Positions 1-43,611 of a stretch of DNA of 43,611 nucleotides are shown one piece after another. Within the stretch, counting starts at the first letter, position 1. The number at the start of each line of letters is the position of its first letter. The DNA is taken from positions 1-43,611 of IMG/VR virus record IMGVR_UViG_3300045136_000463; one strand, given 5' to 3'. The position numbers were made by a program, and so were the translations under genes. Source of the stretch: a virus. The notes under the pieces are model-generated. The model was given only the letters and a program-made list of their open reading frames with translations. It was not told where the DNA came from and made no database searches.

Positions 1-98
1 CATTCCCCCCCACCCCTCACCCCTCCCCTCCCCTCCCCTCCCCTCCCCTCCCCTCCCCTCCCCTCCCCCCACCCCTCACCCCTCACTACCCCTCCCCT
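1..98. repeat. C-rich (CCCCT)n terminal repeat
   Basis: Low-complexity repeat of CCCCT units. The block CCCCCCACCCCTCACCCCTC occurs twice here, near 6 and near 66. Bases 2-52 match the last 51 bases of the window exactly, although base 1 differs from its counterpart. The complementary strand is (AGGGG)n and could form G-quadruplexes. No gene is seen in it. Confidence 0.9.
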
Positions 99-151
99 TA
101 CCCTGGCAACTGGCACGCATCCTGCTGCCTACTAGTCCTGACCCTGGCCCT

Positions 152-179
152 ACCAGCCTGGTGCCAGGTGTGGTATAGT
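152..179 (+). promoter_or_regulatory. Extended -10 promoter P1 with dyads
   Basis: TATAGT at 174-179 is preceded by TG at 171-172, giving an extended -10 (TGG-TATAGT). There is no good -35 at 17 bp. Instead the -35 zone holds overlapping dyads, ACCAGCCTGGT (152-162) and CCTGGTGCCAGG (157-168), which look like operators. The same TGGTATAGTCT string recurs on the minus strand near 38567. P1 would drive the regulator gene that starts at 218. Confidence 0.55.
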
Positions 180-217
180 CTAACTGGCGGGAACCGCCCG
201 CAGGGAGGAGCGCTGGC

Positions 218-559
218 TTGAACACCGACTACGGCACGCTAAGGTTTCGGATCGACGAGCTGGCCCTGAAACGGGGGATCGTCAACACCCAGGCCCCGCA
301 CACGGGCACGGCCAACCTGACCAAGATCAGCCGCGAGCTGCTGATCGACTACCCCACGCTGCGCGAGCTGGCCCGCAACCCCGAGCGGGTGGTGGGGATA
401 CACCTGAGCACGATCGCGCGGCTGTGCTGGTACTTCAAGTGCAGCCCGGGCGAGCTGATCGAGTACGTCCCGCCCCCAGACCGCAGGTGGGCGCCAGAGA
501 GCGAGGTCCCCTACATCGCGGACATCCCCCAGGACGAGGAGGCGCGCGTGGAATGGTAG
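218..559 (+). CDS. XRE/Cro-C1-type HTH regulator
   Basis: A 113-residue protein from a TTG start placed 8 bases after a strong GGGAGGAG site. Residues about 8-82 fit the HTH_26-like Cro/C1 layout: a first helix (FRIDELALKRGI), a middle HTH, and the typical end L-x-T-I-A-R-L-C-(8)-SPGELIEYVP. It is the first rightward gene after P1, whose -35 zone carries dyads, so autoregulation is a reasonable inference. The acidic tail after residue 85 is unassigned. It may be a Cro-like repressor controlling the virion block; the lysogenic role is inferred only from its family and position. Confidence 0.75.
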   Translation: MNTDYGTLRFRIDELALKRGIVNTQAPHTGTANLTKISRELLIDYPTLRELARNPERVVGIHLSTIARLCWYFKCSPGELIEYVPPPDRRWAPESEVPYIADIPQDEEARVEW

Positions 560-685
560 GGGTACGTCCAAACCACCAGGTTGCCGACTGTGCGCGGTAA
601 GACCGCGCGCGGTAAGACGCCGTGCGGGACACCTTTCACCACGCGAAGCGCGGAGCAAAACCATCGCGCACTCTGGACGTACCCC
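559..685. repeat. 12-bp inverted repeat flanking a tandem repeat
   Basis: GGGGTACGTCCA (559-570) and TGGACGTACCCC (674-685) are perfect inverted arms that bracket the whole intergenic space between the first two genes. Inside lies GCGCGGTAAGAC twice (592-603 and 607-618, 15-bp period). No gene is convincing here. The arms could fold the leader of the next gene or bind a dimeric protein. Confidence 0.55.
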
Positions 686-698
686 CGGGAGGAGGGAG

Positions 699-974
699 AT
701 GTACACCACCGCCTCGCACCCCTATACACGGGGGCCGTGCCCGCTGTGCAAGATACCGCATCGGATCACGACGCCGGAGTTCGAGGCGCAGCTTAAGAAG
801 CTGGGCGTGAACCAGGAGCGCATCGAGCAGCTCAAGGCCTGGGAGCGGCGGGAGTTCGGCCGGTTCCTGGAGGACCCCGAGGCGGGGAAACCGCCGAGCC
901 AGCGGAGGGCGGCCACCCGCGAGCGCGTCCGGCGCTGGCGGGCGCGCCAGAAGAGGAGGCGGACCGATGAGTGA
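699..974 (+). CDS. Small basic protein with CPLC motif
   Basis: A 91-residue protein with a strong GGGAGGAGGGAG ribosome site directly before ATG. The N-terminus has a single CPLCK knuckle (residues 14-18), the middle is a charged helix, and the last 25 residues are very basic (RERVRRWRARQKRRR). The C-terminal tail suggests nucleic-acid binding. Only one Cys pair is present, so zinc binding would need a partner or His ligands. Its stop overlaps the next start by 8 bases, so the two are translationally coupled. Function unknown. Confidence 0.6.
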   Translation: MYTTASHPYTRGPCPLCKIPHRITTPEFEAQLKKLGVNQERIEQLKAWERREFGRFLEDPEAGKPPSQRRAATRERVRRWRARQKRRRTDE

Positions 975-1143
975 GCACCCCCGCGACCTGGCGCTGGGCG
1001 CGGACGAGACCCAGGTGGTGCGCTGCCCGGACTGCGGGCAGTTGGAGCTGTGGACCGACCAGGAGGTGCGGGACCACGGCCAGTGTCGGAGCGCCGCCGA
1101 GCGCCCCTGCCCCGTCTGCCCCCCCAGGAGCGACCCTCCGTAA
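967..1143 (+). CDS. Small zinc-ribbon protein
   Basis: A 58-residue protein overlapping the previous gene by 8 bases. It carries RCPDCGQ (about residues 19-25) and a later Cys followed by PCPVCPP near the C-terminus, a C-x2-C ... C-x2-C zinc-ribbon pattern. GC3 is high, as in neighbouring genes. Together with the upstream CPLC protein it forms a small two-gene unit ahead of the packaging genes. A DNA-binding or transcription role is possible, but nothing specific can be assigned. Confidence 0.6.
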   Translation: MSEHPRDLALGADETQVVRCPDCGQLELWTDQEVRDHGQCRSAAERPCPVCPPRSDPP

Positions 1144-1313
1144 GGGTTGTTACATCTTGTTACAGGCTTGTTACAGGGGGTCTCGGAAAGCGGCGGAATT
1201 CCGCCGCTTTCCTGCTGTCCCGAAGGCGGTAACAAGTGTAACTTGTTACAAAATTTGGCCTGTTTCCCGCGTGATCACGCCAGAAATCGGGGGCTGTAAC
1301 GCGATTTGTTACC
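1144..1313. repeat. Iteron-like TTGTTACA array around a 28-bp palindrome
   Basis: TTGTTACA occurs as three direct copies at 1147-1154, 1157-1164 and 1168-1175 (10- and 11-bp steps, the same DNA face). A perfect 28-bp palindrome follows at 1185-1212. Then come inverted and direct half-sites: GTAACAA 1229-1235, TGTAAC 1237-1242, TTGTTACA 1243-1250, TGTAAC 1295-1300 and TTGTTACC 1306-1313. GCGTGATCACGC (1269-1280) is another palindrome. The array lies directly before the terminase small-subunit gene, so a packaging site (pac/cosB-like) or a replication origin are both possible. Confidence 0.75.
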
Positions 1314-1356
1314 TGTATTCTAATAGAGAGGGTCGGGAGTTATGTAAACTGGGGGT

Positions 1357-1965
1357 ATGGGGAAGCACAGGGTCGCGGCGGATGCTACGTCCAGGAGGGG
1401 CAGCGCGGGGGCTGCCGCCCCTCCCCCCCTCAGCGCATCGCGCGCTGTGGACGTATCCGTGGCGGAGGTCCGCCGCCAACTGGTCGAGGCGAAGCGGGAC
1501 ATCGCCGGCTTCGCCGTGGACTCCCAGCCCTTCATTACGGACCAGCAGCTCTGGTGGCTGATGCACCGCCTGGGCGTGGACAGCGACCAGGCGGCCTGCC
1601 GTGAAACCGACATTGATTTGGACGTACTGACCGCCTGGCTGGCCGACCCCCAGTTCCGGGGCGTGTACGAGGAAGCCTTAACGAATAAGCGCGAGGCTTT
1701 CCGCGTGCTGACCACCCACATGCTGCCGAAGGCGATGAAGGTGATCTGGGGGCTGCTCGCTTCCCCCCGCGAGAACAGTCAGATTCGTGGACTTAACCTG
1801 CTCCTCCGCACCCAGGCGTTACTCATCGACAAGGTGCAGACCCACGACCCGGAGGCGTTCGATCAGCTCGTGGCCCTGCTGCGCGAGCGCGTCCCCGCCG
1901 CGCGCGGCCCGACGATCACGGTGTCCCCGCGCGTCCTGCCGCCAGCGGAGACAGAAGATGCCTAG
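1357..1965 (+). CDS. terS: Terminase small subunit (probable)
   Basis: A 202-residue protein immediately upstream of and overlapping the large terminase gene by 8 bases. The central part (about residues 55-150) has the helix-rich layout of small terminases: an HTH-like segment (TDQQLWWLMHRLGV), a DPQFRGVYEEALTNKREAF helix, then helices with repeated Leu. The N-terminal 30 residues are Gly/Ala/Pro-rich, and a GTG at 1447 is an alternative start. Small terminases bind repeated sites near their own gene; the TTGTTACA array just upstream would suit that. The call rests on position and helix pattern, not on a diagnostic motif. Confidence 0.7.
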   Translation: MGKHRVAADATSRRGSAGAAAPPPLSASRAVDVSVAEVRRQLVEAKRDIAGFAVDSQPFITDQQLWWLMHRLGVDSDQAACRETDIDLDVLTAWLADPQFRGVYEEALTNKREAFRVLTTHMLPKAMKVIWGLLASPRENSQIRGLNLLLRTQALLIDKVQTHDPEAFDQLVALLRERVPAARGPTITVSPRVLPPAETEDA

Positions 1966-3421
1966 CAGTGGACGCAGCACCATCGCGGAGCACGTGTACA
2001 AGCTGCCCAGGCTGGAGACGCCCCCGGTCGATGGCCCCTTCAGCGTCGCGGAGGCTCGGCTGTGGCAGTTTCTTGGACCGAGCAAGGACAAGCCCTTCAT
2101 CCCCTTCCCCGCGCAGGCCGAAATCCTGGAGGCGGTCCGCATCCCCTGGCCGGGAGTGAACAAGTACGGGGTGCCGCACCCGACGATCTACTGCCTGGAG
2201 TGCGCCCGCCGCTTCGGCAAGACCACGCTGGGGGAAATCTTCCTCTGGGAGGGGCTCCTGGCGCCCGACGACCACATGGGGCCGCCCTGTGTCCGCCTGA
2301 CGGCGGACACCGAAGAGCACGCGATGAAGATATGGCGGCGGTTCATCTGGCACCTGGAGAACACGCCGCTCTCTGGACTGCTCGACTCGTACAACAAGGA
2401 GTACCAGCTTGTCACGCTGAGGAACGGGGCGACGGCGCAGCTCCTCAGCGCGAACAACCCGAACGCCCTGGCGGGCGACGGCGTGACCCTCTGGGTGATC
2501 GACGAGGCGCAGTACTTAACCCAGGCGGCCTGGGTGAACCTCTTCCCCTCCACGGCGGACCGGAACGGGATCATCGTCATGCTGGGGGTGTGCGAGGGCG
2601 AGGGGCCGTTCAAAGAGGCGTGCCACCGTGGACATGCCGGCCCCCACCGCGACCCCGCCTATCGGACCTTCACCTACCCGACGAGCGCCAACCCATACGT
2701 CCCGAAGTGGCGGATCGAGTTCGCCCGCCAGCAGCTCCCGCCGGCGAAGTTCCGCCAGCTCTATCTCGCCCAGTGGGTCGGCGAGCTGGGCAAAATCTTC
2801 CGCAACGTCGAGGGCTGCGTGAACGGGAAGCAGATTCAGGTGCATCCGAAGGGCTGGGGCTTCACGCAGCCCTATAAGCCTGGACATACCTACTACGGCG
2901 GCCTGGACCTGGCCCGCCTCCAGGACTGGACGGCCTTCACCATCTGGACCGAGGACGGGGAGCTGGTGGCCTGGGATCGCTTCAACCTGATGGGCTGGGA
3001 GCTGCAAAAGGCCCGCATCTTAGAGCTGTCGGCGGCCTATCAGCACCCGCTGACCTGCATCGACTCCACGGGGATCGGGGACCCGATCTACGACGACCTG
3101 GTGAGAAAGGGCATGAACCTGGAGGAGTACCGGATCACGGGGAACGAGAAGAAGCGGGTGCTGATCGACGAACTCGCGGTGCGGATCGGCGCGGGGACGC
3201 TCCGCTACCCGCGCGTCAACGTCCTCCTGGCGGAGCTGAACCGCATGGAGGCGAAGCGCAGCGAGAACAGTCTGGCGGTGAAGTACGAGGCCCCCTCGGG
3301 GGGGACCGACGACTTCGTGCTGGCCTGCGCCCTGGCCTGCTACCTGCTCCCCCCGCCGCACGTGCCCCGCCCCGTGGAGGCCGCGCTGGAGCGCGAGCGG
3401 GCGAGCTGGGAATACCTCTAG
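1958..3421 (+). CDS. terL: Terminase large subunit
   Basis: A 487-residue DNA-packaging motor. The N-terminal ATPase shows a Walker A-like CARRFGKTT (about 80-90) and Walker B LWVIDEAQY (about 178). The C-terminal RNase H-like nuclease shows acidic clusters GLDLARLQDW (about 313), CIDSTGIGD (about 367) and TDDFVLA (about 449). The ATG at 1958 overlaps the end of the small-subunit gene; the longer upstream reading frame only shadows that gene. It acts at the portal to translocate and cut DNA. All core motifs are intact. Confidence 0.95.
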   Translation: MPSSGRSTIAEHVYKLPRLETPPVDGPFSVAEARLWQFLGPSKDKPFIPFPAQAEILEAVRIPWPGVNKYGVPHPTIYCLECARRFGKTTLGEIFLWEGLLAPDDHMGPPCVRLTADTEEHAMKIWRRFIWHLENTPLSGLLDSYNKEYQLVTLRNGATAQLLSANNPNALAGDGVTLWVIDEAQYLTQAAWVNLFPSTADRNGIIVMLGVCEGEGPFKEACHRGHAGPHRDPAYRTFTYPTSANPYVPKWRIEFARQQLPPAKFRQLYLAQWVGELGKIFRNVEGCVNGKQIQVHPKGWGFTQPYKPGHTYYGGLDLARLQDWTAFTIWTEDGELVAWDRFNLMGWELQKARILELSAAYQHPLTCIDSTGIGDPIYDDLVRKGMNLEEYRITGNEKKRVLIDELAVRIGAGTLRYPRVNVLLAELNRMEAKRSENSLAVKYEAPSGGTDDFVLACALACYLLPPPHVPRPVEAALERERASWEYL

Positions 3422-3430
3422 GGGGAGGAC

Positions 3431-3470
3431 CCCCTGGGACCCCCCATAGGGGTCCCCTGGGACCCCCCAT
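3431..3470 (+). promoter_or_regulatory. Mutually exclusive hairpins after terL
   Basis: GGGGTCCC (3449-3456) can pair with GGGACCCC on its left (3436-3443, loop CCATA) or with GGGACCCC on its right (3459-3466, loop CT). The 17-mer CCCCTGGGACCCCCCAT is present twice (3431-3447 and 3454-3470). No T-run follows, so it is not a standard intrinsic terminator. The alternative pairing resembles an attenuator. Confidence 0.5.
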
Positions 3471-3482
3471 GGGTACCGGCGC

Positions 3483-3503
3483 CCACCCCTGGGGTGGTAT
3501 ACT
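3483..3503 (+). promoter_or_regulatory. Extended -10 promoter P2 with overlapping operator-like dyad
   Basis: TATACT (3498-3503) with TG at 3495-3496 is an extended -10. The 15-bp odd palindrome CCACCCCTGGGGTGG (3483-3497) overlaps the TG element, so a bound dimer would block RNA polymerase. The promoter lies upstream of the small gene at 3537 and the portal. No -35 consensus is visible. Confidence 0.55.
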
Positions 3504-3536
3504 CCCCCCAGCCAACTTGACATAACGGGAGGGGCG

Positions 3537-3689
3537 GTGGAGACCCGCCTGAACCTGCTCGTGACCCTGGTGAACGTGGCCGTCTGTGTGCTGCGCGAGG
3601 AGAGCCTGCCCGCCGACTGCCGCGAGGCAGCCCACCGGCTCCTCCGCGCCGCCCTTGCCGACCTGGGGACGCTCCCGCGTCCGGAGTAG
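3537..3689 (+). CDS. Small alpha-helical protein before portal
   Basis: A 50-residue protein from GTG with a GGGAGGGG ribosome site 2-9 bases upstream. The first half is hydrophobic (LNLLVTLVNVAVCVL), the second half an Ala/Arg-rich amphipathic helix. GC3 is high and the stop lies 3 bases before the portal start, which supports a genuine gene. TTGACATAACG (3517-3527) lies just upstream. No family is recognised; a membrane-associated or helical-bundle protein is possible. Confidence 0.5.
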   Translation: METRLNLLVTLVNVAVCVLREESLPADCREAAHRLLRAALADLGTLPRPE

Positions 3690-3692
3690 TCC

Positions 3693-5840
3693 GTGATCGG
3701 CCATGCCGGTCCCGATGGCGTCGGCATTCCCCTGGGGGGGTCTTTCCGCGTCACCCCCCGGGGCTACCGTGCCTACCCCCGCGCTGCGCGCGGCAAGGAC
3801 GCGGGGGTGCGCGAGACAGGGGAGGTCCGCTACAAGTCGGGCCTCACCGTCATGCGCGGCAAGCCCGGCGCCTCGGAGGACGTGCTGGCGCAGCTCATGC
3901 GCTGGGCGACCCTCGACAAGAACCGCTGGGAGCAGCGGAATCAGCGCTTCAAGCGCGACCAGGAGCTGTACCAGCTCAAGACGCCCGCCGAGGTCACGGC
4001 GCGGGTGGCCAGTGACATCCTGATCCTGCCCGACCCGAAGATTCTGATCAAGAAGCTGGCGCGGCTGATCGCGCGGCACCCGGCCGTCATCGAGGTCCCC
4101 CCGGCGCCCGGCACCTCCGGCCTGGAGGCCCAGAAGATCGAGAACTATCTCTACCTCTGGGATCAGGCGGTCAACCAGCGCTGGATGCTCGGCCTCAACA
4201 ACCCTTACCGTTACGACCAGGCGTTCTACGCCACCCTGCGCGGCTGGCAGTGCATGCGGACCCTGCTGCTGCCCGACGCCGCCGACTCGGACGACCAGGA
4301 CCCGGCCGCGCTCTACGACCATCGCGTGTTCGACCCCGCCAACGTCTACCCGCACGTCTCGGGCAACGAGGTGACGCGGGTGACGCACTACTTCCAGGCC
4401 ACGGTGGGCGAGCTGCGCATGGACCCCTTCTACGCCGACGCCTTTGACGGCCAGTGGGAGGCGCTGGACGACAACGTGCTGATCCAGATTCACGCCCTGT
4501 ACTGGAAGGACGCCGGGAGCTGGTGGCACGCCGTCACGGGCGGCGGGGCGCTCGCGCGCGGCCCGGACTCGTTGTTCATTAAGGAACCCACGGAGCTGGG
4601 CTACAACCCCTGGACGATCGTGCTCTCCAACGGCTCCTCCTACCGCTGGACGCCCTGGGATGACCTCGCCTACCTCGAAGAGATCGGCACGGGGGCGCTG
4701 GAGGACGGCGCGAGCACCTTCACCTATCTCAACCGCATGGCGACGAAGCTCAACGAGCTGCTGAGCCTGGAGGCCGACCCGCCGGCCACCGCCTACCTGC
4801 AAAACAATCAGGTCAAAGTGCTGAAGTTCCATCATGGGGCGCGGAACTTCCTGAGCGCGAAGGACAAGCTGGAGCTGCACCGTGTCGGACCACAGCTCGG
4901 AGACTACCAACTGCTCTGGGATATTCTCGCCCAACGGGCAGCTCGTGCCGGTCTCCCGCCCGCGTTCTTTGCGGAATATGGCGGTGAGTCGGGCTTTAGC
5001 GCGTCTGTCATCATGGCCGCTGGCAAAGACATTCTTTATCCCTTTACTGAGGCTGTTAACCAGGCTGATGCCCTGATCTATCGCAAGGTCCTGGAGCTCT
5101 ACCGCGACTACGGGCCGGGGAAGCCGCTGCGGACCAAACTGCCGCCCACGCCGATGGGCGCCGTCCAGGCCGCCGAGATCACGGCGAAGGAGATCAACAC
5201 CCAGGGGACGTATGTCGAGGTCACGCGCGAGGACATGACGCCGCAGGAGATGGTGGCGCGGATCAACATCGGCCTGGCCCAACTGCGAGATAAGGCCATC
5301 TCGCTCAAGCGCTTCCGCAAGGAGTACGCGAAGATCAAGAACCCGGACGCGGAGAACCTGGACGTGCTCGCGGAGCAGGTCTACCTCTCCGAGGACGTGA
5401 TCAAGACGCTGATCCCCGTGGCCTTGCAGAGCACGGGGCAGGACTACTTGCGGAAGGTCTGGGAGCTGGTGCAGAGCCCCGTGCCGCCCGAGCCGCAGTT
5501 GCCGCCAGGGATGCCTGGGGCGGCGGCGCCGCCCGGACCGCCCGGGGCCATGCCCGTCCCGCCGGGGATGCCACCCCCCGGCATGCCCTTCCCGCCAGGT
5601 ATCCCCGTGGGTGCCGCGCCGCCCCCTGGTCCGCCAGGGCTGCCAGGGCAGGCGATGCCGCCGATCATGGCCGGCAACCTGCTCACGAACACGCCGCTGC
5701 CGCCCGAGCTGGCCCTGCTCAATCAGCTCCTGGGCGGCGTCCAGGGCGGCGCCGTGGGCGGCATCGGCACGGGCGGGACGCCGCCCATCCCCGGCACGAC
5801 CAGTCCGATCCCGTTCATCCCCGCCCCAGGAGCCAGGTGA
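3693..5840 (+). CDS. Portal protein
   Basis: A 715-residue protein directly after terL, the usual place for the dodecameric portal through which DNA enters and leaves the head. The core (about residues 60-570) fits a portal: N-terminal helices (LDKNRWEQRNQRFKRD), a wing with FDPANVYPHVSG, and the conserved GESGFSASVIMAAGKD stretch (about 428-445). The final ~110 residues are a Pro/Gly/Met-rich tail with PPGMP repeats, unlike a normal portal end. GTG 3693 is the start. Codons at about 4870-5090 use far more A/T in third positions than the rest, marking a possible recombination tract. Confidence 0.88.
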   Translation: MIGHAGPDGVGIPLGGSFRVTPRGYRAYPRAARGKDAGVRETGEVRYKSGLTVMRGKPGASEDVLAQLMRWATLDKNRWEQRNQRFKRDQELYQLKTPAEVTARVASDILILPDPKILIKKLARLIARHPAVIEVPPAPGTSGLEAQKIENYLYLWDQAVNQRWMLGLNNPYRYDQAFYATLRGWQCMRTLLLPDAADSDDQDPAALYDHRVFDPANVYPHVSGNEVTRVTHYFQATVGELRMDPFYADAFDGQWEALDDNVLIQIHALYWKDAGSWWHAVTGGGALARGPDSLFIKEPTELGYNPWTIVLSNGSSYRWTPWDDLAYLEEIGTGALEDGASTFTYLNRMATKLNELLSLEADPPATAYLQNNQVKVLKFHHGARNFLSAKDKLELHRVGPQLGDYQLLWDILAQRAARAGLPPAFFAEYGGESGFSASVIMAAGKDILYPFTEAVNQADALIYRKVLELYRDYGPGKPLRTKLPPTPMGAVQAAEITAKEINTQGTYVEVTREDMTPQEMVARINIGLAQLRDKAISLKRFRKEYAKIKNPDAENLDVLAEQVYLSEDVIKTLIPVALQSTGQDYLRKVWELVQSPVPPEPQLPPGMPGAAAPPGPPGAMPVPPGMPPPGMPFPPGIPVGAAPPPGPPGLPGQAMPPIMAGNLLTNTPLPPELALLNQLLGGVQGGAVGGIGTGGTPPIPGTTSPIPFIPAPGAR

Positions 5841-7642
5841 TGCCGCTCGTCTACAAGGGGGATGACTTCCTGGAGCGCAACGGCCGCCTGGTCCGGCGGC
5901 GGCTGTACCAGGATACGGTCACGGGGGCGCTGGTCCCCGAGGACGAGGAGCTGTTCCTGCTCGCCCCACCCGATCCGGGGGAGGGGCCGTTCGCCTACGA
6001 CAGTCGGGTGCAGGCGCCGCCGCTGAACGCCCAGCCGCTCCCACCAGCCCCGGGGCAGCAGGGGTTCCAGCTCGCCCCCTACGGGGCGCAGCTCCCCAGC
6101 GCGTCCGCGCCCACGGGCGGGGGTGGCTACGACTTCAGCCAGATGTTCCGTGGCCCCACCCTCGTCGGCCAGCAGAAGTGGTCGGGCGGCGGCAACTCCA
6201 TCGACGTGTTCACGCGCAAGGGCGAGATCGTCTACGCCCCGTTTGACGGGACGGTGCAGACGATGCAGACGATGCTCGGTCCGGTGCCGGGCACGCTGGT
6301 CATGCTCACCGACCCGAACACGGGCTTCTCGATGCGCCTGGTCCACACCCGCCCGCTGGTCCAGGGCGGGATGGTGCGCCGGGGCCAGCCGCTCGCCGTG
6401 GTGGACGACCCGGGCATGGACATGCTGCGCTGGCCCGGTGGTCCCTACGGCAACGCGCCAGGGGGCTACCAGCACGCCCAGGTGGACTTCGCGCCGCACC
6501 CGGGCGGTTTCCGCGACGGCCCGATGGGCGGCGCGCTGGACGCCCTGGCGATCCTGACGCGCGGCGGTTTTCGGCCGACGCAGATGGTCCCGCGCACGCC
6601 CGGCCCCGCCGAGGGGATGATGGGCGGCGGCGGCTTCGGCATCGGCCCGCCAGGCCCGCCAGGCATGGGCGGCTTTCCAGGAATGGGTGGCTTTCCGGGC
6701 ATGGGCCTCCCGGGCCTCCCGCCGCTCGGCCTCCCAGGCATGGGAGGCTTCCCAGGCATGGGAGGCTTCCCAGGCATGGGAGGCTTCCCAGGGATGGGCC
6801 TCCCAGGCATGGGAGGCTTCCCCGGCATGGGGGGCCTCCCCGGCCTGGGGGGGATGGGTCCGCCCCCTTTTGGCTTCGGCGGCGGGGGTAGCCACTACGC
6901 CGCGCCGCCCGCGTTTAGTGCGCCCCCCCAGAGGGGCGGGAACATGAGGTTGCTGAACATGGCTCAGAACACGCCGCCGATGGCCGGCTTCCCCCTGCCG
7001 GGCCAGAACGTGCCGACGCCGTACTCCACCCAGCAGCGGGACCCCGACCTCTTCCGCAACGCGGTGAAGTACGACTACTCGAACCCCGTGGAGGCGATGC
7101 GGAACGCGCTGCTGGACATCGGACGCAACCCGTTCAACCCCGCCGACCTGTTCACGCGCTACCTCCTGCGCGCGGCGCAGGGCCTCGGGCTGGCCTTCCA
7201 GGCCCAGCAGGCCACGACCCCCGGCCTCACCGTCGATGCGATGGGCGACGTGGGGGCGAACTTCGGCAACTTCCTCCGCAACGCGCTGACCACGGGCAGC
7301 GTGATGGGCACGCTGCGCGACACGGGGTCCGCGATCACCTCGGGGAGCCTGATCCAGCACTTGCGCGACACGCTGCAGAACCCCGGGAACATGGCGCAGG
7401 TCAACCCCTTCGCGCAAGGGCTGGCCGACCTGCTCGCGGGGGACATGGGCGGCGGCACGGCCACGGCCCTGGGCCTGCTGTTCGGGCCATCGATGAACCG
7501 CTCGCTGCTCCAGGCGTACCAGAGCGCGCTCGGCGCTGCCCAGACGGCTGGGTTGCGGAACTATCTCGAACAGGACTTCGACCTCACACCAGGGGCGCGT
7601 CCGGCGGAAAACGACCTCTGGTACTACCTGCTCGGGCGTTAA
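5840..7642 (+). CDS. Virion protein: degenerate M23-like domain, GFPGM repeats, helical C-domain
   Basis: A 600-residue protein whose ATG overlaps the portal stop (TGATG). Residues about 115-220 resemble the M23 beta-fold (GEIVYAPFDGTV ... GGMVRRGQPLAVVDDPG ... HAQVDFAPHP), but the full zinc-ligand set is not evident, so it is probably structural or binding. Residues about 270-345 are GFPGM/GLPGM repeats. Residues about 400-600 form a helical domain (NPVEAMRNALLDIGRNPF ... YLLRAAQGL) that is paralogous to the next gene. A tail-tip or ejected virion protein is likely. Confidence 0.65.
   Translation: MPLVYKGDDFLERNGRLVRRRLYQDTVTGALVPEDEELFLLAPPDPGEGPFAYDSRVQAPPLNAQPLPPAPGQQGFQLAPYGAQLPSASAPTGGGGYDFSQMFRGPTLVGQQKWSGGGNSIDVFTRKGEIVYAPFDGTVQTMQTMLGPVPGTLVMLTDPNTGFSMRLVHTRPLVQGGMVRRGQPLAVVDDPGMDMLRWPGGPYGNAPGGYQHAQVDFAPHPGGFRDGPMGGALDALAILTRGGFRPTQMVPRTPGPAEGMMGGGGFGIGPPGPPGMGGFPGMGGFPGMGLPGLPPLGLPGMGGFPGMGGFPGMGGFPGMGLPGMGGFPGMGGLPGLGGMGPPPFGFGGGGSHYAAPPAFSAPPQRGGNMRLLNMAQNTPPMAGFPLPGQNVPTPYSTQQRDPDLFRNAVKYDYSNPVEAMRNALLDIGRNPFNPADLFTRYLLRAAQGLGLAFQAQQATTPGLTVDAMGDVGANFGNFLRNALTTGSVMGTLRDTGSAITSGSLIQHLRDTLQNPGNMAQVNPFAQGLADLLAGDMGGGTATALGLLFGPSMNRSLLQAYQSALGAAQTAGLRNYLEQDFDLTPGARPAENDLWYYLLGR
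6660..6860 (+). repeat. GFPGM coding repeat
   Basis: Tandem copies of an unit of about 15-18 bases, of the form CCAGGCATGGGAGGCTTC, encode GFPGMG and GLPGMG. Several adjacent copies around 6730-6800 are identical, so slippage or recombination would readily change copy number. The portal C-terminal tail has related PPGMP repeats in the preceding gene. Confidence 0.85.
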
Positions 7643-7643
7643 T

Positions 7644-7660
7644 CCCGCGCGAAGCGCGGG
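7644..7660 (+). repeat. CCCGCGC-GAA-GCGCGGG hairpin, copy 1
   Basis: A perfect 7-bp stem with a GAA triloop directly after the stop codon of the GFPGM protein. The identical 18-mer CCCGCGCGAAGCGCGGGG recurs at 17581-17598. It has no T-run. It may be a transcript-stabilising or processing hairpin. Confidence 0.6.
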
Positions 7661-7678
7661 GCGCTAAGGGGGTGAGCG

Positions 7679-8299
7679 ATGGCGACGCTCGACGCGGACC
7701 AGTTCCGAGCGCAAAGCCTCTACAACCTGGACGACCCCCAGGCCGCGTTGCGGAACGCCATGCGGGACGAGGGGATCAACCCCTACGCGGCGAACCCGTA
7801 TGCCCAGTGGCTCCTCCGCTCGGCGCAAGGGCTGGCGAACGCCTTTATCCAGTACAAGGCGACGGGCCAGGGACCACGGGCGGGGGTAGGGGAGGGGGCC
7901 ACCGCCGACCAGGCGGCCCGCGAAGCCTTCGATTTCGGCAACTTCCTGCGGGGCTCGCTGCGGACGGGCTCGAACTACGCCAATATTCGCGGCGCGGGGG
8001 CGCAGCTCCCCGACGCCGTGCGGCGGGTGCGCGAGTACCAGGAGGCGCTGGCGCGGGGCACCCCGGCCAGCCAGCTCAACCCCTACCTCGCCCTGCTCTC
8101 CGACCGCATGGCGGCGAACAGCGGTCAGGGGTTGATGAACCTGTACGCGACCTACTACGCGCCGCAGTTCAACCGCACGATGGGCCAGAGCTACCTGAAC
8201 ATGCTCGACTCGGCCTACTCGACCGGGTTCTACAACTACCTCCAGTCGCAGGAGCGCGACTACCGCGACGACGTGTATCGCTACCTGCTGGGGTTCTAA
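7679..8299 (+). CDS. Helical virion protein paralogue
   Basis: A 206-residue protein preceded by a GGGGGTG site. It aligns by eye with the last ~200 residues of the preceding gene: DPQAALRNAMRDEGINPY matches NPVEAMRNALLDIGRNPF, WLLRSAQGLANAF matches YLLRAAQGLGLAF, FGNFLRGSLRTGS matches FGNFLRNALTTGS, and both end in YYLLG or YLLGF. This is a within-genome duplication of a virion module. It is probably a structural or ejection protein. No known family is recognised. Confidence 0.65.
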   Translation: MATLDADQFRAQSLYNLDDPQAALRNAMRDEGINPYAANPYAQWLLRSAQGLANAFIQYKATGQGPRAGVGEGATADQAAREAFDFGNFLRGSLRTGSNYANIRGAGAQLPDAVRRVREYQEALARGTPASQLNPYLALLSDRMAANSGQGLMNLYATYYAPQFNRTMGQSYLNMLDSAYSTGFYNYLQSQERDYRDDVYRYLLGF

Positions 8300-8312
8300 C
8301 TGGGGTTCTGAG

Positions 8313-8672
8313 ATGCCGGCTTACGCGGACATCAGCGGCCAGGGGGGCCAGGGCCAGGGGTCGAGCGTCCCGTTCTGGAACAGCCGCGACTTCCTGAACA
8401 TGGTCCCCGACGCGGGCTACTGGCGCTACCTGCTGGACCTGGGCTACGGCGGCACCTCGCCACGGGCCCGCTTCGCCCAGAACCAGCAGGGGCGCTACCT
8501 GAACATGTTTCACGCCGACGCGGCGAGCGACCCGAACATGGGCTTTTACGACTGGCTCCTGCGGCGGGGGATCGACCCGGGCGCCGAGTTCCTGGCGCAG
8601 AGTCCCGAGCAGCGGGGTGACTTTACCTCCCGCTACCTCACGCCGCGTGCGCGCTGGTCGCTGGGGGGCTAG
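8313..8672 (+). CDS. Third member of the helical virion family (short)
   Basis: A 119-residue protein between the paralogue above and the muramidase gene. It has a Gly/Gln-rich start, then repeats of an aromatic pattern (WRYLLDLGYGGTSPRARFAQNQQGRYLNMF, shown in the last half as GFYDWLLRRG and SRYLTPRARW) that echo the tail of the previous protein (GFYNYLQSQ). It may be a shortened relative. Its stop is adjacent to the next GTG. Function unknown. Confidence 0.6.
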   Translation: MPAYADISGQGGQGQGSSVPFWNSRDFLNMVPDAGYWRYLLDLGYGGTSPRARFAQNQQGRYLNMFHADAASDPNMGFYDWLLRRGIDPGAEFLAQSPEQRGDFTSRYLTPRARWSLGG

Positions 8673-9911
8673 GTGGCCTTCGACCGCCAGTTCTTCGACG
8701 GCGTGCTCGGCCAGGTGCGGGGGACCCTGGGCGGCTTCCTCGACGCCGCCCTGCCCGTGCGCTACGAGAGCCAGTACGCCCCGCCGGTGCGCTACCAGGG
8801 GTTCGAGCTGCCCCAGGAGGGGCGGCGGAGCAGCGTGCTCGACGACCCCTTTCGCGACCTGGGGTTCACCGACCTGGACATGGGCGGGCTGCTGGGCAGC
8901 CTCGGCGCCCGGGCGCAGCGGCTCCTGGCCGAGGGGCGCCTGCGGCGCGGCGAGGAGCAGCGCAAGATCGAGGAGGCGCGCAAGCAGCGCCAGGGGGTGC
9001 TCCAGCCCGACGCGGTGCCCAGCTCCATCCCCGCCGCCTGGCGGGACCACGTGGCCGAGGCCGCGCGCCAGTACGGCCTCGACCCGGCGCTGATCGCCGC
9101 CATCATCCAGCAGGAGTCGGGGGGACAGCAGTACGCCACGAGTCCGCGCGGCGCGAGGGGGCCGATGCAGCTCATGCCGGACACCGCCCGCGCCCTGGGG
9201 GTCACTGATCCCTACGACGTGCGCCAGAACATTCTGGCCGGGGCCAGGTACCTGCGCGAGCAGCTCGATCGCTTCGGCGGCAATCTGGAGCTGGCCCTGG
9301 CGGCCTACAACGCCGGGCCGGGCGCGGTGCAGCAGCACGGAGGGATTCCGCCCTACGCCGAGACGCGGGCCTACGTCCCGGCCGTGCTGCGGCGCTATCG
9401 GGAGGCCCAGGCCGAGGCCCAGCGGGCGGCGCAGGCCTACGCCCAGGGGCAGCAGCAGGCGGCGGTCGCGAGCGCACCCGGCGCGGTCTACGAGGCGGGC
9501 GGGCGCTACTGGCAGATCGCGTTTGACTTCGACCTGCCCTATGCCACACCCCTCCCCGGGGGCACGACGCGCCATCGGGGGGTCGATCTCATCGTCGCGG
9601 GTGCGCCGCAGAACGGGCGGGGCCTGACCTACCAGGCGTTCCTGCCTGGCACGGTATATGCGCTCACCAACGACCCGGCCGGCGGTCAAGGTATCATCGT
9701 CTCAGGGGACGACGGCCTCTATCATCGCTACTTCCACAGCGACCGCGTGCTGGTCCAGGTCGGGCAGCGGGTGGACCAATCGACCCCCCTCGGCGTCGTG
9801 GGCGCCACGGGCAGCGAGGGCTTCCCACACCTGCACTTCGAGGTCGCGCGGCACCCCAACGGGGATCGGGTGCCGCTCGACCCCCGGCCCTATCTGTCGA
9901 GGTACCGATGA
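8673..9911 (+). CDS. Virion muramidase: SLT transglycosylase plus M23 endopeptidase
   Basis: A 412-residue two-enzyme wall hydrolase from a GTG start. Residues about 115-220 are a soluble lytic transglycosylase fold with the catalytic Glu in QQESGG (about 147), then GARGPMQLMP and LALAAYNAGPG. Residues about 295-400 are a Zn M23 peptidase with HRGVDL (about 300) and HLHFEV (about 386), the expected metal ligands. One domain would cut glycan and the other peptide cross-links. Its place among virion genes, far from the endolysin, suggests local wall opening during DNA entry. Confidence 0.9.
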   Translation: MAFDRQFFDGVLGQVRGTLGGFLDAALPVRYESQYAPPVRYQGFELPQEGRRSSVLDDPFRDLGFTDLDMGGLLGSLGARAQRLLAEGRLRRGEEQRKIEEARKQRQGVLQPDAVPSSIPAAWRDHVAEAARQYGLDPALIAAIIQQESGGQQYATSPRGARGPMQLMPDTARALGVTDPYDVRQNILAGARYLREQLDRFGGNLELALAAYNAGPGAVQQHGGIPPYAETRAYVPAVLRRYREAQAEAQRAAQAYAQGQQQAAVASAPGAVYEAGGRYWQIAFDFDLPYATPLPGGTTRHRGVDLIVAGAPQNGRGLTYQAFLPGTVYALTNDPAGGQGIIVSGDDGLYHRYFHSDRVLVQVGQRVDQSTPLGVVGATGSEGFPHLHFEVARHPNGDRVPLDPRPYLSRYR

Positions 9912-12900
9912 GCGGGCAGGACACCACGCCGCAGGACGCGCTCCAGACGCGGGCGCGCTGGCTGGCCGAGCAGCAGGTCCAGCAGCCGCGCGGGGCGCCG
10001 CCGGTGAGCGTCGGCCCGACCCTGGGCGACGCCTTCGGCGCGATGGGCGGCGCGGCGCTGGCCGCCCTCGGCCTCCTCGACATCCCGAAGAACCTCGTGC
10101 AGACCGCGCTCGGCGGCGGCGACCAGGAGCGCTTCCGCCAGATGATCGAGGGCACGGGCCGGGAGAGCGCCCAGTGGTGGCGCGAGCGCGGCACGGGCTT
10201 CGGCGTGCTGCCCCCCGACGTGCAGCAGACTCTCTTTCGCCTGGGTGTGGACATCCTCACCGACCCGCTGACCTACGTCGGCCTGGGCCTGGCCGGGCGT
10301 GCGGCGCGCACCGTGCCGCCGAGCCTGCCGCTGCTGCGGAACCTCCTGCTCACCCTGGACAAGACGGATCGGGGGATCAGCGCCGCGCTGGCCGCGCCGT
10401 TCTTCGGCGCCCGCGTGCCACTGCCGGGGGACCGGCAGGTGATGGTCCCCGGCCTGGCCCAGGCCGTGCCCGCCGTGCTGCGCCGCGTGCCCGTGGGCCT
10501 CGACAAGCAGGTGATGGAGACCGGCACGCAGGTGACCAATCAGGGGATCGCGCTGCCCACGGCGACCTTCCGCGCGGCGGAGAACCTCTGGGAGACGATC
10601 GCCGCCCGCGCCCCCGAGAGCGAGCTGAAGCGGCGGGCGCGCGACCTGGCCGACGCCCTGGCCTACCTCAAGCGGCGGGGGGCGGTGCTCACCGAGGACG
10701 CCGCCGACCTGGAGGCGGCGCGGCTCGGCCAGCTCCTCCCCGACGCGGTGAGCAGCGCGGAGAACGCGCGCCGCCTGGAGGGGGCGCTCGTCGATCTCTG
10801 GCAGGCGGTGAAGGAGGCCCCGAACGCCCGGGCCGGCGCGGCCGGCCTGGAGCTGCTGGCGGAGACCGAGCGCCGCAGCCTGCGCGCCTGGGAGGAGCTG
10901 CTGGCCGAGTACCGCCCCCGCATCGACGCCCTGCCGGAGAACAAGACCCGCGCGGTGCTCTGGAAGGAGTTCTACGACCGAGGGTACCAGGAGACGATCC
11001 GGCTGTACGAGGCGGCGCGGACCACCTTCCGCCGCCTGGCGCGCGAGCTGGCGGGGGAGACCGACACGCCCGAGGCGCGGCGGATGTTCGAGGAGACCTA
11101 CGACGTCCTCCTCGCCGCGCGCACCGGCCCGCTGGAGTACGTGGGCCTGTTTCGCGACCCCAGTGTGTTTCCCAACCCCCGCGCGGCCCCCCCGCTGGAC
11201 GAGCGCTTCCAGATCGCCCAGACGCTCCTCCGCAACCTGGAGGACACGCTGGGCCAGGCGCGGGAGTTCCTGCCCCGCGTCGCCCGCGACGAGCTGGGGA
11301 ACCGGCTGGACCTGCGGCTGCGCGAGCAGGACTTGCTGCGCCAGGGCCTCCCCGGCATCCTGGCCGCCGTCCCCGAGGAGCTGAAAGGCACCTTAGGACT
11401 CTTCGCCGAGCCGCTGTTCGGCACGGCCAGGGGGGTGCAGGCGGCACGGCAAGCGCTGGAAGAGGGGCTGGAGGCCCTCTGGACGCGCTTCGGCCCGCAG
11501 GGCGTCCCCTACCCGGCCTTCGACCCCGCCAGGGTGGCGGACACGCCCGCGAACTGGCTCGGGCACATCAACCGCACGCTGGACGTGCTGGGGCTCCCGC
11601 CCGTGCAGAACTCGGTGGAGCTCCTGCGCGCGTTCCAGGGGCGCATCCCGGACAAGCTGTACACCAGGATCGACCGCGCGATCCAGAAGTACCCCGGCGG
11701 CGACCTGCTGCTCAGCGACCCCTACGAGATCGTCTTGGACCGCGTGATCCGGGAGCACGCGCCGCAGCTCAACATCACACGGCCGGGGACGCTGGAGCGG
11801 GTGCTGGAGGACGCCACGGCGCTGTACAAAGAGCAAGCGCTGGCGACGCTGACCTACCCGATCACCAACCTGGCGAGCGGCCTGCTGATGGGCGCGCTCG
11901 AAGGGGTGAACCCCCTGCGCGTGGTGCGGCACCTGCGCGAGACCTGGCTGGACGCCATGCGCGGGACCTTCCGCCAGCCGGAGCACATCGAGGACTTCCT
12001 GGCCGCCGTCGAGCTGCCCAGCGTGCCGCAGGCGGTCACGGGCGGCGCGGCCGGCATCCAGACCGAGCTGACCGCCGTGCGCGAGTACACGCAGCGGGGG
12101 CTGACCGCCTCCGCCCGGATCGGGGCCACGAAGCTCGGCGTGGGCGGCACGGCCCTCGGCGGGCTGGCCGGGGCGCTGTCTACGGACGCCGACGCACCCG
12201 CCGAGGAGCGGGCGGCGAACATCGCCCTCGGGGCGGCTCAGGGGGCGGCGGTCGGCGCCTCGCTGCCCACGGTGAGCAAGTTCCTGCTGCAACGCCTGGG
12301 CCTGGGGCTGGAGAACGCCCTGCGCGGCGAGGCGTGGTACACCCGCACCAGCGAGGCCGTGCGCGCCCGGCTGCCGCAGCTCGAAGCGGCGGTAAGCGAC
12401 GCGCTGGCCACGTACACGCGGCGGACGTATGACCCCAGCAAGCTGGGCGCCGCGCGGGTGGGGGCGTTCCAGCCGGCGCCGGTGGAGACCAAGAGCGTCC
12501 TCGACGCCATCCGGCAGAGCGAGGGGCTGATCGGGCCGAGCCAGGTGCAGGCTCTCCTGCGCGAGGCGGGGCTGGACAGTGCCACGGCCCTGCGGGTCAG
12601 CGAGCAGTGGCGGCAGGCGCTCCGCGCGGCCAGCGACGAGGGTGTAGAACTCGCCAACACCATTCACTTCGACTACACGAACCTGTCGAACTTCGAGCAG
12701 TTCGCCCGCACCTGGCTGCCGTTCTCGACCTGGGCCTTCAAGGCGTTCCCGTTCTTCCTGCGCCACCTGGTTCAGCGGCCGGTGCTGCTGACCACGCTGC
12801 TGGCGATCCAGGAAGAAAGCGAGCGGCAGGTGCAGGCCGGCGGGCTGACCGACCGCTTCCGGGGCGCCCTGGCCTTCTCCCCCTTAGATTACGTCTGGAG

Positions 12901-14233
12901 CGCGATTCTGGGGCGCTGGAACGAGGACGGCAGCCCGGGCGTGCGGGTGTACATGAATCCCTTGCGCGGCCTGCTGCCCTTCTCGGACACCGCGCGGAAC
13001 CTGCTGGACCGCCCGAACGAGACGCCCGTGGAGACGGCGCTGCGTATCCCGCAGGCGTTCGGCCTGCCCGGGCCGCATCCGCTGATCGACGCGGGCCTGC
13101 GGACCACGGGGCTGCTGGGGGACGCGCCCCCGCGCGGATATATCCGCGCGGGCGGACCGCTCGCCGGCCTCGGCGCCCTGGCGGGGGTGAACGAGGGGCG
13201 GGGGATCGACCTCAACGCGCCGCTCCAGCGGCTAGAGGCGGGGATACGCACGGCGGCGACGGGCCAGCAGCCGGCGGACCTCGACCTGATCCGCACGCTC
13301 AAGCGGATCGACGAGCTGGCCGTGGAGGCGGGGACGACCACCACGGCCGGGGGCGGCCGGGCCGCGCCGTTCATCCTGGCGAAAGCCACCCGCGCGGGGC
13401 CGATCTGGGAGGAGGCGCGGCGCCAGGTGGCCCAGGAGCAGGGCTTGCGCTCGCTCTCGGGCTTTGCCTCCCAGTTCGTCACGCCGCAGGCGGTGGCGAG
13501 TTCGACGGAGCTGGAGATACTCGGCGCACGGGCGGCGGTCCCCGTCGAGCGGCGGACCCTCCGCCTGGTAGCCGAGGCAGCCAGGCGCGCGCCGGATGCG
13601 GTCCTGCCCGCACCGGTGGTCGAGGAAGTGCGCCAGGCCAGCCTGGAGTTAAGCAAGGCGCGCTGGCTGGAGGGGTCGCTGCCCGAGGGCCAGCAGCCAC
13701 CGGAGGTGGAGGCGCTGCTGAGCGACCCCACGGCGCGGAACGTCCAGCAGGTGCTCACCTGGATGGGGCTGGAGCAGGGGAACCAGAACCCGCTCACGCG
13801 GGCCTATGGGCAGGCCGGGGGGACGGACAAGCAGCAGCTTCAGGCGTTGCTCAGCCTGTACCGCTCGCTGCCGGCGCAGATTCTCGGGGACCCGCGCTAC
13901 CAGGGGATCGACCTGGCCGGGCTGGAGCGCCTGGGGGCCTTCCAGCAAGCCTTCGAGCGGACCGACCCGCTGATCCAGCAGTACATCCGCTCGCGGCCCA
14001 CGGTGTACGCGCGGACGCTGCGCTACCTCCAGGAGCAGCAGGAGCGGCTGCGGCAGCTCTACCCGATCCTGGACGCCTACCTGGCCTACGAGGCGCTGCA
14101 CGCGCCGCCGCGCCCGCCGGCGGTGCTGCGGCAGGCGGAGGACCCGCGCTACCAGAACCTCGGGCACCTGGAACGCTTCCTCGAAGACTACTGGTACCCG
14201 CGCCAGGCGGTCATGGGCCGCCTCGGCCGCTGA
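9908..14233 (+). CDS. Large internal/ejection-type virion protein
   Basis: A 1441-residue protein overlapping the muramidase gene by 4 bases (ATGA). It is Ala/Leu/Arg-rich with long amphipathic helices, and has Gly/Ala-rich hydrophobic segments near residues 740-780 (LGVGGTALGGLAGAL and GAAQGAAVGASLP), of the kind that insert in membranes. The FDYTNLSNFEQF segment (about 918-930) and a following aromatic stretch are unassigned. Size and position, after a muramidase, resemble gp16-type ejection proteins of podoviruses, which form a trans-envelope channel. This is an inference from layout; no enzyme motif was found. Confidence 0.65.
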   Translation: MSGQDTTPQDALQTRARWLAEQQVQQPRGAPPVSVGPTLGDAFGAMGGAALAALGLLDIPKNLVQTALGGGDQERFRQMIEGTGRESAQWWRERGTGFGVLPPDVQQTLFRLGVDILTDPLTYVGLGLAGRAARTVPPSLPLLRNLLLTLDKTDRGISAALAAPFFGARVPLPGDRQVMVPGLAQAVPAVLRRVPVGLDKQVMETGTQVTNQGIALPTATFRAAENLWETIAARAPESELKRRARDLADALAYLKRRGAVLTEDAADLEAARLGQLLPDAVSSAENARRLEGALVDLWQAVKEAPNARAGAAGLELLAETERRSLRAWEELLAEYRPRIDALPENKTRAVLWKEFYDRGYQETIRLYEAARTTFRRLARELAGETDTPEARRMFEETYDVLLAARTGPLEYVGLFRDPSVFPNPRAAPPLDERFQIAQTLLRNLEDTLGQAREFLPRVARDELGNRLDLRLREQDLLRQGLPGILAAVPEELKGTLGLFAEPLFGTARGVQAARQALEEGLEALWTRFGPQGVPYPAFDPARVADTPANWLGHINRTLDVLGLPPVQNSVELLRAFQGRIPDKLYTRIDRAIQKYPGGDLLLSDPYEIVLDRVIREHAPQLNITRPGTLERVLEDATALYKEQALATLTYPITNLASGLLMGALEGVNPLRVVRHLRETWLDAMRGTFRQPEHIEDFLAAVELPSVPQAVTGGAAGIQTELTAVREYTQRGLTASARIGATKLGVGGTALGGLAGALSTDADAPAEERAANIALGAAQGAAVGASLPTVSKFLLQRLGLGLENALRGEAWYTRTSEAVRARLPQLEAAVSDALATYTRRTYDPSKLGAARVGAFQPAPVETKSVLDAIRQSEGLIGPSQVQALLREAGLDSATALRVSEQWRQALRAASDEGVELANTIHFDYTNLSNFEQFARTWLPFSTWAFKAFPFFLRHLVQRPVLLTTLLAIQEESERQVQAGGLTDRFRGALAFSPLDYVWSAILGRWNEDGSPGVRVYMNPLRGLLPFSDTARNLLDRPNETPVETALRIPQAFGLPGPHPLIDAGLRTTGLLGDAPPRGYIRAGGPLAGLGALAGVNEGRGIDLNAPLQRLEAGIRTAATGQQPADLDLIRTLKRIDELAVEAGTTTTAGGGRAAPFILAKATRAGPIWEEARRQVAQEQGLRSLSGFASQFVTPQAVASSTELEILGARAAVPVERRTLRLVAEAARRAPDAVLPAPVVEEVRQASLELSKARWLEGSLPEGQQPPEVEALLSDPTARNVQQVLTWMGLEQGNQNPLTRAYGQAGGTDKQQLQALLSLYRSLPAQILGDPRYQGIDLAGLERLGAFQQAFERTDPLIQQYIRSRPTVYARTLRYLQEQQERLRQLYPILDAYLAYEALHAPPRPPAVLRQAEDPRYQNLGHLERFLEDYWYPRQAVMGRLGR

Positions 14234-14246
14234 GCGCCAAGCCGAG

Positions 14247-14257
14247 TTGACGTAACA
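14247..14257 (+). promoter_or_regulatory. TTGACGTAACA element
   Basis: One of four near-identical TTGAC(A/G)TAA elements (also 3517, 39293, 43418). It sits 11 bases before an AAAGGAG ribosome site. A -35 role would put the -10 inside the gene, so it may instead act as an extended -10 (TGA-CGTAAC) or a protein-binding site. Confidence 0.3.
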
Positions 14258-14276
14258 GAAAGGAGACCGTACACTC

Positions 14277-15131
14277 ATGCTAGACCCGATCTACGTTATG
14301 TCAAGTGGAGACGTAGTGGACGGCATCTGGCTCAAGGGGGTCTACTACCCGCCCATCGCCGGGGGCGCCATCGACACGCCCCCGACCGAGAGCGGCGCAC
14401 CGCCCGCCCAGGACGGCACCCCGCCGGAGTCCGCCTTCGGTGTGCCCACCGAGGGCGACCCGCTGGTGAACCTGGGGCTCATCGACCCCCGGACCGGCCA
14501 GGCCCTCGCTACGGAAGACTGGCAGCCAGAGGGGGCGCCGGGTGCGGCACCGCGAGCGACGGCCGAGCAGTCGCCGCCCTCTCTGGACTGGGATAGCCCC
14601 GAGAACCCCTACAAGCAGAAGCTTGAGGAGTTCGCGGGCCAGGCGCCGGCCGTCCAGGGCCGCGCCTACCTCGACCAGAAGACCGCCGAGATCACCTCGC
14701 AGATGGCGGCGGCCTACGCCTACCTCACCCAGCTCCGGGACGCCCAGGGCCAGCCCGTGTACGCCCCGGAGATCGCCCAGGCCCTCGTCGTCCAGGCCGG
14801 CCGTGCCGCGCTGGCCGAGGCCCGCGTCGAGGCCGAGCACATCGCCCTGCTCCCCCAGGTCAAGCGGGAGGCCGCCGAGCGGATCGCCAGGGAGTGGTCC
14901 ACCAGGGGTGCCACCGTGAGCCCGGACGAGCTGCTGGGCGAGACGACCGTGGCGGGTATGCAGGCCCGCGCCAAGTCCCTCGCGGAGCTGCGCCGGGACA
15001 GCCGCACCCAGCAGCGGGCGGCCAGGGGCGTCGATAAGGCTGAGAGCGGCCCGCCAGCGGGGAGCAAGTTCGATTACTCGAATCTCTCTCCCCATCAGGT
15101 CATCAAGCTTGGCCTAGCCCGGGGAGGGTGA
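14277..15131 (+). CDS. Scaffolding-type head protein (probable)
   Basis: A 284-residue protein with an AAAGGAGACC ribosome region, immediately before the major capsid gene. Residues 35-110 are Pro/Gly/acidic and look disordered. Residues about 110-250 are charged Ala/Glu/Arg-rich helices with coiled-coil character (AALAEARVEAEH, REAAERIAREW), and the C-terminus is basic with NLSPHQVIKLGLA. Disordered acidic N-terminus, helical middle and short basic C-terminal helix is the usual scaffold plan. No protease motif is seen. Confidence 0.65.
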   Translation: MLDPIYVMSSGDVVDGIWLKGVYYPPIAGGAIDTPPTESGAPPAQDGTPPESAFGVPTEGDPLVNLGLIDPRTGQALATEDWQPEGAPGAAPRATAEQSPPSLDWDSPENPYKQKLEEFAGQAPAVQGRAYLDQKTAEITSQMAAAYAYLTQLRDAQGQPVYAPEIAQALVVQAGRAALAEARVEAEHIALLPQVKREAAERIAREWSTRGATVSPDELLGETTVAGMQARAKSLAELRRDSRTQQRAARGVDKAESGPPAGSKFDYSNLSPHQVIKLGLARGG

Positions 15132-15132
15132 G

Positions 15133-16068
15133 ATGGCGACGACGCTCACGGAAGCCGCCAAGTACACCACCAACATGGTCAAGAAGGGCGTGCTGATGGA
15201 GATCGTCAAAGACTCCATCGTGATGCAAAAGCTGCCCTTCATCGACGTGGTGGGGAACGCCTACCAGTACCTCCGCGAGACCACGCTGCCCACCGCCGAG
15301 TTCTACGACCCGAACGAGGTCTGGGCGGAGAGCACCGGGGACGTGACCCAGAAGACGGCGGCGCTGAAGATTCTCGGCGGCGACGCGGACCTGGACAACT
15401 TCCTCAAGGCCACGCGCTCCGACAAGACCGATCTCCAGGCCGAGGTGATCCAGAGCAAGACCAAGGCCGTGAAGCACAAGTTCCTCACGACCTTCTGGTA
15501 CGGCGACAGCACCGTGAACACCAAGGAGTTCGACGGGCTGCACCGGATTTTCCTCGGCGCGGACATGGCCGGCCAGTACCTCCACATGGGGACGGGTTCG
15601 ACCGGCGCGGCGCTCTCGCTCGCCAAGCTCGACGAGGCCATCGACCTCGTGCGCGACGGCCGGCCGGACTGCATCCTCACCACGCGGCACATCCGCCGGC
15701 GGGTGATGCAGTACCTCCGCACCCTCGGCAGCGTCGAGATGCCCAGGACCGAGTACGGCGTGCCGGTGCCGAGCTATAACCATATCCCCTGGGATTACGA
15801 CGACTTCCTGCTCCAGACCGAGGCGATCTCGGGCGGGACCTACTCGGCCTCGACCGGCGGCGTCACGTCCACCCTGTTCATCCTGCGCTTCGGTCAGAAG
15901 GACCTTCTCGGTCTCCAGAACGGCGGGCTGGAAGTCATCAAGGTCGGGCAACTGGAGTCGAAGGACGCCGTGCGCCACCGCATCCGCTGGTACGTCAGCC
16001 TCGCGCTGCTGCGGACGATCTCGGTGGCGGCGATCGACGGCATCACCGACGCCACGGCAGTGGCCTAG
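15133..16068 (+). CDS. Major capsid protein
   Basis: A 311-residue protein one base after the scaffold stop, with a GGGAGGG site. It shows the HK97-type order: N-terminal helices (KYTTNMVKKGVLMEIVKDS), an E-loop-like beta segment (TTLPTAEFYDPNEVWAESTGDV), a spine helix region and a late beta-rich domain (FILRFGQKDLLGLQNG). Length is normal for an HK97-fold protein without a fused protease. Position between scaffold and connector genes supports the call. Confidence 0.85.
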   Translation: MATTLTEAAKYTTNMVKKGVLMEIVKDSIVMQKLPFIDVVGNAYQYLRETTLPTAEFYDPNEVWAESTGDVTQKTAALKILGGDADLDNFLKATRSDKTDLQAEVIQSKTKAVKHKFLTTFWYGDSTVNTKEFDGLHRIFLGADMAGQYLHMGTGSTGAALSLAKLDEAIDLVRDGRPDCILTTRHIRRRVMQYLRTLGSVEMPRTEYGVPVPSYNHIPWDYDDFLLQTEAISGGTYSASTGGVTSTLFILRFGQKDLLGLQNGGLEVIKVGQLESKDAVRHRIRWYVSLALLRTISVAAIDGITDATAVA

Positions 16069-16076
16069 GCACTACC

Positions 16077-16103
16077 GGGGGGAGGAGGGTCGCTCCTCCC
16101 CCC
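16077..16103 (+). terminator. 11-bp GC hairpin after capsid gene
   Basis: GGGGGGAGGAG and CTCCTCCCCCC pair perfectly around a GGTCG loop, starting 9 bases after the capsid stop. No T-run follows, so strong termination is doubtful. Partial termination or 3'-end protection of the capsid message would suit the need for a high capsid level. Confidence 0.5.
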
Positions 16104-16119
16104 ACACGGGGAGGATGAG

Positions 16120-16410
16120 ATGGCGGTGGAAGTCCGCAACGACTTCGGCGGCGTGTTCCTGATCTCGGTCTCGGTCAACCCGGCCTCGCTGGGTGCGGGC
16201 ACCGTGGCGAATACCACTGTGGCCCACGCCGACATCCGCGCCAACGATCTGGTTGTGCCGATCCCGCCGCCCGCGCTGGAGGCCGGGGTGGTGATCCAGG
16301 GCTGCCACAGCGTCCAGAACGGCCAGTTCTCGCTGCGGCTGTACAACCCCACCGCCGGCGCGGTGGACCCGGCGGCGGCGACCTGGCAGTTCCTTGTCTT
16401 CCGACGCTAG
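16120..16410 (+). CDS. Small beta-rich head protein (decoration-like)
   Basis: A 96-residue protein with GGGGAGGATGAG before ATG. It alternates hydrophobic and polar residues (VFLISVSVNPASLGAGTVANTTVAHADI, shown here as beta strands) and ends FSLRLYNPTAG ... WQFLVFRR, a single beta-sandwich pattern typical of capsid decoration or minor virion proteins. It directly follows the capsid gene. No specific family could be named. Confidence 0.6.
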   Translation: MAVEVRNDFGGVFLISVSVNPASLGAGTVANTTVAHADIRANDLVVPIPPPALEAGVVIQGCHSVQNGQFSLRLYNPTAGAVDPAAATWQFLVFRR

Positions 16411-16849
16411 GGACTATGCCATCGTGGCCGCGAGCCATCCCGTGCCCGCCCACCTGGCGCCGCACGTGCGCCAGGTACGCACGGGCACGCCGCTCCGCCC
16501 CGGTCCGGAGGGCTGGGTCATCGCCCCGCTGGGCGAGCACGCCCAGGCGTATGCGGCCAGCGCTGCCCGGGGCGGTGAGCGGCTCATGGCCTGGCGGGTG
16601 ATTACGCTCGAAACCTACCGCCCGCAGTTCATCCCGGGCGAGCGCTACGACATCGCGGACATCGACGCCACGGGTTATATCCGCTTCGCGGCGGGCGGGC
16701 GGTACACGGCGCACTCGGAGACGCGCCTGCTGCTGGACGCGGGGATAAGCGGGGTCCCCGCGCGGTCGGAGCCGGCGGAGCAGTCCCCTCCGCCGGCGCC
16801 GCCGCCCAGGGGGACGTGGGATAACGTCACGGGCAACGAGGAGTGGTGA
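16394..16849 (+). CDS. Conserved-type head/neck protein of unknown function
   Basis: A 151-residue protein. TTG 16394 overlaps the previous gene by 17 bases; GTG 16424, after AGGGA, is an equally possible start. The body has GTPLRPGPEGWVIAPLGEHAQAYAASAARGG in two pieces of small residues, then RYDIADIDATGYIRF, and a Pro-rich C-terminus (SPPPAPPPRGTW). A neck or head-completion role is suggested only by position. Confidence 0.55.
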   Translation: MSSDARDYAIVAASHPVPAHLAPHVRQVRTGTPLRPGPEGWVIAPLGEHAQAYAASAARGGERLMAWRVITLETYRPQFIPGERYDIADIDATGYIRFAAGGRYTAHSETRLLLDAGISGVPARSEPAEQSPPPAPPPRGTWDNVTGNEEW

Positions 16850-16851
16850 GG

Positions 16852-16911
16852 ATGCGCGCTAAGAAGAAGGGTGGCAAGAAGGGCGGCTACGGCAAGCCCA
16901 CGCGGGTGTGA
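16852..16911 (+). CDS. 19-residue lysine/glycine-rich micro-protein
   Basis: ATG 16852 follows GAGGAGTGGTGAG and encodes MRAKKKGGKKGGYGKPTRV. Its stop overlaps GTG 16908 of the next frame. Seven of 19 residues are Lys or Arg outside the Gly pairs, so it is strongly basic and likely to bind nucleic acid or pack with DNA. Micro-proteins with a KKKGGKKGGYG-type sequence sit near head genes in some podoviruses. The ribosome site and the tight spacing favour translation. Confidence 0.6.
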   Translation: MRAKKKGGKKGGYGKPTRV

Positions 16912-16937
16912 GGGTCCCGCCAGCGGGGGGTGTCGCG

Positions 16938-17492
16938 ATGCTCCGGCAAGCCTGCTTCGACCTCGAAACGAGCACGCTCGACGCGAGTTTCGGGGTCTTG
17001 CTCTGTGCGGTAATCAAGGAACCCGGCCAGGCCCCGCTCGTCCTCCGCGCCGACGAACTCAACAAGAACTGGACGAAGGGACGCTCGGACGACTCGGCCA
17101 TCGTACGGGCCACCGCTGACGCGCTCGCGGCCTACGATCTGCTCGCCGCGCATAACGGCAAGATGTTCGACCTCCCGTTCCTGCGGACCCGGCTGGCCCG
17201 CTGGGGCCTCCCGCCCTTCCCGGACAAGAAGTTCCTCGACCCGTATCTCCTGGCCCGCAACAAGTTCCGGCTCCGGTCCAACTCGCTCGACGCCATCTCC
17301 GACCTCATCGACGCGAACATCAAGACGCGGGTGAGTCCCCAGCTCTGGGCACGCGCGGCCTACGACGGCGACCGGGAGGCGATGGACGCCATCGTGGATC
17401 ACTGCGTCCGCGACGTGGAGATGCTGGAGCGGGTGTTCGATCTGGTCAAGGGGTACTCCACGGCGATTAACACGCAGGGGAGCGGCTGGTGA
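16938..17492 (+). CDS. DEDD-type 3'-5' exonuclease (RNase H fold)
   Basis: A 184-residue enzyme from ATG 16938, 8 bases after a GCGGGGGG site; a GTG at 16908 would add 10 residues. Motifs: CFDLETS (residues 6-12, D and E of Exo I), AHNGKMFDLPFL (about 70-81, Exo II) and DHCVRDVEML (about 153, Exo III). The third motif has His-x3-Asp in the place of the usual Tyr-x3-Asp of the YprB-like RNase_H_2 family. It would remove nucleotides with two metal ions. Its location among head-tail genes rather than replication genes is odd. Confidence 0.8.
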   Translation: MLRQACFDLETSTLDASFGVLLCAVIKEPGQAPLVLRADELNKNWTKGRSDDSAIVRATADALAAYDLLAAHNGKMFDLPFLRTRLARWGLPPFPDKKFLDPYLLARNKFRLRSNSLDAISDLIDANIKTRVSPQLWARAAYDGDREAMDAIVDHCVRDVEMLERVFDLVKGYSTAINTQGSGW

Positions 17493-17674
17493 GGGAGCTG
17501 GTCGTCATCGTCCTCCTCGTGGGCGTCTCCCTGCTCATGGGCTTCGCCGTGGGGCAGAGCGCCGCGCCCCCCACCGCGCTCCCGCGCGAAGCGCGGGGTG
17601 TCGAGCGGATCGTGCGCTTCGAGGGCACCTGCACCCTCGTCCCGTTCGCCCGCGCTCCACGTGCGGAGGAGTGA
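17489..17674 (+). CDS. Small membrane-anchored protein
   Basis: A 61-residue protein whose GTG overlaps the exonuclease stop (GTGA). Residues 3-25 form one hydrophobic segment (ELVVIVLLVGVSLLMGFAVG), which could be a signal anchor; the rest is short and polar with one Cys. The identical CCCGCGC-GAA-GCGCGGG hairpin found at 7644 is embedded here at 17581-17597 and encodes LPREARGV. No function can be assigned. Confidence 0.5.
   Translation: MRELVVIVLLVGVSLLMGFAVGQSAAPPTALPREARGVERIVRFEGTCTLVPFARAPRAEE
17581..17597 (+). repeat. CCCGCGC-GAA-GCGCGGG hairpin, copy 2
   Basis: Exact second copy of the 7644 hairpin, here inside a coding region. The identical 18-mer in two places 10 kb apart is unlikely to be chance alone, though the core CGCGAAGCGCG is GC-biased and also resembles bases near 637-647. 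Confidence 0.5.
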
Positions 17675-18522
17675 TGGTCTACCCCTTCCGCCAGGAGTCG
17701 CTCGCCACCCTCCGCCGCCGCGTCGGCTACCTGATGTTCGGCGGCAAGAGCGAGTTCCAGACCGCCACGGCCAGCGCGGGGACGAGCAGCACCGTGACCC
17801 TGGACTTCGTGAAGCGCTTCGGTCCCGACGCGCTGGTGGGCCGCACGGTGTACATCGTCTCGGGCACGGGCGCGGGCCAGCGGCGGGCGATCAACGACTC
17901 GGACCCCACGGCGGGCACGCTCACCGTGACGCCGGGCTGGACCACGCCGCCGGATGGCACTTCCGTTTGCGAGGTCTGGCCGGACTACCTCGCCCCGGAG
18001 GACGTGAACGCGGCGCTGAACCAGGCCATCCTGCGCGCCTCGGACTGGCTCAACACCCTGGTCGTGCAGGCCAACCCGACCCTCGACGCCACGCGGAAGA
18101 TCATCACCCTCCCCGCGAGCTGGGTGAAGTTCGTTGACGTGGGCTACTTCTACCAGGGCCTCTGGTGGGAGTACCTGCCCCAGGACTTCTACGATCCCAT
18201 GCGCGGGCGGACCTTCGTCCTCCGCAGCCCGGGCAAGGTGTATCTTTCCGAGGCCATTCCCAGCGCTGTGCCCGGGGCGGACATCCAGATCAGGGGCTAC
18301 GCCCTGCCCGCCGCGCTCGCCAGCGACGCCGACCTGGCGGAGGTCCCCGCCGCCTTTCTCGTCCCCTACGCCGCCTTCCTGCTCGATGCCTCCGAGGCGG
18401 CGGGGCCGACCCTCGACCCCGAGCAGCACTCTGGGCGCGCCGCGAACTGGCTGCGCGAGGCGCTGGCCGTCGAGGGGCGCATGGCGACCCGCTGGCTGCC
18501 GAACACCCAGGAGGTGCCATGA
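17674..18522 (+). CDS. Head-tail adaptor / tail tube A-like protein
   Basis: A 282-residue protein, ATG overlapping the previous stop (TGATG), with GGAGGAG upstream. The N-terminus is VYPFRQESLATLRRRVGYLMFG, followed by a small beta-insert (GTGAGQRRAINDSDPTAGTLTV), helices DVNAALNQAILRASDWL, and a C-terminal aromatic/helical domain (FLVPYAAFLLDASEAAG). This matches the plan of podovirus adaptor proteins, which join portal to nozzle. It precedes the large tail protein. Specific homology could not be checked. Confidence 0.6.
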   Translation: MVYPFRQESLATLRRRVGYLMFGGKSEFQTATASAGTSSTVTLDFVKRFGPDALVGRTVYIVSGTGAGQRRAINDSDPTAGTLTVTPGWTTPPDGTSVCEVWPDYLAPEDVNAALNQAILRASDWLNTLVVQANPTLDATRKIITLPASWVKFVDVGYFYQGLWWEYLPQDFYDPMRGRTFVLRSPGKVYLSEAIPSAVPGADIQIRGYALPAALASDADLAEVPAAFLVPYAAFLLDASEAAGPTLDPEQHSGRAANWLREALAVEGRMATRWLPNTQEVP

Positions 18523-20420
18523 CCGTCCTGGGCCTCAAGCAGCGGGTGGAGATCGACGGCAAGCGCTTCAAGATCACCGGCCCCGTGCGGGTGACGAACA
18601 TCACCGCCACGCCGAACCCGATCATCTTCGGGGACACCTCGCGGGTGGGCGAGACGCAGGTGATGACCCAGCTCGCCGTCGCGGACTCGCTCGGCGGCTC
18701 GGGAATTTTCATCGCGAATTCGCGCACCGAGGCCAATCGGCACTGGCGCTCGCGCTGCGAGACGCGCTACCGCAACCAGCTCTGCCTCCCCCCGCTGGCC
18801 GTGGACATGGGCAAGCCCGCCGGGGAGACGGACAACTGCACGCTGACCAAAGAGTTCAACACGGAGCAGTATTTCGCCTTCGGCGCCAGGCTCTACCGCT
18901 GGATCGACGCCTCCGCGAGCTGGTCCGCGCTCGACGCCACCCTGGGCGGGGTGCCGACCGAGGCCGTCCTGTTCGACGGCAAGCTCTTCGTCGCCTACGG
19001 CGTCGGCTATGCTTACAAGGCCAGTGGGGTGTGGACCGACGTGCCCAGCACGCCGGCGAGCTACTGGTCGGTCTGGGATCAGAAGCTCTGGCGCATCGGC
19101 CTGGTGAGTAATCAGTGGACGCTGTACTCCTCGACCACCGGCCTGGCCGGGAGCTGGACCCAGAAGGGCGTGCTGCGGGCCGGCCTCGTCGTCACGGACC
19201 TCGTGACCTACCGCGACGCCCAGGGGGCCACCGCGCTGTACGCCATTACCGACCGCGCGCACTACGTCTGGGATGACACGAACTCGCGGTTCTTAGAGAC
19301 GGAGGTCCGCTACCCGCCGGTGCCCAGCCCGGACCGGCCGAAGGCCGATGTCTGGCGCGACGGGCGCCTGTACGCGGCGATCGGCGGCCTCTCCGTCCTG
19401 GCGATCAACGCCGGCAACCCGGTGGTCATCTCGCCCGTGGGGCTGGACCAGGACGACGGCGTGCCCGCCGAGGACCGGGGACGGATTCTCAACATCCTGG
19501 CGGATGTCAACCACGTCTATGTCCTGATCAACGGCGCGGTGTCGCTCAGCCCGACCGACGATGATTTTATCTCCGGCTGGGGCGAGCCGTTCGACAGCGC
19601 CGAGTGGCCGCTGGGCGAGGGTCCCGCGACGCTGCGCGCCTGGAACGGCGGCTGGCACGTCATCTGGGAATCCACGGGCGCGACCACCGCCCCCAGCGGG
19701 GCGATGGAGATTTCCAGCGCCTACTCCAGGCGGCGCCTGTACTTCAACGGCGACGGCAAGGCGCTGTATATCGACCTGCCGCAGGAGATTTATAATCCCC
19801 GACAGAATTTGAACCAGAAATTCGCTCCCGGCCCGAAGAGCCACTACACCCCCTGGTTCTACTACGAATCCCAGGTGCGACAGAAGATTCACGGGCATTT
19901 TCATCTCAAGTGCCGGGGGCTGAGCGCCAGCGAGACCGTGACGGTCTACTACGGCAAGGACCTGGAGGACGCCTGGAACCTGCTGCAAGTGCTCACGGCG
20001 GACGGGACCTATGAGCTGAAGGTGCCGGACAACGCCGGGGTGCAGAGTCCGTACTTCCGCTACCGCTTCGATCTCACGCGGGGAAGCGACCCCGCGAAGT
20101 CGCCGTTTGTTGAATACTGGACGGCGGACACCATGCAGCTCTTGCCGGCGACCTACGGCTACGGCTTCACGGTGAGTCTGGACGAGGACATCGAGCGGCG
20201 CACGCCGGCCCAGCAGCTCAAGGAACTGAAGGACCTGGCCGACCCGGCGATCACCCCGCTGTTCTACCCGTTCACCTTCTACGACGCGCTGGAGGGGCCG
20301 CAGACGTACTACGGCCGCATCACCCGCGTGCAGGGCATGGAGTACCCGGGCGACGACCAGCGGGGCCTGGGGGAGTACTTCGTCTCCTTCGTCGTGCCCT
20401 ACCAAGAGGACGTGGTGTGA
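18519..20420 (+). CDS. Large beta-rich tail protein (nozzle or propeller-like)
   Basis: A 633-residue protein with AGGAGGTG before ATG and an ATGA overlap with the adaptor gene. Repeated short beta units (GARLYRWIDASASW, LFVAYGVGYAYKASG, KLWRIGLVSNQW, TALYAITDRAHYVW, RLYAAIGGLSVLA) give a propeller-like pattern across residues about 115-330. The C-terminal half (about 430-630) is another beta-rich domain with aromatic strands. A tail nozzle or hub is the best fit after an adaptor gene. No enzymatic motif was seen. Confidence 0.65.
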   Translation: MTVLGLKQRVEIDGKRFKITGPVRVTNITATPNPIIFGDTSRVGETQVMTQLAVADSLGGSGIFIANSRTEANRHWRSRCETRYRNQLCLPPLAVDMGKPAGETDNCTLTKEFNTEQYFAFGARLYRWIDASASWSALDATLGGVPTEAVLFDGKLFVAYGVGYAYKASGVWTDVPSTPASYWSVWDQKLWRIGLVSNQWTLYSSTTGLAGSWTQKGVLRAGLVVTDLVTYRDAQGATALYAITDRAHYVWDDTNSRFLETEVRYPPVPSPDRPKADVWRDGRLYAAIGGLSVLAINAGNPVVISPVGLDQDDGVPAEDRGRILNILADVNHVYVLINGAVSLSPTDDDFISGWGEPFDSAEWPLGEGPATLRAWNGGWHVIWESTGATTAPSGAMEISSAYSRRRLYFNGDGKALYIDLPQEIYNPRQNLNQKFAPGPKSHYTPWFYYESQVRQKIHGHFHLKCRGLSASETVTVYYGKDLEDAWNLLQVLTADGTYELKVPDNAGVQSPYFRYRFDLTRGSDPAKSPFVEYWTADTMQLLPATYGYGFTVSLDEDIERRTPAQQLKELKDLADPAITPLFYPFTFYDALEGPQTYYGRITRVQGMEYPGDDQRGLGEYFVSFVVPYQEDVV

Positions 20421-20938
20421 TGGCCTTTCGGCTGAGAACACAGAGCGCGCGGATACCACGGCGCCCGCTGCCGGCCTATAAGCTGCTGTTCGGGCGCACG
20501 GGCTACTTCCCGGCGCGCACGGGGCGGCGGCGCGGCACCCGCGCCCGCCAGGACCCCATCCCGCCCCCGCCGCCCGAGTGGCGGGGGACCCTGCCCGAGT
20601 GGCGCATCTACGCAGCCTTTCTGCTCCTCGGCCTGCGCGACGGCGAGGATTTTGTCTATCTCTACGACTTCGGCCTGCCGGACGACCCGGTGAATCAGGT
20701 AGACTTCTTTGTGCCCGCGATCCTGCTGGCGATCGAGATACAGGGACTCTACTGGCACTACGTCTTCGGGGGCTTCCAGCCCACGAACGACCGGGAGCGC
20801 CGCGTGTACCTCGAATCGCTGGGCTACACGGTGGTGTTCATCGATGAGGACGCGGCGATTCGCGATCCCGTCTACTATCTCCGGGAAGCCTTGCAGGGCC
20901 GCGACCACTCCCGCTTCGCCCAGGGGGGTGTGGGATGA
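20420..20938 (+). CDS. PD-(D/E)XK-type nuclease, DUF559/Vsr-like
   Basis: A 172-residue protein whose ATG overlaps the previous stop (TGATG). After a basic, Pro-rich N-terminus (residues 1-55), residues 58-165 follow the DUF559/Vsr restriction-fold plan: EWRIYAAFLLLG (first Glu helix), VDFFVP (about 93, catalytic Asp), LAIEIQGLYWH (about 103-113, Glu-x-Gln in place of Glu-x-Lys), then a DRERRVYLESLGYTVVFID segment. It would nick or cut DNA. Inside the tail cassette it could be a free-standing homing-type enzyme or a nuclease carried with the virion. Confidence 0.65.
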   Translation: MAFRLRTQSARIPRRPLPAYKLLFGRTGYFPARTGRRRGTRARQDPIPPPPPEWRGTLPEWRIYAAFLLLGLRDGEDFVYLYDFGLPDDPVNQVDFFVPAILLAIEIQGLYWHYVFGGFQPTNDRERRVYLESLGYTVVFIDEDAAIRDPVYYLREALQGRDHSRFAQGGVG

Positions 20939-21960
20939 CGTTTACCATCCGGAACTGGGAGGTTGCCCAGAGCACCGGCGCGGCGATCGTGGGGGCCACG
21001 GTGAGCCTCCAGGCGGCAAGCACGGCCCACCCGAACCCGAACGCCGTGCTGGCGACGACGAGCACGGACCCCAACGGCATGTGGGAGTTTACTGCCCTGG
21101 ACGACGCGAACACCTATGATGTCAAGGTCGAGTGGTCCGGGCGGGTGAAGTGGTACAAGGGGCTGAGCCGCTTTACCCACGAGCTGCAGAACAAGCAGCT
21201 CAAGGGGATCACGGCGATCCTGGACAGCAACGCGCGGAACGTGCTGACCTTCGTCGGCGGTGCCGGGGCGGGCGGCAACTACCTGGAGATGCAGAACGCC
21301 AGCGCGGGCGCGAGTCCCGTCCTCCGCGCCGTGGGCGGTGATGCCAACGTGAACCTGACCCTCGCGGCCAAGGGCACGGCCAGCGTGGTCTTTCACGCCG
21401 GCGGTGCCGATCGCTGGCGGGTCCACCCGAGCGGCTGGCTCCAGCGCCAGCTCGCCGGCGTGGGCCTCTGGGACGAGAACGGTGCCGTCCTCCTCGATCT
21501 CGTCGCCCAGGCCAGCGCGGTGAACTACGTCCAGGTGGCGAACGCACCGTTGGGTGGCGACCCGCAGCTCAACGTGGCCGGGGCAAATGCCAACATCTCG
21601 CTGCGGATCATCCCCAAGGGCAGCGGGTGGGTGCATCTCTGGAACGGGGTGAACGCCTACGCCCTGGTGGGCGACCTCAACGCCGGGGTGAGCCAGCGGG
21701 TGAAGCAGGAGCGCGGCGCGGCGGCGATGACCCCGAGCACCGCCTGGACCGACGTGTACACCGTGCCCTCGCCGCCCCAGCCCACGTTCATCGTCGCCTA
21801 CAGCGCCACCCCCGTCGTCCTGGGCGGCGGGCCGACCACGGCGAACATCACCCTGCCCTCGATCTACAGCGTCTCGACCATCGGGTTCACCTTCAACTGC
21901 CTGGATGTCGGGTCGGGGACGTCGCGTACCCCGACCTGGATAGCGATAGGGACGTTCTGA
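20935..21960 (+). CDS. Tail fibre/spike-like protein with Ig-like N-terminus
   Basis: A 341-residue protein, ATGA overlap with the nuclease gene. Residues 1-85 resemble a carboxypeptidase-regulatory/Ig-like beta-sandwich (GAAIVGATVSLQAA ... STDPNGMWEFTALDD ... YDVKVEW). Residues about 100-240 repeat small beta turns with NVNLTLAAKGTASVVF and NANISLRIIPKGSGWVHLW, a fibre-like pattern. The C-terminal ~90 residues are Thr/Ser/Val-rich and probably surface-exposed. A host-recognition role is inferred from position at the end of the tail genes. Confidence 0.6.
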   Translation: MTFTIRNWEVAQSTGAAIVGATVSLQAASTAHPNPNAVLATTSTDPNGMWEFTALDDANTYDVKVEWSGRVKWYKGLSRFTHELQNKQLKGITAILDSNARNVLTFVGGAGAGGNYLEMQNASAGASPVLRAVGGDANVNLTLAAKGTASVVFHAGGADRWRVHPSGWLQRQLAGVGLWDENGAVLLDLVAQASAVNYVQVANAPLGGDPQLNVAGANANISLRIIPKGSGWVHLWNGVNAYALVGDLNAGVSQRVKQERGAAAMTPSTAWTDVYTVPSPPQPTFIVAYSATPVVLGGGPTTANITLPSIYSVSTIGFTFNCLDVGSGTSRTPTWIAIGTF

Positions 21961-22517
21961 TGCTGCTGGAACGCGTGGTCTACGCGGGGGACACCCCGCT
22001 GCTGAGCGAGCTGCGGGTGAGCCAGGTCGGGCCGCTGCGGCTGCGGATCGCCGCCGGGCGCTTCCGGACCACGGGGGAGGCGCGCGTCGAGATCGAGCGG
22101 CCCGAGCACGACGCCCTGGTAAAGGCGGGGAAAGCCGAGCGGCTGGGCGATGGCCGCGTGCGGGCCTGGCTCCTGGACGAGCGCGGGGAGCCCATCGAGC
22201 CCGCCCGTGAGTACGCTGTGCCCGACACCGACCTCGACATCCCCCAGGCAGCGGAGGACCGCGCCTACGGCGTCTGGCTCTGCACGGACGGCGTGCAGGT
22301 GCGCCCGATGCTGCGGCGCGTCCAGGGGGTGACGGCACCCCTCCCCGCCCCCTGGCGCGAGTGTTGTAGCTTCCCCATCGTGCTGACCTTCGTCGTCCCC
22401 GTGGGGACGACGGACTTGCGGGATATTCCCATCGAAGTCCTGACCGTGAAGCCCGGCTTCCCTGCGGGGACGGGGCCGGCCGACTGGCGCCTCCAGAGTG
22501 GCCGCGCCCGTGTGTAA
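21960..22517 (+). CDS. Tail-associated protein of unknown function
   Basis: A 185-residue protein overlapping the fibre gene stop (TGATG). The N-terminal half is beta-rich (MLLERVVYAGDTPL, LRLRIAAGRFRTTGEARVEI), and the C-terminus ends in strands (SFPIVLTFVVPVGTTD). Charged residues dominate the middle. It may be a chaperone or a minor fibre part that works with its neighbour. No family is recognised. Confidence 0.55.
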   Translation: MLLERVVYAGDTPLLSELRVSQVGPLRLRIAAGRFRTTGEARVEIERPEHDALVKAGKAERLGDGRVRAWLLDERGEPIEPAREYAVPDTDLDIPQAAEDRAYGVWLCTDGVQVRPMLRRVQGVTAPLPAPWRECCSFPIVLTFVVPVGTTDLRDIPIEVLTVKPGFPAGTGPADWRLQSGRARV

Positions 22518-22529
22518 GAAGGAGGTACG

Positions 22530-22742
22530 ATGCTCCCGCTGGACCCGACCCTACGCAACCTGCTCGTCGCCTACCACCAGCTCAGCGCGCAGTTGCTCAC
22601 GCTGCTGGTGGAGACGAACGACGCGCTGACGGCGCGCCTGGCGGGCCTGCCGACGATCGTGACGGAAGGCGAGGACGGCGCTGCGGAGGAAGCGGTTCTC
22701 CCTCACCCCGCCCCCGCTGCGGGGGACCTTGAAGGCCGCTAG
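22530..22742 (+). CDS. Small helical protein at the end of the rightward block
   Basis: A 70-residue protein with a very strong AAGAAGGAGG ribosome site 5 bases before ATG. Residues 1-45 are one or two Leu-rich helices (LRNLLVAYHQLSAQLLTLL), followed by an acidic Ala/Pro tail. It overlaps the 3' end of the opposite-strand HTH gene by about 190 bases. High GC3 through residue 50 supports translation. Function unknown. Confidence 0.55.
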   Translation: MLPLDPTLRNLLVAYHQLSAQLLTLLVETNDALTARLAGLPTIVTEGEDGAAEEAVLPHPAPAAGDLEGR

Positions 22743-23237
22743 CTGCCCCCGCCGCATATAGAGGCCGAGGGCGTACAGGCTGCACCCCAGGATGCGCGCG
22801 GTCTCCTCCCGCGTCAGCAGGGGGTCGCGGGCGTTGACCAGCTCCGCGAGCTGGCGCCACTTGCCGCGCAGCCGCTCCCGGCGGTAGTACCCCCGCTGGG
22901 TGCGGATGAACTGCTCCAGGGCGTGCTCCGTGACGATCCACTCCGAGTAGCGCTGGCCGGGGTGGAGCTGGTGCCCCGCCAGCACCCCGGCCAGGATCAG
23001 GTCGCGCACGCGGCGGGGAACCAGACCCAGTATCTCCCCCGCGTGCTTGAGCGTGTAGCCGACGAAGAGGGTCGAGCCGCAGCCGAGCCGCTGCATCCGT
23101 ATCCGGATGGCGTTCTCGCTGCGCTCGACTTTGAACTCCCGCCACAGGCGGGCTCGCAGCTCCGGGACGGTGAGCCGCCCCGCGTGCTCGCGCAAGAACG
23201 CCTCCTCCTCGGGGAGCCAGAACGGTCCGCCAGCCAT
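22551..23237 (-). CDS. Multi-HTH DNA-binding regulator
   Basis: A 228-residue protein with AGGAGG before ATG. Three candidate HTH units are visible: a SANT/Myb-like unit (about 7-50, WLPEEEAFLREHAGRLTVPE ... SENAIRIRMQRLG), a MerR/HTH_17-like unit (about 61-85, YTLKHAGEILGLVPRRVRDL), and a second (about 140-162, LLTREETARILGCSLYALGL). The last ~45 residues overlap the convergent plus-strand gene. It is the last gene of the leftward block, at the junction of early and late transcription, where a switch regulator would fit. Targets unknown. Confidence 0.7.
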   Translation of the reverse strand: MAGGPFWLPEEEAFLREHAGRLTVPELRARLWREFKVERSENAIRIRMQRLGCGSTLFVGYTLKHAGEILGLVPRRVRDLILAGVLAGHQLHPGQRYSEWIVTEHALEQFIRTQRGYYRRERLRGKWRQLAELVNARDPLLTREETARILGCSLYALGLYMRRGQLAAFKVPRSGGGVRENRFLRSAVLAFRHDRRQARQARRQRVVRLHQQREQLRAELVVGDEQVA

Positions 23238-23247
23238 CGTGCCTCCT

Positions 23248-23370
23248 CTAGTTCGGTGGGTAGCGGGGGAGGTCGTGGTGGCTGCCCACGATGGCCCGCA
23301 GCAGCCACCAGAGCAGCGCGCCCAGCCCCGGGGTGAGCAGCGCGGCCAGGAGCAGCAGGAGCGGCCCCAT
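23248..23370 (-). CDS. 40-residue membrane micro-protein
   Basis: ATG overlaps the stop of the upstream gene (TGATG). The sequence begins MGPLLLLLAALLTPGLGALL and continues WWLLRAIVGSHHD, so residues 3-29 can span the membrane, with a short polar tail. Its stop is followed at once by the ribosome site of the HTH gene. A small toxin, holin-assisting or regulatory membrane peptide is possible. It is supported by tight coupling and by no sequence family. Confidence 0.5.
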   Translation of the reverse strand: MGPLLLLLAALLTPGLGALLWWLLRAIVGSHHDLPRYPPN

Positions 23371-23684
23371 CACGACCCCCTCATGTGGGCGCGGGCCAGG
23401 GCCACGGCGCGCTCGTGCCCCGCCTCGGCCTCCTCCCAGGTCGCGTAGCGCTCCATGTGCCCCGCGAGCGGGCCGTTGAGCACCAGCGTCGCGAACAGCT
23501 CGGGCGGGACCTTGTGGGTGCTGTCCAGGCCCAGGAACATCGTGCTCACGCGCACCTCGTTTTCTCCGTCACCCAGCGTCGTCCGGGTCACCACATGGTT
23601 CTCGACGTTGCTGTACCAGCGTGCCCAGGTCCGCGCGTCGCAGGGCACGGGTGTCTTCCCCTCCAGGACGTACCAGCGGATCAT
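23370..23684 (-). CDS. Unknown protein, 104 residues
   Basis: The start at 23684 overlaps the upstream stop (ATGA) and gives a compact sequence beginning MIRWYVLEGKTPVPCDARTW. The middle is beta-rich with VSTMFLGLDSTHKVPPELF; the C-terminus is a helix (ATWEEAEAGHERAVALARAH). The pattern resembles small phage proteins annotated only as hypothetical. No enzymatic motif is visible. Confidence 0.55.
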   Translation of the reverse strand: MIRWYVLEGKTPVPCDARTWARWYSNVENHVVTRTTLGDGENEVRVSTMFLGLDSTHKVPPELFATLVLNGPLAGHMERYATWEEAEAGHERAVALARAHMRGS

Positions 23685-23866
23685 GCGGCCCTCCCAGCTT
23701 GCTGCCGCACGCGCGCCCGAGCGCGCTCGGTGTCCACGAGGAACTGCGCGACGTGGACCCAACACAGGCGCGGGTACGGGAAGGGGTTGTCCTTGTACGC
23801 GGTGTTCCAGCACCGCTCGTCCGCGCGGGTAGATGCCACACAGCGGGCGCGTGGCTCCGAGAACAT
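23681..23866 (-). CDS. Small Cys/His protein, DUF5763-like
   Basis: A 61-residue protein with RCVASTRADERCWNTAYKD and PRLCWVHVAQF. Spaced Cys-x9-Cys ... Cys-x2-His is the pattern of short DUF5763-type zinc-binding proteins (RC-x-A-x-T-x-x-x-x-RC-x-N ... LC-x-x-H). A related pattern appears in the minus-strand gene at 42809. Role unknown; it sits just after the endolysin gene. Confidence 0.6.
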   Translation of the reverse strand: MFSEPRARCVASTRADERCWNTAYKDNPFPYPRLCWVHVAQFLVDTERARARVRQQAGRAA

Positions 23867-23870
23867 GGTC

Positions 23871-24929
23871 CTACTCCTCCTTCAGTGCGGTCTTCAGCTT
23901 GCGGAAGTCCTCGTTCAGCGCGGCCAGGTTCTCGTCCACCACCCGCCGCCAGGCATCCCAGTCGAACTCCTGCGGGGCGGGCGTCGGCACCTCCTCCTGC
24001 GGCGGCTCCTGCGTGGGGAGGGCCTGGGTGTACTGCCTCGGCCGCCGCGCCTCGAACAGCCGCTCCTGCCACCAGGGGCCAAGCAGCGTGTAGCCCACGT
24101 TTCCCCGCGCGTCGTTGGCGTCCAGCATCTTGCGGCCCAGCAGGGCAAAGCCGACGTGCGTGGCCCGCTCCCCGGGGTTCCCCGCGTAGGTCCGCTCGAA
24201 GAACAGCAGGTCGCCCCGTTGTACCAGATCGTTCTGCCAGCGGGTGTTGTCGGTGACCGGATCGCAGGCCAGCCTGATCTGCTCGGCGGTCCGCACCCCC
24301 TCGGGGAAGGGGAAGCCCGCCATGCGGAAGGCCAGGAGCACGAACAGCGAGCAGTCCACCGTGTGCAGCCCATCGGGCGGCAGGGCATAGGGCATGCCCA
24401 GCATGGTCTCCGCATGGCTGAGCACCAGGTCGGGGATAGTCACGGGCATCGGGTCCTCCCAGGGGAAGTCGGCCAGCGCTTGCCAGTTGGCGGCGAATAT
24501 CTCGGCGGCGCGGCTGCCCCAGCCGGGGTCGTCGGGGCTGCGATAGCCCTGTGGGCGCTCGGCGCGCAGGTAGGTGTACACCGCCTGCGTGCTCGGGTCG
24601 CTGAAGCGCCAGCGCGCCTGATCCCAGGCGCCACGAAACTCCGTCTCGTACATATACCGCGTGGCGAAGTGGGGGTCTTGCCGCTGGGCCAGGGGGATGC
24701 CCCGCCCCGCCCCCCGGTCGTGCATCTGGTAGGGGCCGTGCGACTGATAGTTCCCCGTCTGCGGGTGGCGGTCGCCCGCCGCCTCCAGGTCCACGGCCGT
24801 CACCGCCCCTGTGCTGTCGCGGATAGGTGCCTCGGTCATTGCCGTGGCGAGCATGATCCGCGCGAGCGCGCGGTCAGGGACGTGCTGCTGGATGATCGCC
24901 GCCATGTCCGGCAGGGGGAGGGGAAGCAT
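23871..24929 (-). CDS. Two-domain endolysin: muramidase-like plus NlpC/P60
   Basis: A 352-residue protein from ATG 24929, overlapping the ERCC4 gene stop (ATGA). Residues about 1-165 have a lysozyme/transglycosylase-like layout (AAIIQQHVP, MLATAMTEAP, SHGPYQMHDRGAGRG). Residues about 175-290 are NlpC/P60 with the catalytic Cys in HTVDCSLFVLL (about 192) and His in THVGFALLG (about 257). A linker and a C-terminal helix (DWDAWRRVVDENLAALNEDF) follow. It would cut glycan and peptide bonds at lysis. No signal peptide, so release depends on a holin. Confidence 0.75.
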   Translation of the reverse strand: MLPLPLPDMAAIIQQHVPDRALARIMLATAMTEAPIRDSTGAVTAVDLEAAGDRHPQTGNYQSHGPYQMHDRGAGRGIPLAQRQDPHFATRYMYETEFRGAWDQARWRFSDPSTQAVYTYLRAERPQGYRSPDDPGWGSRAAEIFAANWQALADFPWEDPMPVTIPDLVLSHAETMLGMPYALPPDGLHTVDCSLFVLLAFRMAGFPFPEGVRTAEQIRLACDPVTDNTRWQNDLVQRGDLLFFERTYAGNPGERATHVGFALLGRKMLDANDARGNVGYTLLGPWWQERLFEARRPRQYTQALPTQEPPQEEVPTPAPQEFDWDAWRRVVDENLAALNEDFRKLKTALKEE

Positions 24930-25408
24930 CAGGCCACCTTTCTGCCCCGCACGGGCCGGGTCGCACCGGTGACGAGGCACTTGAGCTTGCCGCGCTCGTT
25001 GAGGCCGCGCAGGACATCGGCGGTCTCGACGTGCCCGGCGGTGTAGATCACGCGGATCGTGGGCTGCAGTGCGAATAAATACGCCTGGATCGCCCAGTGA
25101 TTCCAGGAGGTCTCCTGCCGGCCGATCAGGATGCGGCCGGCAGCGTTCATCTGGAACACGCCCTCGATCAGGAGCACCGGGCTGTAGGTCTCGCTGAGCC
25201 TGGCGAGCTGTCGTTCCAGGCGCTTCGAGCGGAAGCTGCTGAGCAGGTCCGAGGCCGTCTTGCGCTCGATGCCCAGCGAGCAGCCATCCCAGTCGTTGAG
25301 CACGAAGTCCGCGATGAGCAGGCGGGTGGCCTGGACCTCCGCCCCGCCCGCGCGGCGCTCGATCTCCGCGCGCAGCTCCTTCGGCTCACGGTCGTCCACG
25401 AAGATCAT
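24929..25408 (-). CDS. ERCC4/XPF-type nuclease
   Basis: A 159-residue single-domain nuclease. MIFVDDREPKEL starts the fold, and GIERKTASDLLSSF (about 46-59) is the ERCC4 signature GDXnERKX3D with ERK and a downstream Asp. RLERQLARLSE and PVLLIEG follow as in XPF/MUS81 nucleases. No (HhH)2 domain is present. It may resolve branched or flapped DNA during phage recombination or packaging. It lies in the middle of the lysis and recombination genes. Confidence 0.85.
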   Translation of the reverse strand: MIFVDDREPKELRAEIERRAGGAEVQATRLLIADFVLNDWDGCSLGIERKTASDLLSSFRSKRLERQLARLSETYSPVLLIEGVFQMNAAGRILIGRQETSWNHWAIQAYLFALQPTIRVIYTAGHVETADVLRGLNERGKLKCLVTGATRPVRGRKVA

Positions 25409-25667
25409 GCTCGGCCTCCAGGCGAGCTCTCAGCTCCTCAAGCACATCGGCGTCGGAATGCGGAAGCCCGAGGGCAGCGGGGGGGACGTGCGTGCCCCCG
25501 TGGGTGCGGGTCAGGTGATGCCGCTGCCACTCCTGGATGTCCTTCCAACGTGCCTCGTGCTGCTTCACCTGCTCGTCTAGCTTGTTCGCCTGGACACCCA
25601 GCAGGACGAGCACGACAGCGAGCGCGGTGAGTGTGCTGCCCACGAGGGCCGGCGCCACCCAGTCCAT
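25386..25667 (-). CDS. Membrane protein with coiled coil (lysis accessory or holin-like)
   Basis: A 93-residue protein with GGAGG before ATG 25667. Residues 5-30 form one hydrophobic segment (ALVGSTLTALAVVLVLLG), followed by a charged coiled coil (NKLDEQVKQHEARWKDIQEW). It overlaps the ERCC4 gene by 23 bases. The plan, one N-terminal membrane helix then coiled coil, fits small phage lysis accessory or spanin-like proteins. Confidence 0.6.
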   Translation of the reverse strand: MDWVAPALVGSTLTALAVVLVLLGVQANKLDEQVKQHEARWKDIQEWQRHHLTRTHGGTHVPPAALGLPHSDADVLEELRARLEAEHDLRGRP

Positions 25668-25668
25668 G

Positions 25669-25998
25669 TCAGTCCTCCAGGTCAATATCCATCTCAAAGG
25701 AGAGGCGCGGGACCCAGATGCCCAGCTCCCTGGCCTTGTGGTCGTCCATCTGGGGCACGCGGCACTCGATGGGCCGGCTCATCGCCTTGCACTTCGGGCA
25801 CTGGATCACCATGAGGCCAGTATCGGCGTCGTCCGCGATCACCCAGAGCTTCTCTTCCCCGCACTCGGGGCAGGGGGCGAGCCTGGGGTTCTTGAACAGG
25901 TACAGCTCCCTGGGGCGGCGCTTGTCTCGCTTCAGGACGTGCTTGAACACCATGCCGGTGTGGTCCTGGGCCACGTTCGGATCGTACTGGTCAGCCAT
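25669..25998 (-). CDS. Zinc-ribbon protein
   Basis: A 109-residue protein with PCPECGEEK (about 42-50) and IQCPKCKAMS (about 65-74), a complete two-knuckle zinc ribbon. The ends are acidic. Its stop lies one base before the ATG of the membrane protein downstream. It may be a transcription-factor-like or DNA-processing accessory protein. Function unknown. Confidence 0.6.
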   Translation of the reverse strand: MADQYDPNVAQDHTGMVFKHVLKRDKRRPRELYLFKNPRLAPCPECGEEKLWVIADDADTGLMVIQCPKCKAMSRPIECRVPQMDDHKARELGIWVPRLSFEMDIDLED

Positions 25999-26188
25999 CG
26001 CGGCGCTCCGTCCCCCCGTCGCGACGCTCCCCCCACCAGTCGAGGAGGGCGCGGGCGTAGGTGTGCGCGCACTGGCGCGCGCCCTCGTGCAGCGGGTCGG
26101 GCATGTGCGTCGGGTCTGGGTAGGCGTCCATCAGGGCGCCCAGCAGCGTTTGGATGCAGCGGAGGAGATCGCGGGTGCGGGGGTCCAT
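25991..26188 (-). CDS. Unknown small protein, 65 residues
   Basis: The ATG overlaps the integrase stop (ATGA). Sequence is helical (RDLLRCIQTLLGALMDAYPD) with several His and a charged C-terminus with GERRDGG repeats. High GC3 and tight coupling support it. No family is recognised. It would be co-translated after the integrase, so it could be an integration accessory such as a directionality factor, but nothing in its sequence shows that. Confidence 0.45.
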   Translation of the reverse strand: MDPRTRDLLRCIQTLLGALMDAYPDPTHMPDPLHEGARQCAHTYARALLDWWGERRDGGTERRDG

Positions 26189-27702
26189 CAGCCCTCTCCG
26201 ATCAGGCAGGGCAGTTTGGGTTCACTACTTGACGAGGTAGAGAACCCAAACAGCCCCGCCAGGTCCGCGCAGGCGCGGTAGCCCGTGCGGCCCTCGACAC
26301 GCCGCAGCCGCACCGTCACGGTCAGGACGCGCAGCAGGTCGCGGCGCTCCTGGTAACTGTACCGCTCGATGCCCGCCAGCAGCCGTCGCCGCGCGGCGTG
26401 CGCGTCGGCCAGACGGGAGGTCAGCCGCTCCCAGCTCTCGCAGGCGCGGGCCAGGCGGGCCTCCTGCGCGGCCAGCTCCCGCTGCTCGGCCAGGAGCCGC
26501 TCCAGCCGCGCCTGCACGAACGCCCGCGCGTCGGGTGCCAGGTCGAGCAGGAGATCGGCCGCCCGCTCGGCCCGCGCGGCCAGGTCCGCCAGGCGGGCCT
26601 GGACCAGCTCCCGCTCCCGCAGCGGTGCCTGGGCCGCGCGGAGGTCGGCCAGCAGGCGGTCGAGCAGGCGCGGGTCGGCCAGCGTGGCGTGGGTGTGCGC
26701 CCAGACCGCCGCGTCGAGGCGGTCGGCCATGATGAACGGGCGCCCATCGCACCGACTGCCCGGCCGCGACTGGTTCGCGCAGCGATAGGCCCACTTCCCG
26801 TTCGGGCGGCGCTCGGCCACCACCACGGCGCCGCAGTGGTCGCAGCGCACCAGGCCGCCCCGCAAGAGCGTCGCTTCGGGGTCGCGGTTGCGGCGCGTGG
26901 CCGTGCGGCGGTTCCAGTCCAACTGGTCGCGCACCCGCGCCTGGTCCTCGGGCGTCACCAGCGGCTCGGCGATCGGCAACTGGACGACGCCCTCCTTCCC
27001 TCGGTAGGTCCAGAGGCCCACGTAGACGGGGTTGAGCAGTATCCAGCGCACGGCGGTGGTGTTCCAGGCGCGGGCGCGGGGTGGCGGCACCGCGTCGGCG
27101 GACAGCCCCACGGCGATGCGGTAGAGGGTGCGGCCCGCCAGGTACTCGTGGTAAATCCGCCGCACGACCCAGGCGCGGCTCGGGTCGGGGACCAGCCGCG
27201 CCCGATCTGCGGTCCACTGGTAGCCGTAGGGCGGGCGGCAGCCGGGGAGCGGCAGGCCCGCGTCGAGCCTGGCCCGCTTCCCGCGCCGCGTTCGCTCGTG
27301 AATCTTCGCCCGCTCGGCGTGGCCCACGTAGCCCTTGACCTGCTGCAACAGCAGGCCCTCGGGCGAGGTATCCAGCGGCTCGGTGACGAACTCGTAGCGC
27401 ACGCCGTGGTGCTGGGCCTCCTCGATCAGCACGCACAGGTGCAGCATGTCGCGGGTGAGGCGGTCGATGGCGTAGGCCACCACCACCTCGACGCGGGCGG
27501 CGCGGACGAGCTGCCGCAGTTGGTCGAGGCCGGGGCGCTCCCGCAGGTGCGCCCCCGTATGCACGTCCGCAATGCTCTCCACCACCTGATACCCCTGCTG
27601 CTCGGCATAGGCCAGGCAGGCCCGCTGCTGGGTCGGCAGGCTGGTGCCGTCCTCCTCCTGGCCCGGCGTGCTAACTCGCACGTAGATCGCGGCTCTCGGC
27701 AT
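26188..27702 (-). CDS. int: Large serine recombinase (integrase)
   Basis: A 504-residue integrase from ATG 27702. The resolvase domain (1-150) has the catalytic Ser in AIYVRVSTPGQ (Ser11), and RLTRD further on. The recombinase domain follows (PPYGYQW ... NTTAVRWILLNPVYVG), then a zinc ribbon RCDHCG ... YRCANQSRPGSRC (about 300-335), a long Leu/Arg-rich coiled coil and a short C-terminal tail. It would join phage and host DNA. The gene's last ~70 bases carry a 48-bp palindrome that resembles an attP site. Confidence 0.93.
   Translation of the reverse strand: MPRAAIYVRVSTPGQEEDGTSLPTQQRACLAYAEQQGYQVVESIADVHTGAHLRERPGLDQLRQLVRAARVEVVVAYAIDRLTRDMLHLCVLIEEAQHHGVRYEFVTEPLDTSPEGLLLQQVKGYVGHAERAKIHERTRRGKRARLDAGLPLPGCRPPYGYQWTADRARLVPDPSRAWVVRRIYHEYLAGRTLYRIAVGLSADAVPPPRARAWNTTAVRWILLNPVYVGLWTYRGKEGVVQLPIAEPLVTPEDQARVRDQLDWNRRTATRRNRDPEATLLRGGLVRCDHCGAVVVAERRPNGKWAYRCANQSRPGSRCDGRPFIMADRLDAAVWAHTHATLADPRLLDRLLADLRAAQAPLRERELVQARLADLAARAERAADLLLDLAPDARAFVQARLERLLAEQRELAAQEARLARACESWERLTSRLADAHAARRRLLAGIERYSYQERRDLLRVLTVTVRLRRVEGRTGYRACADLAGLFGFSTSSSSEPKLPCLIGEG
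26209..26256. other. Candidate attP: 48-bp near-perfect palindrome inside int
   Basis: Two 20-bp half-sites that match at 18 of 20 positions (GGGC, GTTTGGGTTC, CTAC in common; the two mismatches are symmetrical) flank the spacer TTGACGAG. Length and symmetry fit a serine-integrase attP, and the centre dinucleotide (AC, 26232-26233) is non-palindromic as required for directional exchange. It lies within the 3' end of the integrase gene, about 45 bases before the stop. Confidence 0.55.
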
Positions 27703-27859
27703 CGTCGTCCTCCCCGCCCAGCTCCCAGGCGCGCAGCACGAGGGCGCGCAGCAGCGCGCGGCGGGCCTCCCCACTCGGGTACACGCGCGGGTCGAGCACC
27801 AGGTCGGGGGGCAGCGGCAGCAGCGGTGTGGCGCGCAGGCCGTCGTCGTCCACAGCCAT
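27671..27859 (-). CDS. Small acidic protein before integrase
   Basis: A 62-residue protein, GGGAGGG before ATG, overlapping the integrase start by 32 bases. Composition is acidic at both ends (MAVDDDG and GGEDDDAES), with a Leu/Arg helix between (EARRALLRALVLRAWEL). The gene directly precedes int and follows the ribbon-helix-helix gene. No family is recognised. Confidence 0.5.
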   Translation of the reverse strand: MAVDDDGLRATPLLPLPPDLVLDPRVYPSGEARRALLRALVLRAWELGGEDDDAESRDLRAS

Positions 27860-27865
27860 CCCTCC

Positions 27866-28054
27866 CTAGTCCTGGTCCTTGAACGGGTGCAGCTTCCACC
27901 ACTGCTTGAGGCAGTAGCGAACCTCGGCGTTCAAGCTGCGCTCGTTGGCGAGCGACCGACGCTCCAGCTCGTCGTACTCCTCCGGCGCCAGGTAAATCTG
28001 GATTTTCCTGGCGGACGCCAGGAGCGTGAGCCCAGTGCGGTTGCGGCCCTTCAT
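27866..28054 (-). CDS. Ribbon-helix-helix regulator (Arc-like)
   Basis: A 62-residue protein. RKIQIYLAPEEYDELERRSL gives the ribbon strand and first helix, and ERSLNAEVRYCLKQWW the second helix, as in the FitA/Arc fold. It would bind DNA as a dimer through the beta ribbon. It overlaps the Sak4-like gene by 4 bases. It could regulate int or the recombination genes. Confidence 0.75.
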   Translation of the reverse strand: MKGRNRTGLTLLASARKIQIYLAPEEYDELERRSLANERSLNAEVRYCLKQWWKLHPFKDQD

Positions 28055-28785
28055 GCTGTTCCCTCCTCGGCGGGCAGACAGAGCGCCCGCAGCGTGTCAT
28101 AGGTCAGGTCCGCGAACACCCCGCCTTCGAGGCTGGTGTCGAAGCGGCACTTCTCGATCCGCGCCCTGTGCTGCTTGCCCTCGGTGAACAGGTGCAGCGT
28201 GACCTGGGCGATGGCCGGGGTCTCGTTGAACCCCTGGAACTCCGTTCCCGGCAGCTCCTCCCCCCGCGCGTTGAACCTCTTCTTGCTCCGATGGATGAAC
28301 ACCGTGTTCACGCCCTCGTGGTGCAGGGCGCGCCGCAGGATGCTGGACATCAGCACGTTGGCCTGGGCGTAGTCGTAGGGGTAAAGCTGGACCTCATCGG
28401 GGTCGCCCCCCTTCTTCTTGGCCCGCCGCTCCTTGACCTCCTCCAGCTTCACCGTCTGGACGAGCTGCCAGACCTGGGTGGCGGTGTCCACGACGACCGT
28501 GCCGCCCGCCGAGTGCTCCAGCGCCCAGAGGTAGTCCTTGTAGAACTGCTCCAGGATGCGGGAGCACTCCCGCAGCGAGCCCACGTCCGCGAGCTGGAGA
28601 TCGGAGACCTCGATCTGCTTGCCCGCGAACCTGGGGACCAGCTCGGCCACACCGAAGTCCAGGTTCAGGTAGCGGATGGGCTCCGGGCAGGTGAGCGCGA
28701 AGTGCGTCTTGCCCACTTTAGGGTCGCCCCACAGGGAGACGACGAGCCGCCGCAAGGTGTCAGCTTGCGCTGGGCGGAACGGCAT
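28051..28785 (-). CDS. Sak4/AAA_24-type RecA-like ATPase
   Basis: A 244-residue protein from ATG 28785 (the longer open frame upstream overlaps another gene). Walker A is WGDPKVGKTHFAL (about 17-28), Walker B GGTVVVDTATQVW (about 92-104). AAA_24/Sak4 proteins are phage RecA-like single-strand annealing ATPases. The set of a Cas4-like nuclease two genes upstream and an OB-like protein further up fits a recombination module. Confidence 0.75.
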   Translation of the reverse strand: MPFRPAQADTLRRLVVSLWGDPKVGKTHFALTCPEPIRYLNLDFGVAELVPRFAGKQIEVSDLQLADVGSLRECSRILEQFYKDYLWALEHSAGGTVVVDTATQVWQLVQTVKLEEVKERRAKKKGGDPDEVQLYPYDYAQANVLMSSILRRALHHEGVNTVFIHRSKKRFNARGEELPGTEFQGFNETPAIAQVTLHLFTEGKQHRARIEKCRFDTSLEGGVFADLTYDTLRALCLPAEEGTA

Positions 28786-29092
28786 CACGCTCCTCCACGT
28801 GCAGGGCTTCGATGATCGCGCCGAGGGTGAAGACGTTGGGCAGGAGCGTGGGATGCACGGGCTCCTTCCGCTGCTCGATGGCCAGGTCGGCGGCACCTTC
28901 GAGGAACTGGACGACCGCGTGCTCTAAGAGGGTGAGGCAAATCAGGCGCCGCTCCTGTCGGGCCGGGTCGTGGGTGCGGGTCACGGCTTCGAGAACGGTG
29001 TCCCCGTCCGCGAGCGCCGCTGCCCGGAAGCCGGGCAACCGCTCCAGGATGTACCTGGCCTCGTCGCCGAGATCGGGCATGGGGATACTCAC
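28760..29092 (-). CDS. Unknown protein between recombination genes
   Basis: A 110-residue helical protein with the start overlapping the Cas4-like gene stop (ATGA) and its own end overlapping the Sak4-like gene by 26 bases. The middle (RRLICLTLLEHAVVQFLEGAADLA) is a hydrophobic helix pair; the ends are charged. Such coupling suggests a partner of the annealing ATPase, but there is no recognised motif. Confidence 0.55.
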   Translation of the reverse strand: MSIPMPDLGDEARYILERLPGFRAAALADGDTVLEAVTRTHDPARQERRLICLTLLEHAVVQFLEGAADLAIEQRKEPVHPTLLPNVFTLGAIIEALHVEERDAVPPSAS

Positions 29093-29814
29093 GGTTCCTC
29101 TCCTTGTGCCCAGGTGGGCAGGTTATCGTCAACAAAGAACGGGGCCTCGCGTCCGGGGCCGCCGGGACAGGGGCCGCCACGCGCCTCGTGAAACGGGCAA
29201 TACCGGCACTCCCAGTCGTAATGGTCCCCAGGGGCGGGCGGGGTGTCGGTGGTCACGAGCGTCACGCGGCGGCTCAGCTCAGCCTCCCAGCGCTCCAGCT
29301 CCCGCGCGGTGAAGGTGACATCCCAGACCTTGAGCTGGGGCAGGCGGTGCTGGCCGTAGTCGCCGTGCAAGTGCCAGACGGCCAGGCGCCCGCTCCGGTT
29401 CCGCAGGCCCAGGCAGTAGGCGGCGAGCTGCTCCAGATAGTGCGGCGCCGTGAGCTGCGGCGCCTTTTTCGAGCTCGTCCGCGTCGTCTTGATCTCCACG
29501 GGCAGCTTCCCGTGCAGGAGGAGATCGACCGTGCCGTGGACCGTCTCGCCCCCCAGGGCGAGGGTGATCGGCCGCTCCCGCTCCCCCTCGCACTGCAAGA
29601 GGACGTGCTGGGAGTGGCCGAGCAGGAGCACTTGCAGCTCGTCGGGGTGCAGGTCGGGCGCGGGAACCCCCGCGCGGCGGTACCAGGCTTTCCGCAGGCA
29701 GTAGATCAGGTCCGAGACGTGCAGCCCTTCGGCCCGAGGGCTCCGGGCCTCGTGGGTCGCGTGCGCCTGCCGGATCATGGCCTCGGCCGCGCGGGGGTTC
29801 TCGCTGATCTGCAT
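29089..29814 (-). CDS. Cas4/RecB-like Fe-S exonuclease (PD-(D/E)XK)
   Basis: A 241-residue nuclease. The first cluster Cys is in DLIYCLRKAWYRR (about 39), nuclease core GTVDLLLHGKLPVEIKTT (about 94-111, Asp and Glu-x-Lys), then YLEQLAAYCLGL (motif with Gln/Tyr), and the last three cluster Cys in CRYCPFHEARGGPC (about 202-215). This is the four-Cys layout of Cas4 and AddB-type enzymes, expected to be an exonuclease that makes single-strand ends. It would feed the Sak4-like ATPase. Confidence 0.85.
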   Translation of the reverse strand: MQISENPRAAEAMIRQAHATHEARSPRAEGLHVSDLIYCLRKAWYRRAGVPAPDLHPDELQVLLLGHSQHVLLQCEGERERPITLALGGETVHGTVDLLLHGKLPVEIKTTRTSSKKAPQLTAPHYLEQLAAYCLGLRNRSGRLAVWHLHGDYGQHRLPQLKVWDVTFTARELERWEAELSRRVTLVTTDTPPAPGDHYDWECRYCPFHEARGGPCPGGPGREAPFFVDDNLPTWAQGEEP

Positions 29815-29816
29815 AC

Positions 29817-30284
29817 TTACGCCTCGAACTTGCGCCCGCTCTGGGCGAGCCTCTGCATCTCGGCCTTGAGGACTTCCAGCACCTCCTCATCGCTCTGCGT
29901 CTCGCCTGGTGGGGGCGCACCGTGCGCGTTCGCGAGCTCGGCCAGGTTTAGGACCTCGACCTTCCGCCCGGGCAGGGCGCGCTCCAGCAGCGCCTTGACC
30001 TGCTGCACCGCCTCCTGGGTGGCGCCGCAGGTCCCCTCGCAGGTATGACGGACCACGCCAGGCTGCCAGGCCTCCTCGCCGTGGGCCCTGGCCAACCCCT
30101 CCATCTCCTCCTGGTAGAACAGGCGTAGTCGGATGGCGAGCACCTCCTTCACCCCGCAGTCGCGCGCGAACTGGAAAATCTCGTGGAGCAGGGCCATCGC
30201 CTGCGCCTCACCGTCCTCGCTGACGGGGTAGGCCAGGGCCAGCTCCCCCTTGACGATGCACTGCTTCGTGAACTTGTCCAACAT
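29817..30284 (-). CDS. Unknown protein with CEGTC motif
   Basis: A 155-residue protein ending 3 bases before the Cas4-like gene. It has RHTCEGTCGATQEAV (about 79-93), a charged N-terminal half with LLHEIFQFARDCGVKEVLAI and an acidic C-terminal helix. The Cys pair could bind metal. Conserved co-location with the Cas4-like gene suggests a recombination role, unproven. Confidence 0.55.
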   Translation of the reverse strand: MLDKFTKQCIVKGELALAYPVSEDGEAQAMALLHEIFQFARDCGVKEVLAIRLRLFYQEEMEGLARAHGEEAWQPGVVRHTCEGTCGATQEAVQQVKALLERALPGRKVEVLNLAELANAHGAPPPGETQSDEEVLEVLKAEMQRLAQSGRKFEA

Positions 30285-30541
30285 CAGGCGACTCCTTCCT
30301 TTTCCTTCAGGGTGGTCAGACGGGCCTTCAGCTCGTCCAGGGCGTCGGACGCGTCGGGCGCCTCAGCGTCGTCGGGCCGCAGTTGGTGGACGACGAAGTG
30401 GCCGTCCAGCTCGCCGGGACCGACCGCGTTCCAGGCCAGGGTCAGGAACTCCTCGATCTGGCGCAGCAGCGCGGCGAACGCCGGCGTGCCGGGCGCGGCG
30501 GTCTTGACCTCATCCAGGTCCCACACGATACGGACGCTCAT
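30284..30541 (-). CDS. Unknown acidic protein, 85 residues
   Basis: The ATG region is preceded by AAAGGAGG, a good ribosome site. Residues 1-55 mix short strands and a helix (VRIVWDLDEVKTAAPGTP, AALLRQIEEFLTLAW), and the C-terminus is acidic (DDAEAPDASDALDELKAR). Its stop overlaps the next gene by one base. No family is recognised. Confidence 0.55.
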   Translation of the reverse strand: MSVRIVWDLDEVKTAAPGTPAFAALLRQIEEFLTLAWNAVGPGELDGHFVVHQLRPDDAEAPDASDALDELKARLTTLKEKEGVA

Positions 30542-30580
30542 CGTGAACCTCCTTTGTTGCCCCCACGGGCGGGGCGCGAG

Positions 30581-30808
30581 TCAGTCAAGGTAGCGCGGGT
30601 AGGGGGCGATGCCGACGCGGGCGAAGTCGGCCCACCTGGCGCGGTAGAAGGCATCCCCCCGCCCCGGGATTTGGACGAAGCCCTGGACCCCCCAGGGCGC
30701 GACCTCCGTAACCTGGAACAGACAGCCGCCGAAGACGAGATCGGCGTCGGGCTTGAGCTGGATCACGTCGCCGGGCTGGACCTCGGGCGGTACCTCGGGC
30801 GCGCTCAT
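30581..30808 (-). CDS. Small beta-barrel-like protein
   Basis: A 75-residue protein, MSAPEVPPEVQPGDVIQLKP onward, with VFGGCLFQVTEVAPWGVQGF and FYRARWADFARVG. PGDVIQLKPD followed by short strands and an aromatic end resembles small SH3-like proteins of phages. Its start overlaps the upstream gene's stop by one base. The plus-strand and longer frames here are Arg-rich shadows. Confidence 0.6.
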   Translation of the reverse strand: MSAPEVPPEVQPGDVIQLKPDADLVFGGCLFQVTEVAPWGVQGFVQIPGRGDAFYRARWADFARVGIAPYPRYLD

Positions 30809-31080
30809 CACTTCCGCCCCACGGCGAAGAGCGTGAGCGTGTCCCGCCAGATGCGGATGTGCTGGCCGAGCTGGAGCAGGGCCGCACAGGCTTCGCCCGG
30901 ACGACGGGCATCGGCCAGGACGACGAACTGCTGGGCCTCGCGGGCGAACTCGTCGAGCAGGTCGGTGATGTTCACATCGGGCAGCTCGGGCTCGTGACGC
31001 AGGAGGCGGTCGATCTGCGCGATCTGCTCGGGGGTCGGACCGCTGGCGGCGGCCTGCGGCTCTTCCTTCTTCTTCGCCAT
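30808..31080 (-). CDS. Unknown helical protein, 90 residues
   Basis: The start at 31080 (MAKKKEEPQAAAS) follows AGAGGGAAG; the longer open frame upstream is non-coding. It is helical with IAQIDRLLRHEPELPD and REAQQFVVLADARRPGEACA. It overlaps the downstream gene start by one base, so the pair is coupled. No family is recognised. Confidence 0.55.
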   Translation of the reverse strand: MAKKKEEPQAAASGPTPEQIAQIDRLLRHEPELPDVNITDLLDEFAREAQQFVVLADARRPGEACAALLQLGQHIRIWRDTLTLFAVGRK

Positions 31081-31270
31081 TGGTCGCTTCCCTCTCTGGG
31101 GGCGCCCCCCGCCCGCAGGGCCACGGGATAGGGGTACCGTGGATGCGGACGGGGGACTTCCCCGAACGGGATGCCGCCGCGCTCGGGGCATCCGTATTAT
31201 CCGTCAAGGGTTCGGCGCGAGCGGGCTGCCAACCCGACTGAGCGGGACGGGCTCCTCTCCTCGCGTCCGC
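31081..31270. other. Gene-free spacer between leftward genes
   Basis: 190 bases with no good reading frame. It contains a hairpin (GGATGCC/GGCATCC, near 31168-31192) and, on the minus strand, TTGACGG followed by GATAATAC (31207-31192), similar to the TTGACATAA elements elsewhere. A leftward promoter for the genes below is possible. Confidence 0.4.
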
Positions 31271-31942
31271 CTACACGGCTCGGCTTTCGAGCAGGCGGAC
31301 GCGGCCCTCGCCGTCCAGCTCGATCATGTGCTGGCGAGTCAGGTACTCGATGGCGTGCCCGGAGAAGATGGCGTTCTTCAGCTCGGGAGAGAGCCTGGCC
31401 TTCGCCGCCGCCACCTGCGCCTCGCTGGGCCGCTTCCCGTCGAGGACGGCGAGCACGGCCTGAATCTCCTCGTCGGTCCACTCGGGGTCCGCCGGGGTCG
31501 CGGCCTCGCTCGGGCTGCCCGCGCGGGCCAGCTCCTCGTCGGTCGCGCTCTTCACGGGCACGAGCACGCCCGAGGCGATGCGCTCCTCGCCCTCATCATC
31601 CTTGCCGAAGGAGATGTCGCGGCGAACCCACCAGCAGGTGAGGCCGATCATCTCGCCGTGGCCGAGGCGCTTGCCGTCGAGGGCCGAGACGGCCCTGGCC
31701 CCCGCGAGAAAGGCGCCCATCTTGGAGCGCTTCCTGGTGCTCGCCCCGTAGTAGGTGTGGAAGGCGCCGGTCTCCCCTTGCAGGCTGAACTCGACGGGGC
31801 GCACGGCCAGGTGCCACTGGGTGCCGTACTTGCCCTCCTCCCACTGGTCCACGGTGACGACCCCGAGGAAGGGCGCGCTCTCGTTGGAGAGCTTGTCGCC
31901 AACGCGAATCTCAGGGATGCCCGCTGGAGTCTGGTCGCTCAT
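31271..31942 (-). CDS. OB-fold-like protein, candidate ssDNA-binding protein
   Basis: A 223-residue protein. Residues about 12-105 have a beta-barrel pattern (VGDKLSNESAPFLGVVTVDQ, KYGTQWHLAVRPVEFSL, SKMGAFLAGARAVSAL), consistent with an OB-fold. Residues about 150-205 (DEEIQAVLAVLDGKRPSEAQ) form a helical domain, so the C-terminus lacks the usual acidic tip. Position between helicase and recombination genes supports a single-strand DNA-binding role. This is inference from position and strand pattern. Confidence 0.5.
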   Translation of the reverse strand: MSDQTPAGIPEIRVGDKLSNESAPFLGVVTVDQWEEGKYGTQWHLAVRPVEFSLQGETGAFHTYYGASTRKRSKMGAFLAGARAVSALDGKRLGHGEMIGLTCWWVRRDISFGKDDEGEERIASGVLVPVKSATDEELARAGSPSEAATPADPEWTDEEIQAVLAVLDGKRPSEAQVAAAKARLSPELKNAIFSGHAIEYLTRQHMIELDGEGRVRLLESRAV

Positions 31943-31974
31943 CGTCGCGTCCTTTCGCTTCAGGCTAACCGCTG

Positions 31975-32003
31975 TTGCCTAATACTAACACACCCCTAGG
32001 CAA
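31975..32003. promoter_or_regulatory. Operator-like dyad TTGCCTA/TAGGCAA
   Basis: Perfect 7-bp inverted arms, TTGCCTA (31975-31981) and TAGGCAA (31997-32003), with a 15-bp spacer, centred in the only non-coding space between the OB-like gene and the helicase gene. Spacing of about two helical turns between arm centres suits a dimeric repressor. It would control the leftward genes starting at 31942. Confidence 0.4.
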
Positions 32004-32015
32004 AAGACAAGAGGC

Positions 32016-33584
32016 TTACGCCGCAGGTGTGTCAAATTCCTGCAAGAGCTGGTCAATACTGGTCGTTGTGGCCGGGTTGCCCCGCCGCTTGATCGCCCTG
32101 GTGAACCAGGCCGGCAGCATCTCCTTGACGGTGTGCCGGAACCACCGCCAGTTCTCGTCCAGAAGATACGTCGCGCAGTAGTCATCCGCAGCGCGGACGC
32201 CCCGCCCGTAGGTCTGGATCAGCGTGCAGAGCGTGGCCCAGTTGTACCAGCCCTGGCCTTTCGTATTCGGCTGGCCGTCTGGCCCGAGCTTCATCCGCTT
32301 CTTGATCTGCCGGTCCCCGAGGTCGGGGAAGGGCAGCTTGGTGATGATCTGAAACTCGCAGAGATCATAAGGTAGATCGACACCCGTGGTGAGCGACGGC
32401 GATACAAGGACAGCACCAGGAGTCGCCCGGAACTCGTCGAGCGCAGATAGACGAGCAGCCGCACTTGCATGGGTAAGGAGACGACCTTTGTCACGGCAGT
32501 GCTCCATGATCGCATCGGCCAGGCGATAGGAGACTGTATGGATGATACCCCGCTGGCCGGGGTGCTCGCTCATGATCTGGTCGATGGCCTCGATCAGCCG
32601 CGCGCACACGGCCGCGTCGGAGGTCTTGACTTTGCCCACCGGCTGATAGTAGAGCGGACGCCTCTCTGCGGGGAACGCGCTGTCCATCCGAATGAGCACC
32701 GCCTGCTCGGGGGGAATCCCGAGCTGCTGGCAGAACAGCGCCTTATCTAAGATCGTCGCCGACATGAACAGCAGCTTCGGCGCGTGGGCGAGCAGGAACT
32801 TCGGGGCCAGCGGCGAGACCCACACGGGGAGGAGCTTGACCCCCCAGCCGGTGTCCTGGAGCAGCCAGTTGTCGGGGTCGATCAGCGGCGAGGCGAGCAG
32901 CTCCCGATGGTTCTTGACCCGCTGGCGGGCCTTCTCCGTAGCCTCATCGCCCTGGGGAGTCACGGGGAAGGGGAGCCTGGCCCAGCGCACCCACGCCTCG
33001 ACCCGCGTGAAGTCCGGGAAGGGCTGGCCGAGCAGGCGGAAGTCACGCTTACTAAAACTCACCGTGGCGAACTTGCGTAACTCGTCCTCCAGCAGGTGTG
33101 CCTCGTCGCAGACCAGGAGGTCGGGCTGGGTGAACTGCCTGGCGTAGTTGGCGAGCGCCAGCCAGTAGGGATAGTTCAGCACCGCCTCCTGGGCGTCCTG
33201 GGCGACGAGCTTCTGGGCGTAGTAGTCGCAGTGCAGCGTCCCCCGCCACTCACAGCGCCCCCCACGGACGCACCTCGCGTCCTCCGCCGTCACCGTGGGG
33301 TCGAGGTTGCAGGCGAAGTTGCCGCGTCCGATGGCCTGGACCAGGGGCGGGCTGGCGGCGGCAAAGCTCTGGACGTACTGGGCCTGGAGCTGTTTGGTGC
33401 CCACCAGGACGACGGTCTTGTTGCCAATCAGCCGGCCGTAAGCCAGGCCGATCAGCGACTTCCCCACCCCGGTCGGCGCTTCGAGCAGGATGTAGGGCTG
33501 CTCTACCAGGCTGAGCTGGTACAGCATCTCCTCCTGGCCGGGGCGCCAGGCGGCGACGGGAAGGCCGAGGTCACCGGGCTGCAC
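32016..33584 (-). CDS. XPD/DinG-type Fe-S helicase
   Basis: A 522-residue superfamily-2 helicase from GTG 33584 with AGGAGATG upstream. Walker A APTGVGKS (about 35-43), DEAH box CDEAHLLEDE (about 158), SATI, motif V VSPSLTTGVDLP and motif VI QTYGRGVRAADD (about 460) are present. Four Cys between Walker A and DEAH (FACNLDP, RCVRGGRCEWRGTLHC, about 90-120) match the XPD/DinG Fe-S cluster. It would unwind DNA 5'-3'. Codon use around 32340-32530 has more A/T third positions than elsewhere. Confidence 0.9.
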   Translation of the reverse strand: MQPGDLGLPVAAWRPGQEEMLYQLSLVEQPYILLEAPTGVGKSLIGLAYGRLIGNKTVVLVGTKQLQAQYVQSFAAASPPLVQAIGRGNFACNLDPTVTAEDARCVRGGRCEWRGTLHCDYYAQKLVAQDAQEAVLNYPYWLALANYARQFTQPDLLVCDEAHLLEDELRKFATVSFSKRDFRLLGQPFPDFTRVEAWVRWARLPFPVTPQGDEATEKARQRVKNHRELLASPLIDPDNWLLQDTGWGVKLLPVWVSPLAPKFLLAHAPKLLFMSATILDKALFCQQLGIPPEQAVLIRMDSAFPAERRPLYYQPVGKVKTSDAAVCARLIEAIDQIMSEHPGQRGIIHTVSYRLADAIMEHCRDKGRLLTHASAAARLSALDEFRATPGAVLVSPSLTTGVDLPYDLCEFQIITKLPFPDLGDRQIKKRMKLGPDGQPNTKGQGWYNWATLCTLIQTYGRGVRAADDYCATYLLDENWRWFRHTVKEMLPAWFTRAIKRRGNPATTTSIDQLLQEFDTPAA

Positions 33585-33807
33585 GGGCCATCTCCTGCTG
33601 GTTGTAGTCGGGGGTGAGGCGGTACGGGGCCAGGTAGACATCGACCCGATAGCGGGGGGCGTCCACCCGGTCCACCAGGCGCGTGACGACGATGCGCTCG
33701 GCGTGGAGGGCGAAGGCCGCCTCGACGCAGGGCCGCACCGCCTCCCGGTCGCCCTCGTACCAGCGCCGAATGACGGGGGCCGCTTCAGGGTTGCGCTCAG
33801 GCTGCAT
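33571..33807 (-). CDS. Unknown small protein before helicase
   Basis: A 78-residue protein whose stop overlaps the helicase GTG start region. It contains a helix (DREAVRPCVEAAFALHAERI) followed by strands (RIVVTRLVDRVDAPRYRVDV). Overlap with both neighbours (11 and 14 bases) supports a real, coupled gene. No recognisable motif or family. Confidence 0.55.
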   Translation of the reverse strand: MQPERNPEAAPVIRRWYEGDREAVRPCVEAAFALHAERIVVTRLVDRVDAPRYRVDVYLAPYRLTPDYNQQEMARAAR

Positions 33808-34021
33808 GGCGCTCCTCCCGCACGCGCACCCGCAGGCGCAGCAGGCTCTCGTGCTCCCGCCCGCAGGTGTAGTAGGTCTCGCTCACCACCTCCCGCACGG
33901 CCGCGCGGGGGTCGTCCAGGTACTCCCCCACGGTGAGCGGCACGGGAATCACCACCCGCCAGCGGGCCAAGCCGAGGCAGACATCACACTTCATGCCGAG
34001 CGTCCGATCCCAGGACGACAT
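33797..34021 (-). CDS. Small protein with CDVC motif
   Basis: A 74-residue protein, ATG 34021 with CGGAGGAAGGAG upstream; the longer open frame upstream is the overlapping gene in another frame. MKCDVCLGLARWRVVIP (about 10-26) and a later Cys (YYTCGREHESL) make a likely three-ligand metal site with His. A short winged or ribbon fold is possible. Function unknown. Confidence 0.55.
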   Translation of the reverse strand: MSSWDRTLGMKCDVCLGLARWRVVIPVPLTVGEYLDDPRAAVREVVSETYYTCGREHESLLRLRVRVREERHAA

Positions 34022-34493
34022 CTCCTTCCTCCGTTTCGGGCGGGGCAGGTGGCGGTGCGGGCGCGGGAGCAGACGACGCTGCGGTGGCATAGTGCATCCT
34101 TTCCGCCCGATCGAGGGCTTCCTGAACGTCGTCGGGGGTGGCGTCCGGACAGGCGCGGCGCAGGCCCTCCTGGAACACCCCATCGTCGATGAGGCCCTGC
34201 ACGAGCGCGCCGGCCAGGGCGTCGAGGTTGTGGACCTGGGTCAGCCGCGCCAGCTCCGGACTGATGACCCGCTGTCCGCCCCCCACAGCAGGCACAGACA
34301 CGGGCGGGGGCACGAGCGGCGGCACGGGCAGGGGGGGCGGCTTGGACTTGCGCGCGGCGAGCCTCGCCACCAGCTTGCCCAGCTCGCTGGCGCTCCTGAC
34401 GGCGTAGGTCTCGCCACCCCAGCTCAGCACCCAGCCCGCGCTGAGCCTCACGATCTGCCCGGCCGGCTGGAGCGGGTCCGGGTTGGGAAGCAT
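33984..34493 (-). CDS. Unknown protein with Pro-rich linker
   Basis: A 169-residue protein overlapping the next gene by 38 bases. An N-terminal ~45-residue domain (GWVLSWGGETYAVRSASELG) is followed by a Pro-rich linker (PPPLPVPPLVPPPV), a helical domain (NLDALAGALVQGLIDDGVFQ) and an acidic C-terminus. Two folded parts joined by a linker suggest protein-protein contacts. No family is recognised. Confidence 0.5.
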   Translation of the reverse strand: MLPNPDPLQPAGQIVRLSAGWVLSWGGETYAVRSASELGKLVARLAARKSKPPPLPVPPLVPPPVSVPAVGGGQRVISPELARLTQVHNLDALAGALVQGLIDDGVFQEGLRRACPDATPDDVQEALDRAERMHYATAASSAPAPAPPPAPPETEEGDVVLGSDARHEV

Positions 34494-34503
34494 GGGCGTC
34501 CTC

Positions 34504-35136
34504 CTAGACTTTCACGGCGCGGATGAGGTCCGCCGGCAGCGGGTAGCCGAGGGCCTCTAAGAGATCAAGGGTGAGCTGGATCATCGGCGCGTTCCGCAAG
34601 GACTCGACGTAGTTCGCCTGCCAGAAGGCGCTGTCCAGGCTGGTGATGTCATCCCAGTAGCGCACTAGCTCCCGGCGCACTTCGGCGTGGTCGCCCACGG
34701 CGAGGTATTGGGCGAGCGTGTCCCCGATGCAGTGGACGTTGCGGACGATCCGCTCGTACTGCTGCTGGCTCCAGGTGGCCTTGCCCTCCACCCGCCCGGC
34801 GGTGGCCTGGTCGCGCAGGGCGGGCGAGGGCCGCTCCAGCCCGCGCCGCCACTCGTCCAGCCCCCGATACAGGAGGTCGCGGTAAAGGTCGCTCATGGTC
34901 TTGAACGGCGTGCGGGGGTCGTGCAGCAGCTCCTCCGCCGCCCGATAGAAGCTCTCCGCCAGGCGAACGTTGGCGGGCACGGTCTTCGGGTCGTTGATCC
35001 CTCGCGGCGAGGGGTCGAAGCCGTCGTCGTCCAGGGGGTCGCCCACCCGAATCTCGCGCAGCGGTTTTACTCGCGATTTCGTCCCGTCCGGGTTGACCAC
35101 GGCCCAATCTTGATAACGCGAGTGCTTGAGGCTCAT
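34504..35136 (-). CDS. Unknown replication-region protein
   Basis: A 210-residue protein starting at ATG 35136, which overlaps the polymerase stop (ATGA). It is helical with FKTMSDLYRDLLYRGLDEW and WSQQQYERIVRNVHCIGD. The C-terminus (DLLEALGYPLPADLIRAVK) is also helical. The tight coupling to the polymerase suggests co-expression with replication proteins. No family is recognised. Confidence 0.6.
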   Translation of the reverse strand: MSLKHSRYQDWAVVNPDGTKSRVKPLREIRVGDPLDDDGFDPSPRGINDPKTVPANVRLAESFYRAAEELLHDPRTPFKTMSDLYRDLLYRGLDEWRRGLERPSPALRDQATAGRVEGKATWSQQQYERIVRNVHCIGDTLAQYLAVGDHAEVRRELVRYWDDITSLDSAFWQANYVESLRNAPMIQLTLDLLEALGYPLPADLIRAVKV

Positions 35137-38105
35137 GCGGCCCGCTCCAGCCACGCTTCGATGGGCGTCTGGTCCGCCCAGTTCGGGCCGACCGAGACTT
35201 CGAGACGGAGCGGGACCGCCAGGTGCTCCGCGCCGAGCGCGGCGCCGAGGGCGGCCAGCTCGGCGGCGAAGGGCGCCACGGCGGCGTGCGGCACCTCGTA
35301 GACGACCTCATCGTGAACGGTGAGGACTAGTTGAGCGTCAAAGTGCGCGGCGAGTGCATCGGCGCGCCCAAGTAGCAGTTTGAGGAGGCCGCCGGCCGTG
35401 CCCTGGATGGGGCAGTTGGCAGCTTCTCGAAGAGCGGCCCGAGACTCGGATCGTAGGGGACTGCGGTACAGAGGATAGTAGTTCCGCCAGCCGAATAGAG
35501 TCTCAACCCAGCCGTGCCGTCCCAGATGCTCGGCAACGGATTGCTGCCAGGATAGAAGAGAGGGGAGGCGCAGTCGCAGATTATCAAGGAACGCTCGGGC
35601 GTGTCCACCACTCACTCCTGCCGTCTCGGCCAGCTTGGGGGCGTCGGCCCCGTAGATCGCTCCGAAGAGCACGTTCTTGGCGCGGGCGCGGGGGATGCCC
35701 AGCTCGTCCGCCACGAGCTGATGCACGTCGGTCTCCGCGCCGGGGGCGTAGGCGCGCAGCAGGACGGGCTCGCGCGTGTAGTGCGCGTAGATGCGGACCT
35801 CTAGCTGGGAGAAGTCCGCCTTGACCAGGAGATGACCGGGGCGGGCAACGAAGGCCCGCCGGATGCGCTTGCCCAGGGCGGTCCGTGCGGGTATGTTCTG
35901 CAGGTTGGGATCGGAGGAGGACAGCCGATTGGTCGCCGTGACCATCTGATTATAGCTGCCATGCACCCTCCCCTGGGCATCCCGCGCGGCCAGGAGGGCG
36001 GTGACGTAAGTGCTGTGCAGCTTACCCAGGTTCCGCCAGGCCAGCAAGTCCCGAACGATGAGGGCCGGGCGGTCGTAGCGGGTGACTAGCTGCTCCTCGG
36101 TATCGACGCCCACTGCCCGGAGCAGGGCAGGTTTGTCCACCGCGACCTGGCCCGTCTCGGTCCGGGCGGTGAGGGACAGGCCGCTGGCTAACAGGGCGCG
36201 GGCGATCTTCGGGTTACTCCCGAGATCGGCCCTGTCCATGTCCAGCAGGGCGCTCAAGGTGTCCGCAACGCTGTCGCGGGCACGGGTCAGGTGCTCGCCG
36301 ATCTTCACCAGCTCGTCACTATCGACGAGGACGCCGCCGCGCTCCAGGCGGTAGAGGATGGGTACGGTGGGCTTCTCGAAGCGCTGGTAGTAGTGCAGCA
36401 GGCGCGGCTCGCGGCAGAGCTGCGGCCAGAGGACGCGCGCCAGGCGAGAGGTCACCACCGCGTCGAGCAGGGCGTACTCCTCGGCCTCGGCCGGGGACTC
36501 GGCCAGGGCTTCGGAAAAGCTGCGCCGCACTTTACGGTACGTCACCCGCTCTTTCCCCGACTTCAGGACCGTCCGCACCTCGCGCGTGGCGGTGAGGATC
36601 GCGCTGATCGGGCGCAGCGGCAGCCCGGTGATCTCCGGCCCAAGCTTCTTCAGGCCGACTTCGGGGTAGCGCAGGACGTAGGCGATGAGCGCGGTGTCCT
36701 CATAACTGTCAAGGTCATCCAGGTCCCCGCCGATCAGAGGAAGGTCAAACCTGGCGTTGTGGACCCAGACCTTAGGCGGGAGCGCCCGTTCTGCGCTCCA
36801 AAGCGCTTTAGTCTCTCCCGCGTCTCGGGGTACATCAGGTTCTCGTGGCGCGTCCCCTCCCGCAGGTGCCGCCAGTTGTAGCAGGCCCGCTGGTGACACT
36901 CGTGCATCACGTCCAGGCCCGGCCTCGGCGGGCGGCCCCACTTCAGGGTGAACGCGAGCTTGTGGACCCGCACCGTCCGGCCCTGGTGCTTGATCTGCCC
37001 GTAGCCGTCCCGGTCCCGCACCCCCGGCCAGAGGATGCACCGCTCGGTACAGCTCAGCAGACTCGCCGTCACTAAGCTGAACCGTGACGAGGGTTTGTCC
37101 ATGTCCTTCCTCCAGGGAGTCGGTCTCCGTATCTACTGCCAGCCAGGGGGAGGCGAGGTCCGGCGTGCCCCGCCGCCAGGGGTCGGGGACGAGCGCGGGC
37201 GGTGCGGGGTGCCCCAGGAGCGTGGCGGCGAGGGCCTTCAGCCGCCGCTCCCAGTCCGCCCGTTTGCGGGGGTTGCGGAGGATATAGGCGGGGTGCTCGA
37301 CGCTATGTACCGGCACGTCCAGGTCCAGGCGGCTTACGGAGTCCTGGGCGACGCGGCCCACGCACAGGATGGCCTCGGGCCGGACGCGGCGAATCTCCTG
37401 GGCCAGCCAGGGCCGGCAGTTGTCCTGCTCTTCTTTCGTCGGCGTCCGATTCTCGGGGGGCCGGCAGCGCACGGCATTCGTGAAGTACGTGAGATCGCGC
37501 GTAAGGCCCGCCTCGGCGAGGACGGCGCGCAGCAGGGTGCCCGAGCGGCCCACGAAGGGGGTGCCCGAGCTGTCCTCGTCGGCGCCAGGGGCCTCGCCCA
37601 CGATCATGAGCCGGGGCTGGCGGCCTCCAGTACCGCTAACAACGCAGGATCGCGATTCGACGAGCGCAGGGCAGCGAGTACAGCGGCTCTCCGCTCCGGG
37701 GGACCATACGGAAAGCGGCGCGCGGCCTCCGGCGGCGGCAGAGCCTTCAAGAACTGGTAGTCCAGCTCCGTCTTCGGGTCGAAGACCACGTCCGGCAGGA
37801 GCTTCGCTTGCAGCTCCAGGTCCGCCGCCAGCTTCGGCTCCACCGGCTTCTCGCTCGACAAAACGAAGTCCACCCTCGGGAGGGGGGGAGACAAACGCCT
37901 GCTGCCCACCCGGGGCGGGGACGACAAGGACGAGGCTCCCGGCGGGATAGTCGCCGTGGGCGTGCTTGAGGGCGTAGAGTTCGGCCGGCGTGTCGAGAGA
38001 CAGTCCGTGAACACCATCGATCAGCTCCTCCCAGGTGAAGCCGTGGTCGTGGGGGTCCTCCAGCTCCAGGCCGGCGAGGGAGGGCAGGGGATCGAAGCGG
38101 AGCAT
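35133..38105 (-). CDS. Family-4 uracil-DNA glycosylase fused to family-A DNA polymerase (interrupted)
   Basis: One open frame from ATG 38105 of 990 residues, with two suspect segments. Glycosylase, about 141-310: RCTRCPALVESR, GEAPGADED, GTPFVGRSG, VRCRPPENR, HPAYIL, with the four Fe-S Cys. Exonuclease, from LAVDTETDS (about 325) to HNARFDLPLI (about 453), YALLDAV later. Polymerase motifs A KADFSQLEVRI (about 763), B RARAKNVLFGAIYG (about 812), C VHDEVVYE (about 930). The fusion order resembles the SPO1 phage polymerase. Between Exo I and Exo II an HNH gene lies in another frame, and the open polymerase frame through it is low-complexity. The stretch 37690-37880 looks coded in another frame. 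Confidence 0.85.
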   Translation of the reverse strand: MLRFDPLPSLAGLELEDPHDHGFTWEELIDGVHGLSLDTPAELYALKHAHGDYPAGSLVLVVPAPGGQQAFVSPPPEGGLRFVEREAGGAEAGGGPGAASEAPAGRGLRPEDGAGLPVLEGSAAAGGRAPLSVWSPGAESRCTRCPALVESRSCVVSGTGGRQPRLMIVGEAPGADEDSSGTPFVGRSGTLLRAVLAEAGLTRDLTYFTNAVRCRPPENRTPTKEEQDNCRPWLAQEIRRVRPEAILCVGRVAQDSVSRLDLDVPVHSVEHPAYILRNPRKRADWERRLKALAATLLGHPAPPALVPDPWRRGTPDLASPWLAVDTETDSLEEGHGQTLVTVQLSDGESAELYRAVHPLAGGAGPGRLRADQAPGPDGAGPQARVHPEVGPPAEAGPGRDARVSPAGLLQLAAPAGGDAPREPDVPRDAGETKALWSAERALPPKVWVHNARFDLPLIGGDLDDLDSYEDTALIAYVLRYPEVGLKKLGPEITGLPLRPISAILTATREVRTVLKSGKERVTYRKVRRSFSEALAESPAEAEEYALLDAVVTSRLARVLWPQLCREPRLLHYYQRFEKPTVPILYRLERGGVLVDSDELVKIGEHLTRARDSVADTLSALLDMDRADLGSNPKIARALLASGLSLTARTETGQVAVDKPALLRAVGVDTEEQLVTRYDRPALIVRDLLAWRNLGKLHSTYVTALLAARDAQGRVHGSYNQMVTATNRLSSSDPNLQNIPARTALGKRIRRAFVARPGHLLVKADFSQLEVRIYAHYTREPVLLRAYAPGAETDVHQLVADELGIPRARAKNVLFGAIYGADAPKLAETAGVSGGHARAFLDNLRLRLPSLLSWQQSVAEHLGRHGWVETLFGWRNYYPLYRSPLRSESRAALREAANCPIQGTAGGLLKLLLGRADALAAHFDAQLVLTVHDEVVYEVPHAAVAPFAAELAALGAALGAEHLAVPLRLEVSVGPNWADQTPIEAWLERAA
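36734..37102 (-). CDS. HNH homing-type endonuclease nested in the polymerase gene
   Basis: A 122-residue frame, +1 to the polymerase. It carries the HNH_3-type motifs: LSCTERCILWPGVRDRDGYG, GRTVRVHKLAFTLKWG, DVMHECHQRACYNWRHLREG, then NGRSRL near the end. The central His, Asn and His are present. Between about 36770 and 37050 the HNH frame is the likely coding one; at both ends its frame runs over real polymerase sequence (LVTVQLSDGE upstream, KVWVHNARFD downstream). The insertion keeps the polymerase frame (multiple of three). A group I intron RNA is not seen; there is no room beyond the ORF. It parallels I-HmuI, an HNH enzyme in the SPO1 polymerase intron. Confidence 0.75.
   Translation of the reverse strand: MDKPSSRFSLVTASLLSCTERCILWPGVRDRDGYGQIKHQGRTVRVHKLAFTLKWGRPPRPGLDVMHECHQRACYNWRHLREGTRHENLMYPETRERLKRFGAQNGRSRLRSGSTTPGLTFL
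37604..38105 (-). CDS. N-terminal segment ahead of glycosylase with frame change at C7
   Basis: ATG 38105 (site GAGAGGGAG) starts MLRFDPLPSLAGLELEDPHD and continues in the polymerase frame to a run of seven C (37882-37888). After it the frame +1 reads VDFVLSSEKPVEPKLAADLE and onward to RFPYGPPERR with high GC3, while the original frame turns into Gly/Ala-rich sequence with A/T-rich third positions. A five-C run (37698-37702) marks the return to the original frame at RCTRCP. The +1 frame stops at 37604, overlapping an ATG (TCATGA). Either two compensating indels, programmed shifts, or a separate overlapping gene. Confidence 0.5.
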
Positions 38106-38119
38106 GGGATTCTCCCTCT

Positions 38120-38503
38120 CTAGTTGCGGGAGATGACGGCCGGGCTGATCTTGACCACGGCGCGCAGCATCTCGGGCCGGCCGGGGACCTCGACGACGAG
38201 CACGTCCGCGGTCTCCCCGGTCTCCTGAAGGTGGACGTGCTCGATCTCGTGGGTGACGAAGTGGTGGTCGAGGCTGGCGTGCTCGCGGTCGATCGGCAGG
38301 AAGCCCTGGCACTCGCCAGGGGCGCGCGGGCAGAGGACGGCGTGTGTCTCCAGCCACATGGCGAGGGTCCGCAGCTCTCGGGGTGAGCCGGTGGCGAGGG
38401 GCTTCGCATCGGCGCGGGTCAGCTCGTCGTCGCGCAGCAGCTCGTAGCGCTCGCGGGAGGCGTTCCAGACGACGGAGAACGGGGGCTGGGGCAGTCTGCT
38501 CAT
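38120..38503 (-). CDS. Unknown protein, first gene of the leftward block
   Basis: A 127-residue protein from ATG 38503 with GGAAGGG upstream; it is the first gene after the promoter at 38565. Residues about 10-60 have SVVWNASRERYELLRDDEL and AMWLETHAVLCPRAPGEC; two Cys and two His (HHFVTHEIEHVHL) in the second half suggest possible metal binding. The C-terminus is a beta-rich unit (ADVLVVEVPGRPEM). No family is recognised. Confidence 0.55.
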   Translation of the reverse strand: MSRLPQPPFSVVWNASRERYELLRDDELTRADAKPLATGSPRELRTLAMWLETHAVLCPRAPGECQGFLPIDREHASLDHHFVTHEIEHVHLQETGETADVLVVEVPGRPEMLRAVVKISPAVISRN

Positions 38504-38564
38504 CGTTCCGAACCCTTCCAGTCCAGGCAGCGGGTCGGCGCCCTCGGGGCGGGGCGCCAACGAG

Positions 38565-38593
38565 ACTATACCACTTCTGCCACTAGGCTACAA
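38565..38593 (-). promoter_or_regulatory. Extended -10 promoter P3 for the leftward block
   Basis: On the minus strand TGG-TATAGT (TATAGT is 38570-38565) is followed by CTCG, nearly identical to P1 (TGG-TATAGT-CTAA). TTGTAG at 38593-38588 is a weak -35 with a 17-bp spacer. The likely start lies about 7 bases downstream, near 38558, ahead of the ATG at 38503. It would drive the leftward replication, recombination and integration genes. Confidence 0.6.
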
Positions 38594-38613
38594 GACATGG
38601 TGTGAGTGGGTAG

Positions 38614-38922
38614 TTAGCCGTCCATGCGCTCGCGGAGCAGGTGCAGCTCGTGTCTAAGCTCGTCGAGCTTGTGCAGGCAGTCGCGCTCGCGGCCCTCGGT
38701 CTCCTGCACGATCTTTTTCAGCTCGGCCACCTCCTTGCGGAGGTGGGCGACATCGGCGCGCAGGTCCTCCACCAGCTTGTCGTAGCCGCTGATGATGAGT
38801 TCCAGGCGGGACTGCTCTAGCTGCTGGCCCGCGCGTCTGAAGATCAGGAGCGCGGAGAGCACCGAGCCGATGCCCGCGAAGAAGGCGCCCAGGAGCTTGA
38901 CCTGCTCGGCCCAGTCGCTCAC
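38614..38922 (-). CDS. Holin-like membrane protein with coiled coil
   Basis: A 102-residue protein. Residues about 8-28 are hydrophobic (VKLLGAFFAGIGSVLSALLI), followed by a long charged coiled coil (DLRADVAHLRKEVAELKKIV, ERDCLHKLDELRHELHLL). One membrane helix plus coiled coil resembles small lysis or spanin-type proteins. The start overlaps the upstream gene's stop by 4 bases (ATGA), so the pair is co-translated. Confidence 0.6.
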   Translation of the reverse strand: MSDWAEQVKLLGAFFAGIGSVLSALLIFRRAGQQLEQSRLELIISGYDKLVEDLRADVAHLRKEVAELKKIVQETEGRERDCLHKLDELRHELHLLRERMDG

Positions 38923-39194
38923 CGCAGGCTCCGCACGCCGGAGTACAGGCCGCTCGCGGCAAGACCTGATAACAGGCCGCCCATCAGGGCCACGGCCACC
39001 GCCTGACGGGTGAGCGCGGGAGCGAGTAGGAGTGAGAAGCCCGCGACGAGCGTGAGGCCCACGGCCATGCTGACCGGAAAGGCGTAGTGGTCGGGGAGGC
39101 CGCTGCGCTTGATGCCCTCGGTGAGCGCCAGGGTGATCGGCGCCATCACCAGGGCCAGGGTGAGGCCGTTATCGACGAGGGTCGGGAGGTCCAT
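38919..39194 (-). CDS. Holin
   Basis: A 91-residue protein with CAGGAGACGC before ATG. It has three likely membrane helices: LTLALVMAPITLALTEG, FPVSMAVGLTLVAGFSLLLA and AVAVALMGGLLSGLAASG. Small size, short basic linkers and a paired coiled-coil membrane gene fit a phage holin, which would permeabilise the inner membrane and free the endolysin. The endolysin lies 14 kb away in the same leftward direction. Confidence 0.65.
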   Translation of the reverse strand: MDLPTLVDNGLTLALVMAPITLALTEGIKRSGLPDHYAFPVSMAVGLTLVAGFSLLLAPALTRQAVAVALMGGLLSGLAASGLYSGVRSLR

Positions 39195-39374
39195 TGCGTC
39201 TCCTGCACCGCCACGTGTCGGCGCGGGCGAAGTTTCCGACGAAATTTACGGTCCCTGGCGGGGTCGGCGTGCCTGCCGCAGGCGGCCCCTACTTGACATA
39301 ATAGCGCGCCGCCGCACGGCCCGCTACTGTCCCGAATATCGGGACTACCGGTAAGGACGGGCGCCAGAAGACAC
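39195..39374. other. Spacer with TTGACATAATA element
   Basis: No gene. It contains TTGACATAATA at 39293-39303 on the plus strand, the same element as at 3517, 14247 and 43418, but with no plus-strand gene downstream. No clear minus-strand promoter for the holin genes was recognised. Confidence 0.4.
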
Positions 39375-39409
39375 AAAAAAGCCCCCGCTCCCCGAGGGGA
39401 GCGGGGGCG
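39375..39409 (-). terminator. Intrinsic terminator of the MoxR/VWA operon
   Basis: On the minus strand a GC-rich stem (GCCCCCGCTCCCC with GGGGAGCGGGGGC, short loop TC) is followed by TTTTTT. It lies 14 bases after the stop of the last gene (39423) and directs leftward transcripts to end before the holin genes. Confidence 0.9.
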
Positions 39410-39422
39410 TCACGTTAGCTGG

Positions 39423-39611
39423 TCAGGCGCGGCCGAGTAGCTGGGTGTGAAGCCAGCCGACAAAGCAGAAAGGGCACATGGCACGGTACCTGTCGGCGCT
39501 GTCAAAACCTGGTAGTGCACGACGCAGCACGGCCACGCTGGCCGCCTGGTCACGAGCGTCGAGCGGGGAATACTGGTGTCCGCAGCAGCGGCACGTCACA
39601 CCAGCGTCCAA
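39423..39611 (-). CDS. Small zinc-binding protein (last gene of MoxR/VWA operon)
   Basis: A 62-residue protein from TTG 39611 after GGAGGACAGTC. TCRCCGHQYSP (about 6-16) and AMCPFCFVGW (about 44-53) make a C-x2-C ... C-x2-C zinc site. It follows a 48-bp palindrome. Together with the two genes before it and the AAA+ gene it completes an operon. Function unknown. Confidence 0.6.
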   Translation of the reverse strand: MDAGVTCRCCGHQYSPLDARDQAASVAVLRRALPGFDSADRYRAMCPFCFVGWLHTQLLGRA

Positions 39612-39628
39612 GACTGTCCTCCGTCCTC

Positions 39629-39676
39629 AATCCTCGCTACGGCCCCCCACACGTGTGGGGGGCCGTAGCGAGGATT
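39629..39676. repeat. Perfect 48-bp palindrome between two cistrons
   Basis: Two 24-base arms with no spacer; the inner part is GGCCCCCCACAC and GTGTGGGGGGCC. The first base of the stop codon of the upstream gene is its last base on the plus strand. As RNA it would be a very strong hairpin with no T-run; as DNA it could extrude a cruciform. It may be a processing or attenuation site, or a protein-binding site. Confidence 0.9.
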
Positions 39677-40206
39677 CAGCTCTCCAGCGCGTCCAACATG
39701 ACTGCTACGGACGCTGGCAGTCGTGGCGGCACGTCGGCGTCAGGCTCGGGCGCGGGCGGCACAGCGGCGCCCGTGGGCTCGGGCGGCACCGTGGCACGCC
39801 TGGCCGCCTGCCGTGTGGCAGGCGTCCGCACGGCGGTAATGCCTACCACGCCCCGCTCCGCGAGCACCCGAGCCTGAGCGTCCTTACCGTAGACTCGCGG
39901 CGCAGCCGCCAGCCAATCAGCAAAGCGCTGCACCGCGTAGGGTGTCAGCGGGGCCACACCGTTTGCGACCGAGAGCGCGGCGTCTGTGTCACCGCACTCC
40001 CGTGAGAACTGGCGCCACGCACAGATGAAGTCCATCGATAGCTTGCTGTCGTTGTTATGGAGCTTGCCCCCACAAAGGGGACACAGCAGCTTGTGCCGTA
40101 CCCCCTGCGCGTAGTGGGAGCGTCCGTCGCACTCGGACATGGGCTTGCCGCAGTGACGGCAAGCCACGTCCCTGAGCACCAAGTCGGTTAGGGTGGTGGC
40201 AGTCAT
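39676..40206 (-). CDS. Zinc-binding protein of the MoxR/VWA operon
   Basis: A 176-residue protein. An N-terminal zinc site is evident: VACRHCGKPMSECDGRSHYA and HKLLCPLCGGKLHNNDS, with four Cys in two knuckles plus His. The middle (about 60-100) is a helical domain and the C-terminus is Ala/Pro/Glu-rich and disordered (VPPEPTGAAVPPAPEPDADV). Two bases separate its start from the VWA gene stop, so the two are coupled. It may be a substrate adaptor for the AAA+/VWA pair; this is inference. Confidence 0.65.
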   Translation of the reverse strand: MTATTLTDLVLRDVACRHCGKPMSECDGRSHYAQGVRHKLLCPLCGGKLHNNDSKLSMDFICAWRQFSRECGDTDAALSVANGVAPLTPYAVQRFADWLAAAPRVYGKDAQARVLAERGVVGITAVRTPATRQAARRATVPPEPTGAAVPPAPEPDADVPPRLPASVAVMLDALES

Positions 40207-40207
40207 C

Positions 40208-41731
40208 TCAGCTACTCCCCAGGCGTATCCGCGTGGGCGGGCGGTTGGTCATGCAGGCCACGGCACGCGCGGGCCAACCGCACACCGTCTGCCGCCGCAG
40301 GTAAGCAACGGCGTCACCAACCGTGAGGACGCGGACGATACCGTACTGACGGCAGGCACGGTCGCAGTCGGTCGAGTGACCGTACTCACCGTAGACACGG
40401 CCGTCGCTAACCCACACCTTCGGGCCGCGCACGGTGCGGCCGAAGTAGCGGAGCACCAGCGCATCACAGTTGTTCTCCCCTGTGACGGCCGCCTGGACGT
40501 CGCCCCACCAATCGACCGTGCCGACGCGGCCATGCTGGGCAACGATGCACAGGCGGGCCGTGTAGCCGCCTGTCCTCCAGCGCATGTCAGCATGCTCCGC
40601 GTAGCCCCCTGCCCACAGGCCAGGGAGCTGGGCCACGGCGTCGCGGATAATCTCCTGGCTGTAACGCATGCTGCCTGACCAATCCATCAGTATCCCGCCC
40701 GCCGGGCGGGCGGGAACTGTGTAGGCCAGACCGTCAGTCAGCACACGGGCGGGACGGCGCATGACCGTCCCCTGGTCGGCGGCGCGCTCGCCGCCACGGC
40801 CCACGCGCTCGCCGCGCCGCAGGGTGGCGTGTCGGTGTATCTCGATGCGGGCGCCACCGCTCGCCGCGTCAACGTAGTCCGCGTACTCCGCGTCAGGGTG
40901 ATGCAGCGCCGCGCGGCGCTCTCGGCGCGCGGCGCGGCGCCGCTGCCGCGCCTGGTACCGCTCGCGGTCCTCGCGGAGCCGCGCTGCCTCAGGCGCCAGT
41001 TGGGGCGGCGCCGCGTGGGGACCATCGGGCGGCGCCGCGCCGTCGCCGCTCTCGGCGCGCGTGGAGCGGCTACCCGCATGGTCCTCACCCTCGCCGTCGG
41101 CACCCTCGCCGTCGGCGCCGTCCTCGCCGTCGCCCCTGGGGATGATGGCAGCCAGCTTGTCGGCCCAGTCCATGCGGTTCGCGACGGACGGGTCGGCCAC
41201 GACGGCCGCTACCGCTGCCCGCAGCACCGCCAGTACGTCAGGCGGCAGCAGCGTCTCCAGGACGCTGACGTACAGCCGCAGCAGCGGATTACCGCTGCCT
41301 GGCATATCGTAGGCGACGTTGAGCCAGGCGGCCGCCCGCTCAAGCTGCGTATCGGGGATCGGTATGCTTGCCCAGTCAAAGGCGTCATGGCGCGCGCGGA
41401 TATCCACGGGACAGCGCGCGTCCACCGCGATTTCGGCCAACATGCGGAAGAGCAAGTCGCGGTGAGCGTCCCCCGTGTGGCCCTGGTGGGGCAGGGCCAA
41501 TAGCTCGGTGTAGTCCGCGACGTGGCCTTGCTCATGGAGACGCACCAGCAGGTCCTCGCGGATCAGTGACTCGGGCACCCACATTTCGGCACGCTGTGCG
41601 TCATCGGACGCACAGACGCGCGAGTCGCCCAGTCGGGCGACTCGCTCCAGACGCCAATCCGCCTGGACAAGTGGGGTGGGGATGAGATGGGGGAGCGCCA
41701 GCGGCGCTCCCCCGTTCGGACGGTCGGTCAT
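40208..41731 (-). CDS. VWA-domain protein, CobT/MoxR-partner type
   Basis: A 507-residue protein. The N-terminal ~210 residues are helical with HEQGHVADYTELLALP and a metzincin-like HEQGH that may be chance. An acidic linker (GDGEDGADGEGADGEGEDHA) follows, then basic helices, and a C-terminal VWA domain with MIDAS motif MDWSGSMRYSQE (about 347) and a later WVSDGRVYGEYG. This is the CobT/ViaA-type plan of a VWA partner for a MoxR AAA+ ATPase. The MoxR gene lies immediately upstream. The pair would remodel or insert metal in a target, role unknown here. Confidence 0.75.
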   Translation of the reverse strand: MTDRPNGGAPLALPHLIPTPLVQADWRLERVARLGDSRVCASDDAQRAEMWVPESLIREDLLVRLHEQGHVADYTELLALPHQGHTGDAHRDLLFRMLAEIAVDARCPVDIRARHDAFDWASIPIPDTQLERAAAWLNVAYDMPGSGNPLLRLYVSVLETLLPPDVLAVLRAAVAAVVADPSVANRMDWADKLAAIIPRGDGEDGADGEGADGEGEDHAGSRSTRAESGDGAAPPDGPHAAPPQLAPEAARLREDRERYQARQRRRAARRERRAALHHPDAEYADYVDAASGGARIEIHRHATLRRGERVGRGGERAADQGTVMRRPARVLTDGLAYTVPARPAGGILMDWSGSMRYSQEIIRDAVAQLPGLWAGGYAEHADMRWRTGGYTARLCIVAQHGRVGTVDWWGDVQAAVTGENNCDALVLRYFGRTVRGPKVWVSDGRVYGEYGHSTDCDRACRQYGIVRVLTVGDAVAYLRRQTVCGWPARAVACMTNRPPTRIRLGSS

Positions 41732-41743
41732 AATGGTAGCCCC

Positions 41744-42616
41744 CTAGCTGGCGACGCGCACGGCGGGCGCGCCAGAGCGCATGCGCTGGGCATAGTCCTG
41801 CAACGCGCGCGCCGCATCGGCGACGCCGACAGCGGCGTTGGCCAGTATCTCCAGGACCTTGAGCGCACGGTCAGGGTCGCCCCTGACTGCCCAGTAGACC
41901 GCGGTGCCGAGGCCGACGATCGGCCACAACCTGGTGATGGCCTGCCACTGGCGATAGGTCAGCATGCTGCCCGCCCCGTCCGTCACGGGGCGGTACGTCA
42001 GGTAGCAGTTGCGCGCGACGGCGCGCAACTGTGGGTGGAGCGCGTCGTACATCGACGGCGAGGGCTCCAGCACGGGAATGGCACCCGCAAGCCGATCTAG
42101 TACGGGTTCGTCAAGCACGTCGGGTGAGCCATTCATAGTGCAGACTACCATGTAGTTGGGGGCGGGGCGGAGCATGGCCCCCGATGGGTGCATGTACGCA
42201 CCACCTAGCCCTACATCGAGGGCCGTGTACATCGCGGCCTGCTGGCCAGGGCCAGCAAGGTGCACGTCATCCATCAGCAGGATGCCCGCTGGTGGCCGCT
42301 CCCCCGTGGCGCTGTCGGGCAGCCCGTGCCCCATGGCCACCAACATGGGCCCTGGCACAAACGAAAGCACGTTGCGCCCGCTCGGGTCGGCGCGGTCGGC
42401 GCCGATCAACTCGGCGGCCAAGCCGTCAGGCGTGGCCGCGAACTTGTAGACGGGCAGGCCCAGCCGCTCGCCAGCGGCGTAGGCCAGGGACGTTTTGCCT
42501 GTCCCTGGCGGGCCGACGAGCAGCAGCACCCGTGCGGCGCGTAGCACGTCGGGCAGGACGCGCTCTAGCGTGTGTCGCGGCAGCCCCAGCAGTTCGTGGG
42601 GGTTAACGTCCGACAT
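41744..42616 (-). CDS. MoxR-type AAA+ ATPase (CobS/RavA-like)
   Basis: A 290-residue AAA+ protein. Walker A VGPPGTGKTSLAY (about 32-44), Walker B GILLMDDVHLAG (about 107-118, Asp-Asp in place of Asp-Glu), sensor 1 VVCTMNGSPD and an arginine-bearing VLDRLAGAIPVLE match MoxR proteins. It is compact, without extra domains. GGGGAGAGAGG lies before ATG. Next to a VWA gene it forms the standard MoxR-VWA chaperone pair, as in CobS-CobT or RavA-ViaA. Phage and archaeal virus pairs exist, but their target is usually unknown. Confidence 0.8.
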   Translation of the reverse strand: MSDVNPHELLGLPRHTLERVLPDVLRAARVLLLVGPPGTGKTSLAYAAGERLGLPVYKFAATPDGLAAELIGADRADPSGRNVLSFVPGPMLVAMGHGLPDSATGERPPAGILLMDDVHLAGPGQQAAMYTALDVGLGGAYMHPSGAMLRPAPNYMVVCTMNGSPDVLDEPVLDRLAGAIPVLEPSPSMYDALHPQLRAVARNCYLTYRPVTDGAGSMLTYRQWQAITRLWPIVGLGTAVYWAVRGDPDRALKVLEILANAAVGVADAARALQDYAQRMRSGAPAVRVAS

Positions 42617-42629
42617 GATCCTCTCTCCC

Positions 42630-42809
42630 CTATCTCCCGCGCGGGGGACGGGCAGCGTCCCGCCGCGCGGGCTGGCAGACGATGCGGCAGTACCAGCACA
42701 GCGGCCCGTCCGTAGCTCTGGACGTACACCGCTTGCGGCTGCCGCCGTGGCGCCTGCACGCGCACCGCGCGTACTGGCGCCAGAGGTAGGCGCGCGTATC
42801 GATAGGCAT
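42630..42809 (-). CDS. Small Cys-rich protein at the start of the MoxR/VWA operon
   Basis: A 59-residue protein, MPIDTRAYLWRQYARCACRR onward, with RKRCTSRATDGPLCWYCRIV. Several Cys in C-x-C and C-x2-C spacing fit a zinc-binding mini-protein, related in layout to the DUF5763-like gene at 23681. The start is inside a 26-bp tandem duplication that also creates an upstream mini-frame. Its stop is 14 bases before the AAA+ start. Confidence 0.55.
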   Translation of the reverse strand: MPIDTRAYLWRQYARCACRRHGGSRKRCTSRATDGPLCWYCRIVCQPARRDAARPPRGR

Positions 42810-42848
42810 CACTCCCATCGACTATCGATAGGCATCACTCCCATCGAC
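42797..42848. repeat. Perfect 26-bp tandem duplication at the operon start
   Basis: Bases 42797-42822 and 42823-42848 are identical. On the minus strand each copy carries GGGAGTGATG, a ribosome site plus ATG. The upstream copy reads a short frame MPIDSRWE that ends in TGA overlapping the next ATG (TGATG). This could be a recent duplication creating a leader peptide. Confidence 0.85.
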
Positions 42849-42964
42849 TAAGGGCGGCGGCCACAGATAACGCCTGGCACTAGCGGCTGGTGATCCGTAT
42901 GCATCGCGCACGTCGGGTAGCGGACAGGTCACGCCCCCGTGCTACGCGGCGGACATTGGTCTGG

Positions 42965-43033
42965 CTGTGCCCTGAGTCGGACCGCGAGCGGCGCGTAAAC
43001 GCTGGCCGCACGCGGGGAGCGCACAGGGCACAG
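42965..43033. ncRNA. Rod-like structured element
   Basis: Nested stems: CTGTGCCCTG (42965-42974) with CAGGGCACAG (43024-43033), CCGCG (42982-42986) with CGCGG (43011-43015), GCGGC (42988-42992) with GCCGC (43005-43009), and GCG (42993) with CGC (43000) around a TAAA loop. A single A-A mismatch and a 2-base bulge interrupt the upper part. Both strands can fold. It lies in a gene-free region upstream of the MoxR/VWA operon, so it could be a leader RNA or a small RNA. Confidence 0.4.
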
Positions 43034-43085
43034 TACACCGCGCGTGGAAACACGAGCGGCATACGGCAGCGTATGAGGTTGTGAA

Positions 43086-43119
43086 GGTACGCTAGTACCT
43101 ATAGTCTAGCAGCTATAGG
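43086..43119. promoter_or_regulatory. Overlapping dyads and TATAGT boxes
   Basis: GGTAC-GCTA-GTACC (43086-43099) and CCTATAG-TCTAGCAG-CTATAGG (43098-43119) overlap. TATAGT (43100-43105, plus strand) is followed by CTAG, like P1 and P3 (TATAGTCT). Symmetry means related boxes also face the minus strand. It may control the leftward MoxR/VWA operon, the rightward first gene if the genome is circular, or both. Confidence 0.45.
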
Positions 43120-43400
43120 CAGTGGGCTCTAGGCGCGTTTGTTAGAATCGGGTGAAGGTTGGGTTAACGGTGGTGGGAGGGGCCTAGGGGCAGCGACTGG
43201 GCAGGATGCGCTGAGCGGTGAGCGGCGCGGACCCGTGCCCCGCCGCACAGGCCAGACCGAGCGGACGATGATGCCTGGCAGGGCATGCCGTCTCGTGGCG
43301 GCATTCGGCCGCTCGCTTCACGGCCGCCCGCTTCCCCCGCTCCCCACGGCCCTCGCTTCGCCCGCCCCCCGTGGCCGCTCGCTTCCCGCGCGCGCGCCAC
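43120..43400. other. Gene-free GC-rich region
   Basis: No convincing gene. The open frames here are Arg/Pro/Gly-rich and have no ribosome site with codon support. Apart from the LexA-type box and the TTGACATAA element just to the right, nothing recognisable was seen. Confidence 0.4.
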
Positions 43401-43401
43401 C

Positions 43402-43415
43402 CGAACAAATGTTCG
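43402..43415. promoter_or_regulatory. LexA-type SOS box
   Basis: CGAACAAATGTTCG is a perfect 6-bp dyad (CGAACA/TGTTCG) with the core GAAC-N4-GTTC of the Gram-positive LexA box. It sits 2 bases before TTGACATAACG. If the ends are joined, it lies about 420 bases upstream of the XRE gene, so host LexA could repress rightward transcription. Confidence 0.55.
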
Positions 43416-43417
43416 CC

Positions 43418-43428
43418 TTGACATAACG
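43418..43428 (+). promoter_or_regulatory. TTGACATAACG element
   Basis: Fourth copy of the TTGAC(A/G)TAA element, adjacent to the LexA-type box. No -10 at 17 bp is seen. Its nearness to the SOS box suggests it is transcription-related. Confidence 0.35.
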
Positions 43429-43560
43429 CGCGCGGGGCCGAAGGCGGGTCGGAGGGCGGGTCCGGTCCTGAGTCCGAGGCCGAGGCGGGTCCGGAGGGCG
43501 GGTGTCGGTGCGAACGTGAGGGAGGGCGGTGGGTAGGCACCGCCCGAAATTTCCCCCCAA

Positions 43561-43611
43561 ATTCCCCCCCACCCCTCACCCCTCCCCTCCCCTCCCCTCC
43601 CCTCCCCTCCC
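43561..43611. repeat. Terminal C-rich repeat, right end
   Basis: Fifty-one bases matching bases 2-52 exactly. The base before this match is A at the right end and C at the left. This supports a circular genome cut in the repeat, or a terminal repeat. Reads across the join would settle it. Confidence 0.9.

Follow-up and report, generated by a model that had tools for sequence, protein, structure and literature searches.

Homing genes can disturb a phage gene without an intron, as in the mobE-interrupted nrdA gene and in T4 gene 60; there, the host is either split or bypassed. The closest described systems are the ShiLan domain and the Pacc40 gp60 insert, HNH genes lying out of frame in mycobacteriophage DNA methylase genes (Arsenault, Gosselin, Gogarten; PMC11855218, 2025; PMC9957025, 2023). 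In both, the host frame is open, there is no intein or intron, and the product of the host frame is disordered (PMC11855218). The methylase hosts were deemed dispensable by the finders, who left open the route by which the hidden HNHs are translated (PMC11855218). Our text searches of the literature on out-of-frame homing genes in phages gave only this 2025 paper.

Exploring a 43,611-bp virus record from IMG/VR (the window, meaning the whole stretch of DNA that was analysed), we confirmed that an HNH_3 endonuclease ORF is nested one frame off in a UDG-exonuclease-PolA polymerase ORF (Table 1). The plus strand of the window carries terminase, tail and lysis genes and the minus strand replication genes. 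The enclosing minus-strand ORF (35133-38357) holds UDG family 4, 3'-5' exonuclease and DNA_pol_A domains according to Pfam, PHROG and NCBIfam, and AlphaFold gave a Klenow-like model of the polymerase. The ORF is open stop-to-stop from 38585 with candidate starts at ATG 38105 or near 37713, leaving its N-terminus uncertain. With a shorter polymerase query, the tyrosine and aspartate of Exo III (Y406 and D410 in that numbering) were invariant across 30 sequences. Fusions of UDG family 4, exonuclease and PolA are common in viral contigs, and dozens were recovered (loci L091-L170). The C-terminal part of the polymerase at 35310-35621 (minus strand) shows clear homology, yet its codon use is atypical and it is scored as noncoding.

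Table 1. Positions of the nested HNH gene and of its polymerase host in the window.
Feature	Position	Strand	Basis
Host polymerase ORF: family-4 UDG, 3'-5' exonuclease, family-A polymerase	35133..38105	-	Pfam/PHROG/NCBIfam matches; AF2 model like Klenow/KlenTaq; start codons
UDG family-4 domain of the polymerase polyprotein	37236..37682	-	TIGR00758, 139 bits, over cut-off; PF03167
Left exonuclease flank: Exo I (DTE, D409/E411 at about 37133-37125), strands beta2-beta3	37045..37145	-	55-fusion alignment; replacement test; AF2 strands
GGAGGA Shine-Dalgarno of the nested HNH, inside exonuclease coding sequence	37108..37113	-	GGAGGA-n3-6-ATG site survey
Nested HNH endonuclease ORF, ATG to TGA, 122 aa, +1 relative to polymerase frame	36734..37102	-	ORF list, Pfam, PHROG; codon-usage segmentation 37109-36788
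Inserted DNA: HNH_3 domain and GxxNGRxxL tail; about 90 Gly/Ala/Pro-rich residues in polymerase frame	36770..37045	-	HMM 98 bits; tail p~0.002; polymerase homology stops and resumes on either side; AF2
HNH motif core: H67..C69..C74-x-N76 (H79 at 36868-36866)	36874..36904	-	Invariant columns in an alignment of 24 relatives
Right exonuclease flank: strand beta4 and Exo II KVWVHNARFD, polymerase frame	36744..36773	-	Replacement test; alignment
Exo III (Y-x3-D), exonuclease domain	36462..36476	-	Y628 and D632 invariant in alignment
DNA_pol_A polymerase domain	35172..36113	-	PF00476, 3.7e-78

The nested ORF matches PF13392 HNH_3 in Pfam (E=1.3e-8; 34.8 bits against a gathering cut-off of 24.8) and, among the PHROGs, phrog_1872 (1.1e-20) and phrog_826 (1.4e-20); when the insert core alone was searched against HNH families, an E-value of 1.6e-19 was retained. 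It scores 98 bits with a model that we built from 92 phage sequences, and it keeps H67-N76-H79 as well as C22, C69 and C74. AlphaFold folds the core of the HNH frame with a pLDDT of about 95, and the PDB fold closest to this model is I-HmuI (Foldseek probability 0.99, but an E-value of 0.028 only). A comparison of the HNH sequence with PDB sequences gave no meaningful match.

The codon use of the region follows the same frame. Segmentation by codon usage, which is independent of homology, moves the coding signature into the HNH frame from 37109 to 36788, and in the core GC3 is 97% in the HNH frame vs 47% in the polymerase frame, with codon scores per codon of +0.52 and -0.18, respectively. The HNH ATG is preceded by GGAGGA-AGGAC. 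The window has 11 sites of the form GGAGGA-n3-6-ATG, and at least nine of the ten other copies are at predicted gene starts: by coding segmentation, nine open an ORF that shares the stop of a predicted gene and start at a segment edge, and the tenth (24449) falls within a predicted coding segment. The site is strong evidence favouring a putative separately initiated HNH gene over an in-frame domain masked by sequence errors. As a start predictor for this phage, GGAGGA-n3-6-ATG is useful in its own right. An inverted repeat pairing the HNH Shine-Dalgarno with the HNH 3' end (11 nt) was set aside: the region has nine such pairs, this one included, and it is not distinguished from chance.

The edges of the insert were examined by swapping flanking residues for random out-of-frame peptides (replacement test). 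Polymerase homology was significant to ~37062 on the left and again from 36773 on the right; HNH homology spans 37045 to ~36770. The C-terminal tail of the HNH, GAQNGRSRL, fits the family motif GxxNGRxxL (p~0.002). Given that the homology of HNH residues 1-20 was no better than chance (p 0.13-0.5), the left edge was placed near 37045. From the limits of the two homologies it follows that about 276 nt (92 codons) were added, between exonuclease strands beta3 and beta4, and that both ends of the HNH are borrowed from out-of-frame polymerase DNA, its ATG and its stop lying in host codons, ~57 nt before and ~36 nt after the insert, respectively. Throughout the insert the polymerase frame stays open and encodes ~90 Gly/Ala/Pro-rich residues. 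UDG-polymerase fusions were aligned (55 sequences), and of the rows inspected only that of the window's polymerase has the additional segment. The original prediction, made from the letters alone, had described a +1 HNH frame between Exo I and Exo II, covering about 280 bases and running into real polymerase sequence on both sides, with a length that is a multiple of three and a polymerase frame open through about 90 low-complexity residues. The PF13392 and PHROG matches and the switch in codon phase bear out the frame and its position, the replacement test finds polymerase homology on both flanks, and the measured size and the uninterrupted frame agree with what was described. The alignment with related polymerases that it had proposed was run, and none of the aligned polymerases carried the same low-complexity segment without an HNH.

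An open polymerase frame is only suggestive of selection for read-through, since the frame stays open in 14% of synonymous recodings of the HNH made with this phage's codon use, to be multiplied by 1/3 for phase. In the polymerase frame the insert gave no specific match in Pfam, PHROG or NCBIfam and no intein, and AlphaFold models it as disordered (pLDDT 30-39) with the exonuclease and the polymerase folding around it. Alignments show that all four exonuclease catalytic residues survive in Exo I, II and III (D/E/D/Y-D). The stretch corresponding to exonuclease helix alpha-A is now encoded by the DNA of the HNH tail, read in the frame of the polymerase, and its residues performed no better than random ones in the replacement test (p 0.46). 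Part of the native linker may thus have been lost, and because the HNH tail overlaps this stretch, the exonuclease may be impaired.

A frame change of another kind lies upstream in the same ORF. The gene that begins at ATG 38105 (MLRFDPLP..., minus strand) changes frame at a C7 run at ~37882, and by ~37705, near a C5 run and at the beginning of the UDG Cys motif, the codon signature is again that of the polymerase frame. From 38105 to 37607 the polymerase frame has no ATG, GTG or TTG. The TGA stop of the shifted frame overlaps an in-frame polymerase ATG (ATGA, 37604-37607, minus strand) within the UDG domain, downstream of the UDG cysteines. This switch looks like a run-length or other sequence error, slippage or a compensated frameshift.

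Departure from and re-entry into the polymerase frame at such runs suggest that this contig may not give run lengths reliably, and this would favour an explanation by assembly indels, in which the HNH is an extra domain folded in frame and two base-count errors at the junctions mimic a frame shift. We regard this explanation as unlikely. In the HNH junction zones (37062-37042 and 36802-36770) the longest run is 3, so a run-length error there is improbable; two compensating errors would be required; the HNH has a canonical ribosome-binding site and an ATG of its own; and the compared coding segments end at proper stops, 37882-37705 being the exception. It is also rather improbable that the gene is dying or split, with proofreading inactivated by the insertion or with the polymerase made in two pieces as in the genes-in-pieces nrdA. 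The unrecognisable helix alpha-A would fit such decay, but the polymerase domain is intact, as are all catalytic residues of the exonuclease, the codon signatures of both the HNH and the polymerase are sharp, and inside the insert the polymerase frame offers only GTG candidates for a restart, with no strong Shine-Dalgarno.

Splicing of a minimal or unknown intron, with the HNH as its ORF, has precedent in the HNH-bearing group I introns of phage polymerase genes, of which I-HmuI in SPO1 is one example and I-PfoP3I in Pf-WMP3 (PMC3428280) another, and the RNA fold of the region has a z-score of -2.0; such a value is, however, unremarkable for GC-rich coding DNA, and the polymerase frame needs no splicing to be open. 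The original prediction had held that there is no room for a group I ribozyme, and we came to the same result: the ~276 nt are wholly HNH coding, with no noncoding DNA left, and the insert contains no group I core, group II intron or other Rfam intron family match even at E<=10. We consider an intron very unlikely. Translational bypass or frameshifting that joins the polymerase halves, or that yields a polymerase-HNH fusion, is more doubtful still. T4 gene 60 offers a precedent beside a homing gene, but its gap is 50 nt against about 276 nt here, the take-off site has no stop, the junctions have no slippery run, and an open frame makes bypass unnecessary. There is a slim chance that the segment is removed by an RNA-level or ribosome-level process without a known ribozyme, which would make it an intron-like or bypass element of a new type. 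Of the three options originally offered (in-frame insertion, minimal intron, bypass), the intron and the bypass gained no support; the in-frame insertion, with the addition of a separately initiated HNH, is favoured because HNH coding sequence fills the insert, Rfam yields no intron, the ribosome-binding site is the canonical strong one of this genome, and the polymerase frame is open with the exonuclease residues retained.

We therefore think it likely that an intronless homing-type HNH gene was inserted in a tolerated length and frame, and that the polymerase is read through it while the HNH is made from its own ribosome-binding site. An HNH gene of about 92 codons would have entered the exonuclease coding sequence one frame off, with ~19 residues at its start and ~12 at its end encoded by polymerase DNA in a frame that the polymerase does not use. 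The HNH would be translated separately from the Shine-Dalgarno and ATG within the upstream exonuclease codons. The polymerase message would stay unspliced, with ribosomes reading straight through it, and the enzyme would carry, and presumably tolerate, a predicted disordered loop of ~90 residues between strands beta3 and beta4. When a relative with an uninterrupted polymerase gene infects the same cell, the HNH could cut that gene, be copied into it during repair, and so spread. Since the ORF of its host remains intact, such an element can go unannotated. The canonical internal ribosome-binding site provides a directly testable route of translation, and with a loop of ~90 residues in a proofreading domain, what the insertion costs the host enzyme can be measured.

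Protein scans of viral and genome contigs, together with DNA-pattern scans, turned up no relative in which this site is present, whether empty or occupied; no close relative came to light in the collections searched, and the insert is absent from the distant fusions. Among 250 loci surveyed no second HNH nested in a polymerase was recognised; in the five overlaps encountered, a long ORF in a different frame runs across an HNH ORF. DNA-pattern scans of IMG/VR gave no second case in a polymerase either; two matches proved to be ordinary HNH genes, one (L251) with HHNTKFD in its own tail and the other (L252) a free HNH ORF. The polymerase of Corynebacterium phage Stiles was considered as a donor context and rejected, being only distantly related.

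Free-standing phage HNH_3 genes, such as T7-like gp7.7 and Stiles gp46, encode proteins of the same family with 33-43% identity to the window's HNH; they sit between genes, whereas the HNH of the window is nested inside one. In Stiles (3016-5525) the free-standing HNH of this family begins on the final base of a PolA-type gene, an arrangement comparable to the free-standing HNHs beside the methylases of Sashimi and Tiff81. Like the window, SPO1 and Pf-WMP3 carry an HNH gene inside the gene for a DNA polymerase, but I-HmuI of SPO1 and I-PfoP3I of Pf-WMP3 (PMC3428280) lie in self-splicing group I introns, and the polymerase gene of the window shows no known intron. With mobE/nrdA and T4 gene 60 the difference is that the window's host frame stays open, and theirs is split or bypassed.

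With ShiLan and Pacc40, a precedent that the original prediction had missed, the window shares an HNH in another frame, on the same strand, inside a host gene; an open host frame with no detectable intein or intron; and a segment that is disordered in the host frame and folds in the HNH frame. The host differs, a family-A DNA polymerase in place of a methylase, as does the HNH subfamily (HNH_3, with 98 bits in our model against 13-14 bits for ShiLan). The HNH is in the second frame in the window and in the third in ShiLan gp65 as re-read here, and the insert has about 92 codons against 202 in ShiLan. The start and stop of the HNH are host codons in the window and lie within the insert in ShiLan, which is a descriptive feature of ShiLan and not a definition. 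A canonical Shine-Dalgarno precedes the HNH of the window, whereas ShiLan is without one (PMC11855218). A disjunct distribution is a further ShiLan-type feature; the comparison for the window's insert is with distant fusions only. The hidden out-of-frame HNH arrangement thus extends beyond mycobacteriophage methylases to a case in a replicative-type polymerase. Judged from its sequence, the locus is the same kind of arrangement as ShiLan and Pacc40, and what is new here is the polymerase host, the HNH subfamily, the frame and the canonical ribosome-binding site.
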